From a virus, in IMG/VR virus record IMGVR_UViG_3300031240_000017, positions 1 through 43,899 of that record: DNA of 43,899 bases; one strand, written 5' to 3'. Made by a program: the position numbers and the translations under genes. The notes below the pieces were generated by a model. That model had not been told where the DNA came from. It ran no database searches and saw nothing but the letters and a program-made list of their open reading frames with translations. Every line of letters starts with the position of its first letter. The stretch's first letter is position 1. This document shows positions 1 through 43,899 of the stretch, one piece after another.

Positions 1-2
1 CG

Positions 3-1283
3 TCTGTTGGTTCGATGGGCGTTACGTACAAAATTTTAGGCGAAGGCGACAAAGGCAAAATCATTGCAACGCCATGGAGAGCGAAATATTGCACTCCCAG
101 ATATGACAAGATGCAGAATTTGAAGTCTTTGCGGATTGCCTATCCGACCTGCGGTTATGAGTTTTTGGCTCGAGGCTGGGACAAAGACATTAAAGGCGAT
201 CCAATTATTGCAACCGGAAATTATTGGCGGATTGTCGATCAGACTAAAGAGTACGAACGTTCTTATACGCCAATTTTCGAAAGTATGTGGAAGCCGTCTG
301 ATGGCGATAGTCTTTTGCAATTCAATGAGAAGGAAGACGAGGTCAAACACAATCTCGGCATTGTTCAAGCGCATTGGTTCACCAATTCAACAACCGGCTC
401 ACTTCCAGACGGCGAATGCTTGTTTGGTGCCGCTCTTCCCATTTGCATAGATATTGACTTCACTTTATCTTCGCTTGGCCGGGCCATCAGATACAACGCC
501 TCGCCCCAGGTCGTCACAATTGGCGAAATGGTTGACGGCAATGGCGGAGCAGCCGAGGACGGCAAGCCCAAGGCTCGTTCACCACATATGATGCTGATGT
601 TTTACGCCGGCGAGAAAGACGCGGGCGGCGGAACCGTTAATGCTGGCGATGCCAAACTTCTTGAAATGACCGGGGAAGGCATCAAAATTGGTTTGGAGTA
701 TGTCCAGTTTCTACGGAAATTGGCCCAAGAATCAACTGCAGCGATCGTAAAAGATCCCGATCATGCCGGAACATTGATCACCGGGGCTGCCATGGATTCT
801 TTTGATGATAACTTCATCGACCTTATCCAAGATCTTCGCTGCTGCCTTGGCGATGACGGGACATTGCAACTCACTCGCCAAATGTGTCTTGTTGCAATTG
901 CAGCCAAACACCCAATCATGGCGGGCGTTAACGTCGAGGATATTGACGGTCTTAAATATCAATGGCCCAAAGTTCACGAGCTGACGCCTCAAGACCTACA
1001 ACAACTTGTCGCTTCTTTTGTTCAAGCAATTACCGGGCCGACTGCCAAGGGCGCCATGGGCGGCTTGGTTCAGTTACCGGGCTGGAAGCCTCTAATCGAT
1101 CCCGAGGACGCCCGTAATTACATCTACGACAATTGCGATTTTCCAGTTGAGTCGACTGACTATATAGAGGATGGGATTTTACCTGACGGCGAGAAGGATG
1201 ACGGCAAAACCGCCATAGACACGCCTGATGAGTCTGATGTTTTGCCACCAAATGAAAAATTGAAAAAAGGAGTTACAGGCTAA
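3..1283 (+). CDS. Portal protein, C-terminal part (5' end outside window)
   Basis: The reading frame is open to the left edge, so the gene starts upstream; the first ATG in the window (15) is probably internal. The visible 427 or so residues look like the core and C-terminal part of a phage portal, the dodecameric ring through which DNA enters the capsid and to which the tail attaches. Features: a segment around LGRAIRYNASPQ followed by a long helical stretch (GEGIKIGLEYVQFLRKLAQE), then an acidic, proline-rich tail ending in KKGVTG. The call rests on this helical pattern plus position just before a scaffold and a major capsid gene; no portal signature was matched formally. The stop overlaps the next start as TAATG, suggesting coupled translation. 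Confidence 0.6.
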   Translation, partial: SVGSMGVTYKILGEGDKGKIIATPWRAKYCTPRYDKMQNLKSLRIAYPTCGYEFLARGWDKDIKGDPIIATGNYWRIVDQTKEYERSYTPIFESMWKPSDGDSLLQFNEKEDEVKHNLGIVQAHWFTNSTTGSLPDGECLFGAALPICIDIDFTLSSLGRAIRYNASPQVVTIGEMVDGNGGAAEDGKPKARSPHMMLMFYAGEKDAGGGTVNAGDAKLLEMTGEGIKIGLEYVQFLRKLAQESTAAIVKDPDHAGTLITGAAMDSFDDNFIDLIQDLRCCLGDDGTLQLTRQMCLVAIAAKHPIMAGVNVEDIDGLKYQWPKVHELTPQDLQQLVASFVQAITGPTAKGAMGGLVQLPGWKPLIDPEDARNYIYDNCDFPVESTDYIEDGILPDGEKDDGKTAIDTPDESDVLPPNEKLKKGVTG

Positions 1284-1636
1284 TGGCTAATGGCGACAGT
1301 ATTTATTTAGTCAACGGTGTTGCGCCGACAACCTATAAAGGTTGGAAAGCGCTTGACGCATCGAGTGCAACCTCTGGCGATTCGGGCTGGCTTGATCCGT
1401 TGCCCTATTCGAAATTTTCGCTTGAAGTGACGGGAATCGCTGCCGGCGACAAAGTCAAACTCTGGGGCACGAATAAAGAATTTCCGCTGTCGAGTGATGC
1501 GGGCCAATTGATTGGCGCCGAATTGACAGCAAATGGATATACGCAATTCACCGGCTCTTATGCCAGATTGCGTGTTACACAGAGCGCTAATGCTGGCGGT
1601 GGTTCTGTCACTGCCGTTTTATTGGCGACAAAATAA
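1283..1636 (+). CDS. Small beta-rich structural protein, function unknown
   Basis: 117 residues; the start overlaps the portal stop by one base. The sequence is rich in Gly, Ser, Thr and alternating hydrophobic residues, with no signal peptide or membrane segment, as expected for a small all-beta virion protein such as a head decoration or spike protein. Its C-terminal strand pattern (YARLRVTQSANAGGGSVTAV) resembles that of the equally long 117-residue protein at 17433 (RWIRVKTTYSGSGTISV), so the two may share a fold. Lying between portal and scaffold it is probably a virion component. I do not recognise a named family. Confidence 0.5.
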   Translation: MANGDSIYLVNGVAPTTYKGWKALDASSATSGDSGWLDPLPYSKFSLEVTGIAAGDKVKLWGTNKEFPLSSDAGQLIGAELTANGYTQFTGSYARLRVTQSANAGGGSVTAVLLATK

Positions 1637-1653
1637 GGAGAATCAAACCAACC

Positions 1654-2325
1654 ATGTCAGACGAAACCCCTAAAAACGTCGAAGACCCCAAGCAAGAAGA
1701 TCCGTCCAAAAACCAAGATCCTCCAAAGAAGGAAGATAAATCCGCTGGCGACGACAAGCGAAAAGCTTGGAGTACGGACGATTATGAACATGAACTGTCG
1801 AAAGTTCGAGGCGAAGCAGCCGAAAAGAGAAAAGCTCTTAGCGACTTGCAAAAGAAACTCGATGCTCACGAAGAAGAAAAGAGCAAAGCTGAAACAGACC
1901 GACTGAAAGCTGAAGGCAAATTCAAAGAAGCTGCCGAGAAAGCCGAGAAGGATCTCCAAGACTACAAGAAGATAGCCGAACAACGCGCAATCAAAGCTGA
2001 AGCGAAAGCCGCGGCAATTGCTGCCGGCATGAATCCCAATGCGGCCAAGTTTCTTGATACGACAAATGTCAAATATGACGATGCCGGAGAGCTTTCCGGA
2101 ATCGAAGAAGCCATTGCTCAAATGAAGAAGGATCTGCCTGAAGTTTTCAAAAAGGAATCCGACACTTCCAAAGACGTAAAACCAACTGGCTCGGAGAAAG
2201 ATGATCCGCCTCCCGCCAAAAAGGGAACAACTCCAACCGCAATGGCAACTGACTCGAAAGGCAATTTCCTGATCTCCGACAAAGATCTCGATAAAGCGAT
2301 CAAGGAAATGGCCAAAAAAATATAG
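1654..2325 (+). CDS. Capsid scaffold-like protein
   Basis: 223 residues, highly charged. Residues 1-35 are a disordered, Lys/Asp/Pro-rich leader; about 40-125 are heptad-rich coiled coil dominated by Ala, Glu and Lys; the C-terminus is again charged and ends in a short helical segment (KDLDKAIKEMAKKI). This layout, with a position directly before the major capsid gene, is that of phage scaffold proteins (GP20/DUF4355-like), which direct procapsid assembly and bind capsid protein through a basic C-terminal helix. A ribosome site AAGGAG lies about a dozen bases before the ATG. A terminator follows. No protease motif is visible, so scaffold removal must depend on another gene or on simple exit. 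Confidence 0.7.
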   Translation: MSDETPKNVEDPKQEDPSKNQDPPKKEDKSAGDDKRKAWSTDDYEHELSKVRGEAAEKRKALSDLQKKLDAHEEEKSKAETDRLKAEGKFKEAAEKAEKDLQDYKKIAEQRAIKAEAKAAAIAAGMNPNAAKFLDTTNVKYDDAGELSGIEEAIAQMKKDLPEVFKKESDTSKDVKPTGSEKDDPPPAKKGTTPTAMATDSKGNFLISDKDLDKAIKEMAKKI

Positions 2326-2358
2326 TTGACAAAAGTCAAAGCAGCTATCAATGATTGT

Positions 2359-2390
2359 GGAGTAGGTCAGGCACCTACTCCAATCTTTTT
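2359..2390 (+). terminator. Rho-independent terminator between scaffold and capsid genes
   Basis: A perfect 9-bp stem, GGAGTAGGT (2359-2367) with ACCTACTCC (2373-2381), closes a five-base loop and is followed by AATCTTTTT. It lies 34 bases after the scaffold stop. Just upstream, 2326-2339 reads TTGAC-AAAA-GTCAA, a small inverted repeat that includes a TTGACA hexamer, but I see no good -10 box at the right distance. The terminator separates portal/scaffold transcripts from capsid transcripts and may set their ratio by partial read-through. Confidence 0.85.
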
Positions 2391-2497
2391 AGAGCCAGGC
2401 GCTCCGTGCGGGTTGTAACCGCAACGTAAATCTCTCAAAAACTAGTCCGGGCCAGGCGCCCTCAGTGTCACACAAGACTAAGAGGGGTTTCCTTATA

Positions 2498-3880
2498 ATG
2501 TCCGGCAATTTCCAAAATCTTCCAACAGCTCTGCAAGTAGTCATTCAACAAGGATGGCTTGAACGCAAAATTAGAGCCGCATTGCAAAACAAACTTGCAT
2601 ATCGCGCTCTCGTAGAAAAAGAAACTTTCCCAACTAGAATTGGCGAAGCTTTCAAAAGAACTCGCACAGCGATGTTGCCGGCTGTCGTTAAGAAGCTCGT
2701 TCCGTCGGATATGTCCAACGCAGCTTCTTTGACCAATGGACAAACCGCGCAAACCGCTCCTGGCTATGAACAATGGGACGTAACTCTTGAAGAGCACGGC
2801 ACTTTCCTTGGCTTGAACCGCAAGCAAGACAAGGTTTCTCTCGTCAATAACTACTTGAGAAATGCTGGCTTGCTGGCCAATCAATCAGCCAAGTCTCAAG
2901 AACACATGGCTCGCAATCCCTTGTTTGGCGCTTATCTGAGTGGAAACAGCTATGTTGTAACAGCATTGGGTGCAGGCACAAGCACGACCGCGCTCGTTAA
3001 TGACATTCGCGGCTTCGACACTGTTTTGATTGCAAACGGCACTCTGGCAGCTACAAGCGTTTCAAATCCTTTGACTTGTTATGCAACCAAGCCGGATAAC
3101 ACCGTTGTCACTCTTTCGGTGACGGGCGTTGTCGCAGAAGGTACAAATCACAGCTCTGCTTCTCAGCTCTCTTCGGACGGCGTTGAACAGGGCGGAATCT
3201 CCGGCACTTTGACTTTTGCTGATGCTGGCGGCACTTTGCCGGACGGTACAGTTATCAAAGCAATCCATGGTTCAACCATTTTGCGCCCGAAAGGCAAAAC
3301 TCGCACTTCAGCCTTGCTGGGCGGCGACATGCTGACTCTCTCATTGCTTTTGGATGCAAAGCTTGCACTGGAAAACAATGGCGTTTCCGGAGCAATTGAT
3401 TGCGTTCTTGATCCTTCTTCATTGCGTCAACTGTATGCCGATCCTGAATTCCAGAATCTTCACACTGGCGGCAGAGCTGATACTGAAATGAATACTGGCA
3501 TGATTTCAGCAATTCTCGGAATCAATTTCCGCACAACTACTGAAGCATTCCAGCAACCGGCATTCTCCGGAACCGGCGCTCACAACATTCCTGTTGCTGT
3601 CCGTAGACCAATTCTTGTCAGCGAAGGCTGCATTGTTGAATCGACTTTCGAAGCCGATACTGAACAGGAAGATCAAACCATCCATAACATCGTCACCGTT
3701 GACGGCGTTAATTTCATCGACAGACCATCCTTGGACGTTTTCGCTCAAAACGTCACACAGGCATGGGAATGGACCGGTTGTTACAGTGTTCCACAAGACC
3801 AATCGATGACAGCGGCGATTATGCCGACTGCATCCGGCGCCCGCTACAAGCGCGCTGTGGTTATCGAGCACGCAGGCTAA
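2498..3880 (+). CDS. Major capsid protein
   Basis: 460 residues from the ATG at 2498, which has AGAGGGG about ten bases upstream; an in-frame GTG at 2465 would add 11 residues but lacks a ribosome site. The N-terminal half (helical, then FKRTRTAMLPAVVKK, the EQWDVTLEEHGTFLGLNRKQ segment and LVNNYLRNAGLLA helices) fits capsid proteins of metagenomic myoviruses in which a phrase like GETQTFTR-LLPP precedes the EQW segment. Residues roughly 170-255 form a Thr/Ser/Val-rich stretch that looks like an inserted Ig-like beta domain. Size and position after scaffold support the call. The 107-base leader after the terminator contains a repeated GCCAGGCGC and a small GGTT-GT-AACC hairpin, possible control elements for this highly expressed gene. 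Confidence 0.75.
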   Translation: MSGNFQNLPTALQVVIQQGWLERKIRAALQNKLAYRALVEKETFPTRIGEAFKRTRTAMLPAVVKKLVPSDMSNAASLTNGQTAQTAPGYEQWDVTLEEHGTFLGLNRKQDKVSLVNNYLRNAGLLANQSAKSQEHMARNPLFGAYLSGNSYVVTALGAGTSTTALVNDIRGFDTVLIANGTLAATSVSNPLTCYATKPDNTVVTLSVTGVVAEGTNHSSASQLSSDGVEQGGISGTLTFADAGGTLPDGTVIKAIHGSTILRPKGKTRTSALLGGDMLTLSLLLDAKLALENNGVSGAIDCVLDPSSLRQLYADPEFQNLHTGGRADTEMNTGMISAILGINFRTTTEAFQQPAFSGTGAHNIPVAVRRPILVSEGCIVESTFEADTEQEDQTIHNIVTVDGVNFIDRPSLDVFAQNVTQAWEWTGCYSVPQDQSMTAAIMPTASGARYKRAVVIEHAG

Positions 3881-3900
3881 GCCTTTCGGCGAGGGGAGTG

Positions 3901-3922
3901 AGCGGACCCGAAAGGGTCCGCT
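3901..3922 (+). other. Strong stem-loop after the capsid gene
   Basis: Nine base pairs, AGCGGACCC (3901-3909) with GGGTCCGCT (3914-3922), close a GAAA tetraloop. It begins 21 bases after the capsid stop and is not followed by a T run, so it is more likely an mRNA 3'-end stabiliser or partial attenuator than a full terminator. The next gene has its own GGAG ribosome site at 3943-3946. Confidence 0.75.
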
Positions 3923-3957
3923 TACATAATTAAGAGTTTTCTGGAGAACAAAAAACA

Positions 3958-5133
3958 ATGTCGCTGAATCCTAATGCAAGACTTCTGCCTGCTTTGAACG
4001 CTTCAACTATGGTCAATGGGCAAGTCGTTCCACTTTCTCCTTCTGATCAACTTGCATCGGACGCGAGACTTTTGGCGACCGCGACAATAACCGTCGGGGG
4101 TTCAATTACGAACCTCGACAAATTGCGAGTAAGGATTAAATCAGGCGCTCTTGAGATTGATGTAACTGCCGCCATGACGGGCGGTGACACTACCACTACC
4201 GCAGCGGCCAAAGTTGCAGCCGCAATCAATGCAAATGCGACTTTGCGAGATCTTGGTTATGCAGCTTCTTCGGCTGCAGCTATCGTAACTTTGACCGGTT
4301 ATGGACCAATTCCAATGATTGTCGCTCTCGATTCATGGGCCGAGTCGGCTGGTTTGACTTTGACGTGCGGCGGGACGGTCACTTCCGGCGAAATGGAAAT
4401 CGTCAAATTCGTTTCTGATTTGCTTCCGCTTGGATACAAATATGTCAAGGTTCTTTCAGCTTCGACAACTACTGCGCGCGCAACCGCAATCAAAAACGCT
4501 ATTAATGCTGATGTTGATCTTGCCAATGCCGCCATTACTGCAACATCTTCTTCGGCTATTGTCACAATCGACTTGAGTGCAGTTGATTCTGACGTCACCG
4601 TGACTTCTTATGCATGGCAACCTTCGGCAACCGTTACTGTCGGCGGCACGCCTGCTGATGGCAATGCGCCTATTTTGGTTTTCACTGCAACTGGCTTGCC
4701 TGGTGGAGATACCACGATCAACTATACCGTTTCGGGATCACCGACGACAACTCAAGTCGCAACTGCCTTGGCGGGCGTCATTAACGCAAATTCTGAACTT
4801 ATTGCAGCAGGTATCACAGCCAGCCCATCAGGAGCTGTCGTGACCGTGACCTTGCCCGACAATATTGGCGGCATCGTTCTTTCCAGAACAAATGACACCA
4901 CGACTTACACTTTGAGCGCTGGTCCGACTGAAACTATTGTCAAAGCCGCCGAAGCAACTGAAACTATGACAATTTCACAGGTTTTCACGGGCGGAGGCGG
5001 CCCGATTCTGCCAACCGCAGATTTCCAATACATGTACAACGGACAACCCCTGTCTTTCAGAGCTGGCTTCCCCGCGGAAGTTACAAGTGACCTTTTGACA
5101 ATGCTTCTGAGGGACGCACAACAGATCTCTTAA
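3958..5133 (+). CDS. Virion protein with three copies of a sheath-like beta module
   Basis: 391 residues, low in charge and rich in Ala, Thr, Val and Ile. It contains three copies of a roughly 80-90 residue module: about residues 40-117, 140-215 and 222-313. Each has strands with GG turns, an Ala-rich helix of the form A-AINAN-L---G, then a strand like SGAVVTVTL. This pattern resembles the beta domain found in Mu-type tail sheath and related tail proteins. The C-terminus (DFQYMYNGQPLSFRAG, TSDLLTMLLRDAQQ) is distinct. Lying between the capsid protein and neck genes it could be a head decoration or fibre protein. The function is not established. Confidence 0.55.
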   Translation: MSLNPNARLLPALNASTMVNGQVVPLSPSDQLASDARLLATATITVGGSITNLDKLRVRIKSGALEIDVTAAMTGGDTTTTAAAKVAAAINANATLRDLGYAASSAAAIVTLTGYGPIPMIVALDSWAESAGLTLTCGGTVTSGEMEIVKFVSDLLPLGYKYVKVLSASTTTARATAIKNAINADVDLANAAITATSSSAIVTIDLSAVDSDVTVTSYAWQPSATVTVGGTPADGNAPILVFTATGLPGGDTTINYTVSGSPTTTQVATALAGVINANSELIAAGITASPSGAVVTVTLPDNIGGIVLSRTNDTTTYTLSAGPTETIVKAAEATETMTISQVFTGGGGPILPTADFQYMYNGQPLSFRAGFPAEVTSDLLTMLLRDAQQIS

Positions 5134-5148
5134 GGAGTTCATTCCAAA

Positions 5149-5472
5149 ATGGCAACCAATCCCCCCGCCGAAACAACAACCTCAACCAAAACAGCCGCTC
5201 AAGAAAAACTTGAAGAATTGAAGCGGAATGCAATTGCAAAAAACCAACCGGCCGCAGCCGACAAAATTGAAGCCTACAGAATTTCAGCAGATTGCAGAAC
5301 TGCTTTGCACGGTTCGATTGTTTCTTACAAGAAAGACGACATTGTTTCCGATCCTGGAATGATCGTTCAATTGAAAGCGCAAGGAATAGACATGCTTCCG
5401 ATTGAAGCGGCTTTCCATGAATGCCCAAATTGCAAATCCAGGTTCGCGGCGGCCACAGCAGAAAGGAAGTAA
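5149..5472 (+). CDS. Small neck-region protein with CPNC motif
   Basis: 107 residues. Residues 1-50 are Ala/Lys/Glu-rich and probably helical or disordered; the middle (ISADCRTALHGSIVSYKKDD) is mixed beta; near the C-terminus ECPNCKSRF gives a CxxC pair, which with the upstream Cys/His could bind a metal, though a full zinc site is not evident. GGAG lies before the ATG and the stop abuts the next ATG. Position between capsid and head-tail connector genes suggests a head or neck component. No family recognised. Confidence 0.5.
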   Translation: MATNPPAETTTSTKTAAQEKLEELKRNAIAKNQPAAADKIEAYRISADCRTALHGSIVSYKKDDIVSDPGMIVQLKAQGIDMLPIEAAFHECPNCKSRFAAATAERK

Positions 5473-6258
5473 ATGCTCACCGACATGGAACGAGTCGCAA
5501 TCAGAAGTCACCTCGGGTATCCGCCCGTTGGTGCTCCGCAGATTGCGCCGGGCCGCGTCGGGCGTTATTTGCTCACGAATATCGATCTTTCCGTTTATGA
5601 CGACTCTTTCAATGCTTTGGAGTTTCGTTTAAACCGTTTGCGTGCAGCAGAAGAAGTCCTTTTAACTGGCGCTGCATATGGGGCAATTTATTTCGGAAAC
5701 CTTCAGCCGTTCACGACAGCTGATTCAATCACGATAACGATTACTCAAGGGACGGCGATTGATAAGGAATTGACTTACACCGCCTTAAATGGCGAGAAGC
5801 TCATTCCGTTCATGACAAGGATTTCAACAGCAATCAATCAAGACGTTGATTTGACGGCCGCCGGCTTTACTGGCTCCTTCCCAAATGACGGCTCAATGAG
5901 TGAATTCGCGATCTTTGCTCCCGTGGAATTTGAAATTGCTATCACCACGACCGGCAATATGCTGGCTACTTTGAGCGGCTTTGGCAAGCTGCCGAATATG
6001 CACTTTGATTCTTGTTGCGATTCGGGCGAAGTCGTTTATGGACTGATCAATATCTGTGATGCTTTGGAAAATGCGATTGCAGGCTCATCTAAACAACTTG
6101 GCTTTGCCAGAACAGGCGATGTCTACTTTAATGGCCGTGTTTTGAGAGAAAGAGAAAAACTCTACCAAAGATATAGGAAGCGTTTGGCCGAATTTCTGAA
6201 AGTGCCATTCTTTGCAAGTAGCACGGGCGGCGGTGGGGCTGGAAGGTTTGTCTGCTAA
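5473..6258 (+). CDS. Head-tail connector (adaptor)-like protein
   Basis: 261 residues. The N-terminal helices (ERVAIRSHLGYPP and FNALEFRLNRLRAAEEVLL) and the C-terminal helix (LREREKLYQRYRKRLAEFL, then a Gly-rich end) resemble gp6-type adaptors that dock under the portal. Between them, roughly residues 82-175, sits a beta module with an AINQDVDLTAAGF helix that matches the modules of the protein at 3958 and so looks inserted into an adaptor core. The ATG follows the previous stop directly, and the stop overlaps the next ATG. Moderate confidence: assigned from helical ends and position. Confidence 0.5.
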   Translation: MLTDMERVAIRSHLGYPPVGAPQIAPGRVGRYLLTNIDLSVYDDSFNALEFRLNRLRAAEEVLLTGAAYGAIYFGNLQPFTTADSITITITQGTAIDKELTYTALNGEKLIPFMTRISTAINQDVDLTAAGFTGSFPNDGSMSEFAIFAPVEFEIAITTTGNMLATLSGFGKLPNMHFDSCCDSGEVVYGLINICDALENAIAGSSKQLGFARTGDVYFNGRVLREREKLYQRYRKRLAEFLKVPFFASSTGGGGAGRFVC

Positions 6259-7046
6259 TGTGCAATTCAATGGCGCGAGAGATACAAGCGCTCAGGAATT
6301 GCGCTAAAGGTCTGGAAGCCTCAATGAGTGGGGTTCCTTTTGACGTTTATCGCCTCAAATCGACGGTGAGCGGAGACTTCATCCAGGACGCAACCCGGAT
6401 CGCTCAAAACGTCATGATTTCCTATACGGTGAAAACCTCTAAGGATGTCGAAGGTTCGATGGAAGTCCCGAAATGGCAGGAGCTTGTTGTTTATGCAGTC
6501 ACAGGCAATTTTGCGCAATTTCATGTCGGTGACGTGTTTGTCTGCCGTGACACTGTTGCTGGGGATAACCATATACGGTTACCGGGTACGCGAGAACTTA
6601 ACGCATTTGCGCTGGCCTCGGACGCCTTTCTAAAACTGTCGCTCGGAGCTCGGATAAACACCCAAATTTCAATCAGTCGTCAGTCAAAGACAACCAATGA
6701 TGAAGGATTCTTTGATCCGACGGCTAAAAATTCCCAAGTTCTCAAAATCAACAACGGCCGCTGTCAGTTGATGCCTTCCGAATCGAAGCCGCACATAATA
6801 CCGGCCGGGCTTGTAGCTGCACGCGGAACCTATGGTGAAAGAGACTTTGACGGCGTTCCCGCAATGGAAAGGAAGTCTTCTTGGATTTGCTTCGTTCCGC
6901 CTTTGCCGGGATTGAAATTTAGAGAAGGCGATCGCATCCAAGGACAAGACGGAGCCCTTTATAAAGTTGTCGTCGCATATACGGAAGAGGTTGGCTTTAT
7001 TGGTTCTCAGTTGTTTTTAGAACGCGAAAACGCGCAACCCGGTTAA
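6258..7046 (+). CDS. Neck protein, head-tail stopper-like
   Basis: 262 residues. The start overlaps the preceding stop by one base; a second ATG at 6270 is possible. Largely beta with a C-terminal portion (FVPPLPGLKFREGDRIQGQD, then LYKVVVAYTEE) that reads like the small barrel of head-closure (stopper) proteins, where a DRI--QDG--YKV pattern is common. The gene lies between the adaptor-like and tail-terminator-like genes, which is the usual place for a stopper. I do not see catalytic motifs, a signal peptide or membrane segments. Function inferred mainly from order. Confidence 0.4.
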   Translation: MCNSMAREIQALRNCAKGLEASMSGVPFDVYRLKSTVSGDFIQDATRIAQNVMISYTVKTSKDVEGSMEVPKWQELVVYAVTGNFAQFHVGDVFVCRDTVAGDNHIRLPGTRELNAFALASDAFLKLSLGARINTQISISRQSKTTNDEGFFDPTAKNSQVLKINNGRCQLMPSESKPHIIPAGLVAARGTYGERDFDGVPAMERKSSWICFVPPLPGLKFREGDRIQGQDGALYKVVVAYTEEVGFIGSQLFLERENAQPG

Positions 7047-7051
7047 ACGAA

Positions 7052-7942
7052 ATGGCGACAGTAACTCAAATCATGCAAAAAGTTAAGGCCGTCATCGAGG
7101 CGGCTGTCGCTGATTTGTTGATTGACGGGAATCCGGCCGACATAACCGTCGGACTTGGCTGGCCGGATGTTGAAAGATTGCAAGATGTCGCCCGCGGCAA
7201 GATGTTGATCTCGGTCCATGAGCGCTTAACTGGAAAGGTTCCGCGCAGGTACTTGAACCAAACCCAGCAATTCACCCCGCTTCCTTGCGGAATCGCGGCT
7301 GTTTTGTCAAATGATGTAATCGGCCCGACTGGCTCAGAAACTTTGACTTTGTCATTCTCGGTCGGCTCAAGTGCCGTCAACCAATATGACGGCGTCGGAC
7401 TTGGCGCGGCATTTGGTTTTCTCGAGTCTGGCGCGACTGTGATTGCGAGCACCGGCAATTCTCTTCATGACGTTGCATCGGCGTTGGCAACAAACATTAA
7501 TGCGACCGATGTTTTGTCTGATTGGATTTCCGCCTCGGCAACTGGCGCTGTCGTTACTTTGACAAATCTCTTATCCGCGCCTTTGAAAATTGCCAAAGGC
7601 GTCGGGAACAGAACTATCAGAACGAAGGAAACCGGCAGAGAACAAGCCGATCTTCAAATAACGCTCTGGGCCGACTCACAAAAGTCGCGTTATTCCATTG
7701 GGGATATCATCCAACCTCTTTTGAACGACCTTGAAGATCAAGGAAGAGTCCAAATCAATGCCGGCGACCACGCAAACTTTGGCTATAACGGCTCAATGAA
7801 TAATGATGCCGACGTCCAAAAAAACACTTATCGAAGGGAATTTTTGCTTAGTGCTGAATATTCAGTTAGAAAAACAGACTTCGCATACCCTGTCTTGGCT
7901 CAAATTCACACTTATAACAATCCAAGAAATCCCGCGACTTAA
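7052..7942 (+). CDS. Tail terminator/completion-like protein with inserted module
   Basis: 296 residues. The N-terminal helix (VTQIMQKVKAVIEAAVADLL) and the last third (REQADLQITLWADSQKSRYS, then GDIIQPLLNDLE) fit proteins that cap the tail tube at the head end: such proteins carry a helix, a short sheet, and a GDIIQPLL-like helix. The middle, about residues 93-185, is a beta module with an ALATNINATDVLSD helix and SATGAVVTLTN strand, the same type as at 3958 and 5473. A 90-base non-coding gap follows, before the sheath gene. Call inferred from context and helical ends. Confidence 0.45.
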   Translation: MATVTQIMQKVKAVIEAAVADLLIDGNPADITVGLGWPDVERLQDVARGKMLISVHERLTGKVPRRYLNQTQQFTPLPCGIAAVLSNDVIGPTGSETLTLSFSVGSSAVNQYDGVGLGAAFGFLESGATVIASTGNSLHDVASALATNINATDVLSDWISASATGAVVTLTNLLSAPLKIAKGVGNRTIRTKETGREQADLQITLWADSQKSRYSIGDIIQPLLNDLEDQGRVQINAGDHANFGYNGSMNNDADVQKNTYRREFLLSAEYSVRKTDFAYPVLAQIHTYNNPRNPAT

Positions 7943-8032
7943 CTTGACGCGCCAAAACTTTGTTTTGCATCGCCCAAAATCTCCGCTTACGTTTGATATC
8001 GAGGGCAGAGATATCAGTTTGGAGATCCGCAA

Positions 8033-9607
8033 GTGGCACAGATTATTCAGTCGAGTTCTTTCAATCCGATCAATCTTCGGGCAAACGGTCTTTATATCGT
8101 TCGCCGTCCACCTTCGGGATTTAAAGCCGCAGTCGCAACCGATGTAATTGGATTTGTCGGTGGAGCTGATTGGGGTAAACGAAATCAACCAACTCTAGTT
8201 GGTGATGTGCGAGCTTACGGCCGCGCATTCGGCCCCTTGAATGCAGCGTCTTTGACTGATGTTCATGACATGGCGATTGCAATCAATGTCGCCTTCTCCC
8301 AATCCGCTGGCGGAAGCCCTATAGAGGCGCTCTGTGTTGCCGTAGATGACGGCACGGCTGATTATGCAACGATTGCCCTTGTTGACACTTCCGGCTCTCC
8401 TAAAGCCGGTGGATCGCTCACCGCAAGATGCGTCGGGACTGCTGGTAACGCAATTACCGTCAATTTTGCAGCTGGCACAGTCACCAATACCGTAAACGTC
8501 AAGATTTTTGCCTTCGATGGCGCCGATTCTGAAATTTACGAAAACCTTCCTTCTGCCGGAGCTGGTGTTTTCTGGGCTTCCTTGAAACAAGCCGTCAATT
8601 TCGGAAATACTTTGCGTCCACCTTCTAAGCTCGTTCGCTTCGTTGACGGAGTTGACGTTGCAACCGCAATCACTCCAGCGCTTGGCACCTTTGATTTGAC
8701 CGGTGGATTGTCTGGCCGTTCCGGAATCGACTCAGCCGACTTGCTTGGTTCTGATTCCTCAGTTCCAAAAACCGGCGCCTATTCGTTGCGTTCGCAAGAT
8801 CCTTCTCCGTCTGTCGTTGTCCTTTGCGGCAACTATGACAATACAATCTATTCAAGCCTTAAGACTCTCGCTGAGTCCGAAGGCTGGATTCAATTGCTCG
8901 ATTTTAGCGCTGGTACTTCAAGCGCAACTGCAAAGGCTAACAAGAAAACCTATGCCGTTGACTCGTTCAACGTCGGCTATTGCTGGAACCAAACCTACAT
9001 TTACGACTCAGTCAACGGACTCACCAGGCTTCTGCCGGCGTCTTACACGATTGGCGGCAGGATTGTTTCATTGCAACCTCAAGAGTCCTGCGGAAACAAG
9101 GAAGTCTTCGGTATTGTCGGAACAGAAAGAAACGATCCTTCAACTGGCGATGTTCCATTCAGTGAATCGGAAGAAGGAGATTTGGAGCAATCGGGAATCC
9201 TCTTCATCAAGAGAGGTATTCCACGCAATGCCAACATCTTTGGGATCAAGCACGGGATGTCATCGCTCACTGGTTTCAATACTTCAAACCTTGCGCATAC
9301 CCGCATAATCACATTCTTGTTTAAGACCGTTGAGTCTGCTGTCGGCCAGTTTGTCGAAGAAATTCAAACCACTGATGTCGATGATCAAACCCGTTTGGGC
9401 GTCGAAACGGCTGTTAATTCAGTTCTGATCGAAGCTCAGAAAAATAGACTGGTCGATCAATTCAAGGTCCAATGCGATCTCGACAACAACAGCCCAGCAA
9501 CAATCGCCGCTGGTCAACTCAACTACAAGACCGAGATCCGCCCAATTGGACATGCCCGATTCATCATCTGGGATTTCACCTATGACGTGAACGCCCAGGT
9601 CGCCTAA
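8033..9607 (+). CDS. Contractile tail sheath protein
   Basis: 524 residues, GTG start with GGAG nine bases upstream. Sheath subunits form the contractile outer cylinder that drives the tube through the host envelope. The C-terminal part shows the usual pattern: FLFKTVESAVGQFVEEIQTT (arm helix), a helix SVLIEAQKNRLVDQFKVQCD, and a final strand segment IGHARFIIWDFTYDV that interlocks subunits. The N-terminal half contains a beta domain with GTAGNAITV, typical of Mu/P2-type sheath domain insertions. Length is in the family's usual range. The next gene is the tube protein, as expected. Confidence 0.8.
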   Translation: MAQIIQSSSFNPINLRANGLYIVRRPPSGFKAAVATDVIGFVGGADWGKRNQPTLVGDVRAYGRAFGPLNAASLTDVHDMAIAINVAFSQSAGGSPIEALCVAVDDGTADYATIALVDTSGSPKAGGSLTARCVGTAGNAITVNFAAGTVTNTVNVKIFAFDGADSEIYENLPSAGAGVFWASLKQAVNFGNTLRPPSKLVRFVDGVDVATAITPALGTFDLTGGLSGRSGIDSADLLGSDSSVPKTGAYSLRSQDPSPSVVVLCGNYDNTIYSSLKTLAESEGWIQLLDFSAGTSSATAKANKKTYAVDSFNVGYCWNQTYIYDSVNGLTRLLPASYTIGGRIVSLQPQESCGNKEVFGIVGTERNDPSTGDVPFSESEEGDLEQSGILFIKRGIPRNANIFGIKHGMSSLTGFNTSNLAHTRIITFLFKTVESAVGQFVEEIQTTDVDDQTRLGVETAVNSVLIEAQKNRLVDQFKVQCDLDNNSPATIAAGQLNYKTEIRPIGHARFIIWDFTYDVNAQVA

Positions 9608-9666
9608 TCAATCCCATCACAACCAGCCGAAAGCCAGTCAGGAAGCCAGAAAGGAGATAACCGCAA

Positions 9667-10125
9667 ATGTCGGATCAAGTGATTCAAGACTTTAACATCG
9701 GAAAAGACGCGACAGTAATGTTCAAGTTTCCGAGTGGGCAAGTTATCTCCGGCGTTCAGCTGGCGCACATCGAATCGGTCAGCGTTAAGCGTCTCCAAAA
9801 GATGACCGAAAAGACGCCGATGACAAACAATGGCGATACTCTTCGTCGCTCTCATCCGCAAGGATACGAGCTGACAATGAAATGCACCCGTTATAACGGC
9901 AACTTGACTGAAGTTTTCACTCAGATGGATGAGAACTACAGAAACAGCGGATTGCCACAACGTTTTGATGTAAACATCACCGTTAGAAACCCTGATGGCA
10001 CCTTGAATCAAGGCACATTCACCAATTGCGTTTTTGAAAACTTCGGCTTCGGCGACTTCGAAGGAATCGATGCCGTCAGTCAAGACGTGAGCATGAAGGC
10101 TCAAAGATACGTAAAAACAAAATAG
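9667..10125 (+). CDS. Tail tube protein
   Basis: 152 residues, AAGGAGAT upstream of the ATG. A compact beta protein (GKDATVMFKFPSG, then SVKRLQKMTEKTPMTNNGDT, then QGYELTMKCTRYNG) with a C-terminal strand YVKTK, as in inner-tube subunits that polymerise into hexameric rings inside the sheath. Size and position directly after the sheath and before the overlapping chaperone genes match P2 FII and Mu M arrangements. No signal or membrane segments. Confidence 0.8.
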   Translation: MSDQVIQDFNIGKDATVMFKFPSGQVISGVQLAHIESVSVKRLQKMTEKTPMTNNGDTLRRSHPQGYELTMKCTRYNGNLTEVFTQMDENYRNSGLPQRFDVNITVRNPDGTLNQGTFTNCVFENFGFGDFEGIDAVSQDVSMKAQRYVKTK

Positions 10126-10133
10126 AGGACTGA

Positions 10134-10673
10134 ATGTCAGACAAAGAACCCCCCGCCGGCAGTTATGACCGGAATGTAAAACGCTCTGTAAAAGTCGAAA
10201 GAAGAAAAGACAATTTTGCGCAGGCAACGGAAAGAGAAGCGGCCCAAAGGGAGCAACTCGAAAACCAAGAAGCGGCCGCAAATCAAGTCATGGACGCGCT
10301 TGCTGCTGGCTCCATTCAGCCGCAGGAGCCTCCGCAATTGACTCGCGAGCGCAGAAGAGATCCCGTCGAATTTCAAATACCAAACGGACTGACTATTCAG
10401 ATGGCGCCTCCTAGAGAAGCCATTCAATTTCGCATTGCCAAAATCTACAAGCAAGAGCTCAATGTGGATCAGTCGGTAATTTATGCAAAAGCTATTTTGC
10501 ATATTACGAAGATCAACAACGAATTTATTTCACCTCCGACAGACCGAATACAGCTTGAGCTTATCGCTAACAGGCTTGAGACAGACGGGCTCGAAATGGT
10601 TGCAAACAAAATGATTGAGCATTTTATGGGCATCGATTTAGATGCTCTTAAAAAAAATATGCTCGGATTTTGA
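10134..10673 (+). CDS. Tail assembly chaperone, upstream frame
   Basis: 179 residues. The first 80 are charged and probably disordered; residues 80-175 are a compact domain (FQIPNGLTIQMAPPREAIQF then helices ending MIEHFMGIDLDALKK). In tailed phages the gene between tube and tape measure encodes a chaperone that coats the tape-measure protein, with a longer version made by ribosomal frameshifting into an overlapping frame. Here the frame ends at TGA 10671-10673 just after an A8 run, and the next frame overlaps it by 32 bases. The product is not expected in mature virions. Confidence 0.65.
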   Translation: MSDKEPPAGSYDRNVKRSVKVERRKDNFAQATEREAAQREQLENQEAAANQVMDALAAGSIQPQEPPQLTRERRRDPVEFQIPNGLTIQMAPPREAIQFRIAKIYKQELNVDQSVIYAKAILHITKINNEFISPPTDRIQLELIANRLETDGLEMVANKMIEHFMGIDLDALKKNMLGF

Positions 10674-10833
10674 CCATTACGAAATAGTCTTTCTAGTTCG
10701 CAATGGACTCGACTATCAAGAGGCGCTTAATATGCATCCAATGGAGCGTCGAGCATGGTTCTATCAGCTTGCCATGATGGATGGAAATGAAGTGAACTGG
10801 GAGACGGGAAGAGTTTCGAAAAGGAAGAAGTAA
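10642..10833 (+). CDS. Tail assembly chaperone, frameshift extension
   Basis: 63 residues if started at ATG 10642; more likely expressed as an extension of the preceding frame. The helical sequence (DHYEIVFLVRNGLDYQEALN, ERRAWFYQLAMMDGNEVNWE) resembles the C-terminal, tape-measure-binding part of chaperone fusions. The frame is reached from the upstream gene by a +1 or -2 shift, not -1; a -2 shift is known for phage Mu's equivalent. It abuts the completion gene as TAATG. Independent initiation at 10642 cannot be excluded, but no clear ribosome site lies before it. Confidence 0.6.
   Translation: MLLKKICSDFDHYEIVFLVRNGLDYQEALNMHPMERRAWFYQLAMMDGNEVNWETGRVSKRKK
10650..10657 (+). other. Candidate programmed frameshift site (A8 run)
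   Basis: Eight consecutive A bases preceded by CTT lie in the 32-base overlap of the two chaperone frames. Upstream-frame codons are AAA AAA AAT; downstream-frame codons are AAA AAA ATA. A lysine tRNA on AAA could re-pair after either +1 or -2 movement, and both put the ribosome in the second frame before the TGA at 10671. A homopolymer length error in the assembly would also produce this picture. Confidence 0.5.
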
Positions 10834-11357
10834 TGTCAAAAACATTCGACAGCTTCTTCCTCGCATCACAGCACTGGAAGACCCGCGTTAAGCCAGCCGT
10901 TAAAAGAAACCTTCAGGGCAGCCTGCAAATGCTCGCTCAGGGCGTTCAAAAGCGTGCAATTGATTCTGTCGGACATTACCAACCGGCAATTTCGCCTTTC
11001 CCGGAATGGGCACCCTTAGCGCCCGCGACAATTGCGCGAAAAATGCGGGGAAGAAGAGGCCGCGGCTGGGGATTGAATGGCAATCCAGATTCTCCGCTTT
11101 ATCGCACTGGCGAATTTAGAAAGCACATTTTCTATCGAATCAATCAGCGAGATTTGACCGCGACAATCGGAACGACAAAGGATTACATCGTCAATACGGA
11201 ACTCGGAACGTCGCGAATGCCACCAAGACCCGTGTTTGGTCCGGCCGCTATGCGAGAAGTTCCTTTGCAGCTTTCAAGCATTCAAGCCAATATGGTTATG
11301 GGTTTATTCGGTACTTTCGCAAACGGCAAAGCAACCGGTATTTTCATTGGTGACTAA
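10833..11357 (+). CDS. Tail completion / virion morphogenesis protein
   Basis: 174 residues. It shows the pattern of the Mu gpG / HK97 gp10-like tail completion group: WAPLAPATIARKMRGRRGRG, then LYRTGEFRKHIFYRI, then ATIGT and the conserved end segment TELGTSRMPPRPVFGPAAM. These proteins close or stabilise the tail at the head-proximal end. The gene overlaps the chaperone extension by one base and abuts the tape measure ATG. Strongly basic, with no membrane segments. Its placement between chaperone and tape measure, rather than in the neck cluster, is common in Mu-like genomes. Confidence 0.7.
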   Translation: MSKTFDSFFLASQHWKTRVKPAVKRNLQGSLQMLAQGVQKRAIDSVGHYQPAISPFPEWAPLAPATIARKMRGRRGRGWGLNGNPDSPLYRTGEFRKHIFYRINQRDLTATIGTTKDYIVNTELGTSRMPPRPVFGPAAMREVPLQLSSIQANMVMGLFGTFANGKATGIFIGD

Positions 11358-13364
11358 ATGCTCAATCTTTTCAAAGTCGGTGTAACTGTCCAGCTTCTTG
11401 ATCGCGTTTCAGGAGGTCTTGATTCCATTGGGACGGCTTTAGATCGGGCACAAAAACATACTGGCGCTTATCAGGATTCATTAAAGGGCTTGCAGGCGCA
11501 TATAGACAAGCTGAGCGCTATCAAATCTATCGGCGAAATGGGCTTTCACGATAGCGTCGGAATGCTTGATGCGATGATCGATCCGGCCAAGGAATATACA
11601 TCCCAGATTATCCGAATGAATATGGCCGGTCTTGAGCACGAAACGATCGCCAAAAACATTGGCACAGCATGGGAAGTCGCCGGGAAAGTGATGACGACGA
11701 CTGCAACGGATAACCTGAAAACGCTTTCGGAGCTTTATGGTGTTATCACAGAGAAAGGCGGAACCATGGAAGAAGCTCGAAATCTTCTTCCGCGCTTTCA
11801 AGAAATGAAAATGGTTTTGATGGCTGGCTCAGAGCATCCAATTGAAGGGCTTAGAGTAGAGGGACTTGCTTATGATGCTGTAAAAGCCGCTGAAATGGTT
11901 GGAAAAACCGGACAAGAAGGCATCGTTCACATGGCCGACATGATGGAAAAGGTCATGATTGCATCCGGTGGCAAAATCACTCCAACTGACTATCAAAACT
12001 TTTTCAAATATGCCGGACAGGCGAAGATGAGCCTTTCCGAGAACGAACTTTTTGGAGTTCTCCCGGAATTGATGATTGAAATGAAATCACGAGGCGGCGG
12101 CTCAGGCGGCTCAGGCGGACCCGGAACCATGTATGCCTCATTATTCTCGACGCTCGTCCAGGGCACCATGAGCAAAGCAACGGCAGGACATCTTCAGGAA
12201 CTCGGTCTGATGAGCGGCGAAATGCTTAAAACAACGACGACCGGAACAGTCGCGGAAGGGCTTACATGGAAGGATGTCGCGGGCACAGATCCAAGCAAAT
12301 GGATCATGCAGAAGCTTATCCCAGCAATCATGGCAAAGCATCCTGATCTTGAAGGCAACGAAGTTGGAATGGCGATGGAAATTGCCAAAGTCATGAAGGG
12401 CCCGAGGAAAACCACGGCCTTGATTGGTGAAATCTTCAACAAGGAAACAGCGGGCATTATTGCGAAGTTTCGCGAAAACCGTGAGCGTGTTTTGCCGCAC
12501 GATCAACTTGTCGAACAAGCCAAGACTAGCCCGCGCGTTCTTGATGCGTCATTTGCTGCGCAGTGGGAAAGCTTGATGACTGTTTTCGGCAATGAAATTA
12601 TGCCGTTCTTCACTCCAATGGTTCGCGAATTGACGGCAGGTTTAAAAGGCGTTGCGGCATTCATGCGCGATCACAAATGGGTTGCTCAAATGTCAGTGAT
12701 GGGAGTTGCTTTAGGCGGTCTTGGAATGGGAATCCTTGCCCTCGGTGCAACCGCTGGGCTGACGGCAATTGCATTCGCTCCGTTAATGGCATTTTTGCCT
12801 GAAATTGGATTTGCGGCTGGGATTGCCGCAGCCGGAGTAACTTGGCTTGGCGCAACTTTCCTGTATTTACAAAAAGCGACCGCGAATATTGGCAATGGCA
12901 TAGCCAGTGGTGTCGAATTAGCAAAAACTGCTTGGACAAACTTTGGACAGTTTGCCATGGAAACAATCGCGACGATTATTGAGCAGGGCGGTATTCAAAT
13001 TGCTGGGCTTGTTTCGCTTTTCGATCAAAACAAAGGCGCGGAGATCTATGCAGCCAGCACAAATATGGCGCAAGGCCTTCGCGATTCCACTATGTTTGGC
13101 AGCCCAAAAACCGGGCCGTACTTGTCCGAAATTCGCGACGAGCAATGGCAAAACGGAAATGGAATAGATGGACAGAATATGCATCACAAGCATGAAGTCA
13201 ATATTGCAGCAGGTGCAATCAATGTCGTCGCTCAAGCTGGACAAAGCGCTGAAGAAATCGCCCAAAAAGTAATTGAAGAAATCAACAAGGCGATTCTCAA
13301 GGGCATCCAAACCAGCGGCCCTGGAATTGGCATCATGAGCAGCCCTGTCTTTGGTGGCACTTAA
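11358..13364 (+). CDS. Tape measure protein
   Basis: 668 residues, the longest gene of the tail cluster, directly after the completion gene. The first 200 residues are helical and amphipathic, opening with LFKVGVTVQLLDRVSGGLDS, as in tape-measure N-termini. A glycine-rich linker (SRGGGSGGSGGPG) lies near 235. Residues about 445-505 are very hydrophobic (GVALGGLGMGILALGATAGL and following), the membrane-insertion type segment common in tape measures. The C-terminus has an HHKHEVNIAAG strand and a helix. Tape measures set tail length and are expelled on infection; a tail around 100 nm follows from the general length rule, as an estimate. Confidence 0.75.
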   Translation: MLNLFKVGVTVQLLDRVSGGLDSIGTALDRAQKHTGAYQDSLKGLQAHIDKLSAIKSIGEMGFHDSVGMLDAMIDPAKEYTSQIIRMNMAGLEHETIAKNIGTAWEVAGKVMTTTATDNLKTLSELYGVITEKGGTMEEARNLLPRFQEMKMVLMAGSEHPIEGLRVEGLAYDAVKAAEMVGKTGQEGIVHMADMMEKVMIASGGKITPTDYQNFFKYAGQAKMSLSENELFGVLPELMIEMKSRGGGSGGSGGPGTMYASLFSTLVQGTMSKATAGHLQELGLMSGEMLKTTTTGTVAEGLTWKDVAGTDPSKWIMQKLIPAIMAKHPDLEGNEVGMAMEIAKVMKGPRKTTALIGEIFNKETAGIIAKFRENRERVLPHDQLVEQAKTSPRVLDASFAAQWESLMTVFGNEIMPFFTPMVRELTAGLKGVAAFMRDHKWVAQMSVMGVALGGLGMGILALGATAGLTAIAFAPLMAFLPEIGFAAGIAAAGVTWLGATFLYLQKATANIGNGIASGVELAKTAWTNFGQFAMETIATIIEQGGIQIAGLVSLFDQNKGAEIYAASTNMAQGLRDSTMFGSPKTGPYLSEIRDEQWQNGNGIDGQNMHHKHEVNIAAGAINVVAQAGQSAEEIAQKVIEEINKAILKGIQTSGPGIGIMSSPVFGGT

Positions 13365-14338
13365 TGGTTGGCGGCAACATATTTCCAGGTGGAGGCTTTG
13401 CAGTTCCTGCTGGGACGCCCGCAAATTCGGCAAACAGTTCAAGCAGTGGCGAAGATCCGCTCAAGCTTGGCGGGCTGACAATTGAGAATTTTGCCGCACC
13501 CGACGAATTAGCGATCGGCTTGCAAAAGGCCTTTTGTATCCACGATTTCCCTGGCGGTGAAAGAGAACTTCAAATCTGGGGCGAGTTTTATAAGTCGATT
13601 ACATGGACCGGGCTTTTGCTTGGTTCGGATGCCGAAGACAGGGCTCATCAGCTCGAGACTTTCATGAAGCGCAAATCAAGCAAGGTGCTTGAATGGCGCG
13701 GTTACCGTTTAGATGTCGAGATTGTCGATTTCGTCGCTAAAATTCTTTGGCGCAATGAGATTGAATATACAATCGAAGTCGTTCCCTATAGAGTTCAGAA
13801 TGCCGCTGGTGGCAACCAATTCAACTCACCCGAAGCGATTCTTGATGCGAGTTTTGCGCAAGCCTCTGAAGCGGCTGGAGGACAAAGCCCTCCCTTTGAA
13901 TTGCAGGCTGCCAAAGAACAAATCGACGATCTTCAGGATTTGGTCGAACAAAACTTGAAAGAATCCAATGGGAAAGTTTCAGACATTGATCCTTCAATAA
14001 GACTTTTTCTGGCAACCCAAGCCGCGACGATCAATTCGGGGCTTTTCAATATCATGCAATCCTCGGGGCCGGTGATTTCCTCGAAAGCTGCCGACCTGCG
14101 GACATATATGCAAGTCGTTCAAAACACGCTTAACGCGCCCGAGAAGCAATACAAAATGGTTCGTTATATAAATCCAAATCTCCTTAAAATTGCATCCGCT
14201 GAATATGGTGACGCCTCTTTATGGACCGTTATTAGGGACGCAAACGGTTTAGTCGATCAAGTTCTTGTCGGCGAATATGTTTTGAAGATTCCCTTGAATC
14301 CAACCACCGCTCAAACAACGACACAGCCGGTTTTCTAA
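13364..14338 (+). CDS. Baseplate/tube-end protein with LysM-like C-terminus
   Basis: 324 residues; the start overlaps the tape measure stop. Residues 1-40 are Gly/Ser-rich. Residues about 60-150 form a compact domain (GERELQIWGEFYKSITWTGL, MKRKSSKVLEWRGYR), typical of proteins that cap the tail tube at the baseplate. Residues about 268-315 look LysM-like: IASAEYGDASLWTVIRDANG, then LVGEYVLKIP. This pattern is found in XkdP- and gp53-like tail proteins, which sit between tube and hub. The order tape measure, LysM protein, hub, spike is standard in contractile phages. Confidence 0.65.
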   Translation: MVGGNIFPGGGFAVPAGTPANSANSSSSGEDPLKLGGLTIENFAAPDELAIGLQKAFCIHDFPGGERELQIWGEFYKSITWTGLLLGSDAEDRAHQLETFMKRKSSKVLEWRGYRLDVEIVDFVAKILWRNEIEYTIEVVPYRVQNAAGGNQFNSPEAILDASFAQASEAAGGQSPPFELQAAKEQIDDLQDLVEQNLKESNGKVSDIDPSIRLFLATQAATINSGLFNIMQSSGPVISSKAADLRTYMQVVQNTLNAPEKQYKMVRYINPNLLKIASAEYGDASLWTVIRDANGLVDQVLVGEYVLKIPLNPTTAQTTTQPVF

Positions 14339-14342
14339 ATAA

Positions 14343-15596
14343 ATGGGCGACATCAAAACCTACGAAACGACTGTGCTGATTGATAAGCAGGAAGTTCCAT
14401 GCAAGGGCTGGAATATAACCGGGGGCGCCTTTGGCTCGGTTGGCACTGTCAGGCTTACGACGACATGCGAAATGCTCGACGCTGCCGGCGTTGATTTAGT
14501 TGGACTGGTCGATGCTTCAAAAATCATTCCCATTGACGTTTTCATTGATATTGATGGCAAGAAAACCCAGATTTTTGGCGGCTTTTATGATGACAATGAT
14601 GGCGAATGGCCGCAGGAAGAAATAACTCTCAACGGCCGCGACTGGGCAGGCCTTTTGATGGATAAGAAATCCTGCATTGCCGGGGAGACGAAGACTGTCG
14701 AACGCATCGTGACAGAACTTTGCCAATTTAGCGGCATAACTCCACAAATCACCGGAAATGCTGATGTAAAGCCAGGAACAGATTTAAACGGCGCCAATAT
14801 TTTGACAATGGGTCCGCAAGAGCATTGGTCAGTCATCCAAAAACTGGCCCAGTTCCTTGGCTATGAAGTGACGGTCCTTCCGCAAAAGATCCTTGTGTTT
14901 GGCCCGCCCGATTTGAATCCACCGCAAAGGACTTTCCACTATAAAGCCGATCCGGGTTCGAAGCCTGATTTGATCAAGCTGTTAAAACTCCATACCAAAA
15001 ACAATAATCGCCGGAATAAGACTTTCAGAGTTGTTGTAACGAGCTGGGACCAACAAAGAGTCGCTAGATCAACCGGACAAGCCGTTGTCCTTGGCGATGA
15101 CGTTTCAAATACTGGGCTTGGCAAATCAACCTACAATCCTTCAACCGGTCAGATTCAGACTTCCATTTCGACAGGCGGAAGCATTCCAGCTGGCATTTAT
15201 GGTGGTTCAAGTGGTCCAATTGTTTCCAATACCATTGACGACAAGCTGAAAGACAAGCCAATCTTCAGATTCAACAGATCGGGACTTTCCCCGGCTCAAG
15301 CCCAGAAAGAGGCGGACTCAATCGCTCAAGATCTTGCAAAGCGAGAATTTGTCATTACTGGCGTCATCTCGGGAATGCCGGAAATAAAAGCACATGATCG
15401 CCTGACGATTGAAGATCATGAAAAGGGATTGCTTAAACCATTTGCGAGCCGGGGCTATAGCATTGTCGGCTTTGAGCATTCATTCTCGATGAATGAAAGA
15501 AACACCGAGTACACGACAAAGTTTTCAGCAGTGGCAATTCCACCGGGCATCTCCGATGATGTTTCTGCAACCTTCGCTAATTGGTCGACGACTTAA
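14343..15596 (+). CDS. Baseplate hub protein (Mu gp44 / phage late control D-like)
   Basis: 417 residues. Hub trimers connect tube and spike. The N-terminal barrel begins TYETTVLIDKQEVPCKGWN and continues to IFGGFYDDNDGEWPQEEITL followed by GRDWAGLLMDKK, a pattern close to the Mu gp44 / T4 gp27-like family. Then comes a helical insertion (TVERIVTELCQFSGI) and a second barrel with FHYKADPGS. The final section (KAHDRLTIEDHEKGLLKPF) matches the family's last domain. Six bases separate it from the LysM gene, and its stop abuts the spike ATG. Confidence 0.75.
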   Translation: MGDIKTYETTVLIDKQEVPCKGWNITGGAFGSVGTVRLTTTCEMLDAAGVDLVGLVDASKIIPIDVFIDIDGKKTQIFGGFYDDNDGEWPQEEITLNGRDWAGLLMDKKSCIAGETKTVERIVTELCQFSGITPQITGNADVKPGTDLNGANILTMGPQEHWSVIQKLAQFLGYEVTVLPQKILVFGPPDLNPPQRTFHYKADPGSKPDLIKLLKLHTKNNNRRNKTFRVVVTSWDQQRVARSTGQAVVLGDDVSNTGLGKSTYNPSTGQIQTSISTGGSIPAGIYGGSSGPIVSNTIDDKLKDKPIFRFNRSGLSPAQAQKEADSIAQDLAKREFVITGVISGMPEIKAHDRLTIEDHEKGLLKPFASRGYSIVGFEHSFSMNERNTEYTTKFSAVAIPPGISDDVSATFANWSTT

Positions 15597-17405
15597 ATGC
15601 TTTCACATCACGAATTTGTCCACTTAATCAAACAAGTCTGCGCGCAGCAAATGCAGGATATTCGCGCGGTCAGAATTGGACATATTTCGTCTTATGACAA
15701 GGCCACAAATCACGTCCGAGTCGTTATGCCTGATTTGACCGATCAAAACGGCGTGCCGATTGTTTCTCCTTGGATGCCTTTAGGCGTTCCAATGGTCGGA
15801 GCTGGGTTTGGAATGCTCTATTATCCGCACGGCGGAGCAACTCCAGATAATCCGGCTATTGGTGAGCAAGTCACTGTCCTACTTTTGGAAAGAGATTCTG
15901 GCTTTTCATTCTCGGCCAGTATGCACTATACAAGCATTCAGCCACCGCCGACGCCGACTGATTTCCAGCCCGGAGAGTTTTTAATCCGGCATGAGTCAAG
16001 CGCGTTTGTCCGCATGTACAAAAATGGCGATATTGGTATAAGCGCTGCAAATGACATGTTTTTGCTCGCCGCCAATGATGTGACGGTAGCGGCGGGCCGC
16101 GATCTCAATCTTTCAGCCCAAAGAGACATCATTGCTCTTGCCGGTCAAAATATAACCGGAGAAGCCGATAAGGAAAGTATCCAATTCACGGCCAAAAAGA
16201 ACTTCACCGTTCAGGCTGAGCGAAATATCTCAATGGCGGCGGAAGAAGATTTCAATGCACTTGCATCAAAAGACATGAGCTTAACCGCTCAGGAAAATCT
16301 CGATGCAAATGCCAAGAAGGTTTCAATTCAGGCATCAGACGACGCGAGCCTGTTGGCTACAAAGACAATCACTATCGCAGGCGGAACGTCTGTCACGACA
16401 AGCGCCAGAACGGTAACAATCGACGCCGATACAACAGCTCGGATTCAAGGCGGACAACACGCTTATTTAACAGCGGCGGCCGTCAATATCTATGCTGCCA
16501 AAGATCTGGGTCCGTCCATTTCAACAACTCTTTCAACTAGGACAAGGCCAGCCACCCAAGAGGCTATTTCCGATATCAAGATAAACGGAAAGTCGGTAAG
16601 CATTTTGCGCGGAGCCGTTGCCCGCATCTTCAATCAAAACGATGTCGCTGCCGGCAATCAAAAAGGCATTCCAATTATGAATGGTCCGGCAAATGCTGAG
16701 ATCATTCTAGGTGGTCGAACTGTCACAACTCAAAATCCTGCTTTTAGCGAAGCGAAAGACGGTGAGGTTATCGTTGATGCAGACAATTTCATCAAACTCA
16801 ACTCAAAGAAAAAGATCGACATAATTGCAAAAACCAATCTGAAAATCGACTCGCAAGATGCTGTCATCAATTCAAGCCGGACAATGGCTATTTCTTCTCC
16901 AAGTATCAAAATTCGCGCCATAAACCAGACCGACTCAGATTTGACCTTGCTTGGAAGCCGAATAAATATCTCAACAAGCTCAGATTTCACCGATACCGCA
17001 TACAAGCAAATTGGAATTACCACTCCGACAGATGGCGATATGCTTTTAACAAGTGGCGGCAAACTGACAGCGGTCATTGCTGACGAGATTGATATTTCAT
17101 CGACAAATGATTGCTCGATTCATACAACTGGCGGCGGGAATTTGTTCCTCGGCCTTGCGCAAGCAGGACCAATTACAATCGATTGCAATAATACGATGTC
17201 GATTTTGAGCGCGTCAGGTGTTGCCACGACATTGATTGGCGGACAAGGCATCAATACCTTCAAGAAGCTCATGACAGAGGATTTCCTGGATCTTTACAAT
17301 GCTCACGAGCATAGCGGTATATTCCCAGGCAGCGGAAATTCTGGCGCACCTTTGACGCCGGGAACCGCAGATGTGTATTGCACTCACGTCTTGGAGGCTG
17401 CTTAA
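15597..17405 (+). CDS. Baseplate spike (gpV/Mu gp45-like) with long beta-helix
   Basis: 602 residues. Residues about 20-125 are an OB-fold of the gpV type (VRIGHISSYDKATNHVRVVM, later GEQVTVLLLERDSG). From about 130 on, the chain is a repetitive beta-helix with short turns such as DVTVAAGRDLNLSAQRD and DMSLTAQENLDANAKK. Near the C-terminus, AHEHSG supplies an HxH motif; in P2 and related spikes this motif at the tip binds iron. The spike pierces the outer membrane. This is longer than P2 gpV (about 210 residues), mostly because of the long beta-helix. Confidence 0.8.
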   Translation: MLSHHEFVHLIKQVCAQQMQDIRAVRIGHISSYDKATNHVRVVMPDLTDQNGVPIVSPWMPLGVPMVGAGFGMLYYPHGGATPDNPAIGEQVTVLLLERDSGFSFSASMHYTSIQPPPTPTDFQPGEFLIRHESSAFVRMYKNGDIGISAANDMFLLAANDVTVAAGRDLNLSAQRDIIALAGQNITGEADKESIQFTAKKNFTVQAERNISMAAEEDFNALASKDMSLTAQENLDANAKKVSIQASDDASLLATKTITIAGGTSVTTSARTVTIDADTTARIQGGQHAYLTAAAVNIYAAKDLGPSISTTLSTRTRPATQEAISDIKINGKSVSILRGAVARIFNQNDVAAGNQKGIPIMNGPANAEIILGGRTVTTQNPAFSEAKDGEVIVDADNFIKLNSKKKIDIIAKTNLKIDSQDAVINSSRTMAISSPSIKIRAINQTDSDLTLLGSRINISTSSDFTDTAYKQIGITTPTDGDMLLTSGGKLTAVIADEIDISSTNDCSIHTTGGGNLFLGLAQAGPITIDCNNTMSILSASGVATTLIGGQGINTFKKLMTEDFLDLYNAHEHSGIFPGSGNSGAPLTPGTADVYCTHVLEAA

Positions 17406-17432
17406 TTGATTTAGGCAATTGGAGATCTAAAA

Positions 17433-17786
17433 GTGGCAAACGGCGAAGTATTAGACACACTCTCTTCCGGCGCAGAGGAATGGCAGCTCATTAGATTTCT
17501 TGATGAGGTCAGCGCAGCGGCAGACTCTGATTGGCTTGAAGCGCATATATTCCGCGACGGAACGCTTGATGTTAAGACTTCTGGCTCGCCGACATTCTCA
17601 ATCAGCGTCCAAGGCTGCAATGATGATGGGAAGCCGAGCATAAACTATATCGGTCCCAACTTGATTTCGGCAATAACCGCAATCGGTATCTACGACCTGG
17701 CCAAGCTGCCCGTTCGCTGGATAAGAGTCAAGACAACTTATTCCGGCTCCGGAACAATCTCCGTTAACGGAAATCTCTGCACTTAA
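17433..17786 (+). CDS. Small beta protein in baseplate cluster, unknown
   Basis: 117 residues from a GTG with GGAG nine bases before it. It contains alternating strands (DGTLDVKTSGSPTFSISVQG, RWIRVKTTYSGSGTISVNG) and no signal peptide or membrane part. Length and strand layout resemble the 117-residue protein at 1283, raising the possibility that one is a duplicate of the other used in a different part of the virion. Its place between spike and gp25-like wedge suggests a baseplate component. No family recognised. Confidence 0.5.
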   Translation: MANGEVLDTLSSGAEEWQLIRFLDEVSAAADSDWLEAHIFRDGTLDVKTSGSPTFSISVQGCNDDGKPSINYIGPNLISAITAIGIYDLAKLPVRWIRVKTTYSGSGTISVNGNLCT

Positions 17787-18202
17787 TGACGACTTTCGCC
17801 CTTGATACAAACGGCGATTTGATCCGCACCGATAGCGGCTCATATTTGCTTGTTGACGGGCTTAATGAAATCACGGAACGCATAATCCGGCGAGCAGTTA
17901 CAAATCCTTCTGGAGTCTCGGCAACAGGTCAGGCAATTGCCGGAGATTACATTTATCACCCAGATTATGGTCTTGGCTTGGCCGCTTATGTCGAGGGAGT
18001 CACAACTTCCGATATTTTCCAGAAGCTGAGTAGCATCATCAGGCAAGCAGTTCTTGAAGATATTGGCACGGACAAGAATTTTGAGCCGGAAGTCATTGCA
18101 GTCGAGCAGACCTTTGACACTCTTTCCATTGGTACAAAGTTTCGCACCGTCAACGGCGAGCAGGGCGATTTTACTTTGGATTTCCAACTCCCCTCCCCAT
18201 AA
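17786..18202 (+). CDS. Baseplate wedge protein, gp25/Mu gp46-like
   Basis: 138 residues; the start overlaps the previous stop by one base. It opens with FALDTNGDLIRTDSGSYLLV and continues through ITERIIRRAVTNPSG, then GDYIYHPDYGLGLAAYVEG, then a helix and FTLDFQLPSP. The pattern of a helix, an acidic YHPDYG loop and a terminal strand is that of gp25/W/Mu gp46 proteins that initiate sheath assembly at the baseplate. It is followed by the J-like wedge gene, the usual partner. Confidence 0.75.
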   Translation: MTTFALDTNGDLIRTDSGSYLLVDGLNEITERIIRRAVTNPSGVSATGQAIAGDYIYHPDYGLGLAAYVEGVTTSDIFQKLSSIIRQAVLEDIGTDKNFEPEVIAVEQTFDTLSIGTKFRTVNGEQGDFTLDFQLPSP

Positions 18203-18235
18203 GCTGAATTTAGCTTTTGCGGGGAGACTGGGCAT

Positions 18236-19390
18236 TTGGCGATCGTTGTCAAAACACATGCGAAGTTCGTTTCGGACATGGCCGCATCTTGGGCGGCGGA
18301 TCTTGGCATTGAGCCGTCATTGCCTGAAGGCGATCCGGTTCTTGCGTGGTTTGAAAGTGTCGCATCCCAATTAGAAAACGTTCTCGGGCAAATTCAGGTT
18401 ATTAACGCCTTTGCAAGAGCCTCAACCGCAAATGGCGCTGATTTGGACAGTTTCTTTGACGGCGACTTTGGTTTTCCGCGACTGCAGCCGCAGAAAGCAA
18501 ACGGAATCGTCACCTTCTCTTTGAGAAGTATTAGAAATACCGCGACTGTCATCAATTTGGGCTCCCTTGTTCAAAACGCCGATGGAAGCCAAGTTTTTGA
18601 AGTTATCGCAGATACAAATATTGCGGGTTGGTCTTCCGAGCAAAATGCATATCTCATCCCGTCCGGGCAGCTCTCAGTAGATGCCCGCGTCAGGGCTTTA
18701 CTAGCGGGCAGTGGCGGCGACCTCCAACCCGGTAAAGTGATTTCCATAATCACAGGCAATGCCGACGCAGTAACAAACGAAAACGCCTTCTCGGGCGGCA
18801 CAGACGTTGAGACTGATGCAGATTATAGAAAACGCTTCCCGCTTTGGATAAATTCACGGTCGAAAGCGACGAGAGATGCGATTTTTGAAGCCGTTATTGA
18901 ATTGGTTCCAAACGTCAAACTCGTCGAGAACCGCAGACCTCCAACCGAGGATGTTCCCGATGGTCCCGAAGAAGAAGCATATTTCACCGTCATTATTGAC
19001 GACGGCACGGGCGATCCGCCTGATTCATTGATAACTCTCGTCACTCAAGCAGTCGAGGCAGTTCGCGGTTTTACGATTGAATTTTCGGTAATTAAGCCGC
19101 AAGCCGAAGATCTTCAAGTTGCCATGACAATCAACGTCGATCCTGATTTTGAGGAAGGCACTGTCTCGGGCAATGTTAGAACGGCCCTTTTTGAATATGT
19201 GAATGGTCTTGAAATTGGCAAATCGCTTTATCTATCAAAACTCATTACAGTCGCGTCAAATGTTGAAGGTGTCTTAAATGTTGAGGCTGAGTCAACAACT
19301 GTAAACACCCTTGAGCAAGACTTTGTGGCAACGCAATTCCAAGTTTTGAGACTTGCCGAAGAAGATTTGGCCGTTACGGTTGATTCATAA
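18236..19390 (+). CDS. Baseplate J-like wedge protein (Mu gp47-like)
   Basis: 384 residues, TTG start with GGGGAG about nine bases before it; an AAGCT/AGCTT hairpin lies in the short leader. The N-terminus (KFVSDMAASWAADLG) leads to helices and the conserved core RALLAGSGGDLQPGKV-SIIT, then NAFSGGTDVETDADYRKRFP, RSKATRDAIFEAVIEL and a C-terminal domain (QAVEAVRGFTIEFSVIKPQ). This GG--ET---YR-R pattern is diagnostic of the baseplate J family, which triggers sheath contraction. Stop and the next ATG overlap by one base. Confidence 0.85.
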   Translation: MAIVVKTHAKFVSDMAASWAADLGIEPSLPEGDPVLAWFESVASQLENVLGQIQVINAFARASTANGADLDSFFDGDFGFPRLQPQKANGIVTFSLRSIRNTATVINLGSLVQNADGSQVFEVIADTNIAGWSSEQNAYLIPSGQLSVDARVRALLAGSGGDLQPGKVISIITGNADAVTNENAFSGGTDVETDADYRKRFPLWINSRSKATRDAIFEAVIELVPNVKLVENRRPPTEDVPDGPEEEAYFTVIIDDGTGDPPDSLITLVTQAVEAVRGFTIEFSVIKPQAEDLQVAMTINVDPDFEEGTVSGNVRTALFEYVNGLEIGKSLYLSKLITVASNVEGVLNVEAESTTVNTLEQDFVATQFQVLRLAEEDLAVTVDS

Positions 19391-20766
19391 TGACTTCTGA
19401 AAGATCGACCAATCTCCCGACTATTGATGCGGATGCATGGGCAGTCCGTATTCTCGACGTTTTCCCTGAAGCATGGTCAAACAGTGCTTCGCGGAATCCC
19501 GGCGGCGAAATTTACGCCTTGATGAAAGCAGTCGGAGAAGAATTAGACATCTTCAACAAGAATCTTCAGTATGTTTTGGATGCTTCAAGAATAAGCACCG
19601 CAACAGATGAGGCGCTTGATCGAGTTGCGCAGGACTATTACGGCCCGACAGCAGTTGCAAAACAGGAAATTATCCGAGCGCCTGGTGAGGATGACGACAC
19701 TTTCCGCGCCCGTATCAAAGCCAGTCTTCTCCTGCCTTTAGGCACAAGAGCCGCAATCATTGAACTCATAACTAGACTGACCGGTCAAGCTCCAAGAGTC
19801 ATGGAACCATGGAATCTCAACGATACGGCCGCTTGGGATGCCTTTAGTTATTGGGATATTGACACGGTCGACAACCCTTCAAGGTACGCCGATCCTTCTT
19901 TGCGCGGACAAGGTTTTGTCGAGTCACCTTTGCCCAATTTCCAGGGCGATGGCATCCCCAATCCGCTTTGGTGTTACGACGAAGGCGCTTGTTATGACAC
20001 CTTTTCGGCATACTGGCTTGATGCTAGTTCGACATGGTTTTTGAATATCAAGAAGTTGGACGATCTTCTAAACAAGACGAAAGTCTTTGGAACGAGGATT
20101 TGGCGCAGATATTTAAGTCAACCTCTAACGTCTTGGGCTCTTGGTGGTTCAAAAGGGGTTGTTGAAGACGCTTTGTTTACGGAGATTGAGGTATTTCCTC
20201 AATTTGCCAATACCTTCTCGGTAATTGCCTCAGCTAATTGGAACACGTCAATTGATGTTGATTACATATCCAACAGCAAATTCAGGCTGACTTTCGGAAC
20301 TCCGCCTCCGCCTGGCGGCGGTTCAGTTGATTGGCTTGCGGCTCCTGTCACTGTGCCGGGATTTGCCACTATTCCGATGAATATTGGACAGACCGAAATG
20401 GATATTACCGTTGTTCCGGAATTGCTTGGCCGCAATTTGTTTGTCTCTCCAAACTGGAACTCGAGCTTTTGGATGACTGCGACAGATGTCGAGAATAAAT
20501 CAGTTGAGTTTGATGTTCCTGCGCCGAATTTCGGACAAGTTTCGACGGTTCTTATAGCTCAAGACAAGAGCGGTTTTGAAAGCGTTGAGCCCGGAACGGT
20601 TGAGACAATCGTCAATTTGGATGCGAAGACACCCTATCAGGCTTTTGTAATTCCTTCATGGAACACAATTTGCGAGATAGACAAGTCCGACGATCACATC
20701 ACAGTCAAATATTCGACGCCACCAACAGAAGCAGGAATTATCTTTTGGGGCTTCCACGACGTCTAA
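19390..20766 (+). CDS. Tail protein I-like (Mu gp48/DUF2313 type) with repeated C-terminal domains
   Basis: 458 residues. The N-terminal 200 residues match wedge protein I/gp48-like proteins: DVFPEAWSN, helices, then ATDEALDRVAQDYYGPT and EDDDTFRARIKASLLLPLGT and a helix for subunit contact. The last 200 residues carry three copies of a beta unit with a conserved SWNT/NWNS centre: about residues 275-320, 350-395 and 420-458, each ending with an F/Y-----P--P--W type strand. Such an extension is not usual in the short Mu homologue and may hold the fibres. The gene sits between J and the first fibre gene. Confidence 0.7.
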   Translation: MTSERSTNLPTIDADAWAVRILDVFPEAWSNSASRNPGGEIYALMKAVGEELDIFNKNLQYVLDASRISTATDEALDRVAQDYYGPTAVAKQEIIRAPGEDDDTFRARIKASLLLPLGTRAAIIELITRLTGQAPRVMEPWNLNDTAAWDAFSYWDIDTVDNPSRYADPSLRGQGFVESPLPNFQGDGIPNPLWCYDEGACYDTFSAYWLDASSTWFLNIKKLDDLLNKTKVFGTRIWRRYLSQPLTSWALGGSKGVVEDALFTEIEVFPQFANTFSVIASANWNTSIDVDYISNSKFRLTFGTPPPPGGGSVDWLAAPVTVPGFATIPMNIGQTEMDITVVPELLGRNLFVSPNWNSSFWMTATDVENKSVEFDVPAPNFGQVSTVLIAQDKSGFESVEPGTVETIVNLDAKTPYQAFVIPSWNTICEIDKSDDHITVKYSTPPTEAGIIFWGFHDV

Positions 20767-20833
20767 AGTTAGTTTTGCCTTGAGACAAACCCGCCAATAC
20801 GCTTGATCCAGAATCTCTGGAGTAAAAGAAAGC

Positions 20834-22090
20834 GTGGACCGGCCAAAAATCTATTCGCAGGCTAATATCCGAATCTTCGATCATGCCAAAGGTTGGCAAG
20901 ACATGCTCAAAGGCTTCGGTGGACTTGCAGAAGATCTTTTTGGCGGCACCGTCACGATCATTACAAAGTTTGTTGCGACCCAACAGAGTCCGGCTTCGCT
21001 AATCATCAATCTCACCGAAGGCAGGACTTACCAGCTTTCTGCAATAGATGGAACGGCTTACTCTTCACTGCCCGCCAATTCGGAAATCATATATCAACAA
21101 GGTTATGCACCGGCTCAAACGCTCACCTTTAACACCTCTGGATTGACTTCCGGGCAATCAAAATATGCCCTTGTCGTTTGCAGATTTACTCAACCCGACG
21201 AAATAAGGCCCGACGATCCTACAGACGGTGTCTTGGCTTTCTTTAACGCAGCAAATCCGGCCCAACCTCTTCAAGGCCCTGGAAATTCTGGCGCAGCGTT
21301 AACAACTGTCCGCAAAGGATTGGCAGAAGTTTCTATCGTTTATGGAACGGCGGCCACAACGGGAACTCAAACACCACCGCCAGTACCGGCCGGCTACGTA
21401 CCAATGTATTTGGTTTCTATAGCCTTTGGACAAACCGCAATCACAACAGGACAGATTGAAGTTTCCGGTCCCGACGCTCACCCCAGCGCCGAAGTAGCAC
21501 CGTTTGCCGGTGGACTTTATAGCCACCGGCATACAGGTGTTGTCGGGCAAGCCCATCAAATCGATCTCGAGTCAGAGGTGACAGGCGTTTTGCCTTTTGA
21601 TAATTTGCTGATGACTTCAAATGCCTCGGCCGGAAAGATTCCAAACTTAAGACTTGGAACTGGCGATCCAAATGGCACTTTGGCAGGCGGAGTTGGTGAC
21701 GAGTACTTCCAAACTTCAACAAACGTTCTTTGGTTTTGCGTAACAGCCGGCAGCTCATCGACTGCTGTTTGGTCGCCGTCCGGTCCTGTCGCTCCGCAGA
21801 TTTACAGCTCTTTCCCTCTGGTTTTAACGCAAACGAGCGGAACGTCCGGGCTGAACATGTCGGCTGATGGAAATATCACTCTGCCTGATACGGCCTTGGC
21901 ATGGGAACTCAAAATCGCCCGCACCGATTCAAACACTGGAGTCATTGGCACGCTGATTCCTCATGCTGGCGATAGTTTCCTGAGTGGCGCCTCTTCTCTG
22001 ACGATAGATTCCGGCGATGTTTGGCATCTTCAATCGATTGTCGGCGCGAACAAAATCTTAGTTTTGAGTCAATTCAAAGGTGGAGTGTAA
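20834..22090 (+). CDS. Tail fibre/baseplate fibre protein with HxH motif
   Basis: 418 residues, GTG start preceded by GGAG. The N-terminal part (YSQANIRIFDHAKGWQDMLK) is typical for fibre proteins that anchor to the baseplate. Residues about 235-270 include YSHRHTGVVGQAHQI, an HxH motif reminiscent of metal-binding fibre tips. A segment GGVGDEYFQTSTNVLWFCVT matches the G--YF-T-TN-LW-C pattern common in fibres, and recurs in the protein at 23204. The C-terminal 80 residues are beta. Probably a trimeric receptor-binding or adaptor fibre. The next ATG overlaps its stop by one base. Confidence 0.6.
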   Translation: MDRPKIYSQANIRIFDHAKGWQDMLKGFGGLAEDLFGGTVTIITKFVATQQSPASLIINLTEGRTYQLSAIDGTAYSSLPANSEIIYQQGYAPAQTLTFNTSGLTSGQSKYALVVCRFTQPDEIRPDDPTDGVLAFFNAANPAQPLQGPGNSGAALTTVRKGLAEVSIVYGTAATTGTQTPPPVPAGYVPMYLVSIAFGQTAITTGQIEVSGPDAHPSAEVAPFAGGLYSHRHTGVVGQAHQIDLESEVTGVLPFDNLLMTSNASAGKIPNLRLGTGDPNGTLAGGVGDEYFQTSTNVLWFCVTAGSSSTAVWSPSGPVAPQIYSSFPLVLTQTSGTSGLNMSADGNITLPDTALAWELKIARTDSNTGVIGTLIPHAGDSFLSGASSLTIDSGDVWHLQSIVGANKILVLSQFKGGV

Positions 22091-23214
22091 TGTTTAGGAA
22101 ATTTCTTGCGCCCTTGATGGTCGCGCTTATTTTGTCGTCAACACTTTCGGCCTCCGCCGAATACCGATCAAGGTCTGTCGATTTTGGCGGTGACGGAAGA
22201 TTGGGCAATGTGGCCATTTCTTCGAACACTTCCGAAACTTCGACGGTGCAAAAGAATTATGCCGGTCTGACGGTAAACAATTCGATTACTTATAGCCTCA
22301 AACATGGCTCGGTAATTAATTGCGTTAATACGCTGACGGTTAATGGAACCCTTCTTGTTCTGGCTGGATTCCCTGGCGGAGCAGCCAGCACTGGACGTCT
22401 TGCAACGTCTGGAGCTGGCGCTGGCGGCGGTCAGGCTCCGGCTGTTTCTAACAAAAATAATTCCGGTTCAGGCGGCGGCGGCAATGGTGGCAATGGTGGA
22501 AACGGAGGCAACAATACCTCTGGCACTTCTCCCAGCAATGGCGGCCGCGCAATTGGCGGTCCTGACTGGACGTATGGCGGCGGCGGTGGCGCCGGACAGG
22601 CTGATTCATCATCCGATCTTGGAACTGTTGGCGGGGACGGTGCCGGATCTCTCCGGGTACTTGCAGTTAGATCTATTTCAATTCCTTCCGGTGGTCTAAT
22701 TAAGGCCAATGGCGGAAATGGAACTTCCGGCTCTTTAAATACGACCGGATCAGGCGGTGGCGCAGGTGGACAAATTCTTCTCTATTCGCTCACTTCCATT
22801 GTCAACAATGGTGGCATCGAGGCGAAAGGCGGCAACGGTGGAAACGGCGTCGGCTCTGGTAACGCAGGCGGAGGTGGTGGCGGAGGCGGCGTGGTCCTTC
22901 AATTTGCTCCCGTGACGAGCGGCAGCGGCACGATTACGCTGACCGGTGGAGCGCCGGGGACTGGTCAAACGCAAATGACCTCGGGCGGAACTGGCGTCTC
23001 AATCACTATCAATGATTATCCGAATTTGCCTTTGATCGGCGAAGTTGATTTCCGTATGGGCGAGATCTGCAAAATGGCTCGCAAAAATGGTGGCAGCATT
23101 GTCATAAATGATATCGAGCCCTTCCTGGCTGCATTGCCTCAGCCTGATACTTTCCACGGCTCACGCGATTTGATGCCTTTGGCTATTTTGAATCGGAGAA
23201 AATATGCTGCGTAA
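22090..23214 (+). CDS. Glycine-rich fibre-like protein with signal peptide
   Basis: 374 residues from ATG 22090. Residues 1-23 form a classical Sec signal peptide: basic FRK, a hydrophobic core APLMVALILSSTLS, and an ASA cleavage motif before EYRS. The rest is beta-rich with many glycine-rich loops (GGGGNGGNGGNGG and others), similar to the polyglycine-II type sandwiches of some phage adhesins such as S16 gp38. A signal peptide is unusual on a tail fibre, because virions assemble in the cytoplasm; the protein may instead be exported by the lysogen. Its stop overlaps the next gene's start by 11 bases. Confidence 0.55.
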   Translation: MFRKFLAPLMVALILSSTLSASAEYRSRSVDFGGDGRLGNVAISSNTSETSTVQKNYAGLTVNNSITYSLKHGSVINCVNTLTVNGTLLVLAGFPGGAASTGRLATSGAGAGGGQAPAVSNKNNSGSGGGGNGGNGGNGGNNTSGTSPSNGGRAIGGPDWTYGGGGGAGQADSSSDLGTVGGDGAGSLRVLAVRSISIPSGGLIKANGGNGTSGSLNTTGSGGGAGGQILLYSLTSIVNNGGIEAKGGNGGNGVGSGNAGGGGGGGGVVLQFAPVTSGSGTITLTGGAPGTGQTQMTSGGTGVSITINDYPNLPLIGEVDFRMGEICKMARKNGGSIVINDIEPFLAALPQPDTFHGSRDLMPLAILNRRKYAA

Positions 23215-25333
23215 AAGCCTTTTACTGGCTGCAATTCTTTCATTTTTGACTGCACCTCAAGCGGCCAAGGCGGATGATGTCGGCTTGTTTTTCCGCAAGC
23301 CTGCCGATGTTGGTGCGCCCGTTGTAAATAAAACAATGGTCGTTGATCCGACTGACGGAGCGCTCAAAGTTTATGGCTCGCTTGGATGGGCAAATAAGAC
23401 TTTGCCTCAAGCCGCCCTCGACGCTTCGACAGCTCCGACAATCAATGACGATTCAGGCGATGGATACTCAATTGGTTCTTTCTGGTTTGATTCAGTTTCC
23501 GGTCAATTCTATGTCTGCACGGATGCAACTCTTGGAGCCGCTTCCTGGGCGCTCATTACGTCGGGAACCGTTTCGCCGACTGATTTAACTAATGCGACAA
23601 AAACGAAGCTTACAACCGCCGACATCTTCTCCGATTTCAAAGTTTCCGGATTTGGTTCCACAGATCCTGGCGCAGTTTTAGCAATGACAACTCCTTCCGG
23701 CGTTGCCTATGCTGGCGGAGTGCGTGTTTCGTATGGCTCAAATGCTCACACTTACACCGCTTCAAAAGATACCTATGACTATCTGCAAAGCGACGGAACG
23801 ACCAATCATATTGCCGTAAACAATGGCGCATCAGCTCCAACCGGTCAGCCCGGATTGTTGCTTCAAAAGGTTGTCACGAATGGGACCGAAATAACTGCAG
23901 TCACAACGCTTGCACCGGCAACTCCAACTTTCAGCGTCGGCACGGCCACTTTAAGCACCGACGCTCTTGGTCTTGGACAAGCAAATACGCTTTATGCGCC
24001 GATTTCTTTTACGACTTCAAAAACTCAGGCTTATGTTTATTGCGTCCAGGACAGCGCCGACGGCGTTCCAAACTTCCGTCTTTTGACCAATGGTCATTTG
24101 CCTGTCGTTAACGTCGCTCATGGTGGCATGGGAACTGCTGTAACGCCAAATGCGCTCGGTCTTTATTATTCCAATGGAACAACTGGCGCTCTTGTTTCTG
24201 CGCCGGCAGCTGCTTTCTCTATTCCAATCACAAACTCAGGAAATACGGGCTGGGAATATATCACCAAAGACGATCTAGCCACTTACATTGGCGGTGGTGG
24301 AGGAGGCGGCGGTTCAGATGAATCTTTCTTCGGCGGCGGAGGTACTGAGACTGGCTTGACCCAGGGCACAGGCACATTTATACATCCATTCACTACCGAC
24401 AACACTACATTTTTGATCGATACGGGAAATACCGTCGACTATGCAAGTGGCACTGTTATTAATGCCAATTCGACAATAACCGTTACCGGAACCCTGAATG
24501 TAACTGCCTCAGCTGCGGGCGGCGTTGGAACTTCAGACAAATCCTCAATGGAGCCAGGCGGCGGAGTTAACGGTGGACACGTTGGCCGAGTTGTTGATGT
24601 TGCAGCTGGCGGCGGCGGCGGTGGCTGTGGTGGTCACGGTGGGAACGGTGGATCGGTAACGTCGGGCACGATTGGTGGACTTGGAGGGCAGGCATTTGCT
24701 GAAGGCGATGCTTATTTGCTCCGTGGTCTAACCGGCTCTGGTGGCGCGGCTGGTGAAGCCGGTACAGGCGCTGGAGGTGACGGCGGAAAAGGCGGCGGCT
24801 TCCTTGCTCTTAATGCCGTAGGTTCAATCCTTGTCGACGGCGTCATAAATGCAAAAGGCGCCAATGGCTCGGCTGGAACTACCCAAGCAGGCGGCGGCGG
24901 AGCTGGATCGGGTGGAGTGGTTGAAATTGCAAGCCAAGCGTCAATTACAATTACCGGAACCGTCAATGTATCGGGCGGCAATGGCGGTGCTGGTGCCGGT
25001 TCAACCGACGGCGGCGGCGGAGCTGGCGGTGGCGGAATAGTGATTTTGATTGCTCCTTCTGTCGATTTTTCAGGCGGCACAATTACTTTGTCACACGGAA
25101 CAGCCGGAACTCACGGCACTCAAACGGCCAGCGCCGGAACCGACGGCTTCATTCTAGAGATTGATGTGACTCCAAACGAGCCGATCAATTTGATTCATGG
25201 TTCTGGCGGGGCTTTCTTGCTTGATGAGGCTCGCAAAGAGCGACTTGCGACAGGTGCAAAAATCATTCGCTGGGACGCGGCCAAATATCACGCCTTAATG
25301 AAGAAAGCTTTGACGATGCGTTCGGCTGGCTAG
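23204..25333 (+). CDS. Large glycine-rich fibre/adhesin with signal peptide
   Basis: 709 residues. Residues 1-24 again form a Sec signal peptide (LRK, then SLLLAAILSFLTAP, then AAKA before DDVG). Residues 80-120 contain GSFWFDSVSGQFYVCTDATL, a fibre repeat pattern also present in the gene at 20834. The middle is Thr/Ser-rich beta; a GGGGGGGG linker lies near 368; from 440 on, the chain alternates beta strands with poly-glycine segments (AAGGGGGGCGGHGGNGG). The C-terminus is helical and basic. Together with the upstream gene it forms a pair of exported adhesin-like proteins. No family is certain. Confidence 0.55.
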   Translation: MLRKSLLLAAILSFLTAPQAAKADDVGLFFRKPADVGAPVVNKTMVVDPTDGALKVYGSLGWANKTLPQAALDASTAPTINDDSGDGYSIGSFWFDSVSGQFYVCTDATLGAASWALITSGTVSPTDLTNATKTKLTTADIFSDFKVSGFGSTDPGAVLAMTTPSGVAYAGGVRVSYGSNAHTYTASKDTYDYLQSDGTTNHIAVNNGASAPTGQPGLLLQKVVTNGTEITAVTTLAPATPTFSVGTATLSTDALGLGQANTLYAPISFTTSKTQAYVYCVQDSADGVPNFRLLTNGHLPVVNVAHGGMGTAVTPNALGLYYSNGTTGALVSAPAAAFSIPITNSGNTGWEYITKDDLATYIGGGGGGGGSDESFFGGGGTETGLTQGTGTFIHPFTTDNTTFLIDTGNTVDYASGTVINANSTITVTGTLNVTASAAGGVGTSDKSSMEPGGGVNGGHVGRVVDVAAGGGGGGCGGHGGNGGSVTSGTIGGLGGQAFAEGDAYLLRGLTGSGGAAGEAGTGAGGDGGKGGGFLALNAVGSILVDGVINAKGANGSAGTTQAGGGGAGSGGVVEIASQASITITGTVNVSGGNGGAGAGSTDGGGGAGGGGIVILIAPSVDFSGGTITLSHGTAGTHGTQTASAGTDGFILEIDVTPNEPINLIHGSGGAFLLDEARKERLATGAKIIRWDAAKYHALMKKALTMRSAG

Positions 25334-25388
25334 ATAGTAGATCTATCAAACCCCTCTATCGTCGAAACCCAAATTTTTCGGAGTTATC

Positions 25389-25721
25389 ATGTCCTTCCCA
25401 TTCCAAAATCTTTTCACTGAAAAAGCTTCAGCCGCACTTGTCGGCGCCGTTACCGATGCCGCTAAAGGCATTGACGAAAACCATGATGGTATTCCAGACA
25501 TCGAGCAAGGTCAAACCGCGTTTGGGAAAATCGTCGGCGGAGCCACCAAGGCAATCAATGCATCCGGCTTTCTGGCATTCATTGCCGTTATTGCCGATGC
25601 AGCTTCAAAGCTCGATGTGCCGGCAGCCAAAGAAGGCTTTGAGCAGGCAATTGAAGGCGCACACGAAGTTTATGCAATCGTGACAGGCGTTATCGCGAAG
25701 TTTAACCCGCCGAAAGTATAA
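25389..25721 (+). CDS. Small protein with EF-hand-like loop
   Basis: 110 residues, CGGAG upstream of the ATG. Residues 29-40 (DENHDGIPDIEQ) have the D-x-N-x-D-G spacing of a calcium-binding EF-hand/dockerin loop. A moderately hydrophobic stretch (GFLAFIAVIADAASK) lies at about 59-73, and a second amphipathic helix follows near the C-terminus. It sits between adhesin genes and a probable holin, where lysis and host-interaction genes often lie. It could be a small secreted or membrane-associated effector; function unknown. Confidence 0.5.
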   Translation: MSFPFQNLFTEKASAALVGAVTDAAKGIDENHDGIPDIEQGQTAFGKIVGGATKAINASGFLAFIAVIADAASKLDVPAAKEGFEQAIEGAHEVYAIVTGVIAKFNPPKV

Positions 25722-25754
25722 AAGGAATCAAGGGGCCAACTGGAGACATGGGGA

Positions 25755-26129
25755 TTGAAAGACAATGACGTTAACAATGATCCTTTGCGGAATCGTGTTA
25801 TTTCTGATGCGTCCGGTCCTCACGTTATTGGACACCAGCCAAGCGCGTCATCACACGAATCCCTCGCCCGCTTTGAGGCCATTCACGAAGAAGTCCAAAG
25901 TGTCAAAGACAGCGTAAAAAGCGACAATTTGATTGTTTGGACAAAGCAATTCTGCACAATTCTGGGCGGAATCAGCTTTCTTTACCTCATAACGATTGAT
26001 GCGCTATTCCAATGGAACAAAACGCCCTACAACACCCCTGAAATGGCTTGGGTGATTACGGTCGCCCTAGTGAGCGGAAATGTATTCGATCTTTTGGCGC
26101 AGTATATACAAAGACTCCGCGGTAAATGA
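25755..26129 (+). CDS. Candidate holin (two membrane segments)
   Basis: 124 residues from a TTG at 25755, with GGAG nine bases upstream; the nearby ATG at 25748 is out of frame and ends after six codons. Residues 1-70 are polar; then two hydrophobic segments appear, FCTILGGISFLYLITIDALF and MAWVITVALVSGNVFDLLA, with a short loop between them and a basic end (RLRGK). Two-helix small proteins at the end of a structural module are often class II holins, which open the inner membrane for lysis. No endolysin gene was recognised next to it, which lowers certainty. Confidence 0.45.
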   Translation: MKDNDVNNDPLRNRVISDASGPHVIGHQPSASSHESLARFEAIHEEVQSVKDSVKSDNLIVWTKQFCTILGGISFLYLITIDALFQWNKTPYNTPEMAWVITVALVSGNVFDLLAQYIQRLRGK

Positions 26130-26248
26130 GAGTCTATTCACCGATTGCCTTGGGCACTTCTGACGCATAATGAATGCATTCGAACGCAACTGAATGCGTC
26201 TGTATGGAAATGAATAGGAGCGGCACCCCTTGCGGGCGCTGATTTTTT
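26130..26248 (+). promoter_or_regulatory. Intergenic regulatory segment before HTH gene
   Basis: This 119-base gap contains the palindrome GAATGCATTC (about 26171) followed by two further GAATGC/GAATG copies, a possible binding site for the HTH protein encoded next. A CATAAT hexamer lies just upstream but with no well-placed -35. Near its end, 26219-26246 can form an imperfect GC-rich hairpin (AGCG...CGCT with CCC/GGG) followed by a T6 run, resembling a weak terminator that would end transcription of the late genes. Confidence 0.35.
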
Positions 26249-26536
26249 GTGCCTAGAAAAGCATTAGACCCTGGAGACAAATTTCTTGATGCCGTGCAAG
26301 CGGCCGAGTTGATTGGCTTTAGCCGAAATACTTTTATAAAGATGGTCATGGAAGGAGAATTTCCCGTTCCTTATATGAAGATCGGGAACAAATACCGCTT
26401 CAGAAGAAAGGACATGGAGGCTGTCATCGATACCTTGACTGTAAATGGAAGCTTCGATCCTTCATTGACGATAAAGCCTCCGGTTGTATCGGAAGAAGAA
26501 GCTGACGAGATTTTGGGCACCGATGAAGACGATTAA
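26249..26536 (+). CDS. Excisionase-like HTH DNA-binding protein
   Basis: 95 residues from GTG 26249; the ribosome site is poor and the start could be later. Residues 14-60 fit the short winged-helix (excisionase/HTH_17, MerR-like) family: DAVQAAELIGFSRNTFIKMV, then EGEFPVPYMKIGNKYRFRRK, then DMEAVID. The AAELIG-SRNT helix pair is the DNA-reading part and the K-G-KYRFRRKD stretch is the wing. The tail (30 residues) is acidic. Such proteins act as excisionase or as transcription regulators; it begins the early-type gene block, far from the integrase. Confidence 0.7.
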   Translation: MPRKALDPGDKFLDAVQAAELIGFSRNTFIKMVMEGEFPVPYMKIGNKYRFRRKDMEAVIDTLTVNGSFDPSLTIKPPVVSEEEADEILGTDEDD

Positions 26537-26771
26537 TTGGGCGTGGACGCGGAGAGAAGAACCCGAACTCATTCGCGATACTTATCCTCTCGTTATAGCG
26601 CAGTGTGTTTTTTTGCTTCCCGGCGAATTGTTTCTCTTTCGAAACACCGCAGAAGAAGCTGACTGGACAAGACGATATCCAGACCCGAAGAAAAGAAAAG
26701 TAGCCAGATTGGCCGAACGTTTTAGATCAGCAGGAATGAAAGTCGAGGACAGCACAGAAAATGCCCAATGA
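26523..26771 (+). CDS. Small hypothetical protein
   Basis: 82 residues from ATG 26523, overlapping the HTH gene by 14 bases. The sequence has a Trp/Arg-rich start (MKTINWAWTRREEPEL), one hydrophobic patch (LVIAQCVFLLPGELFLF) and a basic middle (RRYPDPKKRKVARLAERF). It overlaps the next gene by 11 bases. I do not recognise it; the overlap pattern with neighbours supports that it is translated. Confidence 0.45.
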   Translation: MKTINWAWTRREEPELIRDTYPLVIAQCVFLLPGELFLFRNTAEEADWTRRYPDPKKRKVARLAERFRSAGMKVEDSTENAQ

Positions 26772-27024
26772 ATCACCGATGCTCTCAGACGCCATAACAA
26801 ATGCGACCGTTACTTTGACCGAGCGGCAATGGTCGACGGTTGTATCGGCTCTTCGTTTTTACACAGGGCTGCTGGTGAATCCTGAGAACAAAAGCGACTT
26901 CGCTGCGGTTGCCGACATTGATCCATCTTCGCTTTATCGATCGCTTTGCATTCAACTTGGATTGGTCAACGAAGACAGCAATATCAAATTGAAAGACCCA
27001 TACACCGGAGATGTTATCGAATGA
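26761..27024 (+). CDS. Small hypothetical protein
   Basis: 87 residues. The N-terminal half has VTLTERQWSTVVSALRFYTG, a helix often seen in small phage proteins that begin a domain of unknown function; the C-terminal part is mixed (SSLYRSLCIQLGL). The TGA at 27022-27024 overlaps the start of the next small gene as ATGA, so translation of the two is probably coupled. No function assigned. Confidence 0.45.
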   Translation: MPNESPMLSDAITNATVTLTERQWSTVVSALRFYTGLLVNPENKSDFAAVADIDPSSLYRSLCIQLGLVNEDSNIKLKDPYTGDVIE

Positions 27025-27113
27025 TCGAAGCAGCTTTGATGGTACTTGCGGCGTTTGCAATCTCAGCAATATCGCAGTGGTTTTACGAGAATTTTGAAGA
27101 GGGACAAGACTGA
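27021..27113 (+). CDS. 30-residue single-span membrane peptide
   Basis: ATG 27021 to TGA 27113. The peptide starts MIEAALMVLAAFAISAISQW and ends with an acidic tail (FEEGQD), a typical one-helix membrane peptide with the acidic end after the span. It overlaps the gene before it (ATGA) and the gene after it (TGATG), so it fills exactly the space between two overlapping genes, which supports it as real. Possible roles include a small membrane regulator or spanin-like piece; nothing in it decides. Confidence 0.4.
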   Translation: MIEAALMVLAAFAISAISQWFYENFEEGQD

Positions 27114-27445
27114 TGGGAGTAGCTAGAGAATACGAAGTACGGCGACTCGTTCAAGACGAATGCGCCAAATACATAAACGGCGACAAGCACCATAAGATCG
27201 TCACGCCTGGTCAAAAATTGATTGCACTCGGAGCGACGATAAACAAACTCGGCACAATTATTAGTCATCAAAGAAGAACCATTCGAGCACAAAGAGAAAC
27301 GATCAGAGGGCTTGAATTGGCTATATCAAAAGACCCTGATTATCTCCGCATTTTTGAGCAGAATCGTGGGCAAATGGCTGAATTCATAAAAGCTTTTGTC
27401 GAGTGCAAAATACCAGAGCCGCCGGAACCCAAAGAAACAACATGA
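27113..27445 (+). CDS. Coiled-coil hypothetical protein
   Basis: 110 residues; the start overlaps the preceding stop. The region from about 40 to 95 is a predicted coiled coil rich in Arg, Ile and Gln (INKLGTIISHQRRTIRAQRE, TIRGLELAISKD). The end is proline-rich (KIPEPPEPKETT). It overlaps the next gene by ATGA. Small proteins of this sort are common in the early block of phages and are usually of unknown function. Confidence 0.45.
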   Translation: MGVAREYEVRRLVQDECAKYINGDKHHKIVTPGQKLIALGATINKLGTIISHQRRTIRAQRETIRGLELAISKDPDYLRIFEQNRGQMAEFIKAFVECKIPEPPEPKETT

Positions 27446-27756
27446 CCTTCAAATTTACGCCGCATACAAATCCGCCGAAGAAAGGCGACATTTTTCACAT
27501 CGTTCAAACCTTCGCCGGCAAAACGACAATTGAACACGCGACTGTCAAAACCGTGCATATGAGCAAATTCCTCTGCATGAGAAGGTTTGCAGGACGCACC
27601 TCGCAAATCGGCTTTTACAAAGATCCGAATGCGGATGGAAGCCACACAATAAGCGGCGGAATCCCTTACGTTTCAAATGCGCGCGCATGGCCCGACAGCA
27701 AAAAGGAAATGGCATTGGCCGAGTTTTACAGAAGAGGTGGAAAAGACAATGCCTGA
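27442..27756 (+). CDS. Hypothetical protein
   Basis: 104 residues from ATG 27442 with a four-base ATGA overlap of the previous gene. Basic, mixed alpha/beta, with HTNPPKKGDIFHIVQTFAG and a hydrophilic C-terminus (EFYRRGGKDNA). No recognised motif and no membrane segment. A longer frame reaching 27403 exists but would overlap deeper and lacks a ribosome site. Confidence 0.45.
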   Translation: MTFKFTPHTNPPKKGDIFHIVQTFAGKTTIEHATVKTVHMSKFLCMRRFAGRTSQIGFYKDPNADGSHTISGGIPYVSNARAWPDSKKEMALAEFYRRGGKDNA

Positions 27757-27946
27757 TTTTGTCGTTTACCGAACCAGAACAATCAAAGAATGCGCCAATG
27801 TAAACGCTTCGGACGAGGATGAGGCCGAAGAGAAAGCTGATGATCTTGGTGATGAAAGCTGGGCAGAGCAAGACGAAGATGTCCGTATAGACAGGGTTTT
27901 TCTAGCCGATGAACATGAAGCGGAAAGAGATTTTGACTGTGAATGA
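27749..27946 (+). CDS. Very acidic small protein
   Basis: 65 residues from ATG 27749 with GAGGTGG a dozen bases upstream. About a third of residues are Asp or Glu, concentrated from position 21 on (ASDEDEAEEKADDLGDESWA). Small acidic phage proteins sometimes mimic DNA and block nucleases or restriction enzymes; that is only a possibility here. It overlaps the helicase gene by 38 bases, which is larger than usual. Confidence 0.45.
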   Translation: MPDFVVYRTRTIKECANVNASDEDEAEEKADDLGDESWAEQDEDVRIDRVFLADEHEAERDFDCE

Positions 27947-29153
27947 ACTTGAAACAAAACAAACCGAGTTAACCGACGAGCAAAAAGCCGCAGTCGAGTA
28001 CATTCGCGCCAATGCATGGAAAGGGCTTGTTGCTTTGGCGGGTCCGGCTGGAAGTGGAAAAACTACGGTCATTAAAAGTCTCGTAGATGTGCTTAGGCAG
28101 CCGGTCTTGGCGAGTGCCATGACAAATAAGGCCGCTTGCGTTTTAAGAAAAAAGGGTATCGATGCCGTTACTTTCCATCAAGCTTGCATGGCGCCAATCT
28201 TCAAACCGCCACTCCATGATATTGCGCGTTTTCTCAATGAAGCTGACGAGAAGAAAGTTAAATACCCCGAAGAGTTGAAGGCTGAATATTCAGAAGAGGA
28301 ATTATTCAAAGCTCTTTTGGCGACTCGCAGAACGGGCATCAACTCTGGAATGCGGGCGCTCGGAATCACGAATATTTTTTCGTATATTTCGGGATGGATT
28401 GCCGCTGGAAAGAAAGAGGGAACGCTTATTGTCGACGAAGCTTCGATGCTCGGCGACAGAGAGCTAGAGATTGCGCAAGAAGTATTCGACTGTGTAATCT
28501 TGATCGGAGATACGCACCAGCTGCCACCCGTCAAGAGTTCTCCCGTCTTCTGGGAAGTTGAAAATCGTATTGAATTGACAAAGATTCACCGCCAGGCCGA
28601 AGGTTCGCAGCCTCTTCAGATCGCAACGAAAATCAGAATGGGGCAAATGGTGCCGATGTCGCCACGCAAGAACATTGATTATGAATTGTGCAAAGCTGGT
28701 ATGCCGGTAATTTGCTGGAAAAATGTGACGAGAACCAGGCTAACCAACGAGATCCGAAAAGCGCTTGGCTATGAGGGCTTACCGCCACAAGAAGGCGAGT
28801 ATTTGATTTGTCGAAACACGCAGGATAAAGACGCGAAGCTTCGAGGACTTTTCAATAATTCAATTTGGCGAGTCGTAAATTCAATCGACTGGGTCTGCAC
28901 CTTGGAGAGTGATGACGGCGAAATCCTGAACGGTGAGCACGTCTTTGATGAAGACGCTCAAGTCGGAGATGGAGTTCCGTATCGGTTTGCTTATTGTCTA
29001 ACAGCTCATTCGAGCCAGGGTTCGGAGTGGGAAAGCATCCAAATTCACGCGCCGGACGCGTCGGCTGTGCTGAATTTCAAGAAAGACGAAGGCGCAAAAT
29101 GGCTTTATACCGCCGTTACACGAGCAAAGGGGGAATTGCGATGGGTAATTTAG
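27909..29153 (+). CDS. Superfamily 1 DNA helicase, Dda/RecD2-like
   Basis: 414 residues. Walker A at 45-53 (GPAGSGKTT), Walker B near 175 (VDEASM), motif III GDTHQLPP near 200, the LTAHSSQGSEW motif near 365 and a final TAVTRAK motif near 405 are all present, an SF1B set as in T4 Dda and RecD2. These enzymes unwind DNA 5'-3' with ATP hydrolysis and help start replication or recombination. The first residues (NMKRKEILTVNELETKQTELTDEQ) precede the family's TDEQ motif. It is the clearest replication enzyme of the window; no primase or polymerase accompanies it. Confidence 0.85.
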   Translation: MNMKRKEILTVNELETKQTELTDEQKAAVEYIRANAWKGLVALAGPAGSGKTTVIKSLVDVLRQPVLASAMTNKAACVLRKKGIDAVTFHQACMAPIFKPPLHDIARFLNEADEKKVKYPEELKAEYSEEELFKALLATRRTGINSGMRALGITNIFSYISGWIAAGKKEGTLIVDEASMLGDRELEIAQEVFDCVILIGDTHQLPPVKSSPVFWEVENRIELTKIHRQAEGSQPLQIATKIRMGQMVPMSPRKNIDYELCKAGMPVICWKNVTRTRLTNEIRKALGYEGLPPQEGEYLICRNTQDKDAKLRGLFNNSIWRVVNSIDWVCTLESDDGEILNGEHVFDEDAQVGDGVPYRFAYCLTAHSSQGSEWESIQIHAPDASAVLNFKKDEGAKWLYTAVTRAKGELRWVI

Positions 29154-29317
29154 AATCCGAAAATCATCGTTTGACCTGTCTCGTTTGCATCGAAACCGGA
29201 AGCTGCAAAACCCGACGGGAGATTGAGGCGGAAGAGGGAACGCGGTCGGTAGTTGTCGCCTATTGCGGCGATGAGCATCAAATGCAAGCACTTCGCAAAA
29301 TTTGGGAGAACGAATAA
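29141..29317 (+). CDS. Small cysteine-containing hypothetical protein
   Basis: 58 residues from ATG 29141, preceded by AAAGGGGG; overlaps the helicase end by 13 bases. Three Cys residues in LVCIETGSCK and AYCGDEH suggest a small metal-binding or disulfide fold, though a four-ligand set is uncertain. The stop overlaps the next ATG as TAATG. Function unknown. Confidence 0.45.
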   Translation: MGNLESENHRLTCLVCIETGSCKTRREIEAEEGTRSVVVAYCGDEHQMQALRKIWENE

Positions 29318-29649
29318 TGTGGGCAGGTCCAGGAATGCCGGGGTGTGAAGGCGTTGAAACTCAAGAACAGAAGCCGCTCTCCTTGCGATTGAGAATTGCC
29401 GCTCAATATTTTGCCGAATGTTATTTTGGCAAATTATATGATGCGACCACAGAGCATCGCATGAAGACTGAGGCGGCTGTTAAGGTCTTCGAGAAACTAC
29501 TTAAAGAGGTCGAAGATATTCAGGAGAAAAACAATCGACGCCTTCAAATGCTGATGCGAATTCGCAATATCGCATATGAAAAGCATCAGCCGGATCGGTG
29601 GGCTATCTATGATGTTCGCGCTGAATTTAGGGGCTCGACTCCGTTATGA
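29317..29649 (+). CDS. Hypothetical alpha-helical protein
   Basis: 110 residues from ATG 29317, overlapping the previous stop. The middle is helical (SLRLRIAAQYFAECYFGKLY, KVFEKLLKEVEDIQEKNNRR). No signal or membrane segment. It overlaps the next gene by four bases. No family recognised; likely a cytoplasmic early protein. Confidence 0.45.
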   Translation: MWAGPGMPGCEGVETQEQKPLSLRLRIAAQYFAECYFGKLYDATTEHRMKTEAAVKVFEKLLKEVEDIQEKNNRRLQMLMRIRNIAYEKHQPDRWAIYDVRAEFRGSTPL

Positions 29650-29846
29650 AGTGGCTCAAAAAACTCCTTAACGCTGGTTATCGCGTCGACACCCTCCCAA
29701 ATCAAAACGGTGATGGGCGGTTTATTGTGAGAGTTTGGCTCTATTTTGGGCCAGATATTATGAATCGGAAAGTCGTTTTCGACGACTGCGAATGGGATGT
29801 TGAATCAATGTATCAAGCGGCTTGTCAGAGGCTGGGGGTTAAGTGA
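29646..29846 (+). CDS. Small hypothetical protein
   Basis: 66 residues, ATGA overlap with the preceding gene. Compact alpha/beta composition (KKLLNAGYRVDTLP, FIVRVWLYFGPD, VVFDDCEWD). It precedes the methylase, whose GTG start overlaps its TGA. Unknown function; the unbroken overlap chain supports translation. Confidence 0.45.
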   Translation: MKWLKKLLNAGYRVDTLPNQNGDGRFIVRVWLYFGPDIMNRKVVFDDCEWDVESMYQAACQRLGVK

Positions 29847-30649
29847 AATACAGAAGTTGCATCCGATACCCCGGAGGCAAACAACGGCACTTAAAATACC
29901 TAGTCCCTTTGATGCCCAAAGGAGTCTTTGAGATGCGTGACGTTCTGTGCGGTGGAGCTTCGGTTTCACTAGCAGCGGCAAAAGAAGGCATCGCCAAACG
30001 TTACTGGCTCAACGACCTTTTCTATCCGGTTTTCAATTTCTGGCATATCGTGAGCAGACTCGGGCAAGAGCTTGTGAACGAAGTTTTCTTCATTCACGAA
30101 TTGACTGACGAAAAACTGAGGGAAAGAGTCTTAGAAGGCAAAGAAAGACTACTCGCAAACAAGCCATACGACTCACTTCTTATGGCAACTGATTTCTTTA
30201 TCCTCAATCGCTGCAGCTTTTCAGGTTCAACTCTTTGCGGCGGATTGAAAGGAAAGATTCGCGAACGTTTCAACCTAAGCAACATCACCCGAATTCTCGA
30301 TTGCTATGTCGTTATGAAGGATTTCGGATTCACGGGCGTCGACTTTTCAACAGTTATTCAAAAGGGTGGCACGGAATCTTTCCTGTTTTGCGATCCGCCA
30401 TATATCTCCGCTTCCAAGCTTTACGGCAATGGTGGTGATCTACACGACGACTTCGATCACCTTAAACTAGCGGAGTTGCTTCACGAAACCGATCACAAAT
30501 TCATGTTGACCTATGACGATCATTATCTGATTCGGCGCTGGTATGGCGGATTCAACATCCGCGAACTTGGCGTCACAAACTCAATGGACAACTGCGGAAA
30601 GAGCGGGAAGCCGAAGAGAGTAAAGGAATTGGTAATTACGAATTACTGA
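29843..30649 (+). CDS. DNA adenine methylase (Dam-like, N6-adenine)
   Basis: 268 residues, GTG start with GGGGG upstream. Motif I region YPGGKQ near 9-14 with CGGASVSLAAAK (39-50) binds S-adenosylmethionine; the catalytic DPPY lies near 183-186; LNRCSFSG (130s) and YDDH (about 233) are further family features. Together they match the D12 class (alpha group) of adenine methylases that modify GATC or similar sites. In phages these protect DNA from host restriction or time gene expression. Target recognition cannot be told from sequence. Its neighbours are early-type genes. Confidence 0.85.
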   Translation: MKYRSCIRYPGGKQRHLKYLVPLMPKGVFEMRDVLCGGASVSLAAAKEGIAKRYWLNDLFYPVFNFWHIVSRLGQELVNEVFFIHELTDEKLRERVLEGKERLLANKPYDSLLMATDFFILNRCSFSGSTLCGGLKGKIRERFNLSNITRILDCYVVMKDFGFTGVDFSTVIQKGGTESFLFCDPPYISASKLYGNGGDLHDDFDHLKLAELLHETDHKFMLTYDDHYLIRRWYGGFNIRELGVTNSMDNCGKSGKPKRVKELVITNY

Positions 30650-30694
30650 TGGAACGAACGATTGTTAGAAACCCAAACTGAAGGAAAAACTAAA

Positions 30695-31444
30695 ATGTCA
30701 ATAAAACAACTAAACCAATTGATCGCTCTGGAAAAAGGCGTAAAGCAACGGACATACAAAGAGATTGACGCAGCATATGACTTGCTGCGAAAACCGGAAG
30801 TACTCAATGGATTTGCAAAGGAATACCAGCCGCTTGAGGAAAACGGACAAAGCTTGCCGTCCGAATCGAAGAAAGTTCAGATAACGTCCGGTGAACTCTT
30901 TGAAATTATCAAAGATCAGATGATCGAATACCTCAATATTGAAACCAGCAAGGATTTTACGAATGCTTCTGCAACCGGTGACATCATCGCCAATGGTGTC
31001 GAGATCCAAAAGGGCGTTCCGGTTACAACATTGCTGGCATTGGAGAAACAACTTCTTGATCTGAGAACCAGTATTGAAAAAGCTGTAACGCTTGATCCTT
31101 CGCAAGACTGGAAGTTCGACAAAGCTACTGGCTGCCAACGAACAGAACCGGTAAGAAAAGCTCGCACCAACAAGGTTCCAAAGGTAATTACGTTGGCACC
31201 CGCTACAGACAAGCACCCCGCCCAAACACAGCTCCTTCAAGAAGATGTGATCGCAGGCTATTGGGTGCAAACGGAAATTTCTGGAGCACTTGAAGCACCG
31301 ACAAAACGCAACTACATTGAAAGAGTGAATGATCTTCTTGATGCAGTGAAAGCCGCACGGGAACAAGCAAACAGCACGGAAATTAAAAGGTTCGAATTCG
31401 CTGAGAAGATGTTGAATTACGTCTTCGCTGGTGATAAAGTCTAA
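30695..31444 (+). CDS. Unknown protein beside the tRNA-like cluster
   Basis: 249 residues from ATG 30695, with AAGGAAAA 10-18 bases before it; an upstream in-frame TTG (30662) lacks a better ribosome site. The start IKQLNQLIALEKGVKQRTYK leads through EYQPLEENGQSLPSESKKVQ, a central segment VPVTTLLALEKQLLDLRTS, a KATGCQRTEPVRKARTNKVP stretch and KHPAQTQLLQEDVIAGYW. I remember similar proteins in other phage and bacterial genomes (a DUF7873-like group) but no function. No catalytic motif is evident. The stop lies 44 bases before the first permuted tRNA half, so it may be co-transcribed with that cluster. Confidence 0.6.
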   Translation: MSIKQLNQLIALEKGVKQRTYKEIDAAYDLLRKPEVLNGFAKEYQPLEENGQSLPSESKKVQITSGELFEIIKDQMIEYLNIETSKDFTNASATGDIIANGVEIQKGVPVTTLLALEKQLLDLRTSIEKAVTLDPSQDWKFDKATGCQRTEPVRKARTNKVPKVITLAPATDKHPAQTQLLQEDVIAGYWVQTEISGALEAPTKRNYIERVNDLLDAVKAAREQANSTEIKRFEFAEKMLNYVFAGDKV

Positions 31445-31488
31445 GTACGGAAACGAAGTTCAAACTTAAATTCAAGATGAAAGCGAAG

Positions 31489-31561
31489 TCGGTTTGATGC
31501 AGGTGCGAATCCTGCTCGGGGCTCCAATATGCCCCGGTAGCCCAACAGTCGAGGCGACCGA
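31489..31561 (+). tRNA. Candidate circularly permuted tRNA gene 1
   Basis: The 3' half comes first: anticodon-stem strand TCGGT (31489-31493), variable TTGAT, T stem GCAGG/CCTGC around loop TGCGAAT (31504-31510), acceptor strand TCGGGGC (31516-31522), T, then CCA (31524-31526). After ATAT follows the 5' half: acceptor GCCCCGG (31531-31537), TA, D arm with GCC/GGC (31540-31555), G, anticodon strand ACCGA (31557-31561). Rejoined, the acceptor pairs 7/7 with one G-U, the anticodon stem 5/5, and a sixth pair C31562-G31488 is possible. No usable upstream 5' half exists. The anticodon loop would come from joining flanks, but no T33 is evident, so function and anticodon are open. Confidence 0.6.
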
Positions 31562-31574
31562 CGAGCAAAAAGAA

Positions 31575-31599
31575 AATCAACTTATTTCCTAAGTTGATT
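31575..31599 (+). other. Perfect 10-bp hairpin between the two permuted genes
   Basis: AATCAACTTA (31575-31584) and TAAGTTGATT (31590-31599) pair perfectly around TTTCC. It lies after 5' half 1 and before 3' half 2. It could separate the two RNAs for processing or be a recombination relic. It is not followed by a T run. Further small hairpins follow: GCT-GAA-AGC and GGTG/CACC around a seven-base loop (31611-31625). Confidence 0.7.
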
Positions 31600-31622
31600 G
31601 CTGAAAGCAAGGTGTCTCAAGC

Positions 31623-31725
31623 ACCACTGCAAATCACTGGAAGATTTCGGTTCAAATCCGAACTCGGGCGCCATGCCTGGGTAGCTTAATGGCAGAGCAT
31701 CCTTTCTTAGACCTAAAGCAGTGGT
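31623..31725 (+). tRNA. Candidate circularly permuted tRNA gene 2 with end-joining helix
   Basis: 3' half: GGA (31639-31641), AGAT, T stem TTCGG/CCGAA around TTCAAAT (31651-31657), acceptor CTCGGGC (31663-31669), G, CCA (31671-31673). One base later the 5' half begins: acceptor GCCTGGG (31675-31681), TA, D arm GCTT/GAGC (31684-31698), A, TCC (31700-31702). The acceptor pairs 7/7 including two G-U. Flanks pair too: ACCACTGC (31623-31630) with GCAGTGGT (31718-31725), an 8-bp helix holding both ends. Removing that helix after AAA (31717) and before GGA would give a continuous stem TCCTTT/AAAGGA with loop CTTAGACCT. Anticodon uncertain (TAG or AGA by different framing). Confidence 0.55.
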
Positions 31726-31762
31726 TTAAACGTCGTCACCACGCGAAGAAAACAGCATAAAA

Positions 31763-31829
31763 GCATATAGCTCAATAGTAGAGCGATTGACTTGTAATCA
31801 ATTTGTTCTGGGTGCGATTCCCAGTATGC
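31763..31829 (+). tRNA. tRNA-Thr(TGT)-like with five-pair acceptor stem
   Basis: Linear order. Acceptor GCATA (31763-31767) pairs with TATGC (31825-31829), only five pairs; the flanking bases (AA/AA) do not pair. TA, D arm GCTC-AATAGTA-GAGC, G, anticodon arm ATTGA-CTTGTAA-TCAAT (5 pairs, anticodon TGT at 31793-31795), variable TTGTT, T arm CTGGG-TGCGATT-CCCAG. Compared with ordinary phage tRNA-Thr, two bases are missing from each acceptor strand at matching places, no CCA is encoded, the D loop lacks the GG pair, and T-loop position 55 is G. It could be a decayed gene or an unusual but working tRNA. Confidence 0.6.
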
Positions 31830-31841
31830 AAAATAAATACC

Positions 31842-31874
31842 GGGGGCGTCTCAGGCTACGAGGCGCCTCCACCA
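31842..31874 (+). other. CCA-ended hairpin, tRNA minihelix-like
   Basis: GGGGGCG-TCTC (31842-31852) pairs with GAGG-CGCCTCC (31860-31870) around the seven-base loop AGGCTAC: 11 pairs including two G-U. It is followed by A and CCA (31871-31874). An acceptor stem plus T arm stacks into such a minihelix ending NCCA, although this loop lacks the T-loop consensus. It may be a tRNA remnant, a tRNA-like processing substrate, or a chance GC hairpin. No T run follows, so a terminator is unlikely. Confidence 0.45.
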
Positions 31875-31922
31875 TTTAGTAATTACTTTTGCCATAAACG
31901 ACTTCACGCGGTAACTTCTAGT

Positions 31923-31986
31923 CAGCCAAGCGTGGAGGGGCTCAGCCTCATAACCTGAGCCCGAGCGTTCGAATCGTCCTTGGTTG
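31923..31986 (+). tRNA. tRNA-like element with CAT anticodon and no D arm
   Basis: CAGCCAAG (31923-31930) pairs with CTTGGTTG (31979-31986), 8 pairs with one G-U. Then only eight bases (31931-31938) before a long stem GGCTCAG (31939-31945) with CTGAGCC (31955-31961) around CCTCATAAC, which holds CTCATAA with CAT at 31949-31951. A T-loop TTCGAAT (31968-31974) is flanked by GAGCG and CGTC, pairing if one G bulges. TCGA follows in place of NCCA. There is no room for a D arm. Possibly a degraded tRNA-Met or an armless variant. Confidence 0.4.
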
Positions 31987-32038
31987 TCGAGAAATCGGGT
32001 AGCGGTCCCAGCCGAGCCTGCACCGACTTAGTCAATAA

Positions 32039-32079
32039 AACACTTCATCGCCTGCACGGGATGAGGTGTTTTTGTTTTG
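32039..32079 (+). terminator. Strong rho-independent terminator ending the tRNA-like cluster
   Basis: AACACTTCATC (32039-32049) pairs with GATGAGGTGTT (32060-32070): 11 pairs with one G-U, ten-base loop, followed by TTTGTTTTG. It ends the transcript of the tRNA-like region and insulates the appendage genes that follow. Between 31987 and 32038 lies a GC-rich piece with TCGG/CCGA and GGG/CCC pairings (CGGGTAGCGGTCCCAGCC), which may be another 5' tRNA half but for which I find no partner. Confidence 0.85.
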
Positions 32080-32170
32080 CGGCGAAAAACTTACTTTTGC
32101 AATCCTCCTGGGCCCAAAACAAAATCAAATTACCCCCCAAACCGAAAGACGTTATTGCAGGTAAGAGATT

Positions 32171-32353
32171 TTGAAAACTGAAGTATCAGGAAAAGTTGTC
32201 GAGCATGAATTGACTGCAAAGGTCATCAGAGCAGACGGAACGATTGAGAAGGAAATTCTCGTCGGGTACTTCGGACCACATTTGAGAAAACACCTTATCT
32301 GCATTTGGAATAACCTCTTGAGGGCTATTAAGAATGGCAGACGTACTAACTAA
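32171..32353 (+). CDS. Small hypothetical protein
   Basis: 60 residues from TTG 32171, with a weak AAGAGA about seven bases upstream. It has a beta strand pattern (HELTAKVIRADGTIEKEILV) and a basic C-terminus (LLRAIKNGRRTN). Such A-V-R-ADGTIE-type small proteins occur before fibre genes in many phages. It overlaps the next gene by 20 bases, moderate support. The longer frame at 31980 upstream is rejected because it spans the terminator. Confidence 0.45.
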   Translation: MKTEVSGKVVEHELTAKVIRADGTIEKEILVGYFGPHLRKHLICIWNNLLRAIKNGRRTN

Positions 32354-32759
32354 CGCCGGACTGGCGATTGTAACCAACCGCATAATCGGCTCCGGCACGG
32401 AACCGAAATATGCCTCATGGGGCACGGCGGCCGGTACTGCTGCTGTCGGCAACACGACTCTCTTTACCGAGGCCATGTCGACTCAAAACGACGGCTCCTC
32501 GCACAACAACCGAGTATCTGGCACCTCTTCAAGAGTTACAGGATCACAGACAAACGACACCTATCAAGTAGTGGCTACCTTGACTGCTGATGCTGGCAAA
32601 ACAATCACAAACGCTGGTTTGTTTGACTCTGACGGATTGGCCGCTGACCTCGTGACTGCTCCGGCAGGCGGCAATTTGTTCGTCAAATCCGACTTCACCG
32701 GCATTGCCTTAAATACCGGCGATGCAATTCAGTTCACCTTCAAGACCCGCTTCAGTTAA
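32334..32759 (+). CDS. Phage structural protein of fibre/collar type
   Basis: 141 residues, beginning ADVLTNAGLAIVTNRIIGSG, continuing with KYASWGTAAGTAAVGNTTLF and VVATLTADAGKTITNAGLFD. This pattern (NAGLA-VTNRI-G-G and YASWGTAAG) is common in small phage appendage proteins of unknown exact role. No signal peptide. It starts the appendage block after the terminator and is followed by a gene of similar kind. Confidence 0.6.
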   Translation: MADVLTNAGLAIVTNRIIGSGTEPKYASWGTAAGTAAVGNTTLFTEAMSTQNDGSSHNNRVSGTSSRVTGSQTNDTYQVVATLTADAGKTITNAGLFDSDGLAADLVTAPAGGNLFVKSDFTGIALNTGDAIQFTFKTRFS

Positions 32760-32774
32760 GGATTATTCGCTCAA

Positions 32775-33188
32775 ATGACATTAGGCGACACAACCGAAAA
32801 CGACATCGTTAAGTACATATTCAATTCCGTTTCGATGCCCAACTATGGCTCGGGCGATTTGTATGTGAGTTTGCATACGGCCGATCCTGGTGAAGCCGGA
32901 AACCAGCAAACAAGCGAGGCGACATATACAAGTTATGCCCGAGTTTTGGTGACTCGCACTGGGACCGGTTCTTGGACTGTATCGGCAAACCAGGCGTCGA
33001 ATACTGCGGCGGTAACTTTCCCGACAGCGACAGGCGGATCAAACGTCATAACGCACGTCGCAATCGGAACAGTGATCAGCGCGACTGGACAGATTATTGG
33101 CTCGGCTGCATTGCAAGCGCCGATAACGGTCGTCAACGGAATCGCGCCGAAATTCGCTATTGGCCAATTGATCTTCAATCTGGACTAA
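32775..33188 (+). CDS. Phage structural protein of fibre/collar type
   Basis: 137 residues. The phrase SGDLYVSLHTADPGEAGNQQ then ATYTSYARVLVTRT is typical of a widespread family of small phage virion proteins adjoining fibres. The C-terminus is beta (ALQAPITVVNGIAPKFAIGQ). AAGGAT is present before the ATG at 32775, and an AAGGAG site for the next gene overlaps its end. Likely a virion component; detailed role unknown. Confidence 0.65.
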   Translation: MTLGDTTENDIVKYIFNSVSMPNYGSGDLYVSLHTADPGEAGNQQTSEATYTSYARVLVTRTGTGSWTVSANQASNTAAVTFPTATGGSNVITHVAIGTVISATGQIIGSAALQAPITVVNGIAPKFAIGQLIFNLD

Positions 33189-33197
33189 AGGAGTCTC

Positions 33198-34052
33198 ATG
33201 GGTTTCAGTAGTTTGGATGACATGATCAGCGAGATCTCATCCGGAAAGTATCAGCACACAAGATTCCAGAAAGTCTCATCAAACGGAGCCACTTCGGCCG
33301 CCGGCAGATGGCATGAATGGTTCACGGCAACTGGTATTCCTGCGGCTGGCTCTTTCACTGGAACAGCTGGGGTGGCGACTCAGATGACTCGCACCACGAC
33401 AGGTGCAATGGATGTTAACGCTGATGTCTCGACTGATACGCGGCATTTGCTTTCGGGTTCGATGTGGACGGCCTCTTCGGTAATCACTCCGGCGACGGCA
33501 ATCCTGGTCGATATGCTTTTGTATTACCCTGCCTGTGTTGTCACCGGCACTCCGACCACATTAGATAACACTGCTACTCTTCCTAGATATACAAACGGGA
33601 AAGGCGTCATGTGCATCATTGCTGTGCAAACGGCTCTCGGTGCGGCTTCACCTGCTTTGACGTTGACCTACACCGATGACTCGTCAAACACTGGTAACGC
33701 CTCGAGCGCAATGACATCTCCGGCTAACTCGGCTCCAATTTCGACAATGTTTGCCGCTGGAACCGGCGCTCCATTTTTGCCTCTGCTTGCTGGCGATGTC
33801 GGCATCAAAAAGATCGAATCTTATACTTTGGCATCCGGCACAACCGGCACCGCAGCTTTTATTCTCGTTAAGCCTCTAGCCGAATTTCCTATCGTCGCAC
33901 AATACGTGCCAGGCGAAAGAGAATTTGTGACGCAGTTGCCGGCATTGCCTCAGATTGTCGACGGAGCTTGCCTTGGCTGGTTGACCTTACTCGGCGGCGC
34001 GATGACAACTTCGCAAGCAATTAGCGGACACATTAACTTCGCATGGGGTTAA
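33198..34052 (+). CDS. A-family appendage protein, copy 1
   Basis: 284 residues, AAGGAG upstream. Founder-type member of five tandem paralogues (33198, 34056, 34947, 35808, 37138). Shared landmarks: an N-terminal helix (FSSLDDMISEISSGK), GTAGVATQM with DVNADVSTDTRH, ATAILVDMLLYYPA, LPRYTNGKGVM, LTYTDDSSNTG, GDVGIKKIESYT, a KPLAEFP segment, a terminal DGACLGWL and a strand ending NFAWG. No signal peptide. The fold is unknown to me; repetition and place between fibre genes suggest a surface or tail appendage protein. Confidence 0.6.
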   Translation: MGFSSLDDMISEISSGKYQHTRFQKVSSNGATSAAGRWHEWFTATGIPAAGSFTGTAGVATQMTRTTTGAMDVNADVSTDTRHLLSGSMWTASSVITPATAILVDMLLYYPACVVTGTPTTLDNTATLPRYTNGKGVMCIIAVQTALGAASPALTLTYTDDSSNTGNASSAMTSPANSAPISTMFAAGTGAPFLPLLAGDVGIKKIESYTLASGTTGTAAFILVKPLAEFPIVAQYVPGEREFVTQLPALPQIVDGACLGWLTLLGGAMTTSQAISGHINFAWG

Positions 34053-34055
34053 ACT

Positions 34056-34943
34056 ATGTCGCTGGTTGGATTCAACGACTTAATCACCTCTTTGACGGGT
34101 GGCAAAAGCTACTCTTCTTTCTATCAGAAGACTATCTTTAATCCGGCTTCTTCCGCTGCTGGACGTTGGCATGAAACTGCGTCAGCTTATGGCATTCCCG
34201 GTACTGGTGGCGGCGTTGGAGTTTGGTCCGGAACTGCCGGCGTTGCAACTTCCTGCATAAATGCCCGCAATGGTACGCAGCCTTGGCTTGATGCTGGTCC
34301 GGCTGTAACGACTGATACTAAAATTCTGACCTCGGCTTCGATGATTACGAACGTCTCGACGCTGCCTCCTGCTTCGGCGATCCTTGTCGATGTCCTGCTC
34401 TATTATCCAAACCTCGTTTTAACAACGACACCGACAACCCTGAATAATTCGACGACCTTGCCTCGCAATACCGGTGGTACTGGGGTGATGGCTTTTGCCG
34501 CGATTCAGACCGTTGGGACTGCTGGCGCGGCCGCGATTAAATTGACCTATACCGATGACAGTTCGAATACGGGAAATGTCTGCGCTCAGTCGTTAATTCT
34601 TCCGGCTGCAACTGCTCCTGTTTCGAGTTGCTTCCACTGGCAAGCGGCCGGACTGGGAGTCTTTACCGATCTTCTGACGACCGATAAAGGCATCAAGAAA
34701 ATCGACTCTTATTCGATCTCTGTTAATGGCGACGGTAAGGGCGTTATCGTCCTTTGTAAGCCATTGTTGCATATACCTTTGGCTGCGCAGTATGTTCTTT
34801 CGGAGCGCGATTATGTTATGCAAATGCCTCCCGGTCCAATCATTCATGATGATGCATGTTTGATGTGGCTTATCTCGATGGGCGGCACGGTCACAGCGGC
34901 TTCCGCCGATATATTCGGCGAACTGAATTTTGCTTGGAGTTAA
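34056..34943 (+). CDS. A-family appendage protein, copy 2
   Basis: 295 residues, three bases after copy 1. Retains the N-terminal helix (FNDLITSLTGGK), SSAAGRWHETASAYGIPG (as in copy 1), ASAILVDVLLYYPN, TLPRNTGGTGVM, LTYTDDSSNTG, KGIKKIDSYS and CKPLLHIPL. It has a few inserted residues near 60-75 relative to copy 1. The end (ADIFGELNFAWS) matches copy 1 except for the final residue. It is closest to copy 1 by eye. Confidence 0.6.
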   Translation: MSLVGFNDLITSLTGGKSYSSFYQKTIFNPASSAAGRWHETASAYGIPGTGGGVGVWSGTAGVATSCINARNGTQPWLDAGPAVTTDTKILTSASMITNVSTLPPASAILVDVLLYYPNLVLTTTPTTLNNSTTLPRNTGGTGVMAFAAIQTVGTAGAAAIKLTYTDDSSNTGNVCAQSLILPAATAPVSSCFHWQAAGLGVFTDLLTTDKGIKKIDSYSISVNGDGKGVIVLCKPLLHIPLAAQYVLSERDYVMQMPPGPIIHDDACLMWLISMGGTVTAASADIFGELNFAWS

Positions 34944-34946
34944 CTA

Positions 34947-35807
34947 ATGGGTTTCACTGATGCAGCCGATCTGAAGACTGAGATTTATACAAATGGAAAA
35001 TTGTATACCGCTCGTTATAAGAAAACATGGCCCAATGGTGCCGGTACGGCGGGCAGGTTCTATGAGCTTTTCACATCAACTGGTATGCCCGGCACGGGAA
35101 CCTTTGCCGGATCGGCCGGTATTGGAACTGTCCCGACAAGCGCGACGACCGGCGCTCTTGATATTGGTCCGAACGTCTCAACGGATACAAAGCACATTCT
35201 TTCAGCAAACATGAGAGTCCCGGCGGCCACAATGGTTCCGGGATGCATGATTTTGGTCGACATCGTCATTTATTATCCGGCCTGCACTATCAATGGATCG
35301 CCTGCAACTCCAACGACATTGGATAATACAGCGACAATCTCGCGCTATACAGATGGGCTCGATCTGAAATGCTTTGTCGCAATTCAGGCAACCGCAACCG
35401 GCACGGCCTCGATTGTCTTGACTGGTAAAGATGCAGCAAATAACACGATCACGCACACAACTGCCGTCACAAATGCCGCGACGGGCGTTTCTCTTTTGTG
35501 CTCTGACGTTGGCTCCGGAAGCCTACCATTTGTAGCATTCACGTCAGGCACGTCAGGTCCGGTCAAGATCACCAGCTATACCTCAACCGGCGCGACCGGT
35601 GGAACTGTTGCGATCGTGATTTGCAAACCGATCCTGGTTTTGCCTGTGCCTGACTCAACTTTCTGGGTTGAACGTGATTACCTCACAATGTACTCGAAAT
35701 TGCCACAAATAAAAGACAATGCCTGTCTTGCATGGCTGGCTTTTCCAGGTGGCGCATTGGCGAATAACACCATATTTAGTGGCGAGATTCAAATGGGTTG
35801 GGGTTAA
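34947..35807 (+). CDS. A-family appendage protein, copy 3
   Basis: 286 residues, three bases after copy 2. Shared marks: TDAADLKTEIYTNGK, GTAGRFYELFTSTGMPG, DIGPNVSTDTKHIL, CMILVDIVIYYPA, TISRYTDGLDLKC, a C-terminal KDNACLAWL and a strand ending QMGWG. It lacks the LTYTDDSSNTG phrase, having ALTGKDAANNTITH-type residues in the same place. The stop abuts copy 4's ATG with no gap, so the run is translated as one set. Confidence 0.6.
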   Translation: MGFTDAADLKTEIYTNGKLYTARYKKTWPNGAGTAGRFYELFTSTGMPGTGTFAGSAGIGTVPTSATTGALDIGPNVSTDTKHILSANMRVPAATMVPGCMILVDIVIYYPACTINGSPATPTTLDNTATISRYTDGLDLKCFVAIQATATGTASIVLTGKDAANNTITHTTAVTNAATGVSLLCSDVGSGSLPFVAFTSGTSGPVKITSYTSTGATGGTVAIVICKPILVLPVPDSTFWVERDYLTMYSKLPQIKDNACLAWLAFPGGALANNTIFSGEIQMGWG

Positions 35808-36692
35808 ATGTCAATCGCAAGTTTGAACGATATCAATTCCGCTATTGCCGCAGGAAGGCTCGCCTCTAGCTATTTCACGCTTACTGTCGGAAGTGGAAGC
35901 AATGGCAGCATACTGGATACCTTCATCCGATCAAGCGGTAGTATTCCGGCTGGGCCAGTTTCAGGCACCCTTCCTGGCACCGCGAAAGTTGCGGTAGCAA
36001 TGGATCGCACTACGCCTGGAGCATTAGACCTAAATGCAAATGTGTCGTCATCTGTTAGACAGGTTCTTTCTGTAGATATCAACGCAGTTAACAGCAATAT
36101 CGGAACGACAGCCATTCTCGTTGATATGCTTCTATATTACCCTTCCTGCCCTTCAAGCAATGGCTCGATGACGAACACCGCAACTTTGCCGAGATATACG
36201 GACGGGAAAGGGGTAATGGGCTATGTCGCATATAACACGGCCGGGGCAACACCTGGGGCCAGCGCATGGGTTCGTTTAGACAAAACGAATGACTTAAACA
36301 ACACGGGCGGATTTGATGCGAGTGGCGAGCATGGAATCATCTCTGATGGATTGGGTAGCGTTCACCCCTTTCAGACTGGCGGTGTTTCCGGCGGAAACAC
36401 AAACGGATGCTGGTTCGCTTCTGTAGGTGCGGGCGCAACCGGAATCAAGCAGGTAAATTCCTATACCGTGGGAAGCAATTTTGGTGGCACTTTCAATGTG
36501 ATTTTGTGTAAGCCTCTACTGCATGTAAATATTGGACAAGAGGGTTGCGCTATTAAAAAATTTGGAATAGGTGAAGCTCCCATAATTCAGGATGGCGCCT
36601 GTCTTAATTGGCTCTTTTATTCGCCACAAACCTCTGGCACATGGCCTTTCACTTTTCGCGCTACAGGGAGCATTAGATATATATGGGGTTAA
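35808..36692 (+). CDS. A-family appendage protein, copy 4
   Basis: 294 residues. N-terminal helix IASLNDINSAIAAGR, GTAKVAVAMDRTTPGAL, TAILVDMLLYYPS, ATLPRYTDGKGVMGY, GIKQVNSYT, CKPLLHVNI and QDGACLNWL are all present. It is the most diverged of the first four in its middle. Its last codons overlap the next (B-family) start by ten bases: the ATGGGGTTA start lies inside the WG-stop of copy 4. Confidence 0.6.
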   Translation: MSIASLNDINSAIAAGRLASSYFTLTVGSGSNGSILDTFIRSSGSIPAGPVSGTLPGTAKVAVAMDRTTPGALDLNANVSSSVRQVLSVDINAVNSNIGTTAILVDMLLYYPSCPSSNGSMTNTATLPRYTDGKGVMGYVAYNTAGATPGASAWVRLDKTNDLNNTGGFDASGEHGIISDGLGSVHPFQTGGVSGGNTNGCWFASVGAGATGIKQVNSYTVGSNFGGTFNVILCKPLLHVNIGQEGCAIKKFGIGEAPIIQDGACLNWLFYSPQTSGTWPFTFRATGSIRYIWG

Positions 36693-37138
36693 TAGTAAAC
36701 GGCACAGAATATTCTCAGTTTAGAGAGCAATTCCAGGGTGGAAACTGGAATTTCGGTAATAATGTCGGTCCCATAAAAACCAGCACGGCGGCTAATTGTA
36801 GCGGTTTAAGCAAATCCTTTTATCCCCGCGCCGGCTTTATCCAAGAGATTCCGATTCCTTCGGGTGACTATACCCAAAATCAATGCGTCTCCTTGCCGGT
36901 TAAGAACTTCTCAGGGCTCTATGCTTTAGGACAGGCTGCAGCAGGCACCATTTCTGGTGCTGGAACGATCACTGCAATTCTGACTAGAATCTTCACCGGC
37001 GTCATCTCGTTCATGTATGCAGTAGTAAGCGGGAAAGCCGGCGGCACTTCGACCGCTATCGCTTCAATGACGGTGAATATGAATGCAGTTGTCTCAAGCA
37101 CGGCAACAATCACAGCAACGGCAACGGCGGATCAGTAA
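36683..37138 (+). CDS. B-family appendage protein (short copy)
   Basis: 151 residues. It begins GLIVNGTEYSQFREQFQGGN and continues with an aromatic and cysteine-containing stretch, then Gly/Thr-rich beta repeats (GTISGAGTITAILTR). The start and this GT-SG-GTITA repeat match the N-terminal portion of the protein at 37992, so the two are paralogues; this copy ends after the beta repeats, where the other carries on into an 18-residue repeat array. It overlaps copy A4 by ten bases and copy A5 by one. Confidence 0.6.
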   Translation: MGLIVNGTEYSQFREQFQGGNWNFGNNVGPIKTSTAANCSGLSKSFYPRAGFIQEIPIPSGDYTQNQCVSLPVKNFSGLYALGQAAAGTISGAGTITAILTRIFTGVISFMYAVVSGKAGGTSTAIASMTVNMNAVVSSTATITATATADQ

Positions 37139-38001
37139 TGGGATTCAGCGGAGTCGATGATCTGAAAAGCGAGATTGCTGCAGGTAAATCGTCTTGCAGT
37201 TATTTCCTTCATGCGTCGGCCCAAGTTGGCACCTTTCCCGCCTTCTACAATACTTTCATTCGCACATCTGGAGTCCCGGCGCCAAATACTTTGACCGGGA
37301 CCGCCGGAGTCGCCACATCTTTAGACCGCACGTCAACCGGAGCGATCGCTTTGAATGCGAATGTCTCAACCGACACAAGGCATGTGATCTCCGTTTCTAT
37401 CGCGCCATTTTTAACGGCGGGAAACCCTTATCAAGCCATTCTTGTCGATATGTTGCTTTATTATCCGAGCGTTGTGCTGACTGGAACACCAACGACATTA
37501 GATAATACCGTGACACTTCCTCGCTATACGAATGGCAAAGGAGTGATGGGCTTCTTTTGCGGACAAGTCGCTGGCGCTGGCGCCGTCCAAATCACCCCGA
37601 CCTATACCGATGACGGCGGAAACGCTGGCAATGCCGGCGGAGCCTTGGCGACTTCGGACTGCTCTGTTATTACCGAGGTCTATCATGCCGAGAATGACAC
37701 TTCTGCTTTTCGCGCCAGTCCATTCATTCCGCTCGCAGCCGGCGACATAGGTATTAAGAAGATCGAGTCATACACAATTGGCACCGGGCAGGCGACAGCA
37801 ACAGGCGCATTTTTTCTTTGCAAGCCGATCCTCGAGTTGCACTTCCAGAGCCATCTCGGAATTGAAAAGAATTTCGTCACCGACACTCTGACGCTCCCAC
37901 AAATTCAAGATGGTGCTTGTTTGACATGGCTGATTGGGGGAGGATCAGCTACAGTAGCCAGCTTCAAATTCAGCGGGAGCATTAAGTACGCATGGGGCTA
38001 G
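37138..38001 (+). CDS. A-family appendage protein, copy 5
   Basis: 287 residues. It starts at the B-family stop (GTAATG overlap). Shares FSGVDDLKSEIAAGK, GTAGVATSLDRTSTGAI, NVSTDTRHVI, AILVDMLLYYPS, LPRYTNGKGVMGF, PTYTDDGGNAG, GDIGIKKIESYT, CKPILEL and QDGACLTWL. Its end overlaps the second B-family gene by ten bases with the same WG-stop/ATGGGG arrangement as A4-B1, which indicates duplication of an A-B pair. Confidence 0.6.
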   Translation: MGFSGVDDLKSEIAAGKSSCSYFLHASAQVGTFPAFYNTFIRTSGVPAPNTLTGTAGVATSLDRTSTGAIALNANVSTDTRHVISVSIAPFLTAGNPYQAILVDMLLYYPSVVLTGTPTTLDNTVTLPRYTNGKGVMGFFCGQVAGAGAVQITPTYTDDGGNAGNAGGALATSDCSVITEVYHAENDTSAFRASPFIPLAAGDIGIKKIESYTIGTGQATATGAFFLCKPILELHFQSHLGIEKNFVTDTLTLPQIQDGACLTWLIGGGSATVASFKFSGSIKYAWG

Positions 38002-40457
38002 TAATTAATGGCCACAGATTAAGCGGGCTCCGACAGCGCTGGAATGGCGGCACGGGGGCAACTACTTCTATTGGCGTCGAGCAGGGCTATGGCCTTCCTG
38101 GGCGCATATTCTTTCGCCACGGGTTCAATGAAGGCGAAGGCATTCCGGCTGAGACGCATTTCTCGAGCGTTCTCTATTTACCATTAAGACCCGGCTACGT
38201 AATCGGCACAGTCTCAGGAACCGGCACGATCACGGCGACGATGATCGGTGAAGGGCCGCTTTATGCGACGATCTCCGGGCAAAGCACTTTAACGGTTGAA
38301 GGCTATACCGATGCAACGCCTCTTTATGACGCGGCAATCTCCGCGACGATTTATGGAACTGGCTCAGTAGTCGGTAATGCGACTATCGCGCTTCAACAGC
38401 AATATATTTCCGCGACAGTGAGCGGCAAAGGTTCAGTTATTGGGCAGCCGCCAATCCCGATCAGGGTTGCGCTCAGCTATTTGTCGGCTGCGGTCGTCAC
38501 TCTCACCAAATTCCGAATCATCCATGTAATCTTGAGCTATTTGTCCAGCGCGGCTCGCACTTGCCTGAAGATGCCGAAAGTCATCAAGTCGATTACTTCT
38601 AGTCATGCTCTCACCCTCACGAGAAAGATCTACAAGACGATCTCATACCTTGAAACCTGCGTTTACACGCTCACGAAGCTGATAAGGCCGACGAAAAGCT
38701 ACCTGTCAAGCCATGCTCAGTCGTGCCTGAAAGTGGCGAAGTTGATAAAATCCTTCACAGCGAGCCATGCATATTCTGTCACCCGAAAAATCTACAAAAC
38801 GCTTTCATACTTGGAAGCGGCATCGCAGAGCATTCTCAAATCCTGCCGGCGAACCCTTTCTTATACGGGCTCCCATGCTCAGACGCTTACGAAGAAGCTC
38901 GTCCGCACCTGGACCTATACCTGCTCGAATGCGCAAACGCGGATTAAGAAGATCTACGCCACAAAAACCTATGTCTCAACAGCGATTCAAACAATTGCGA
39001 AGCTGCTTCCGCGCACAAAAGCCTATACATCAAGCCATGCTCAGACATTTATCAAACTGATTAAGCCGACTAAAAACTATGTGAGCAGCCATGCTCTGAC
39101 GCTGATCAGAAAGATCTATGCGAAAAAGAATTATGTCTCGACGGCCGTCCAATCAATCGTCACGGATTTCATCTCGGGCACAATCCACAAGACGCTTAAT
39201 TACGTTGCGGGAAGCACTGTCACGACGCGGAAATTTGTCGAAGTCATCAAATCCTATACAGAGTCATGCGTTTACACTCTGACGAAGTTGCTTCCGCGCA
39301 CTAAGACATATGTTCCAAGCCATGCTCAGACATTCATAAAGAAGATCGAGCCGACAAAATCGTATTTGAGCGGCCACGCTTTGACGTTGACGAAAAAAAT
39401 CTATGCGACAAAAAGCTATCTTTCAACATGCGTTTACACGCTAAGAAAGCTGATCTATCTGATTAAGTCGTACACCTCTACGGCTCACCAGACCTTCTTC
39501 GATCTGTTTGTTTACCTGCGGACCTTCAACTATGTCGGCGGTCACGCGCAAACACTGATCAAGAAAGTCAAAGCAACGAAGAATTATGTCTCCGGATCGG
39601 CTGTGACTTTGCGGCGATTGTGCTTGAAAACAATCTCTTATGTCGGCTCTCACGCACAAAGTCTGATCAAGAAAGTTAAAGCGACGAAATCCTACACCGC
39701 GGCAAGCACCGTCACACACACAATTCTGCACGTCGTTTTGTTGACTTTGACTTACCTGTCAAGCCATGCCCAATCGCTGACAAAGAAGGTATTCGCTACG
39801 AAGTCCTATATTTCGAGCCATGCACAAACTCTGACGAAGCTCACAAAGGCGACAAAGTCTTATTTCTCAAGCCACGCTCAAAGCCTCATAAAAAAGGTCA
39901 AGGCGACGAAAGCCTATACCGTCGCGCACAACTGCTCCCTGGCAGCCTCACAGGTGGCAACACGAGTCTTCAATTATGTTGCTGGATCGGCAATAACAAT
40001 CCGGAAGCAAATTGATGCGACGAAAAACTATGTCGCCTCGAGTCATTTGACGATCAGGAAATTCATCTCTCTGACAAAAGTGATCGTATCTCATTGCCTC
40101 TACTCAATAATCAAGCAAGCCGAAACGACCATAACGGTCTCGGTGAATATCCTCGCTCACGGCGCGGTCAGCCTAACAAAGTCAATTCACAAAACTCTCA
40201 GCTTTGCCGGCAGCATTAATTCAACTCTGCAAAAGCTGATCAAGAAAACAAGAAATTTCCTCGCCGTCTGCAATTACTTCATTGTGCGCCAAGGTCTAGC
40301 ACTCGACCTTAAGTTCTATATCGTCGCGGCCGTAAAGCTCAGAACAATCATGTCGGAAAAAATTCGTATTGGCGCCCCCGAGGCAAAAGACCGCATTATA
40401 GAGTCAATCAAGAATCGGCTTTTCATCTCAGGAGAAAGGGACCGCAGTGACGACTAA
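37992..40457 (+). CDS. 821-residue protein with about 33 copies of an 18-residue repeat
   Basis: B-family N-terminus (MGLVINGHRLSGLRQRW, then GTVSGTGTITATM-type repeats to about residue 155). Residues about 158-774 consist of a repeated unit near 18 residues long: S-Y-x-S-S-H-A-Q-T-L-x-K-K-x-x-A-T-K with T/K-rich variation; nearly all copies have the Y and most the hydrophobic T-L. Lysine and arginine make it very basic. Two spacer blocks (near 390-410 and 640-660) break the period. The C-terminus is short and charged. It overlaps A5 by ten bases and the adaptor gene by 11. No known family; possibly a fibre, a membrane- or polyanion-binding rod. Confidence 0.7.
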   Translation: MGLVINGHRLSGLRQRWNGGTGATTSIGVEQGYGLPGRIFFRHGFNEGEGIPAETHFSSVLYLPLRPGYVIGTVSGTGTITATMIGEGPLYATISGQSTLTVEGYTDATPLYDAAISATIYGTGSVVGNATIALQQQYISATVSGKGSVIGQPPIPIRVALSYLSAAVVTLTKFRIIHVILSYLSSAARTCLKMPKVIKSITSSHALTLTRKIYKTISYLETCVYTLTKLIRPTKSYLSSHAQSCLKVAKLIKSFTASHAYSVTRKIYKTLSYLEAASQSILKSCRRTLSYTGSHAQTLTKKLVRTWTYTCSNAQTRIKKIYATKTYVSTAIQTIAKLLPRTKAYTSSHAQTFIKLIKPTKNYVSSHALTLIRKIYAKKNYVSTAVQSIVTDFISGTIHKTLNYVAGSTVTTRKFVEVIKSYTESCVYTLTKLLPRTKTYVPSHAQTFIKKIEPTKSYLSGHALTLTKKIYATKSYLSTCVYTLRKLIYLIKSYTSTAHQTFFDLFVYLRTFNYVGGHAQTLIKKVKATKNYVSGSAVTLRRLCLKTISYVGSHAQSLIKKVKATKSYTAASTVTHTILHVVLLTLTYLSSHAQSLTKKVFATKSYISSHAQTLTKLTKATKSYFSSHAQSLIKKVKATKAYTVAHNCSLAASQVATRVFNYVAGSAITIRKQIDATKNYVASSHLTIRKFISLTKVIVSHCLYSIIKQAETTITVSVNILAHGAVSLTKSIHKTLSFAGSINSTLQKLIKKTRNFLAVCNYFIVRQGLALDLKFYIVAAVKLRTIMSEKIRIGAPEAKDRIIESIKNRLFISGERDRSDD
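38463..40313 (+). repeat. 18-residue protein repeat array
   Basis: About 33 units of 54 bases encode the repeat described in the 821-residue gene. Units vary at the DNA level, so this is an old or selected array rather than a fresh tandem duplication. The phrase SSHAQTL, or a close variant, recurs more than a dozen times, with the pair KKVKATK or KKIYATK after it. Confidence 0.8.
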
Positions 40458-40749
40458 AATCTTCAGCTCAAAAGAACCAGACGAAATCGACACTTTTACA
40501 TGCGATTTTGAAAACCGCCTTGATGCCGAAACAATCTCTACCGCGACCGTCATTTGCGAAGTCGTCCAGGGCGTTGACGCATCAGCCGCAGCAATGTGTT
40601 CGGGAGACCCCGTCATTGCAGGCTCACAAGTCCGGCAATTGGTCAGGAATGGTCTTAACGGGAATATCTACAAATTGACCTACACGGCCATAACGTCGGG
40701 CTCAAGAGAGTTGATTGAAACTTTGAAGATTCCGGTTATTGATGAGTAA
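40447..40749 (+). CDS. Phage fibre-tail adaptor-like protein
   Basis: 100 residues, GTG start, with GGAG upstream inside the preceding gene. The pattern FSSKEPDEIDTFTCDFENRL, then TISTATVICEV, then GNIYKLTYTAITSGSRELIE, then TLKIPVID matches a family of about 100-120 residue beta proteins that link fibres to the tail. It ends the + strand appendage block and abuts the minus-strand gene with no gap. Good pattern match, with no formal search done. Confidence 0.6.
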   Translation: MTTKIFSSKEPDEIDTFTCDFENRLDAETISTATVICEVVQGVDASAAAMCSGDPVIAGSQVRQLVRNGLNGNIYKLTYTAITSGSRELIETLKIPVIDE

Positions 40750-41172
40750 TCAATTGGCGGGATCAGTCAGCCCGAGTTGAGCCTTGCTCATGAGTCGCCC
40801 ATTTTGGAAAGTGGCATTCATGTTTGCGATGCCAATACCCTTCCATGTATACATTTCGGTCCCACAGCCTGCGATGTTATTTTCGGACATCAGAGAGCCC
40901 TTCTTGCCGATGATTTGGCAAACCTCTTCATATGACATTCCATTTTCCAATTTATTGAATTCAGCAAGGGTGACGGCCGATTTTGATTCTTCAGCCATCT
41001 TGGTTGCAACCGTGCCACAGAGAGCCACGCAGCCGCCGAATGATAAGACGACGAAAATGCCGACAACTAGAAAAACCGTCTTCCAAAAGGAGCGCCCTAG
41101 ACTTTTACCGCAATGCTTGCAGACTTTTGCAGCCGCCTGAATAGGCTCGGCGCAATGAGGGCAATTCTTCAT
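40750..41172 (-). CDS. Zinc-ribbon membrane protein with DUF3862/SmpA-like end (probable moron)
   Basis: 140 residues from ATG at 41172 (minus strand); an earlier in-frame ATG at 41187 would be leaderless given the -10 position. A zinc ribbon (Cys 4, 7, 18, 21: CPHC and CKHC) is followed by a membrane span of about 20 residues (VFLVVGIFVVLSFGGCVALC) and an outer domain (FNKLENGMSYEEVCQIIGKK, GTEMYTWKG, MNATFQNGRLMSKAQLGL) like DUF3862/SmpA/BLIP folds. It is the only minus-strand gene, convergent with the adaptor, a typical position for a gene expressed in the lysogen, such as one for superinfection exclusion. Role inferred. Confidence 0.6.
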   Translation of the reverse strand: MKNCPHCAEPIQAAAKVCKHCGKSLGRSFWKTVFLVVGIFVVLSFGGCVALCGTVATKMAEESKSAVTLAEFNKLENGMSYEEVCQIIGKKGSLMSENNIAGCGTEMYTWKGIGIANMNATFQNGRLMSKAQLGLTDPAN

Positions 41173-41193
41173 GTCGTTCTCGGGCATGTCGAA

Positions 41194-41199
41194 ATTATA
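41194..41199 (-). promoter_or_regulatory. -10 box of the minus-strand gene
   Basis: On the minus strand the hexamer is TATAAT, perfect consensus, seven bases before the first possible ATG (41187) and about 22 before the chosen ATG (41172). No good -35 is seen 17 bases upstream; TGGG precedes the hexamer, slightly like an extended -10. With transcription starting near 41187, the chosen start has a 15-base leader with GAGAA before it. Confidence 0.45.
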
Positions 41200-41272
41200 C
41201 CCATCGGATATGTATTTGATCTCATATCAGGGAAAACCCTAGTTTCCAAACCTTCACCAGTGGATAAGATGG

Positions 41273-41306
41273 AAAGTCTGGGAACCCCGGTGTCCCAGCA
41301 GACTTT
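41273..41306. repeat. Inverted repeat upstream of integrase
   Basis: AAAGTCTGGGA (41273-41283) pairs with TCCCA (41293-41297), GC bulge, and AGACTTT (41300-41306). A smaller GGAAA-ACCCTAG-TTTCC hairpin lies at 41231-41247, and ATACCC-CTGTC-GGGTAT at 41342-41358. They could be integrase arm sites, repressor sites or a two-way terminator; none has a T run. Confidence 0.45.
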
Positions 41307-41357
41307 GATACTTCATAAAAATTGACGATCTGTATGGCAACATACCCCTGTCGGGTA

Positions 41358-41386
41358 TTGGTTGACACAACAGAGTGTTGTATTGT
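41358..41386 (+). promoter_or_regulatory. Integrase promoter with palindromic operator
   Basis: TTGGTT (41358-41363), 17-base spacer, TATTGT (41381-41386). The spacer contains ACAACAGAGTGTTGT (41367-41381), an imperfect palindrome. Its exact reverse complement, ACAACACTCTGTTGT, occupies the spacer of the promoter at 42763-42792. A repressor bound here would block RNA polymerase. Likely binder: the HTH protein at 42490. Confidence 0.6.
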
Positions 41387-41427
41387 CCGATTGAATACGT
41401 TTTGGATATACAAATAGGGGTGACTCC

Positions 41428-42351
41428 ATGGGAAATGCATACATGGCGGCAGATCTTCGCGTGCCTACTTTGATGGACGTTTGGCTGGATTACAAAAGGA
41501 CGCGGAAGCTAAAACCCGCAACCGAAGCCGATTACAGCAAAAGACTCAGACAGTTGAGTGATTGGTGGGAGACGCCAATCAACGAAATTTCAAAAGGTTT
41601 GATTTGTGATCGGCACCAAACTCTCACAGAAAGAAGTCCAAGCCATGCCAATCTGGTATTCAAGGTTCTACGGGCCTTGATGACATATGCCGAAATTAAA
41701 TACGAAGACCGAGAAGGCGCGCCACTTTTGAAAAGCAATCCCGTAAAATCGCTGTCCAGCTTGCGGGCGTGGAACAAAATCAAGCGGCGGAAAACGATCA
41801 TCGGAAAGCATCAAATGAAGGCATGGTTTGAAGCCGTCTACAGCCTTGAGAATGTCGTGGTGCGTGATTTCCTTCTGACTCTTCTTCTGACAGGACTACG
41901 CCGGCAGGAAGCGGCATTGCTGACGTGGGACCGCATTGATCTGATTGGTCGCCGGATTCTCATTCCCGATACAAAAAACGGAGACGATCACGAACTTCCG
42001 ATTCCCAACTACTTATATAGAGTCCTTTCCGAGCGAAACCTTGGCAAGCGAAGCTCAAATCCCTACGTTTTTCCTGGAAGGGTGGCCGGGAAATCACTGT
42101 GCAATAGCAACAAGTCCTATCAGCACGTGATTGAAAGATCGGGCGTCCAGTTCTGTTTGCACGATTTGAGACGCGGATTTGCCACGACAGCCAGAAGCGC
42201 CGGGATAGACAAGGACTATATTAAGCGCCTCTTAAATCACAAGAGCCAAGACGTGACGGACGGCTACATCATCATGTCAGTAGAAGATCTCCGCAAACCT
42301 ATGCAGCTCATAGAAGATTGCATATTGGAGGCTGCTGGGTTAGGATTTTAA
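41428..42351 (+). CDS. int: Tyrosine-type integrase
   Basis: 307 residues, ATG with GGGGTGAC about ten bases upstream; two nearby in-frame ATGs (41437 is out of frame, 41443 in frame) make small changes. The N-terminal arm/SAM-like domain ends near 110; the catalytic domain has the conserved Arg in LTGLRRQEAALLTWDR (about 156), HDLRRGF (His near 245, Arg near 248), His in LLNHKSQD (about 271) and the tyrosine nucleophile in TDGYIIM (about 279). This set defines phage integrases. It drives integration and excision of the phage; the target is suggested by the tRNA-Asn fragment just downstream. Confidence 0.9.
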   Translation: MGNAYMAADLRVPTLMDVWLDYKRTRKLKPATEADYSKRLRQLSDWWETPINEISKGLICDRHQTLTERSPSHANLVFKVLRALMTYAEIKYEDREGAPLLKSNPVKSLSSLRAWNKIKRRKTIIGKHQMKAWFEAVYSLENVVVRDFLLTLLLTGLRRQEAALLTWDRIDLIGRRILIPDTKNGDDHELPIPNYLYRVLSERNLGKRSSNPYVFPGRVAGKSLCNSNKSYQHVIERSGVQFCLHDLRRGFATTARSAGIDKDYIKRLLNHKSQDVTDGYIIMSVEDLRKPMQLIEDCILEAAGLGF

Positions 42352-42393
42352 GTAACTAGAGGTCACCCTCGCTTAGGCAATGGTGGCCGCTGA

Positions 42394-42432
42394 TCCCGAG
42401 TAGCGCAGTGGTAGCGCAGGTGACTGTTAATC
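42394..42432 (+). pseudogene. 5' fragment of tRNA-Asn(GTT), candidate attachment-site core
   Basis: TCCCGAG (42394-42400), TA, D arm GCGC-AGTGGTA-GCGC (42403-42417), A, anticodon strand GGTGA, loop CTGTTAA with GTT at 42426-42428, then TC. The 3' half is missing: no T arm or CTCGGGA strand follows or precedes. Location 43 bases after the integrase suggests an attP segment identical to the host tRNA-Asn from its 5' end to the anticodon. A GTCACC inverted match lies upstream (42362-42367). Some integrases do cross over in the anticodon loop. Confidence 0.6.
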
Positions 42433-42489
42433 GGGTCAGCGGATGCATCAAGACCAGCGAAGAATCCAGCTTTAACGCGGGTGACTGCC

Positions 42490-42747
42490 ATGAAACGAGT
42501 TCGAACCAAACCTATAGATCCGTTTATCCAATGGCTTATGGATGAGCGGGGGTTTAAGCATTTAAGCGAGGCGGCGGCGGATGTTCAAATCAATCCGAAT
42601 GCACTCACTGTATATGCGGACAGGGGTGTTCAAAACTTCAAGGCGATGCTCCGGCTTGCGAGGCAATTCAAGGTACCTATAGAAAAGGTACCGGTATACC
42701 TATCTACCTATATAGAAACGCTCAATGAAGCGGATCTAACGCCGTAG
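42490..42747 (+). CDS. Small HTH regulator (Cro/CI-like)
   Basis: 85 residues from ATG 42490, with GGGTGAC as ribosome site; the alternative GTG at 42481 sits on that site. The sequence KHLSEAAADVQINPNALTVYADRG matches a lambda-repressor-like helix-turn-helix with recognition helix NPNALTVYA; the rest (FKAMLRLARQFKVPIEKVPV) is the supporting helices. It lacks a protease or oligomer domain, so it is more Cro-like. It lies between the two promoters that share the 15-base palindrome, making it the best candidate for binding them. Confidence 0.6.
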   Translation: MKRVRTKPIDPFIQWLMDERGFKHLSEAAADVQINPNALTVYADRGVQNFKAMLRLARQFKVPIEKVPVYLSTYIETLNEADLTP

Positions 42748-42762
42748 TCACCCCGAATTTAG

Positions 42763-42792
42763 TTGCGGTGACACAACACTCTGTTGTATTAT
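42763..42792 (+). promoter_or_regulatory. Promoter with palindromic operator upstream of non-coding RNA
   Basis: TTGCGG (42763-42768), 18-base spacer, TATTAT (42787-42792). The spacer holds ACAACACTCTGTTGT (42773-42787), the same site as upstream of integrase in opposite orientation; TGACACAACA precedes both. Transcription would start near 42799. No good start codon follows until 43164. Confidence 0.6.
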
Positions 42793-42798
42793 TTCCGA

Positions 42799-42997
42799 GT
42801 TGAAAGCGTAACGCGTTAACACGCACCACATACGGTGCATATACCGCAAAAGCGTTATAGACAAAAGGCATCTAATGAAACACTAACAGTTGGCTCGCAG
42901 AGCCAATTGTAGTGCCGTGGAAATACAAATAATCGCTCGACGGAAGTCGCGAAATCCCGGAAAGGGGCCCTAAACCAGCCCCGTTCCACGGTTTTTT
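42799..42997 (+). ncRNA. Probable structured non-coding RNA with terminator
   Basis: Starting at the predicted start point and ending in T6 (42992-42997), this 200-base stretch has no open frame longer than a few codons. Structures: palindrome TAACGCGTTA (42809-42818), hairpin GCACC/GGTGC (42823-42838), TTGGCTC/GAGCCAA (42890-42906), and a three-way unit closed by CCGTGGAA (42915-42922) with TTCCACGG (42984-42991), holding hairpins CGAC-GGAA-GTCG and GGGGC/GCCCC. The last helix plus T6 is a terminator. Its controlled promoter suggests a regulatory RNA of lysis-lysogeny choice. Confidence 0.5.
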
Positions 42998-43008
42998 GAT
43001 GCGTTCAA

Positions 43009-43047
43009 GGGTTGTGCTTAGGCGCAGCCCTGGTAAGCGCGGGCTTA
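43009..43047 (+). other. Pair of hairpins between ncRNA and leader
   Basis: GGGTTGTGC (43009-43017) pairs with GCGCAGCCC (43022-43030) around TTAG, with two G-U pairs; TAAGC-GCGG-GCTTA follows at 43034-43047. Neither has a T run. A TTGACT hexamer at 43068-43073 might be a -35 for the next gene, but I see no -10 at the right distance. Confidence 0.4.
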
Positions 43048-43076
43048 GAGCAAAAGAAAAAAACGCCTTGACTCAC

Positions 43077-43137
43077 ATCGTCCGGGAAGTGCCTCGTGGC
43101 ACGCGGAAATTAAGTGGTTAGGTTCCACCCGGACGAT
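43077..43137 (+). promoter_or_regulatory. Structured leader of the repeat-protein gene
   Basis: ATCGTCCGG (43077-43085) pairs perfectly with CCGGACGAT (43129-43137), enclosing a hairpin GTGCC-TCGT-GGCAC (43089-43102) and GTGG/CCAC (43113-43127). Such a three-way junction 27 bases before the ATG resembles a cis-acting leader or riboswitch-like element. The ligand or protein cannot be told. Confidence 0.5.
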
Positions 43138-43163
43138 CTGAGTTTAAGGACTTTGGAGAAATT

Positions 43164-43899
43164 ATGCCCCGTAAGAAAAAAGCTGACACAAAGGAAGAGG
43201 CACCTGTCGCGGAAGAATTCATTCCCGATGCCTTCGTAATTCGAACCACGACGAGCGATGGAAAAGCTTATGGCGGTTTCCAATGGCCGATGACTGTCGG
43301 AACTGTTGTTGAATGCCCTGACTGGAAGCCAATCGCCGCTTGTGGCTACGGATTCCACGGCAACCTTGACGGAGTTGGTGACTGGGGACTCTTGAGCGGC
43401 GCTCACGATGCGCTTTGGTGGATCGTTGGTGTTAAACGCTCCGAGTGTATTGATTTGTCCGGCAAGGTCAAATTCCCTCGCGGCAAAATCATCTATATAG
43501 GTAGCATCAACGGTGCTCTTTGTCAGATCACAAAAGAATGGCGCCGAATAGTTGATGAAGCTTGCAAGGCTGCGACGGAGTCGCAGGCGAAGCAAGACTT
43601 CGCACATGCATCGACAGCCGGACAAGAGGCACATGCATCGACAGCCGGACAAGAGGCACATGCATCGACAGCCGGACTTAAGGCACATGCATCGACAGCC
43701 GGACTTAAGGCACATGCATCGACAGCCGGACAAGAGGCACATGCATCGACAGCCGGAAATTGGGCACATGCATCGACAGCCGGACAAGAGGCACATGCAT
43801 CGACAGCCGGACAAGAGGCACATGCATCGACAGCCGGAAATTGGGCACATGCATCGACAGCCGGACAAGAGGCACATGCATCGACAGCCGGACAAGAGG
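43164..43899 (+). CDS. Phage protein with DUF7666-like domain and 9-residue repeats (3' end outside window)
   Basis: ATG 43164 with GGAG six bases upstream; open to the right edge (245 codons seen). Residues 1-20 are charged; about 24-125 resemble a DUF7666-like domain (YGGFQWPMTVGTVVECPDW, GYGFHG, ALWWIVGV, IDLSGKVKFPRGKIIYIG). From residue 147 on come 11 complete copies of a 9-residue unit AHASTAG plus a variable pair (QE, LK or NW). Related phage proteins carry ATGDRSAAS-type repeats, probably a beta-solenoid. A long cysteine-rich frame on the opposite strand is only its shadow. Confidence 0.65.
   Translation, partial: MPRKKKADTKEEAPVAEEFIPDAFVIRTTTSDGKAYGGFQWPMTVGTVVECPDWKPIAACGYGFHGNLDGVGDWGLLSGAHDALWWIVGVKRSECIDLSGKVKFPRGKIIYIGSINGALCQITKEWRRIVDEACKAATESQAKQDFAHASTAGQEAHASTAGQEAHASTAGLKAHASTAGLKAHASTAGQEAHASTAGNWAHASTAGQEAHASTAGQEAHASTAGNWAHASTAGQEAHASTAGQE
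43602..43898 (+). repeat. Eleven tandem 27-base repeats
   Basis: Each unit begins with GCACATGCATCGACAGCCGG plus A, unchanged in all 11 copies, and ends in one of three hexamers: CAAGAG, CTTAAG or AATTGG. The order by encoded pair is QE, QE, LK, LK, QE, NW, QE, QE, NW, QE, QE. The constant part is identical base for base, so the array is young or homogenised, and probably prone to copy-number change. In frame, so not a CRISPR array. Confidence 0.95.

Follow-up and report, generated by a model that had tools for sequence, protein, structure and literature searches.

A permuted tRNA-like domain, probably the first of two in one noncoding RNA, lies directly downstream of a DUF7873 gene in a phage genome

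Positions 31488-31562 of the window, by which we mean the whole 43,899-nt stretch of IMG/VR virus record IMGVR_UViG_3300031240_000017, hold the 3' half of a tRNA-like sequence ahead of its 5' half. We are confident that this feature (element 1) is a conserved permuted tRNA-like RNA. It is probably the first of two such domains in a single noncoding RNA of approximately 350-450 nt, which lies directly 3' of a DUF7873 gene and would function as part of a ribonucleoprotein. The T-arm, acceptor, and D-arm fold as in tRNA, and the strands expected to make up an anticodon (or variable) stem run outward into the rest of the RNA. Since it is one of two such domains in an RNA found beside DUF7873 in many phages and bacteria, element 1 probably acts as a mimic of tRNA within a new RNA-protein system rather than as a codon-decoding tRNA gene. 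The DUF7873-associated RNA is previously unlisted.

Phage genes are present in the window, and all of the features described here are on its + strand. Element 1 is closed by a stem of GUCGGUU (31488-31494) and GACCGAC (31556-31562). Within this stem, the T-arm (31499-31515, GCAGG-UGCGAAU-CCUGC) is followed by the 3' acceptor strand UCGGGGC (31516-31522), UCCA (31523-31526, with CCA at 31524-31526), AUAU (31527-31530), the 5' acceptor strand GCCCCGG (31531-31537), U8 and A9 (31538-31539), and the D-arm (31540-31555), so that the acceptor is a hairpin, UCGGGGC-UCCAAUAU-GCCCCGG (31516-31537). A first-pass annotation made from the letters alone had described a permuted order with a CCA four nucleotides upstream of a fully complementary 5' half, and its coordinates and pair counts are essentially right. 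The acceptor has the 7/7 pairs, one of them G-U, that it gave. The anticodon stem that it counted as 5/5 or possibly six pairs is also present, although this outer stem is longer, with 7 bp including one G-U. The permuted cloverleaf is part of the minimum-energy fold of the genomic strand, in which the join consists of the 7-bp stem, a GAA/GA internal loop, and a 2-bp helix. The R1 covariance model, built from second elements and with the window's element 1 absent from its training set, matches at 31483-31569 with 53.7 bits (E 2e-17), and the Rfam YrlA model matches the element as well.

The gene directly 5' of the RNA (30695-31444) encodes 249 amino acids from its ATG and defines the family; its product matches Pfam DUF7873 (PF25283) with 271 bits when the longer start at 30662 is used. 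We drew DUF7873 loci from IMG/VR (at least 278), INPHARED, and GTDB genomes (at least 555), fetching the best 80 each from IMG/VR and GTDB. A strict scanner found a permuted element within 600 nt downstream of DUF7873 in 145 of 177 loci, compared with 0/177 for reverse complements, 0/177 for shuffled sequences, 1/180 upstream, and 3/172 at 700-1300 nt downstream; these controls rule out chance pairing. With a looser scan, an element with 7/7 acceptor pairs was observed at 83 of 101 viral and 75 of 79 bacterial loci. The strict scan found no element at approximately one-fifth of the DUF7873 loci, and a Microcoleus phage has a DUF7873 gene at which we saw no element. Relatives in IMG/VR that are 29-44% identical mostly have one or two permuted elements directly downstream. 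The gene and the RNA element co-occur across phages with many different hosts and across the chromosomes of bacteria from several phyla: the cultured phages with both infect Gordonia, Arthrobacter, Pseudanabaena, Rhizobium, Klebsiella, and Vibrio, and the chromosomes with the locus include those of Nocardia, Nonomuraea, Streptomyces, Myxococcus, and Ktedonobacter. In Klebsiella phage FBKp24, a tRNA-Sup-TTA is annotated at 5949-6028, where it overlaps the DUF7873-associated RNA; the permuted element has probably been mis-called here.

The first-pass annotation had noted neither the second permuted element of the window (element 2, 31623-31725) nor the wider family. Element 2 has the same order as element 1 and a different sequence; R1, whose training set includes it, scores it at 68.1 bits. 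Its closing helix pairs ACCACUGC (31623-31630) with GCAGUGGU (31718-31725), or alternatively AAAUCACUG (31631-31639) with CAGUGGUUU (31719-31727). The T-arm is UUCGG-UUCAAAU-CCGAA (31646-31662), the acceptor hairpin is CUCGGGC-GCCAU-GCCUGGG (31663-31681), with 7/7 pairs, two of them G-U, and NCCA in the loop, and the D-arm is GCUUAAUGGCAGAGC (31684-31698). A conserved motif, UUUAAACGUCG in the window (31725-31735) and UUAAACGCCG in the family, lies 3' of element 2, and similar motifs occur no more than 90 nt past element 2 in 81 of 103 loci. It is followed by a tRNA-Thr(UGU) in ordinary order (31761-31832; ARAGORN; RF00005, 56.8 bits) that is without CCA and has two A-A mismatches at its acceptor end. 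With a tRNA of ordinary order at the corresponding place in 43 of 152 loci, this is an optional third tRNA module of the family. An 11-bp hairpin with the loop AGGCUAC (31841-31870) comes next, and a GC-rich hairpin with the family loop GGNUA is present in 107 of 152 loci.

Several further observations concern these flanking parts. In Nocardia, the ordinary-order module lies approximately 280-355 nt past the DUF7873 stop codon and has a nearly identical sequence in different species apart from the anticodon, for which UCG, CUG, CUC, GUU, UCC, AUC, and UCA all occur while U33 is kept, giving a constant body with a hypervariable anticodon. A tRNA-Met-like stretch at 31919-31993 of the window, with anticodon CAU, an 8-bp acceptor (CAGCCAAG/CUUGGUUG), and a seemingly missing D-arm, is called by neither ARAGORN nor RF00005. 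Arms of 15 nt in the GGNUA hairpin (31850-31864) and in the Met-like anticodon stem (31945-31959) are 87% complementary. The RNA and tRNA region probably ends in a terminator at 32037-32072, an inverted repeat followed by a T-rich run. At the other end, the 5' segment of the RNA (31456-31487) is hexamer-periodic (RRCUYA-like) in relatives when compared by eye, and its probable pairing partner is the stretch that separates the two tRNA-like domains. The hexamer-periodic tracts in the 5' and middle segments, as in loci L038, L039, and L053, can be read as KLKL or RLRL peptides, which makes coding the alternative to the likely interpretation of these tracts as helices with a regular mismatch. We set aside a coding tag because the segments appear to pair with one another.

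Compensatory changes in relatives, on which the first-pass annotation had made its reading depend, are abundant in first and second elements alike. The covariation score is 0.734 for 56 second elements, a value reached in 0 of 500 shuffles, and 0.618 for 58 first elements; slid partners give 0.10-0.22 in both cases. There are 146 distinct acceptor combinations, and when partners are swapped between loci only 2.4% pair 7/7, although acceptor pair percentages are inflated because acceptor pairing was among the properties selected for. Selection made no use of the outer stem, which scores at least 12 in 55% of elements, compared with 7% with swapped partners. RNAalifold, unaided, predicts the T-arm, acceptor, and D-arm. 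For 35 full-length actinobacterial RNAs it predicts both T-arms, both acceptors, and both D-arms together with long closing helices (alignment columns 192-197/323-328 and 205-213/304-312), with compensatory changes. Inspection by eye shows that the opening of many first elements is at the position of the variable arm and that a GAAA loop is all that is left of their anticodon arm (for example, L038 and L040).

We used ARAGORN in place of the tRNAscan-SE comparison of joined and genomic orders that had been proposed earlier. Among elements with an outer stem score of at least 9, the joined form is called a tRNA in 79/82 and 83/84 cases (162/166), the genomic order in 0/166, and halves swapped between loci in 74/244 and 22/249. 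Several joined variants of the window's element 1 are likewise called tRNA. Joined halves are called and the genomic order is not, which indicates that the shape of the elements is that of tRNA. In the genomic order of the window, ARAGORN and RF00005 call only 31761-31832. This joined-form result, the encoded CCA, and the other tRNA nearby in the window speak for the first-pass interpretation, a true circularly permuted tRNA gene from which a decoding tRNA would be produced by joining at the anticodon and cutting at the CCA. As in the permuted tRNA genes of algae and some archaea, the 3' half precedes the 5' half and a full cloverleaf appears once they are joined. The permuted order and the joined cloverleaf therefore stand, but the claim of a decoding gene is not supported: T at position 33 occurs in 24/82 and 23/84 elements, which is background, and no anticodon is constant among the permuted elements. 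In addition, element 1 often has its opening at the variable arm and a degenerate anticodon arm, and two elements usually lie within one larger covarying RNA, whereas known permuted tRNA genes are not so embedded. These known genes also differ from the present RNA in their hosts, which here are bacteria and phages, and in splicing, for which we recognized no motif by eye. Bulge-helix-bulge splicing is not known to be established in bacteria, and this too argues against such a gene. It is with this splicing that known permuted tRNA genes are described (PMC3978253). A decoding tRNA gene is unlikely, given the lack of U33 conservation and the membership of both elements in one larger RNA, and we regard the full scheme of joining, cutting, and decoding as very improbable. 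The first-pass statement that the halves have no partners in linear order is not entirely right for the window, where CUCGGGC (31663-31669) pairs 6/7 with the 5' half of element 1, but in the family the 5' half of element 1 pairs 7/7 with the 3' half of element 2 in only 5 of 81 loci (mean 4.4), which is background. We accordingly rejected a linear, intron-containing tRNA made of the 5' half at 31531 and the 3' half at 31646-31674. No intron family is above threshold, and a group II intron, for which there is only a sub-threshold match of 14.9 bits, was also rejected. The probability is close to nil that the elements are remnants of duplicated tandem tRNA genes with lost outer halves, an origin that the first-pass annotation had raised as a caution. 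Identical tandem tRNA genes do mimic the pattern, as with two tRNA-Asn genes at one locus (L231). They are a real false-positive mode of the scanner and of R1, and because they reach up to about 56 bits, R1 is too unspecific for orphan surveys. However, such remnants do not account for the presence, at a single place in most relatives, of diverse, covarying elements that differ in sequence, and phage tRNA arrays with more than 30 genes give no further strict-scanner matches; covariation and controls thus contradict this origin.

In 91 of 224 elements, the acceptor is followed by NCCA (chance is about 1.6%), G1 is present in most, and U precedes G1 in 118 of 224 (31-68% by group). These frequencies speak against mimicry of shape alone and make processing at the acceptor possible, as in two-piece tmRNA, and the acceptor loop may be cut to true tRNA ends with a role beyond shape. 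Permuted tmRNA genes are indeed processed into two RNAs (PMC10085705). They resemble the present RNA in having the T-arm and CCA end encoded ahead of the 5' acceptor strand and in carrying the tRNA-like half on a larger RNA. An RNA cut at its acceptor loops by RNase P and 3' processing enzymes would consist of two or three base-paired pieces with one or two tRNA-like, aminoacylatable CCA ends, as in two-piece (circularly permuted) tmRNA. We judge this unlikely, as many bacterial acceptors are capped by loops of only 4-7 nt and the 146 acceptor combinations show no constant synthetase identity. Covariance models of tmRNA have no match in the window region or at the DUF7873-associated RNAs, which, unlike tmRNA, have a true, full D-stem, two tRNA-like domains, and no established tag reading frame. 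Ornate phage RNAs such as GOLLD and ROOL are likewise large, structured, phage-borne, and often near tRNA genes; no Rfam match to GOLLD or ROOL reaches the gathering score. In Gordonia phage Phendrix, a tmRNA (RF00023, 89 bits) at 3099-3627 within the tRNA array is missing from the annotation of the record. The closest known RNA is YrlA, a Y RNA (RF02553). Both have the permuted domain, with T-arm, acceptor hairpin, and D-arm atop a stem of the outer strands, and YrlA-like RNA also occurs in phages, as in a 395-kb phage record (L235). The Ro60-binding motif of Y RNA is GNCGAAN0-1G in the basal stem. This motif is absent from 31400-32080 of the window and is not clearly enriched among the loci (45/177, compared with 33/177 shuffled). 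At a relaxed threshold, the YrlA model matches element 1 over the full model (31474-31586) with 29.6 bits. The Rfam gathering threshold is 69 bits, a cut-off that does not discriminate here because the TROVE-adjacent Y RNAs of Kitasatospora (L234) and L235 also score only 30-42 bits. We nevertheless rejected filing element 1 as YrlA on 29.6 bits because the same search gives below-cut-off matches in 7 of 14 control genomes. The TROVE-adjacent Y RNAs of L234 and L235 have the same topology and are matched by both the scan and R1, indicating that the permuted domain is shared by Y RNAs and the DUF7873-associated RNA. In the same L235 record (G015), a TROVE gene is accompanied by one or more adjacent Y RNA-like elements, and a DUF7873 locus with two elements lies approximately 8 kb away. 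The full-length model match and the common topology would fit a YrlA Y RNA acting in trans for a Ro60 (Rsr) protein of the host, which we consider decidedly unlikely. There is no TROVE (Ro60) gene in the window or in its 77-kb relative. Of 17 related phage records, 2 contain TROVE, as do 7 of 16 bacterial genomes with DUF7873, but it is adjacent to the DUF7873 RNA in none of them, including all of the complete or large records, while others may be incomplete. Furthermore, YrlA is a single-domain RNA of 90-150 nt whose stem holds Rsr (PMC8394870), whereas the present RNA has two domains, approximately 400 nt, DUF7873 and not Ro60/Rsr as its partner gene, no Ro60-binding motif in the window, the conserved family motif, the GGNUA hairpin, and the optional extra tRNA. 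The DUF7873 RNA may work like YrlA, but it is not filed as a Y RNA.

The DUF7873 protein itself was compared with known families and structures. PADLOC and NCBIfam have no match to it, and the best hit of a PDB profile search has an E value of only 0.14. Its AlphaFold2 model (pLDDT 90) gives Foldseek E values above 0.01 and VIA Z scores below 7 against the PDB, which does not establish novelty of the fold, and no confident full-length structural relative was found in the PDB or BFVD. A crAss-like phage protein of 179 amino acids in BFVD (A0A7M1RW91, uncultured phage cr118_1) matches the fold in part (probability 1.0, TMt 0.55). The bacterial gene neighbors of DUF7873 are variable and give no functional clue, and a literature search that covered few subscription papers and no preprints yielded no publication about DUF7873 or about any permuted tRNA gene of bacteria. 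The window's DUF7873 is acidic (pI 5.5), which does not suggest RNA binding and counts against a ribonucleoprotein.

Returning to the noncoding RNA with two permuted domains, we propose that it would form a ribonucleoprotein with DUF7873, which the basal helices would hold, while the two tRNA-shaped domains would recruit or occupy proteins that recognize the elbow and acceptor of tRNA. Candidate targets would be RNase P, tRNA-modifying enzymes, or PNPase as in the YrlA/Rsr complex. The tRNA-like domain of YrlA is a substrate of the modifying enzymes DusA and TruB and a binding partner of PNPase (PMC8394870). By such engagement the phage could redirect or shield host tRNA metabolism, a role that we offer tentatively by analogy. 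What the analysis shows is the structure and its conserved linkage to the gene, whereas binding and function are inferred. It is quite plausible, at somewhat below an even chance, that DUF7873 and its RNA represent a ribonucleoprotein class that is new and has no relation to Ro60/Y RNA, in which two permuted mimics, joined in some lineages by a third, ordinary tRNA module with a hypervariable anticodon, take part in conflict among phage, host, and rival elements over tRNAs.

The locus is widespread, given the at least 278 IMG/VR and at least 555 GTDB loci, and has apparently been missed so far because tRNA finders do not consider permuted order and its protein is classed as a domain of unknown function. 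If our interpretation is correct, permuted tRNA mimicry would not be confined to the Y RNAs of Ro60, DUF7873 would gain a testable partner, and the finding would bear on why phages carry tRNA arrays.

Follow-up and report, generated by a model that had tools for sequence, protein, structure and literature searches.

Introduction

Most long fibres of phages have a beta structure, with a receptor-binding tip at the end. Two described systems bear on the locus reported here. The first is the fibre apparatus of Ralstonia podophage GP4, with its fibre I protein gp80 and fibre-tail adaptor gp77. The second is the GIN/DUF2807 beta-helix domain (PF10988; PDB 3jx8, 3lyc and 4opw), which matches the 20-residue repeats of a group of uncharacterised proteins from uncultivated phages, hereafter the B family, and does not match the 18-residue units described below. 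B proteins are encoded beside genes of a second family, A. They comprise a short N-terminal domain followed by 20–21-residue repeats such as LAASLSGSGTITASL. Many of them, though not all, end in an AVWNALA...GTMGEKL segment, which was therefore not treated as family-defining. B proteins of the type found at loci L084, L055 and L008 carry Gly-rich repeats, are about 280 residues long and contain on average 2.1% lysine (maximum 5.4%).

We analyzed a 43,899-nucleotide stretch of viral DNA (positions 1–43,899 of IMG/VR record IMGVR_UViG_3300031240_000017; the window). The same phage is also represented by the 77-kb contig IMGVR_UViG_3300028558_000024, with 99.97% identity over the 10.7 kb compared. 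One of its genes (37992–40457, plus strand) encodes an 821-residue basic repeat protein (90 kDa, computed pI 10.1), which we place among putative surface repeat proteins of phages as a variant, new in its 18-residue unit.

Results and Discussion

The repeat array spans residues 161–753 (38472–40250, plus strand) and comprises 32 units with the consensus K-S-Y-[VLT]-S-S-H-A-Q-T-L-T-K-K-I-x-A-T. At lag 18 the repeat region had an autocorrelation of 1.03, whereas 1000 shuffles averaged -0.53 (sd 0.08) and reached -0.23 at most. A unit profile, iterated and placed by dynamic programming, scored 998; no more than 60 was obtained in 500 shuffles. The preliminary description had proposed about 33 units of the form SYxSSHAQTLxKKxxATK; the consensus was correct and the count essentially right. 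Units are spaced by 18 residues except for four spacings of 20 (+2), one of 22 (+4) and one of 23 (+5). The firmest positions are Thr/Ser10 (32/32), Ser/Asn/Thr2 (29/32), Lys/Arg13 (28/32), Tyr3 (27/32) and Thr18 (23/32). A frame artefact was rejected because a single frame is both open and periodic, the other five containing 11–49 stops, with a lag-18 signal that is small or absent. The unit scan stops at residue 753, and the remaining non-repeat C-terminus (residues 754–821; 40251–40454, plus strand) gave nothing above cut-off in Pfam or PHROGs.

The array is an old protein-level repeat rather than a recent DNA tandem array, its DNA having diverged to near saturation. Between-unit differences were highest at the third codon position (0.68, against 0.55 at the first and 0.51 at the second), indicating that the repeat is old and has been kept by selection on the protein. 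At conserved Thr/Ser positions each of the four Thr codons occurs and Ser is drawn from both of its codon boxes, and Tandem Repeats Finder did not detect the array at the DNA level.

No match to the 18-residue unit was found in Pfam, PHROGs, NCBIfam or the PDB, and the complete protein matched no PDB chain, those of GP4 included. Pfam matches to DUF4456 and similar families (E 1e-4; 22.5 bits, where the cut-off is 27.5; no stretch passing alone) were discarded as composition artefacts. Searching phage and plasmid records by tblastn gave no relatives of the unit. Viral-contig searches with the full protein, a repeat fragment, the unit alignment or the related protein described next returned only the same phage and that second protein itself. 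By these comparisons the 18-residue repeat is known here from two phages and is unrecognised by the libraries searched, as the preliminary description had anticipated; the match to an annotated repeat family that would have spoken against it did not appear.

A scan of all open reading frames of the fetched loci identified one other protein with the 18-residue unit, so the repeat is not a singleton. It is encoded directly after three A-family genes on a 103-kb contig (L009:14108–15412; IMGVR_UViG_3300014325_000012). It has about 14 units, mostly exact 18-mers such as KSYTDNNTYTKTSTIKLI, KNYVESDTYLKSNIIKPT and KTYTENQTFFRLRLIELI. Unit profiles of the two proteins aligned in register (hhalign probability 96%, E 4.9e-9, score 41.3; controls reached at most 17.5), and ungapped comparison gave p 0.0007 at offset 0. 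Tyr3 is kept in 13/14 units of the second protein. The proteins share their homologous unit (K-S/N-Y-V/T...) and their place right after A-family genes. They differ in that the L009 protein has fewer units, more E, N, Q and Y, and no SGxGTIT neck; its N-terminus showed no significant similarity to the B family or to the window protein. Searches for similarity between the two phages in sheath, portal and capsid proteins came back empty at the level applied, with no positive control run. A shared unit alongside dissimilar structural proteins points to a module common to otherwise different phages. Nearby on the same contig, a domain with beta-propeller-like repeats (SNTISATISSVGTNPIGIAINPAGTLVYAV) has been inserted into an A-family protein (L009:11386–13224), interrupting it.

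The N-terminal domain of the window protein (residues 1–68; 37992–38195, plus strand; MGLVINGHRL...IPxxx...LPLRPG) was compared with 61 B-family N-termini by hhalign, giving E 6.2e-5 and a score of 30.6; none of 100 permuted controls exceeded 15.0. Extending the comparison to residues 1–160, with the N-termini from both B-type frames of the window (starting at 36683 and 37992), gave E 6.7e-6 and a score of 40.3 (control maximum 18.6, n = 100). A single-profile HMMER search with the B N-terminus could not tell the window protein from shuffles, whereas the profile–profile test could. The second B-family protein of the window (36683–37138, plus strand; 151 residues) has SGAGTIT repeats and none of the 18-residue units; its N-terminus is 32% identical to that of the repeat protein. 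The B-type N-terminus claimed in the preliminary description is therefore borne out, and is common to this neighbor and to B proteins of many other phages.

Residues from about 69 to 150 (38196–38441, plus strand) appear to hold four imperfect SGxGTIT-type units of 19–26 residues, resembling the ordinary B-family beta-repeat. These could be seen by eye and in alignments, but a repeat HMM gave E of only 0.035 for the best stretch. B proteins with 20–21-residue SGSGTIT repeats were also noted downstream of A genes at many other loci (L012, L024, L040, L048–L055, L060–L084 and others). The window protein resembles B proteins beside A genes (for example at L084, L055 and L008) in its N-terminus, gene position and operon partner, and apparently in its SGxGTIT-type repeats. 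It differs from ordinary members by its 32 additional Lys-rich 18-mers and by lacking the AVWNAL...GTMGEKL segment. Given the homologous N-terminus, sequence comparison identifies the product as a B protein in which an extra, basic array takes the place of the usual C-terminus.

Five A-family paralogues of 284–295 residues, 29–49% identical in all-against-all blastp, are encoded in the window. Four lie consecutively on the plus strand (33198–34052, 34056–34943, 34947–35807 and 35808–36692), and the fifth (37138–38001, plus strand) is directly upstream of the repeat gene and overlaps its start by a few bases. The end of the repeat gene similarly overlaps a homologue of GP4 gp77 (PF23148; 40447–40749, plus strand; Pfam 2.2e-7, above the family cut-off). 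These start and stop overlaps make the repeat gene part of one operon. A homologue of GP4 gp80 (PF23140, phrog_240; 32775–33188, plus strand; Pfam 1.1e-21, PDB 8jou E 3.3e-8) brackets the module on its other side. Upstream of the module, 29843–31444 encodes a D12-class adenine methyltransferase followed by a DUF7873 protein. The phage is contractile-tailed, with a tail sheath gene at 8033–9607 followed by baseplate genes, and has an integrase at 41428–42351.

One IMG/VR scan returned 457 candidate stretches encoding A-family relatives, with members in podophage, siphophage and jumbo-phage records. Among 125 A-bearing loci, 101 encode a B protein within 1.2 kb downstream of the A gene. Where visible, the A/B module in other phages adjoins portal, protease or capsid genes. 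The A family matched nothing in Pfam or the PDB, and nothing significantly in PHROGs; for members tested, neither family had a significant Pfam, PHROGs or NCBIfam model, and neither PHROGs nor Pfam has a family made up of B proteins. The A family is a common, unnamed family of virion gene clusters.

The B-type N-terminus, the place after an A gene, the flanking gp80 and gp77 homologues, and the portal, protease and capsid neighbors elsewhere together support a virion-fibre reading. The best-supported functional proposal from these comparisons is that the protein attaches to the virion by its B-family N-terminus. It might instead be an intracellular basic protein that acts on nucleic acid or membrane and merely lies within the operon. 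This would suit its strong positive charge, and we found virion proteomics for neither the protein nor any relative: for Pseudanabaena phage PA-SR01, which carries an A gene, virion proteins have been analyzed by SDS-PAGE only (PMC10286775). We consider such a role very improbable, as the N-terminus is homologous to a family that accompanies A genes in many phages, near fibre, portal and capsid genes.

The array contains 90 K+R against 9 D+E, a net charge of +81 over 596 residues, which bears out the earlier claim of a strongly basic protein. Lys and Arg occur almost wholly at unit positions 1, 12–14, 16 and 17, leaving positions 2–11 nearly uncharged. Charge alone could suffice if the array were a disordered or weakly structured polycation serving as spacer or condenser. 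Such a polymer would be consistent with a low-complexity, T/S/K-rich composition and with the pLDDT of 36 throughout that AlphaFold2 gave for the whole protein without an alignment, a model that we discarded. Hydrophobic residues are nonetheless abundant (GRAVY 0.05) and fixed at positions 4, 8, 11 and 15 over 32 units despite saturated synonymous sites. A bare polycation needs neither these nor a Tyr3 maintained in both phages, and we regard this explanation as unlikely.

Periodicity in the averaged window unit favors a helix. At 100 degrees per residue it has 56% of its hydrophobicity power (permutation p 0.0008, and 0.0036 on a second scale); with any frequency allowed, p was 0.008 and 0.044, respectively. 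Positions 4, 8, 11, 15 and 18 form a straight hydrophobic stripe at a 3.6-residue period, with Lys13 opposite, and this stripe would not wind since five helical turns take up exactly 18 residues. The same 4-3-4-3-4 spacing over 18 residues is shared with octadecad (18/5) straight coiled coils, which combine a heptad with a hendecad. In contrast to usual coiled coils, the window unit is Thr/Ser/Tyr-rich and nearly devoid of Glu, and the L009 units lack this spacing. AlphaFold2 with an alignment of the array's own units and those of L009 predicted a single continuous 200-residue helix (core pLDDT 70–86, pTM 0.28), long helices being a common default of the program for repetitive input. The five models made with the repeat-based alignment scattered from 23 to 70 and agreed poorly.

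The 100-degree periodicity, the predicted helix and the confinement of K/R to few positions support a helical rod. Counting against it are the low pTM, the T+S content (26%), a mean Chou-Fasman propensity higher for beta (1.10) than for alpha (1.00), turn-like placing of Gly and small residues (positions 5–8) and of Pro (15–17), and the L009 units, which showed no clear helical periodicity and carry a Lys at position 11, on what would be the core face. The +2 insertions also count against it, as each would shift the hydrophobic stripe some 200 degrees around the helix. On the modelling and periodicity we rate helix somewhat above beta for the array. Of the solenoid or amphipathic rod suggested in the preliminary description, the periodicity and the moderate AlphaFold2 model tentatively favor a helical rod, not a regular solenoid.

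The units of the same virion fibre could alternatively be beta, each 18-mer forming a beta-solenoid rung or beta-fibre hairpin as a lysine-rich derivative of the 20-residue SGSGTIT rung. The B-family profile matches the GIN/DUF2807-type structures 3jx8 (E 5e-5) and 3lyc (E 0.001), which are beta-helices. The array directly follows the apparent SGxGTIT-type repeats in the same chain. Its Gly and small residues cluster at positions 5–8, like the SGSG turn, with Pro at 15–17, and the invariant T/S at position 10 and the beta propensity point the same way. That the 18-mer arose from the 20-mer is attractive by eye (SSHAQTLTK against LSGSGTLTA) and was unsupported in three tests: the repeat HMM gave the weak value cited above, profile–profile comparison was at control level (hhalign score 5.9, matched or exceeded by 9/60 permuted controls), and ungapped profiles gave p 0.10–0.35. 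Pfam returned no GIN/DUF2807 match to the 18-residue units. Moreover, Lys13 would share a strand face with L11 and I15, and no AlphaFold2 model, with or without an alignment, had strands in the array. We rate beta units only somewhat less probable than helical ones.

Our best reading, held tentatively, is a virion surface fibre in which a helical rod binds anionic envelope polymers; its virion location, helix, oligomeric state and ligand are all inferred. The B-family N-terminal domain, made together with A-family proteins, would anchor the protein to the particle, followed by a short SGxGTIT beta-repeat neck. The 32 amphipathic units would then form a long, straight alpha-helical rod with core positions 4, 8, 11, 15 and 18, up to about 89 nm long if fully helical. 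The rod would probably be an oligomer, kinked or broken at Pro-bearing units or at the +2, +4 and +5 insertions. Its opposite face would present Lys/Arg at positions 13, 1, 14, 16 and 17, with about 2.4 net positive charges per unit. Charge and genomic context suggest that this face may bind acidic cell-envelope polymers, giving loose, reversible adsorption.

A basic rod with a Lys/Tyr/Thr unit along its whole length would be an unusual adsorption device and possibly a new fibrous scaffold. More speculatively, and in our view somewhat unlikely in its entirety, the 18-residue unit could be a new fibre-forming repeat: a straight 18/5 Thr/Ser/Tyr/Lys helix bundle, tens of nanometres long and bearing a lysine ladder. 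As a cassette it would pass among the B proteins of unrelated phages, and a glycine-rich appendage that is normally short would thereby become a long fibre able to bind polyanions. The locus also exposes a common two-gene virion module, formed by the A and B families, in which repeats of more than one type can occur on the B protein; what repeat chemistry does at the phage surface is thereby open to test.

A further repeat lies at the window's edge, where an open reading frame running off the contig end (43164–43899) contains 11 copies of a 27-bp tandem repeat encoding 9-residue units (AHASTAGQE). The 77-kb contig ends in the same repeat, indicating that assembly breaks there.
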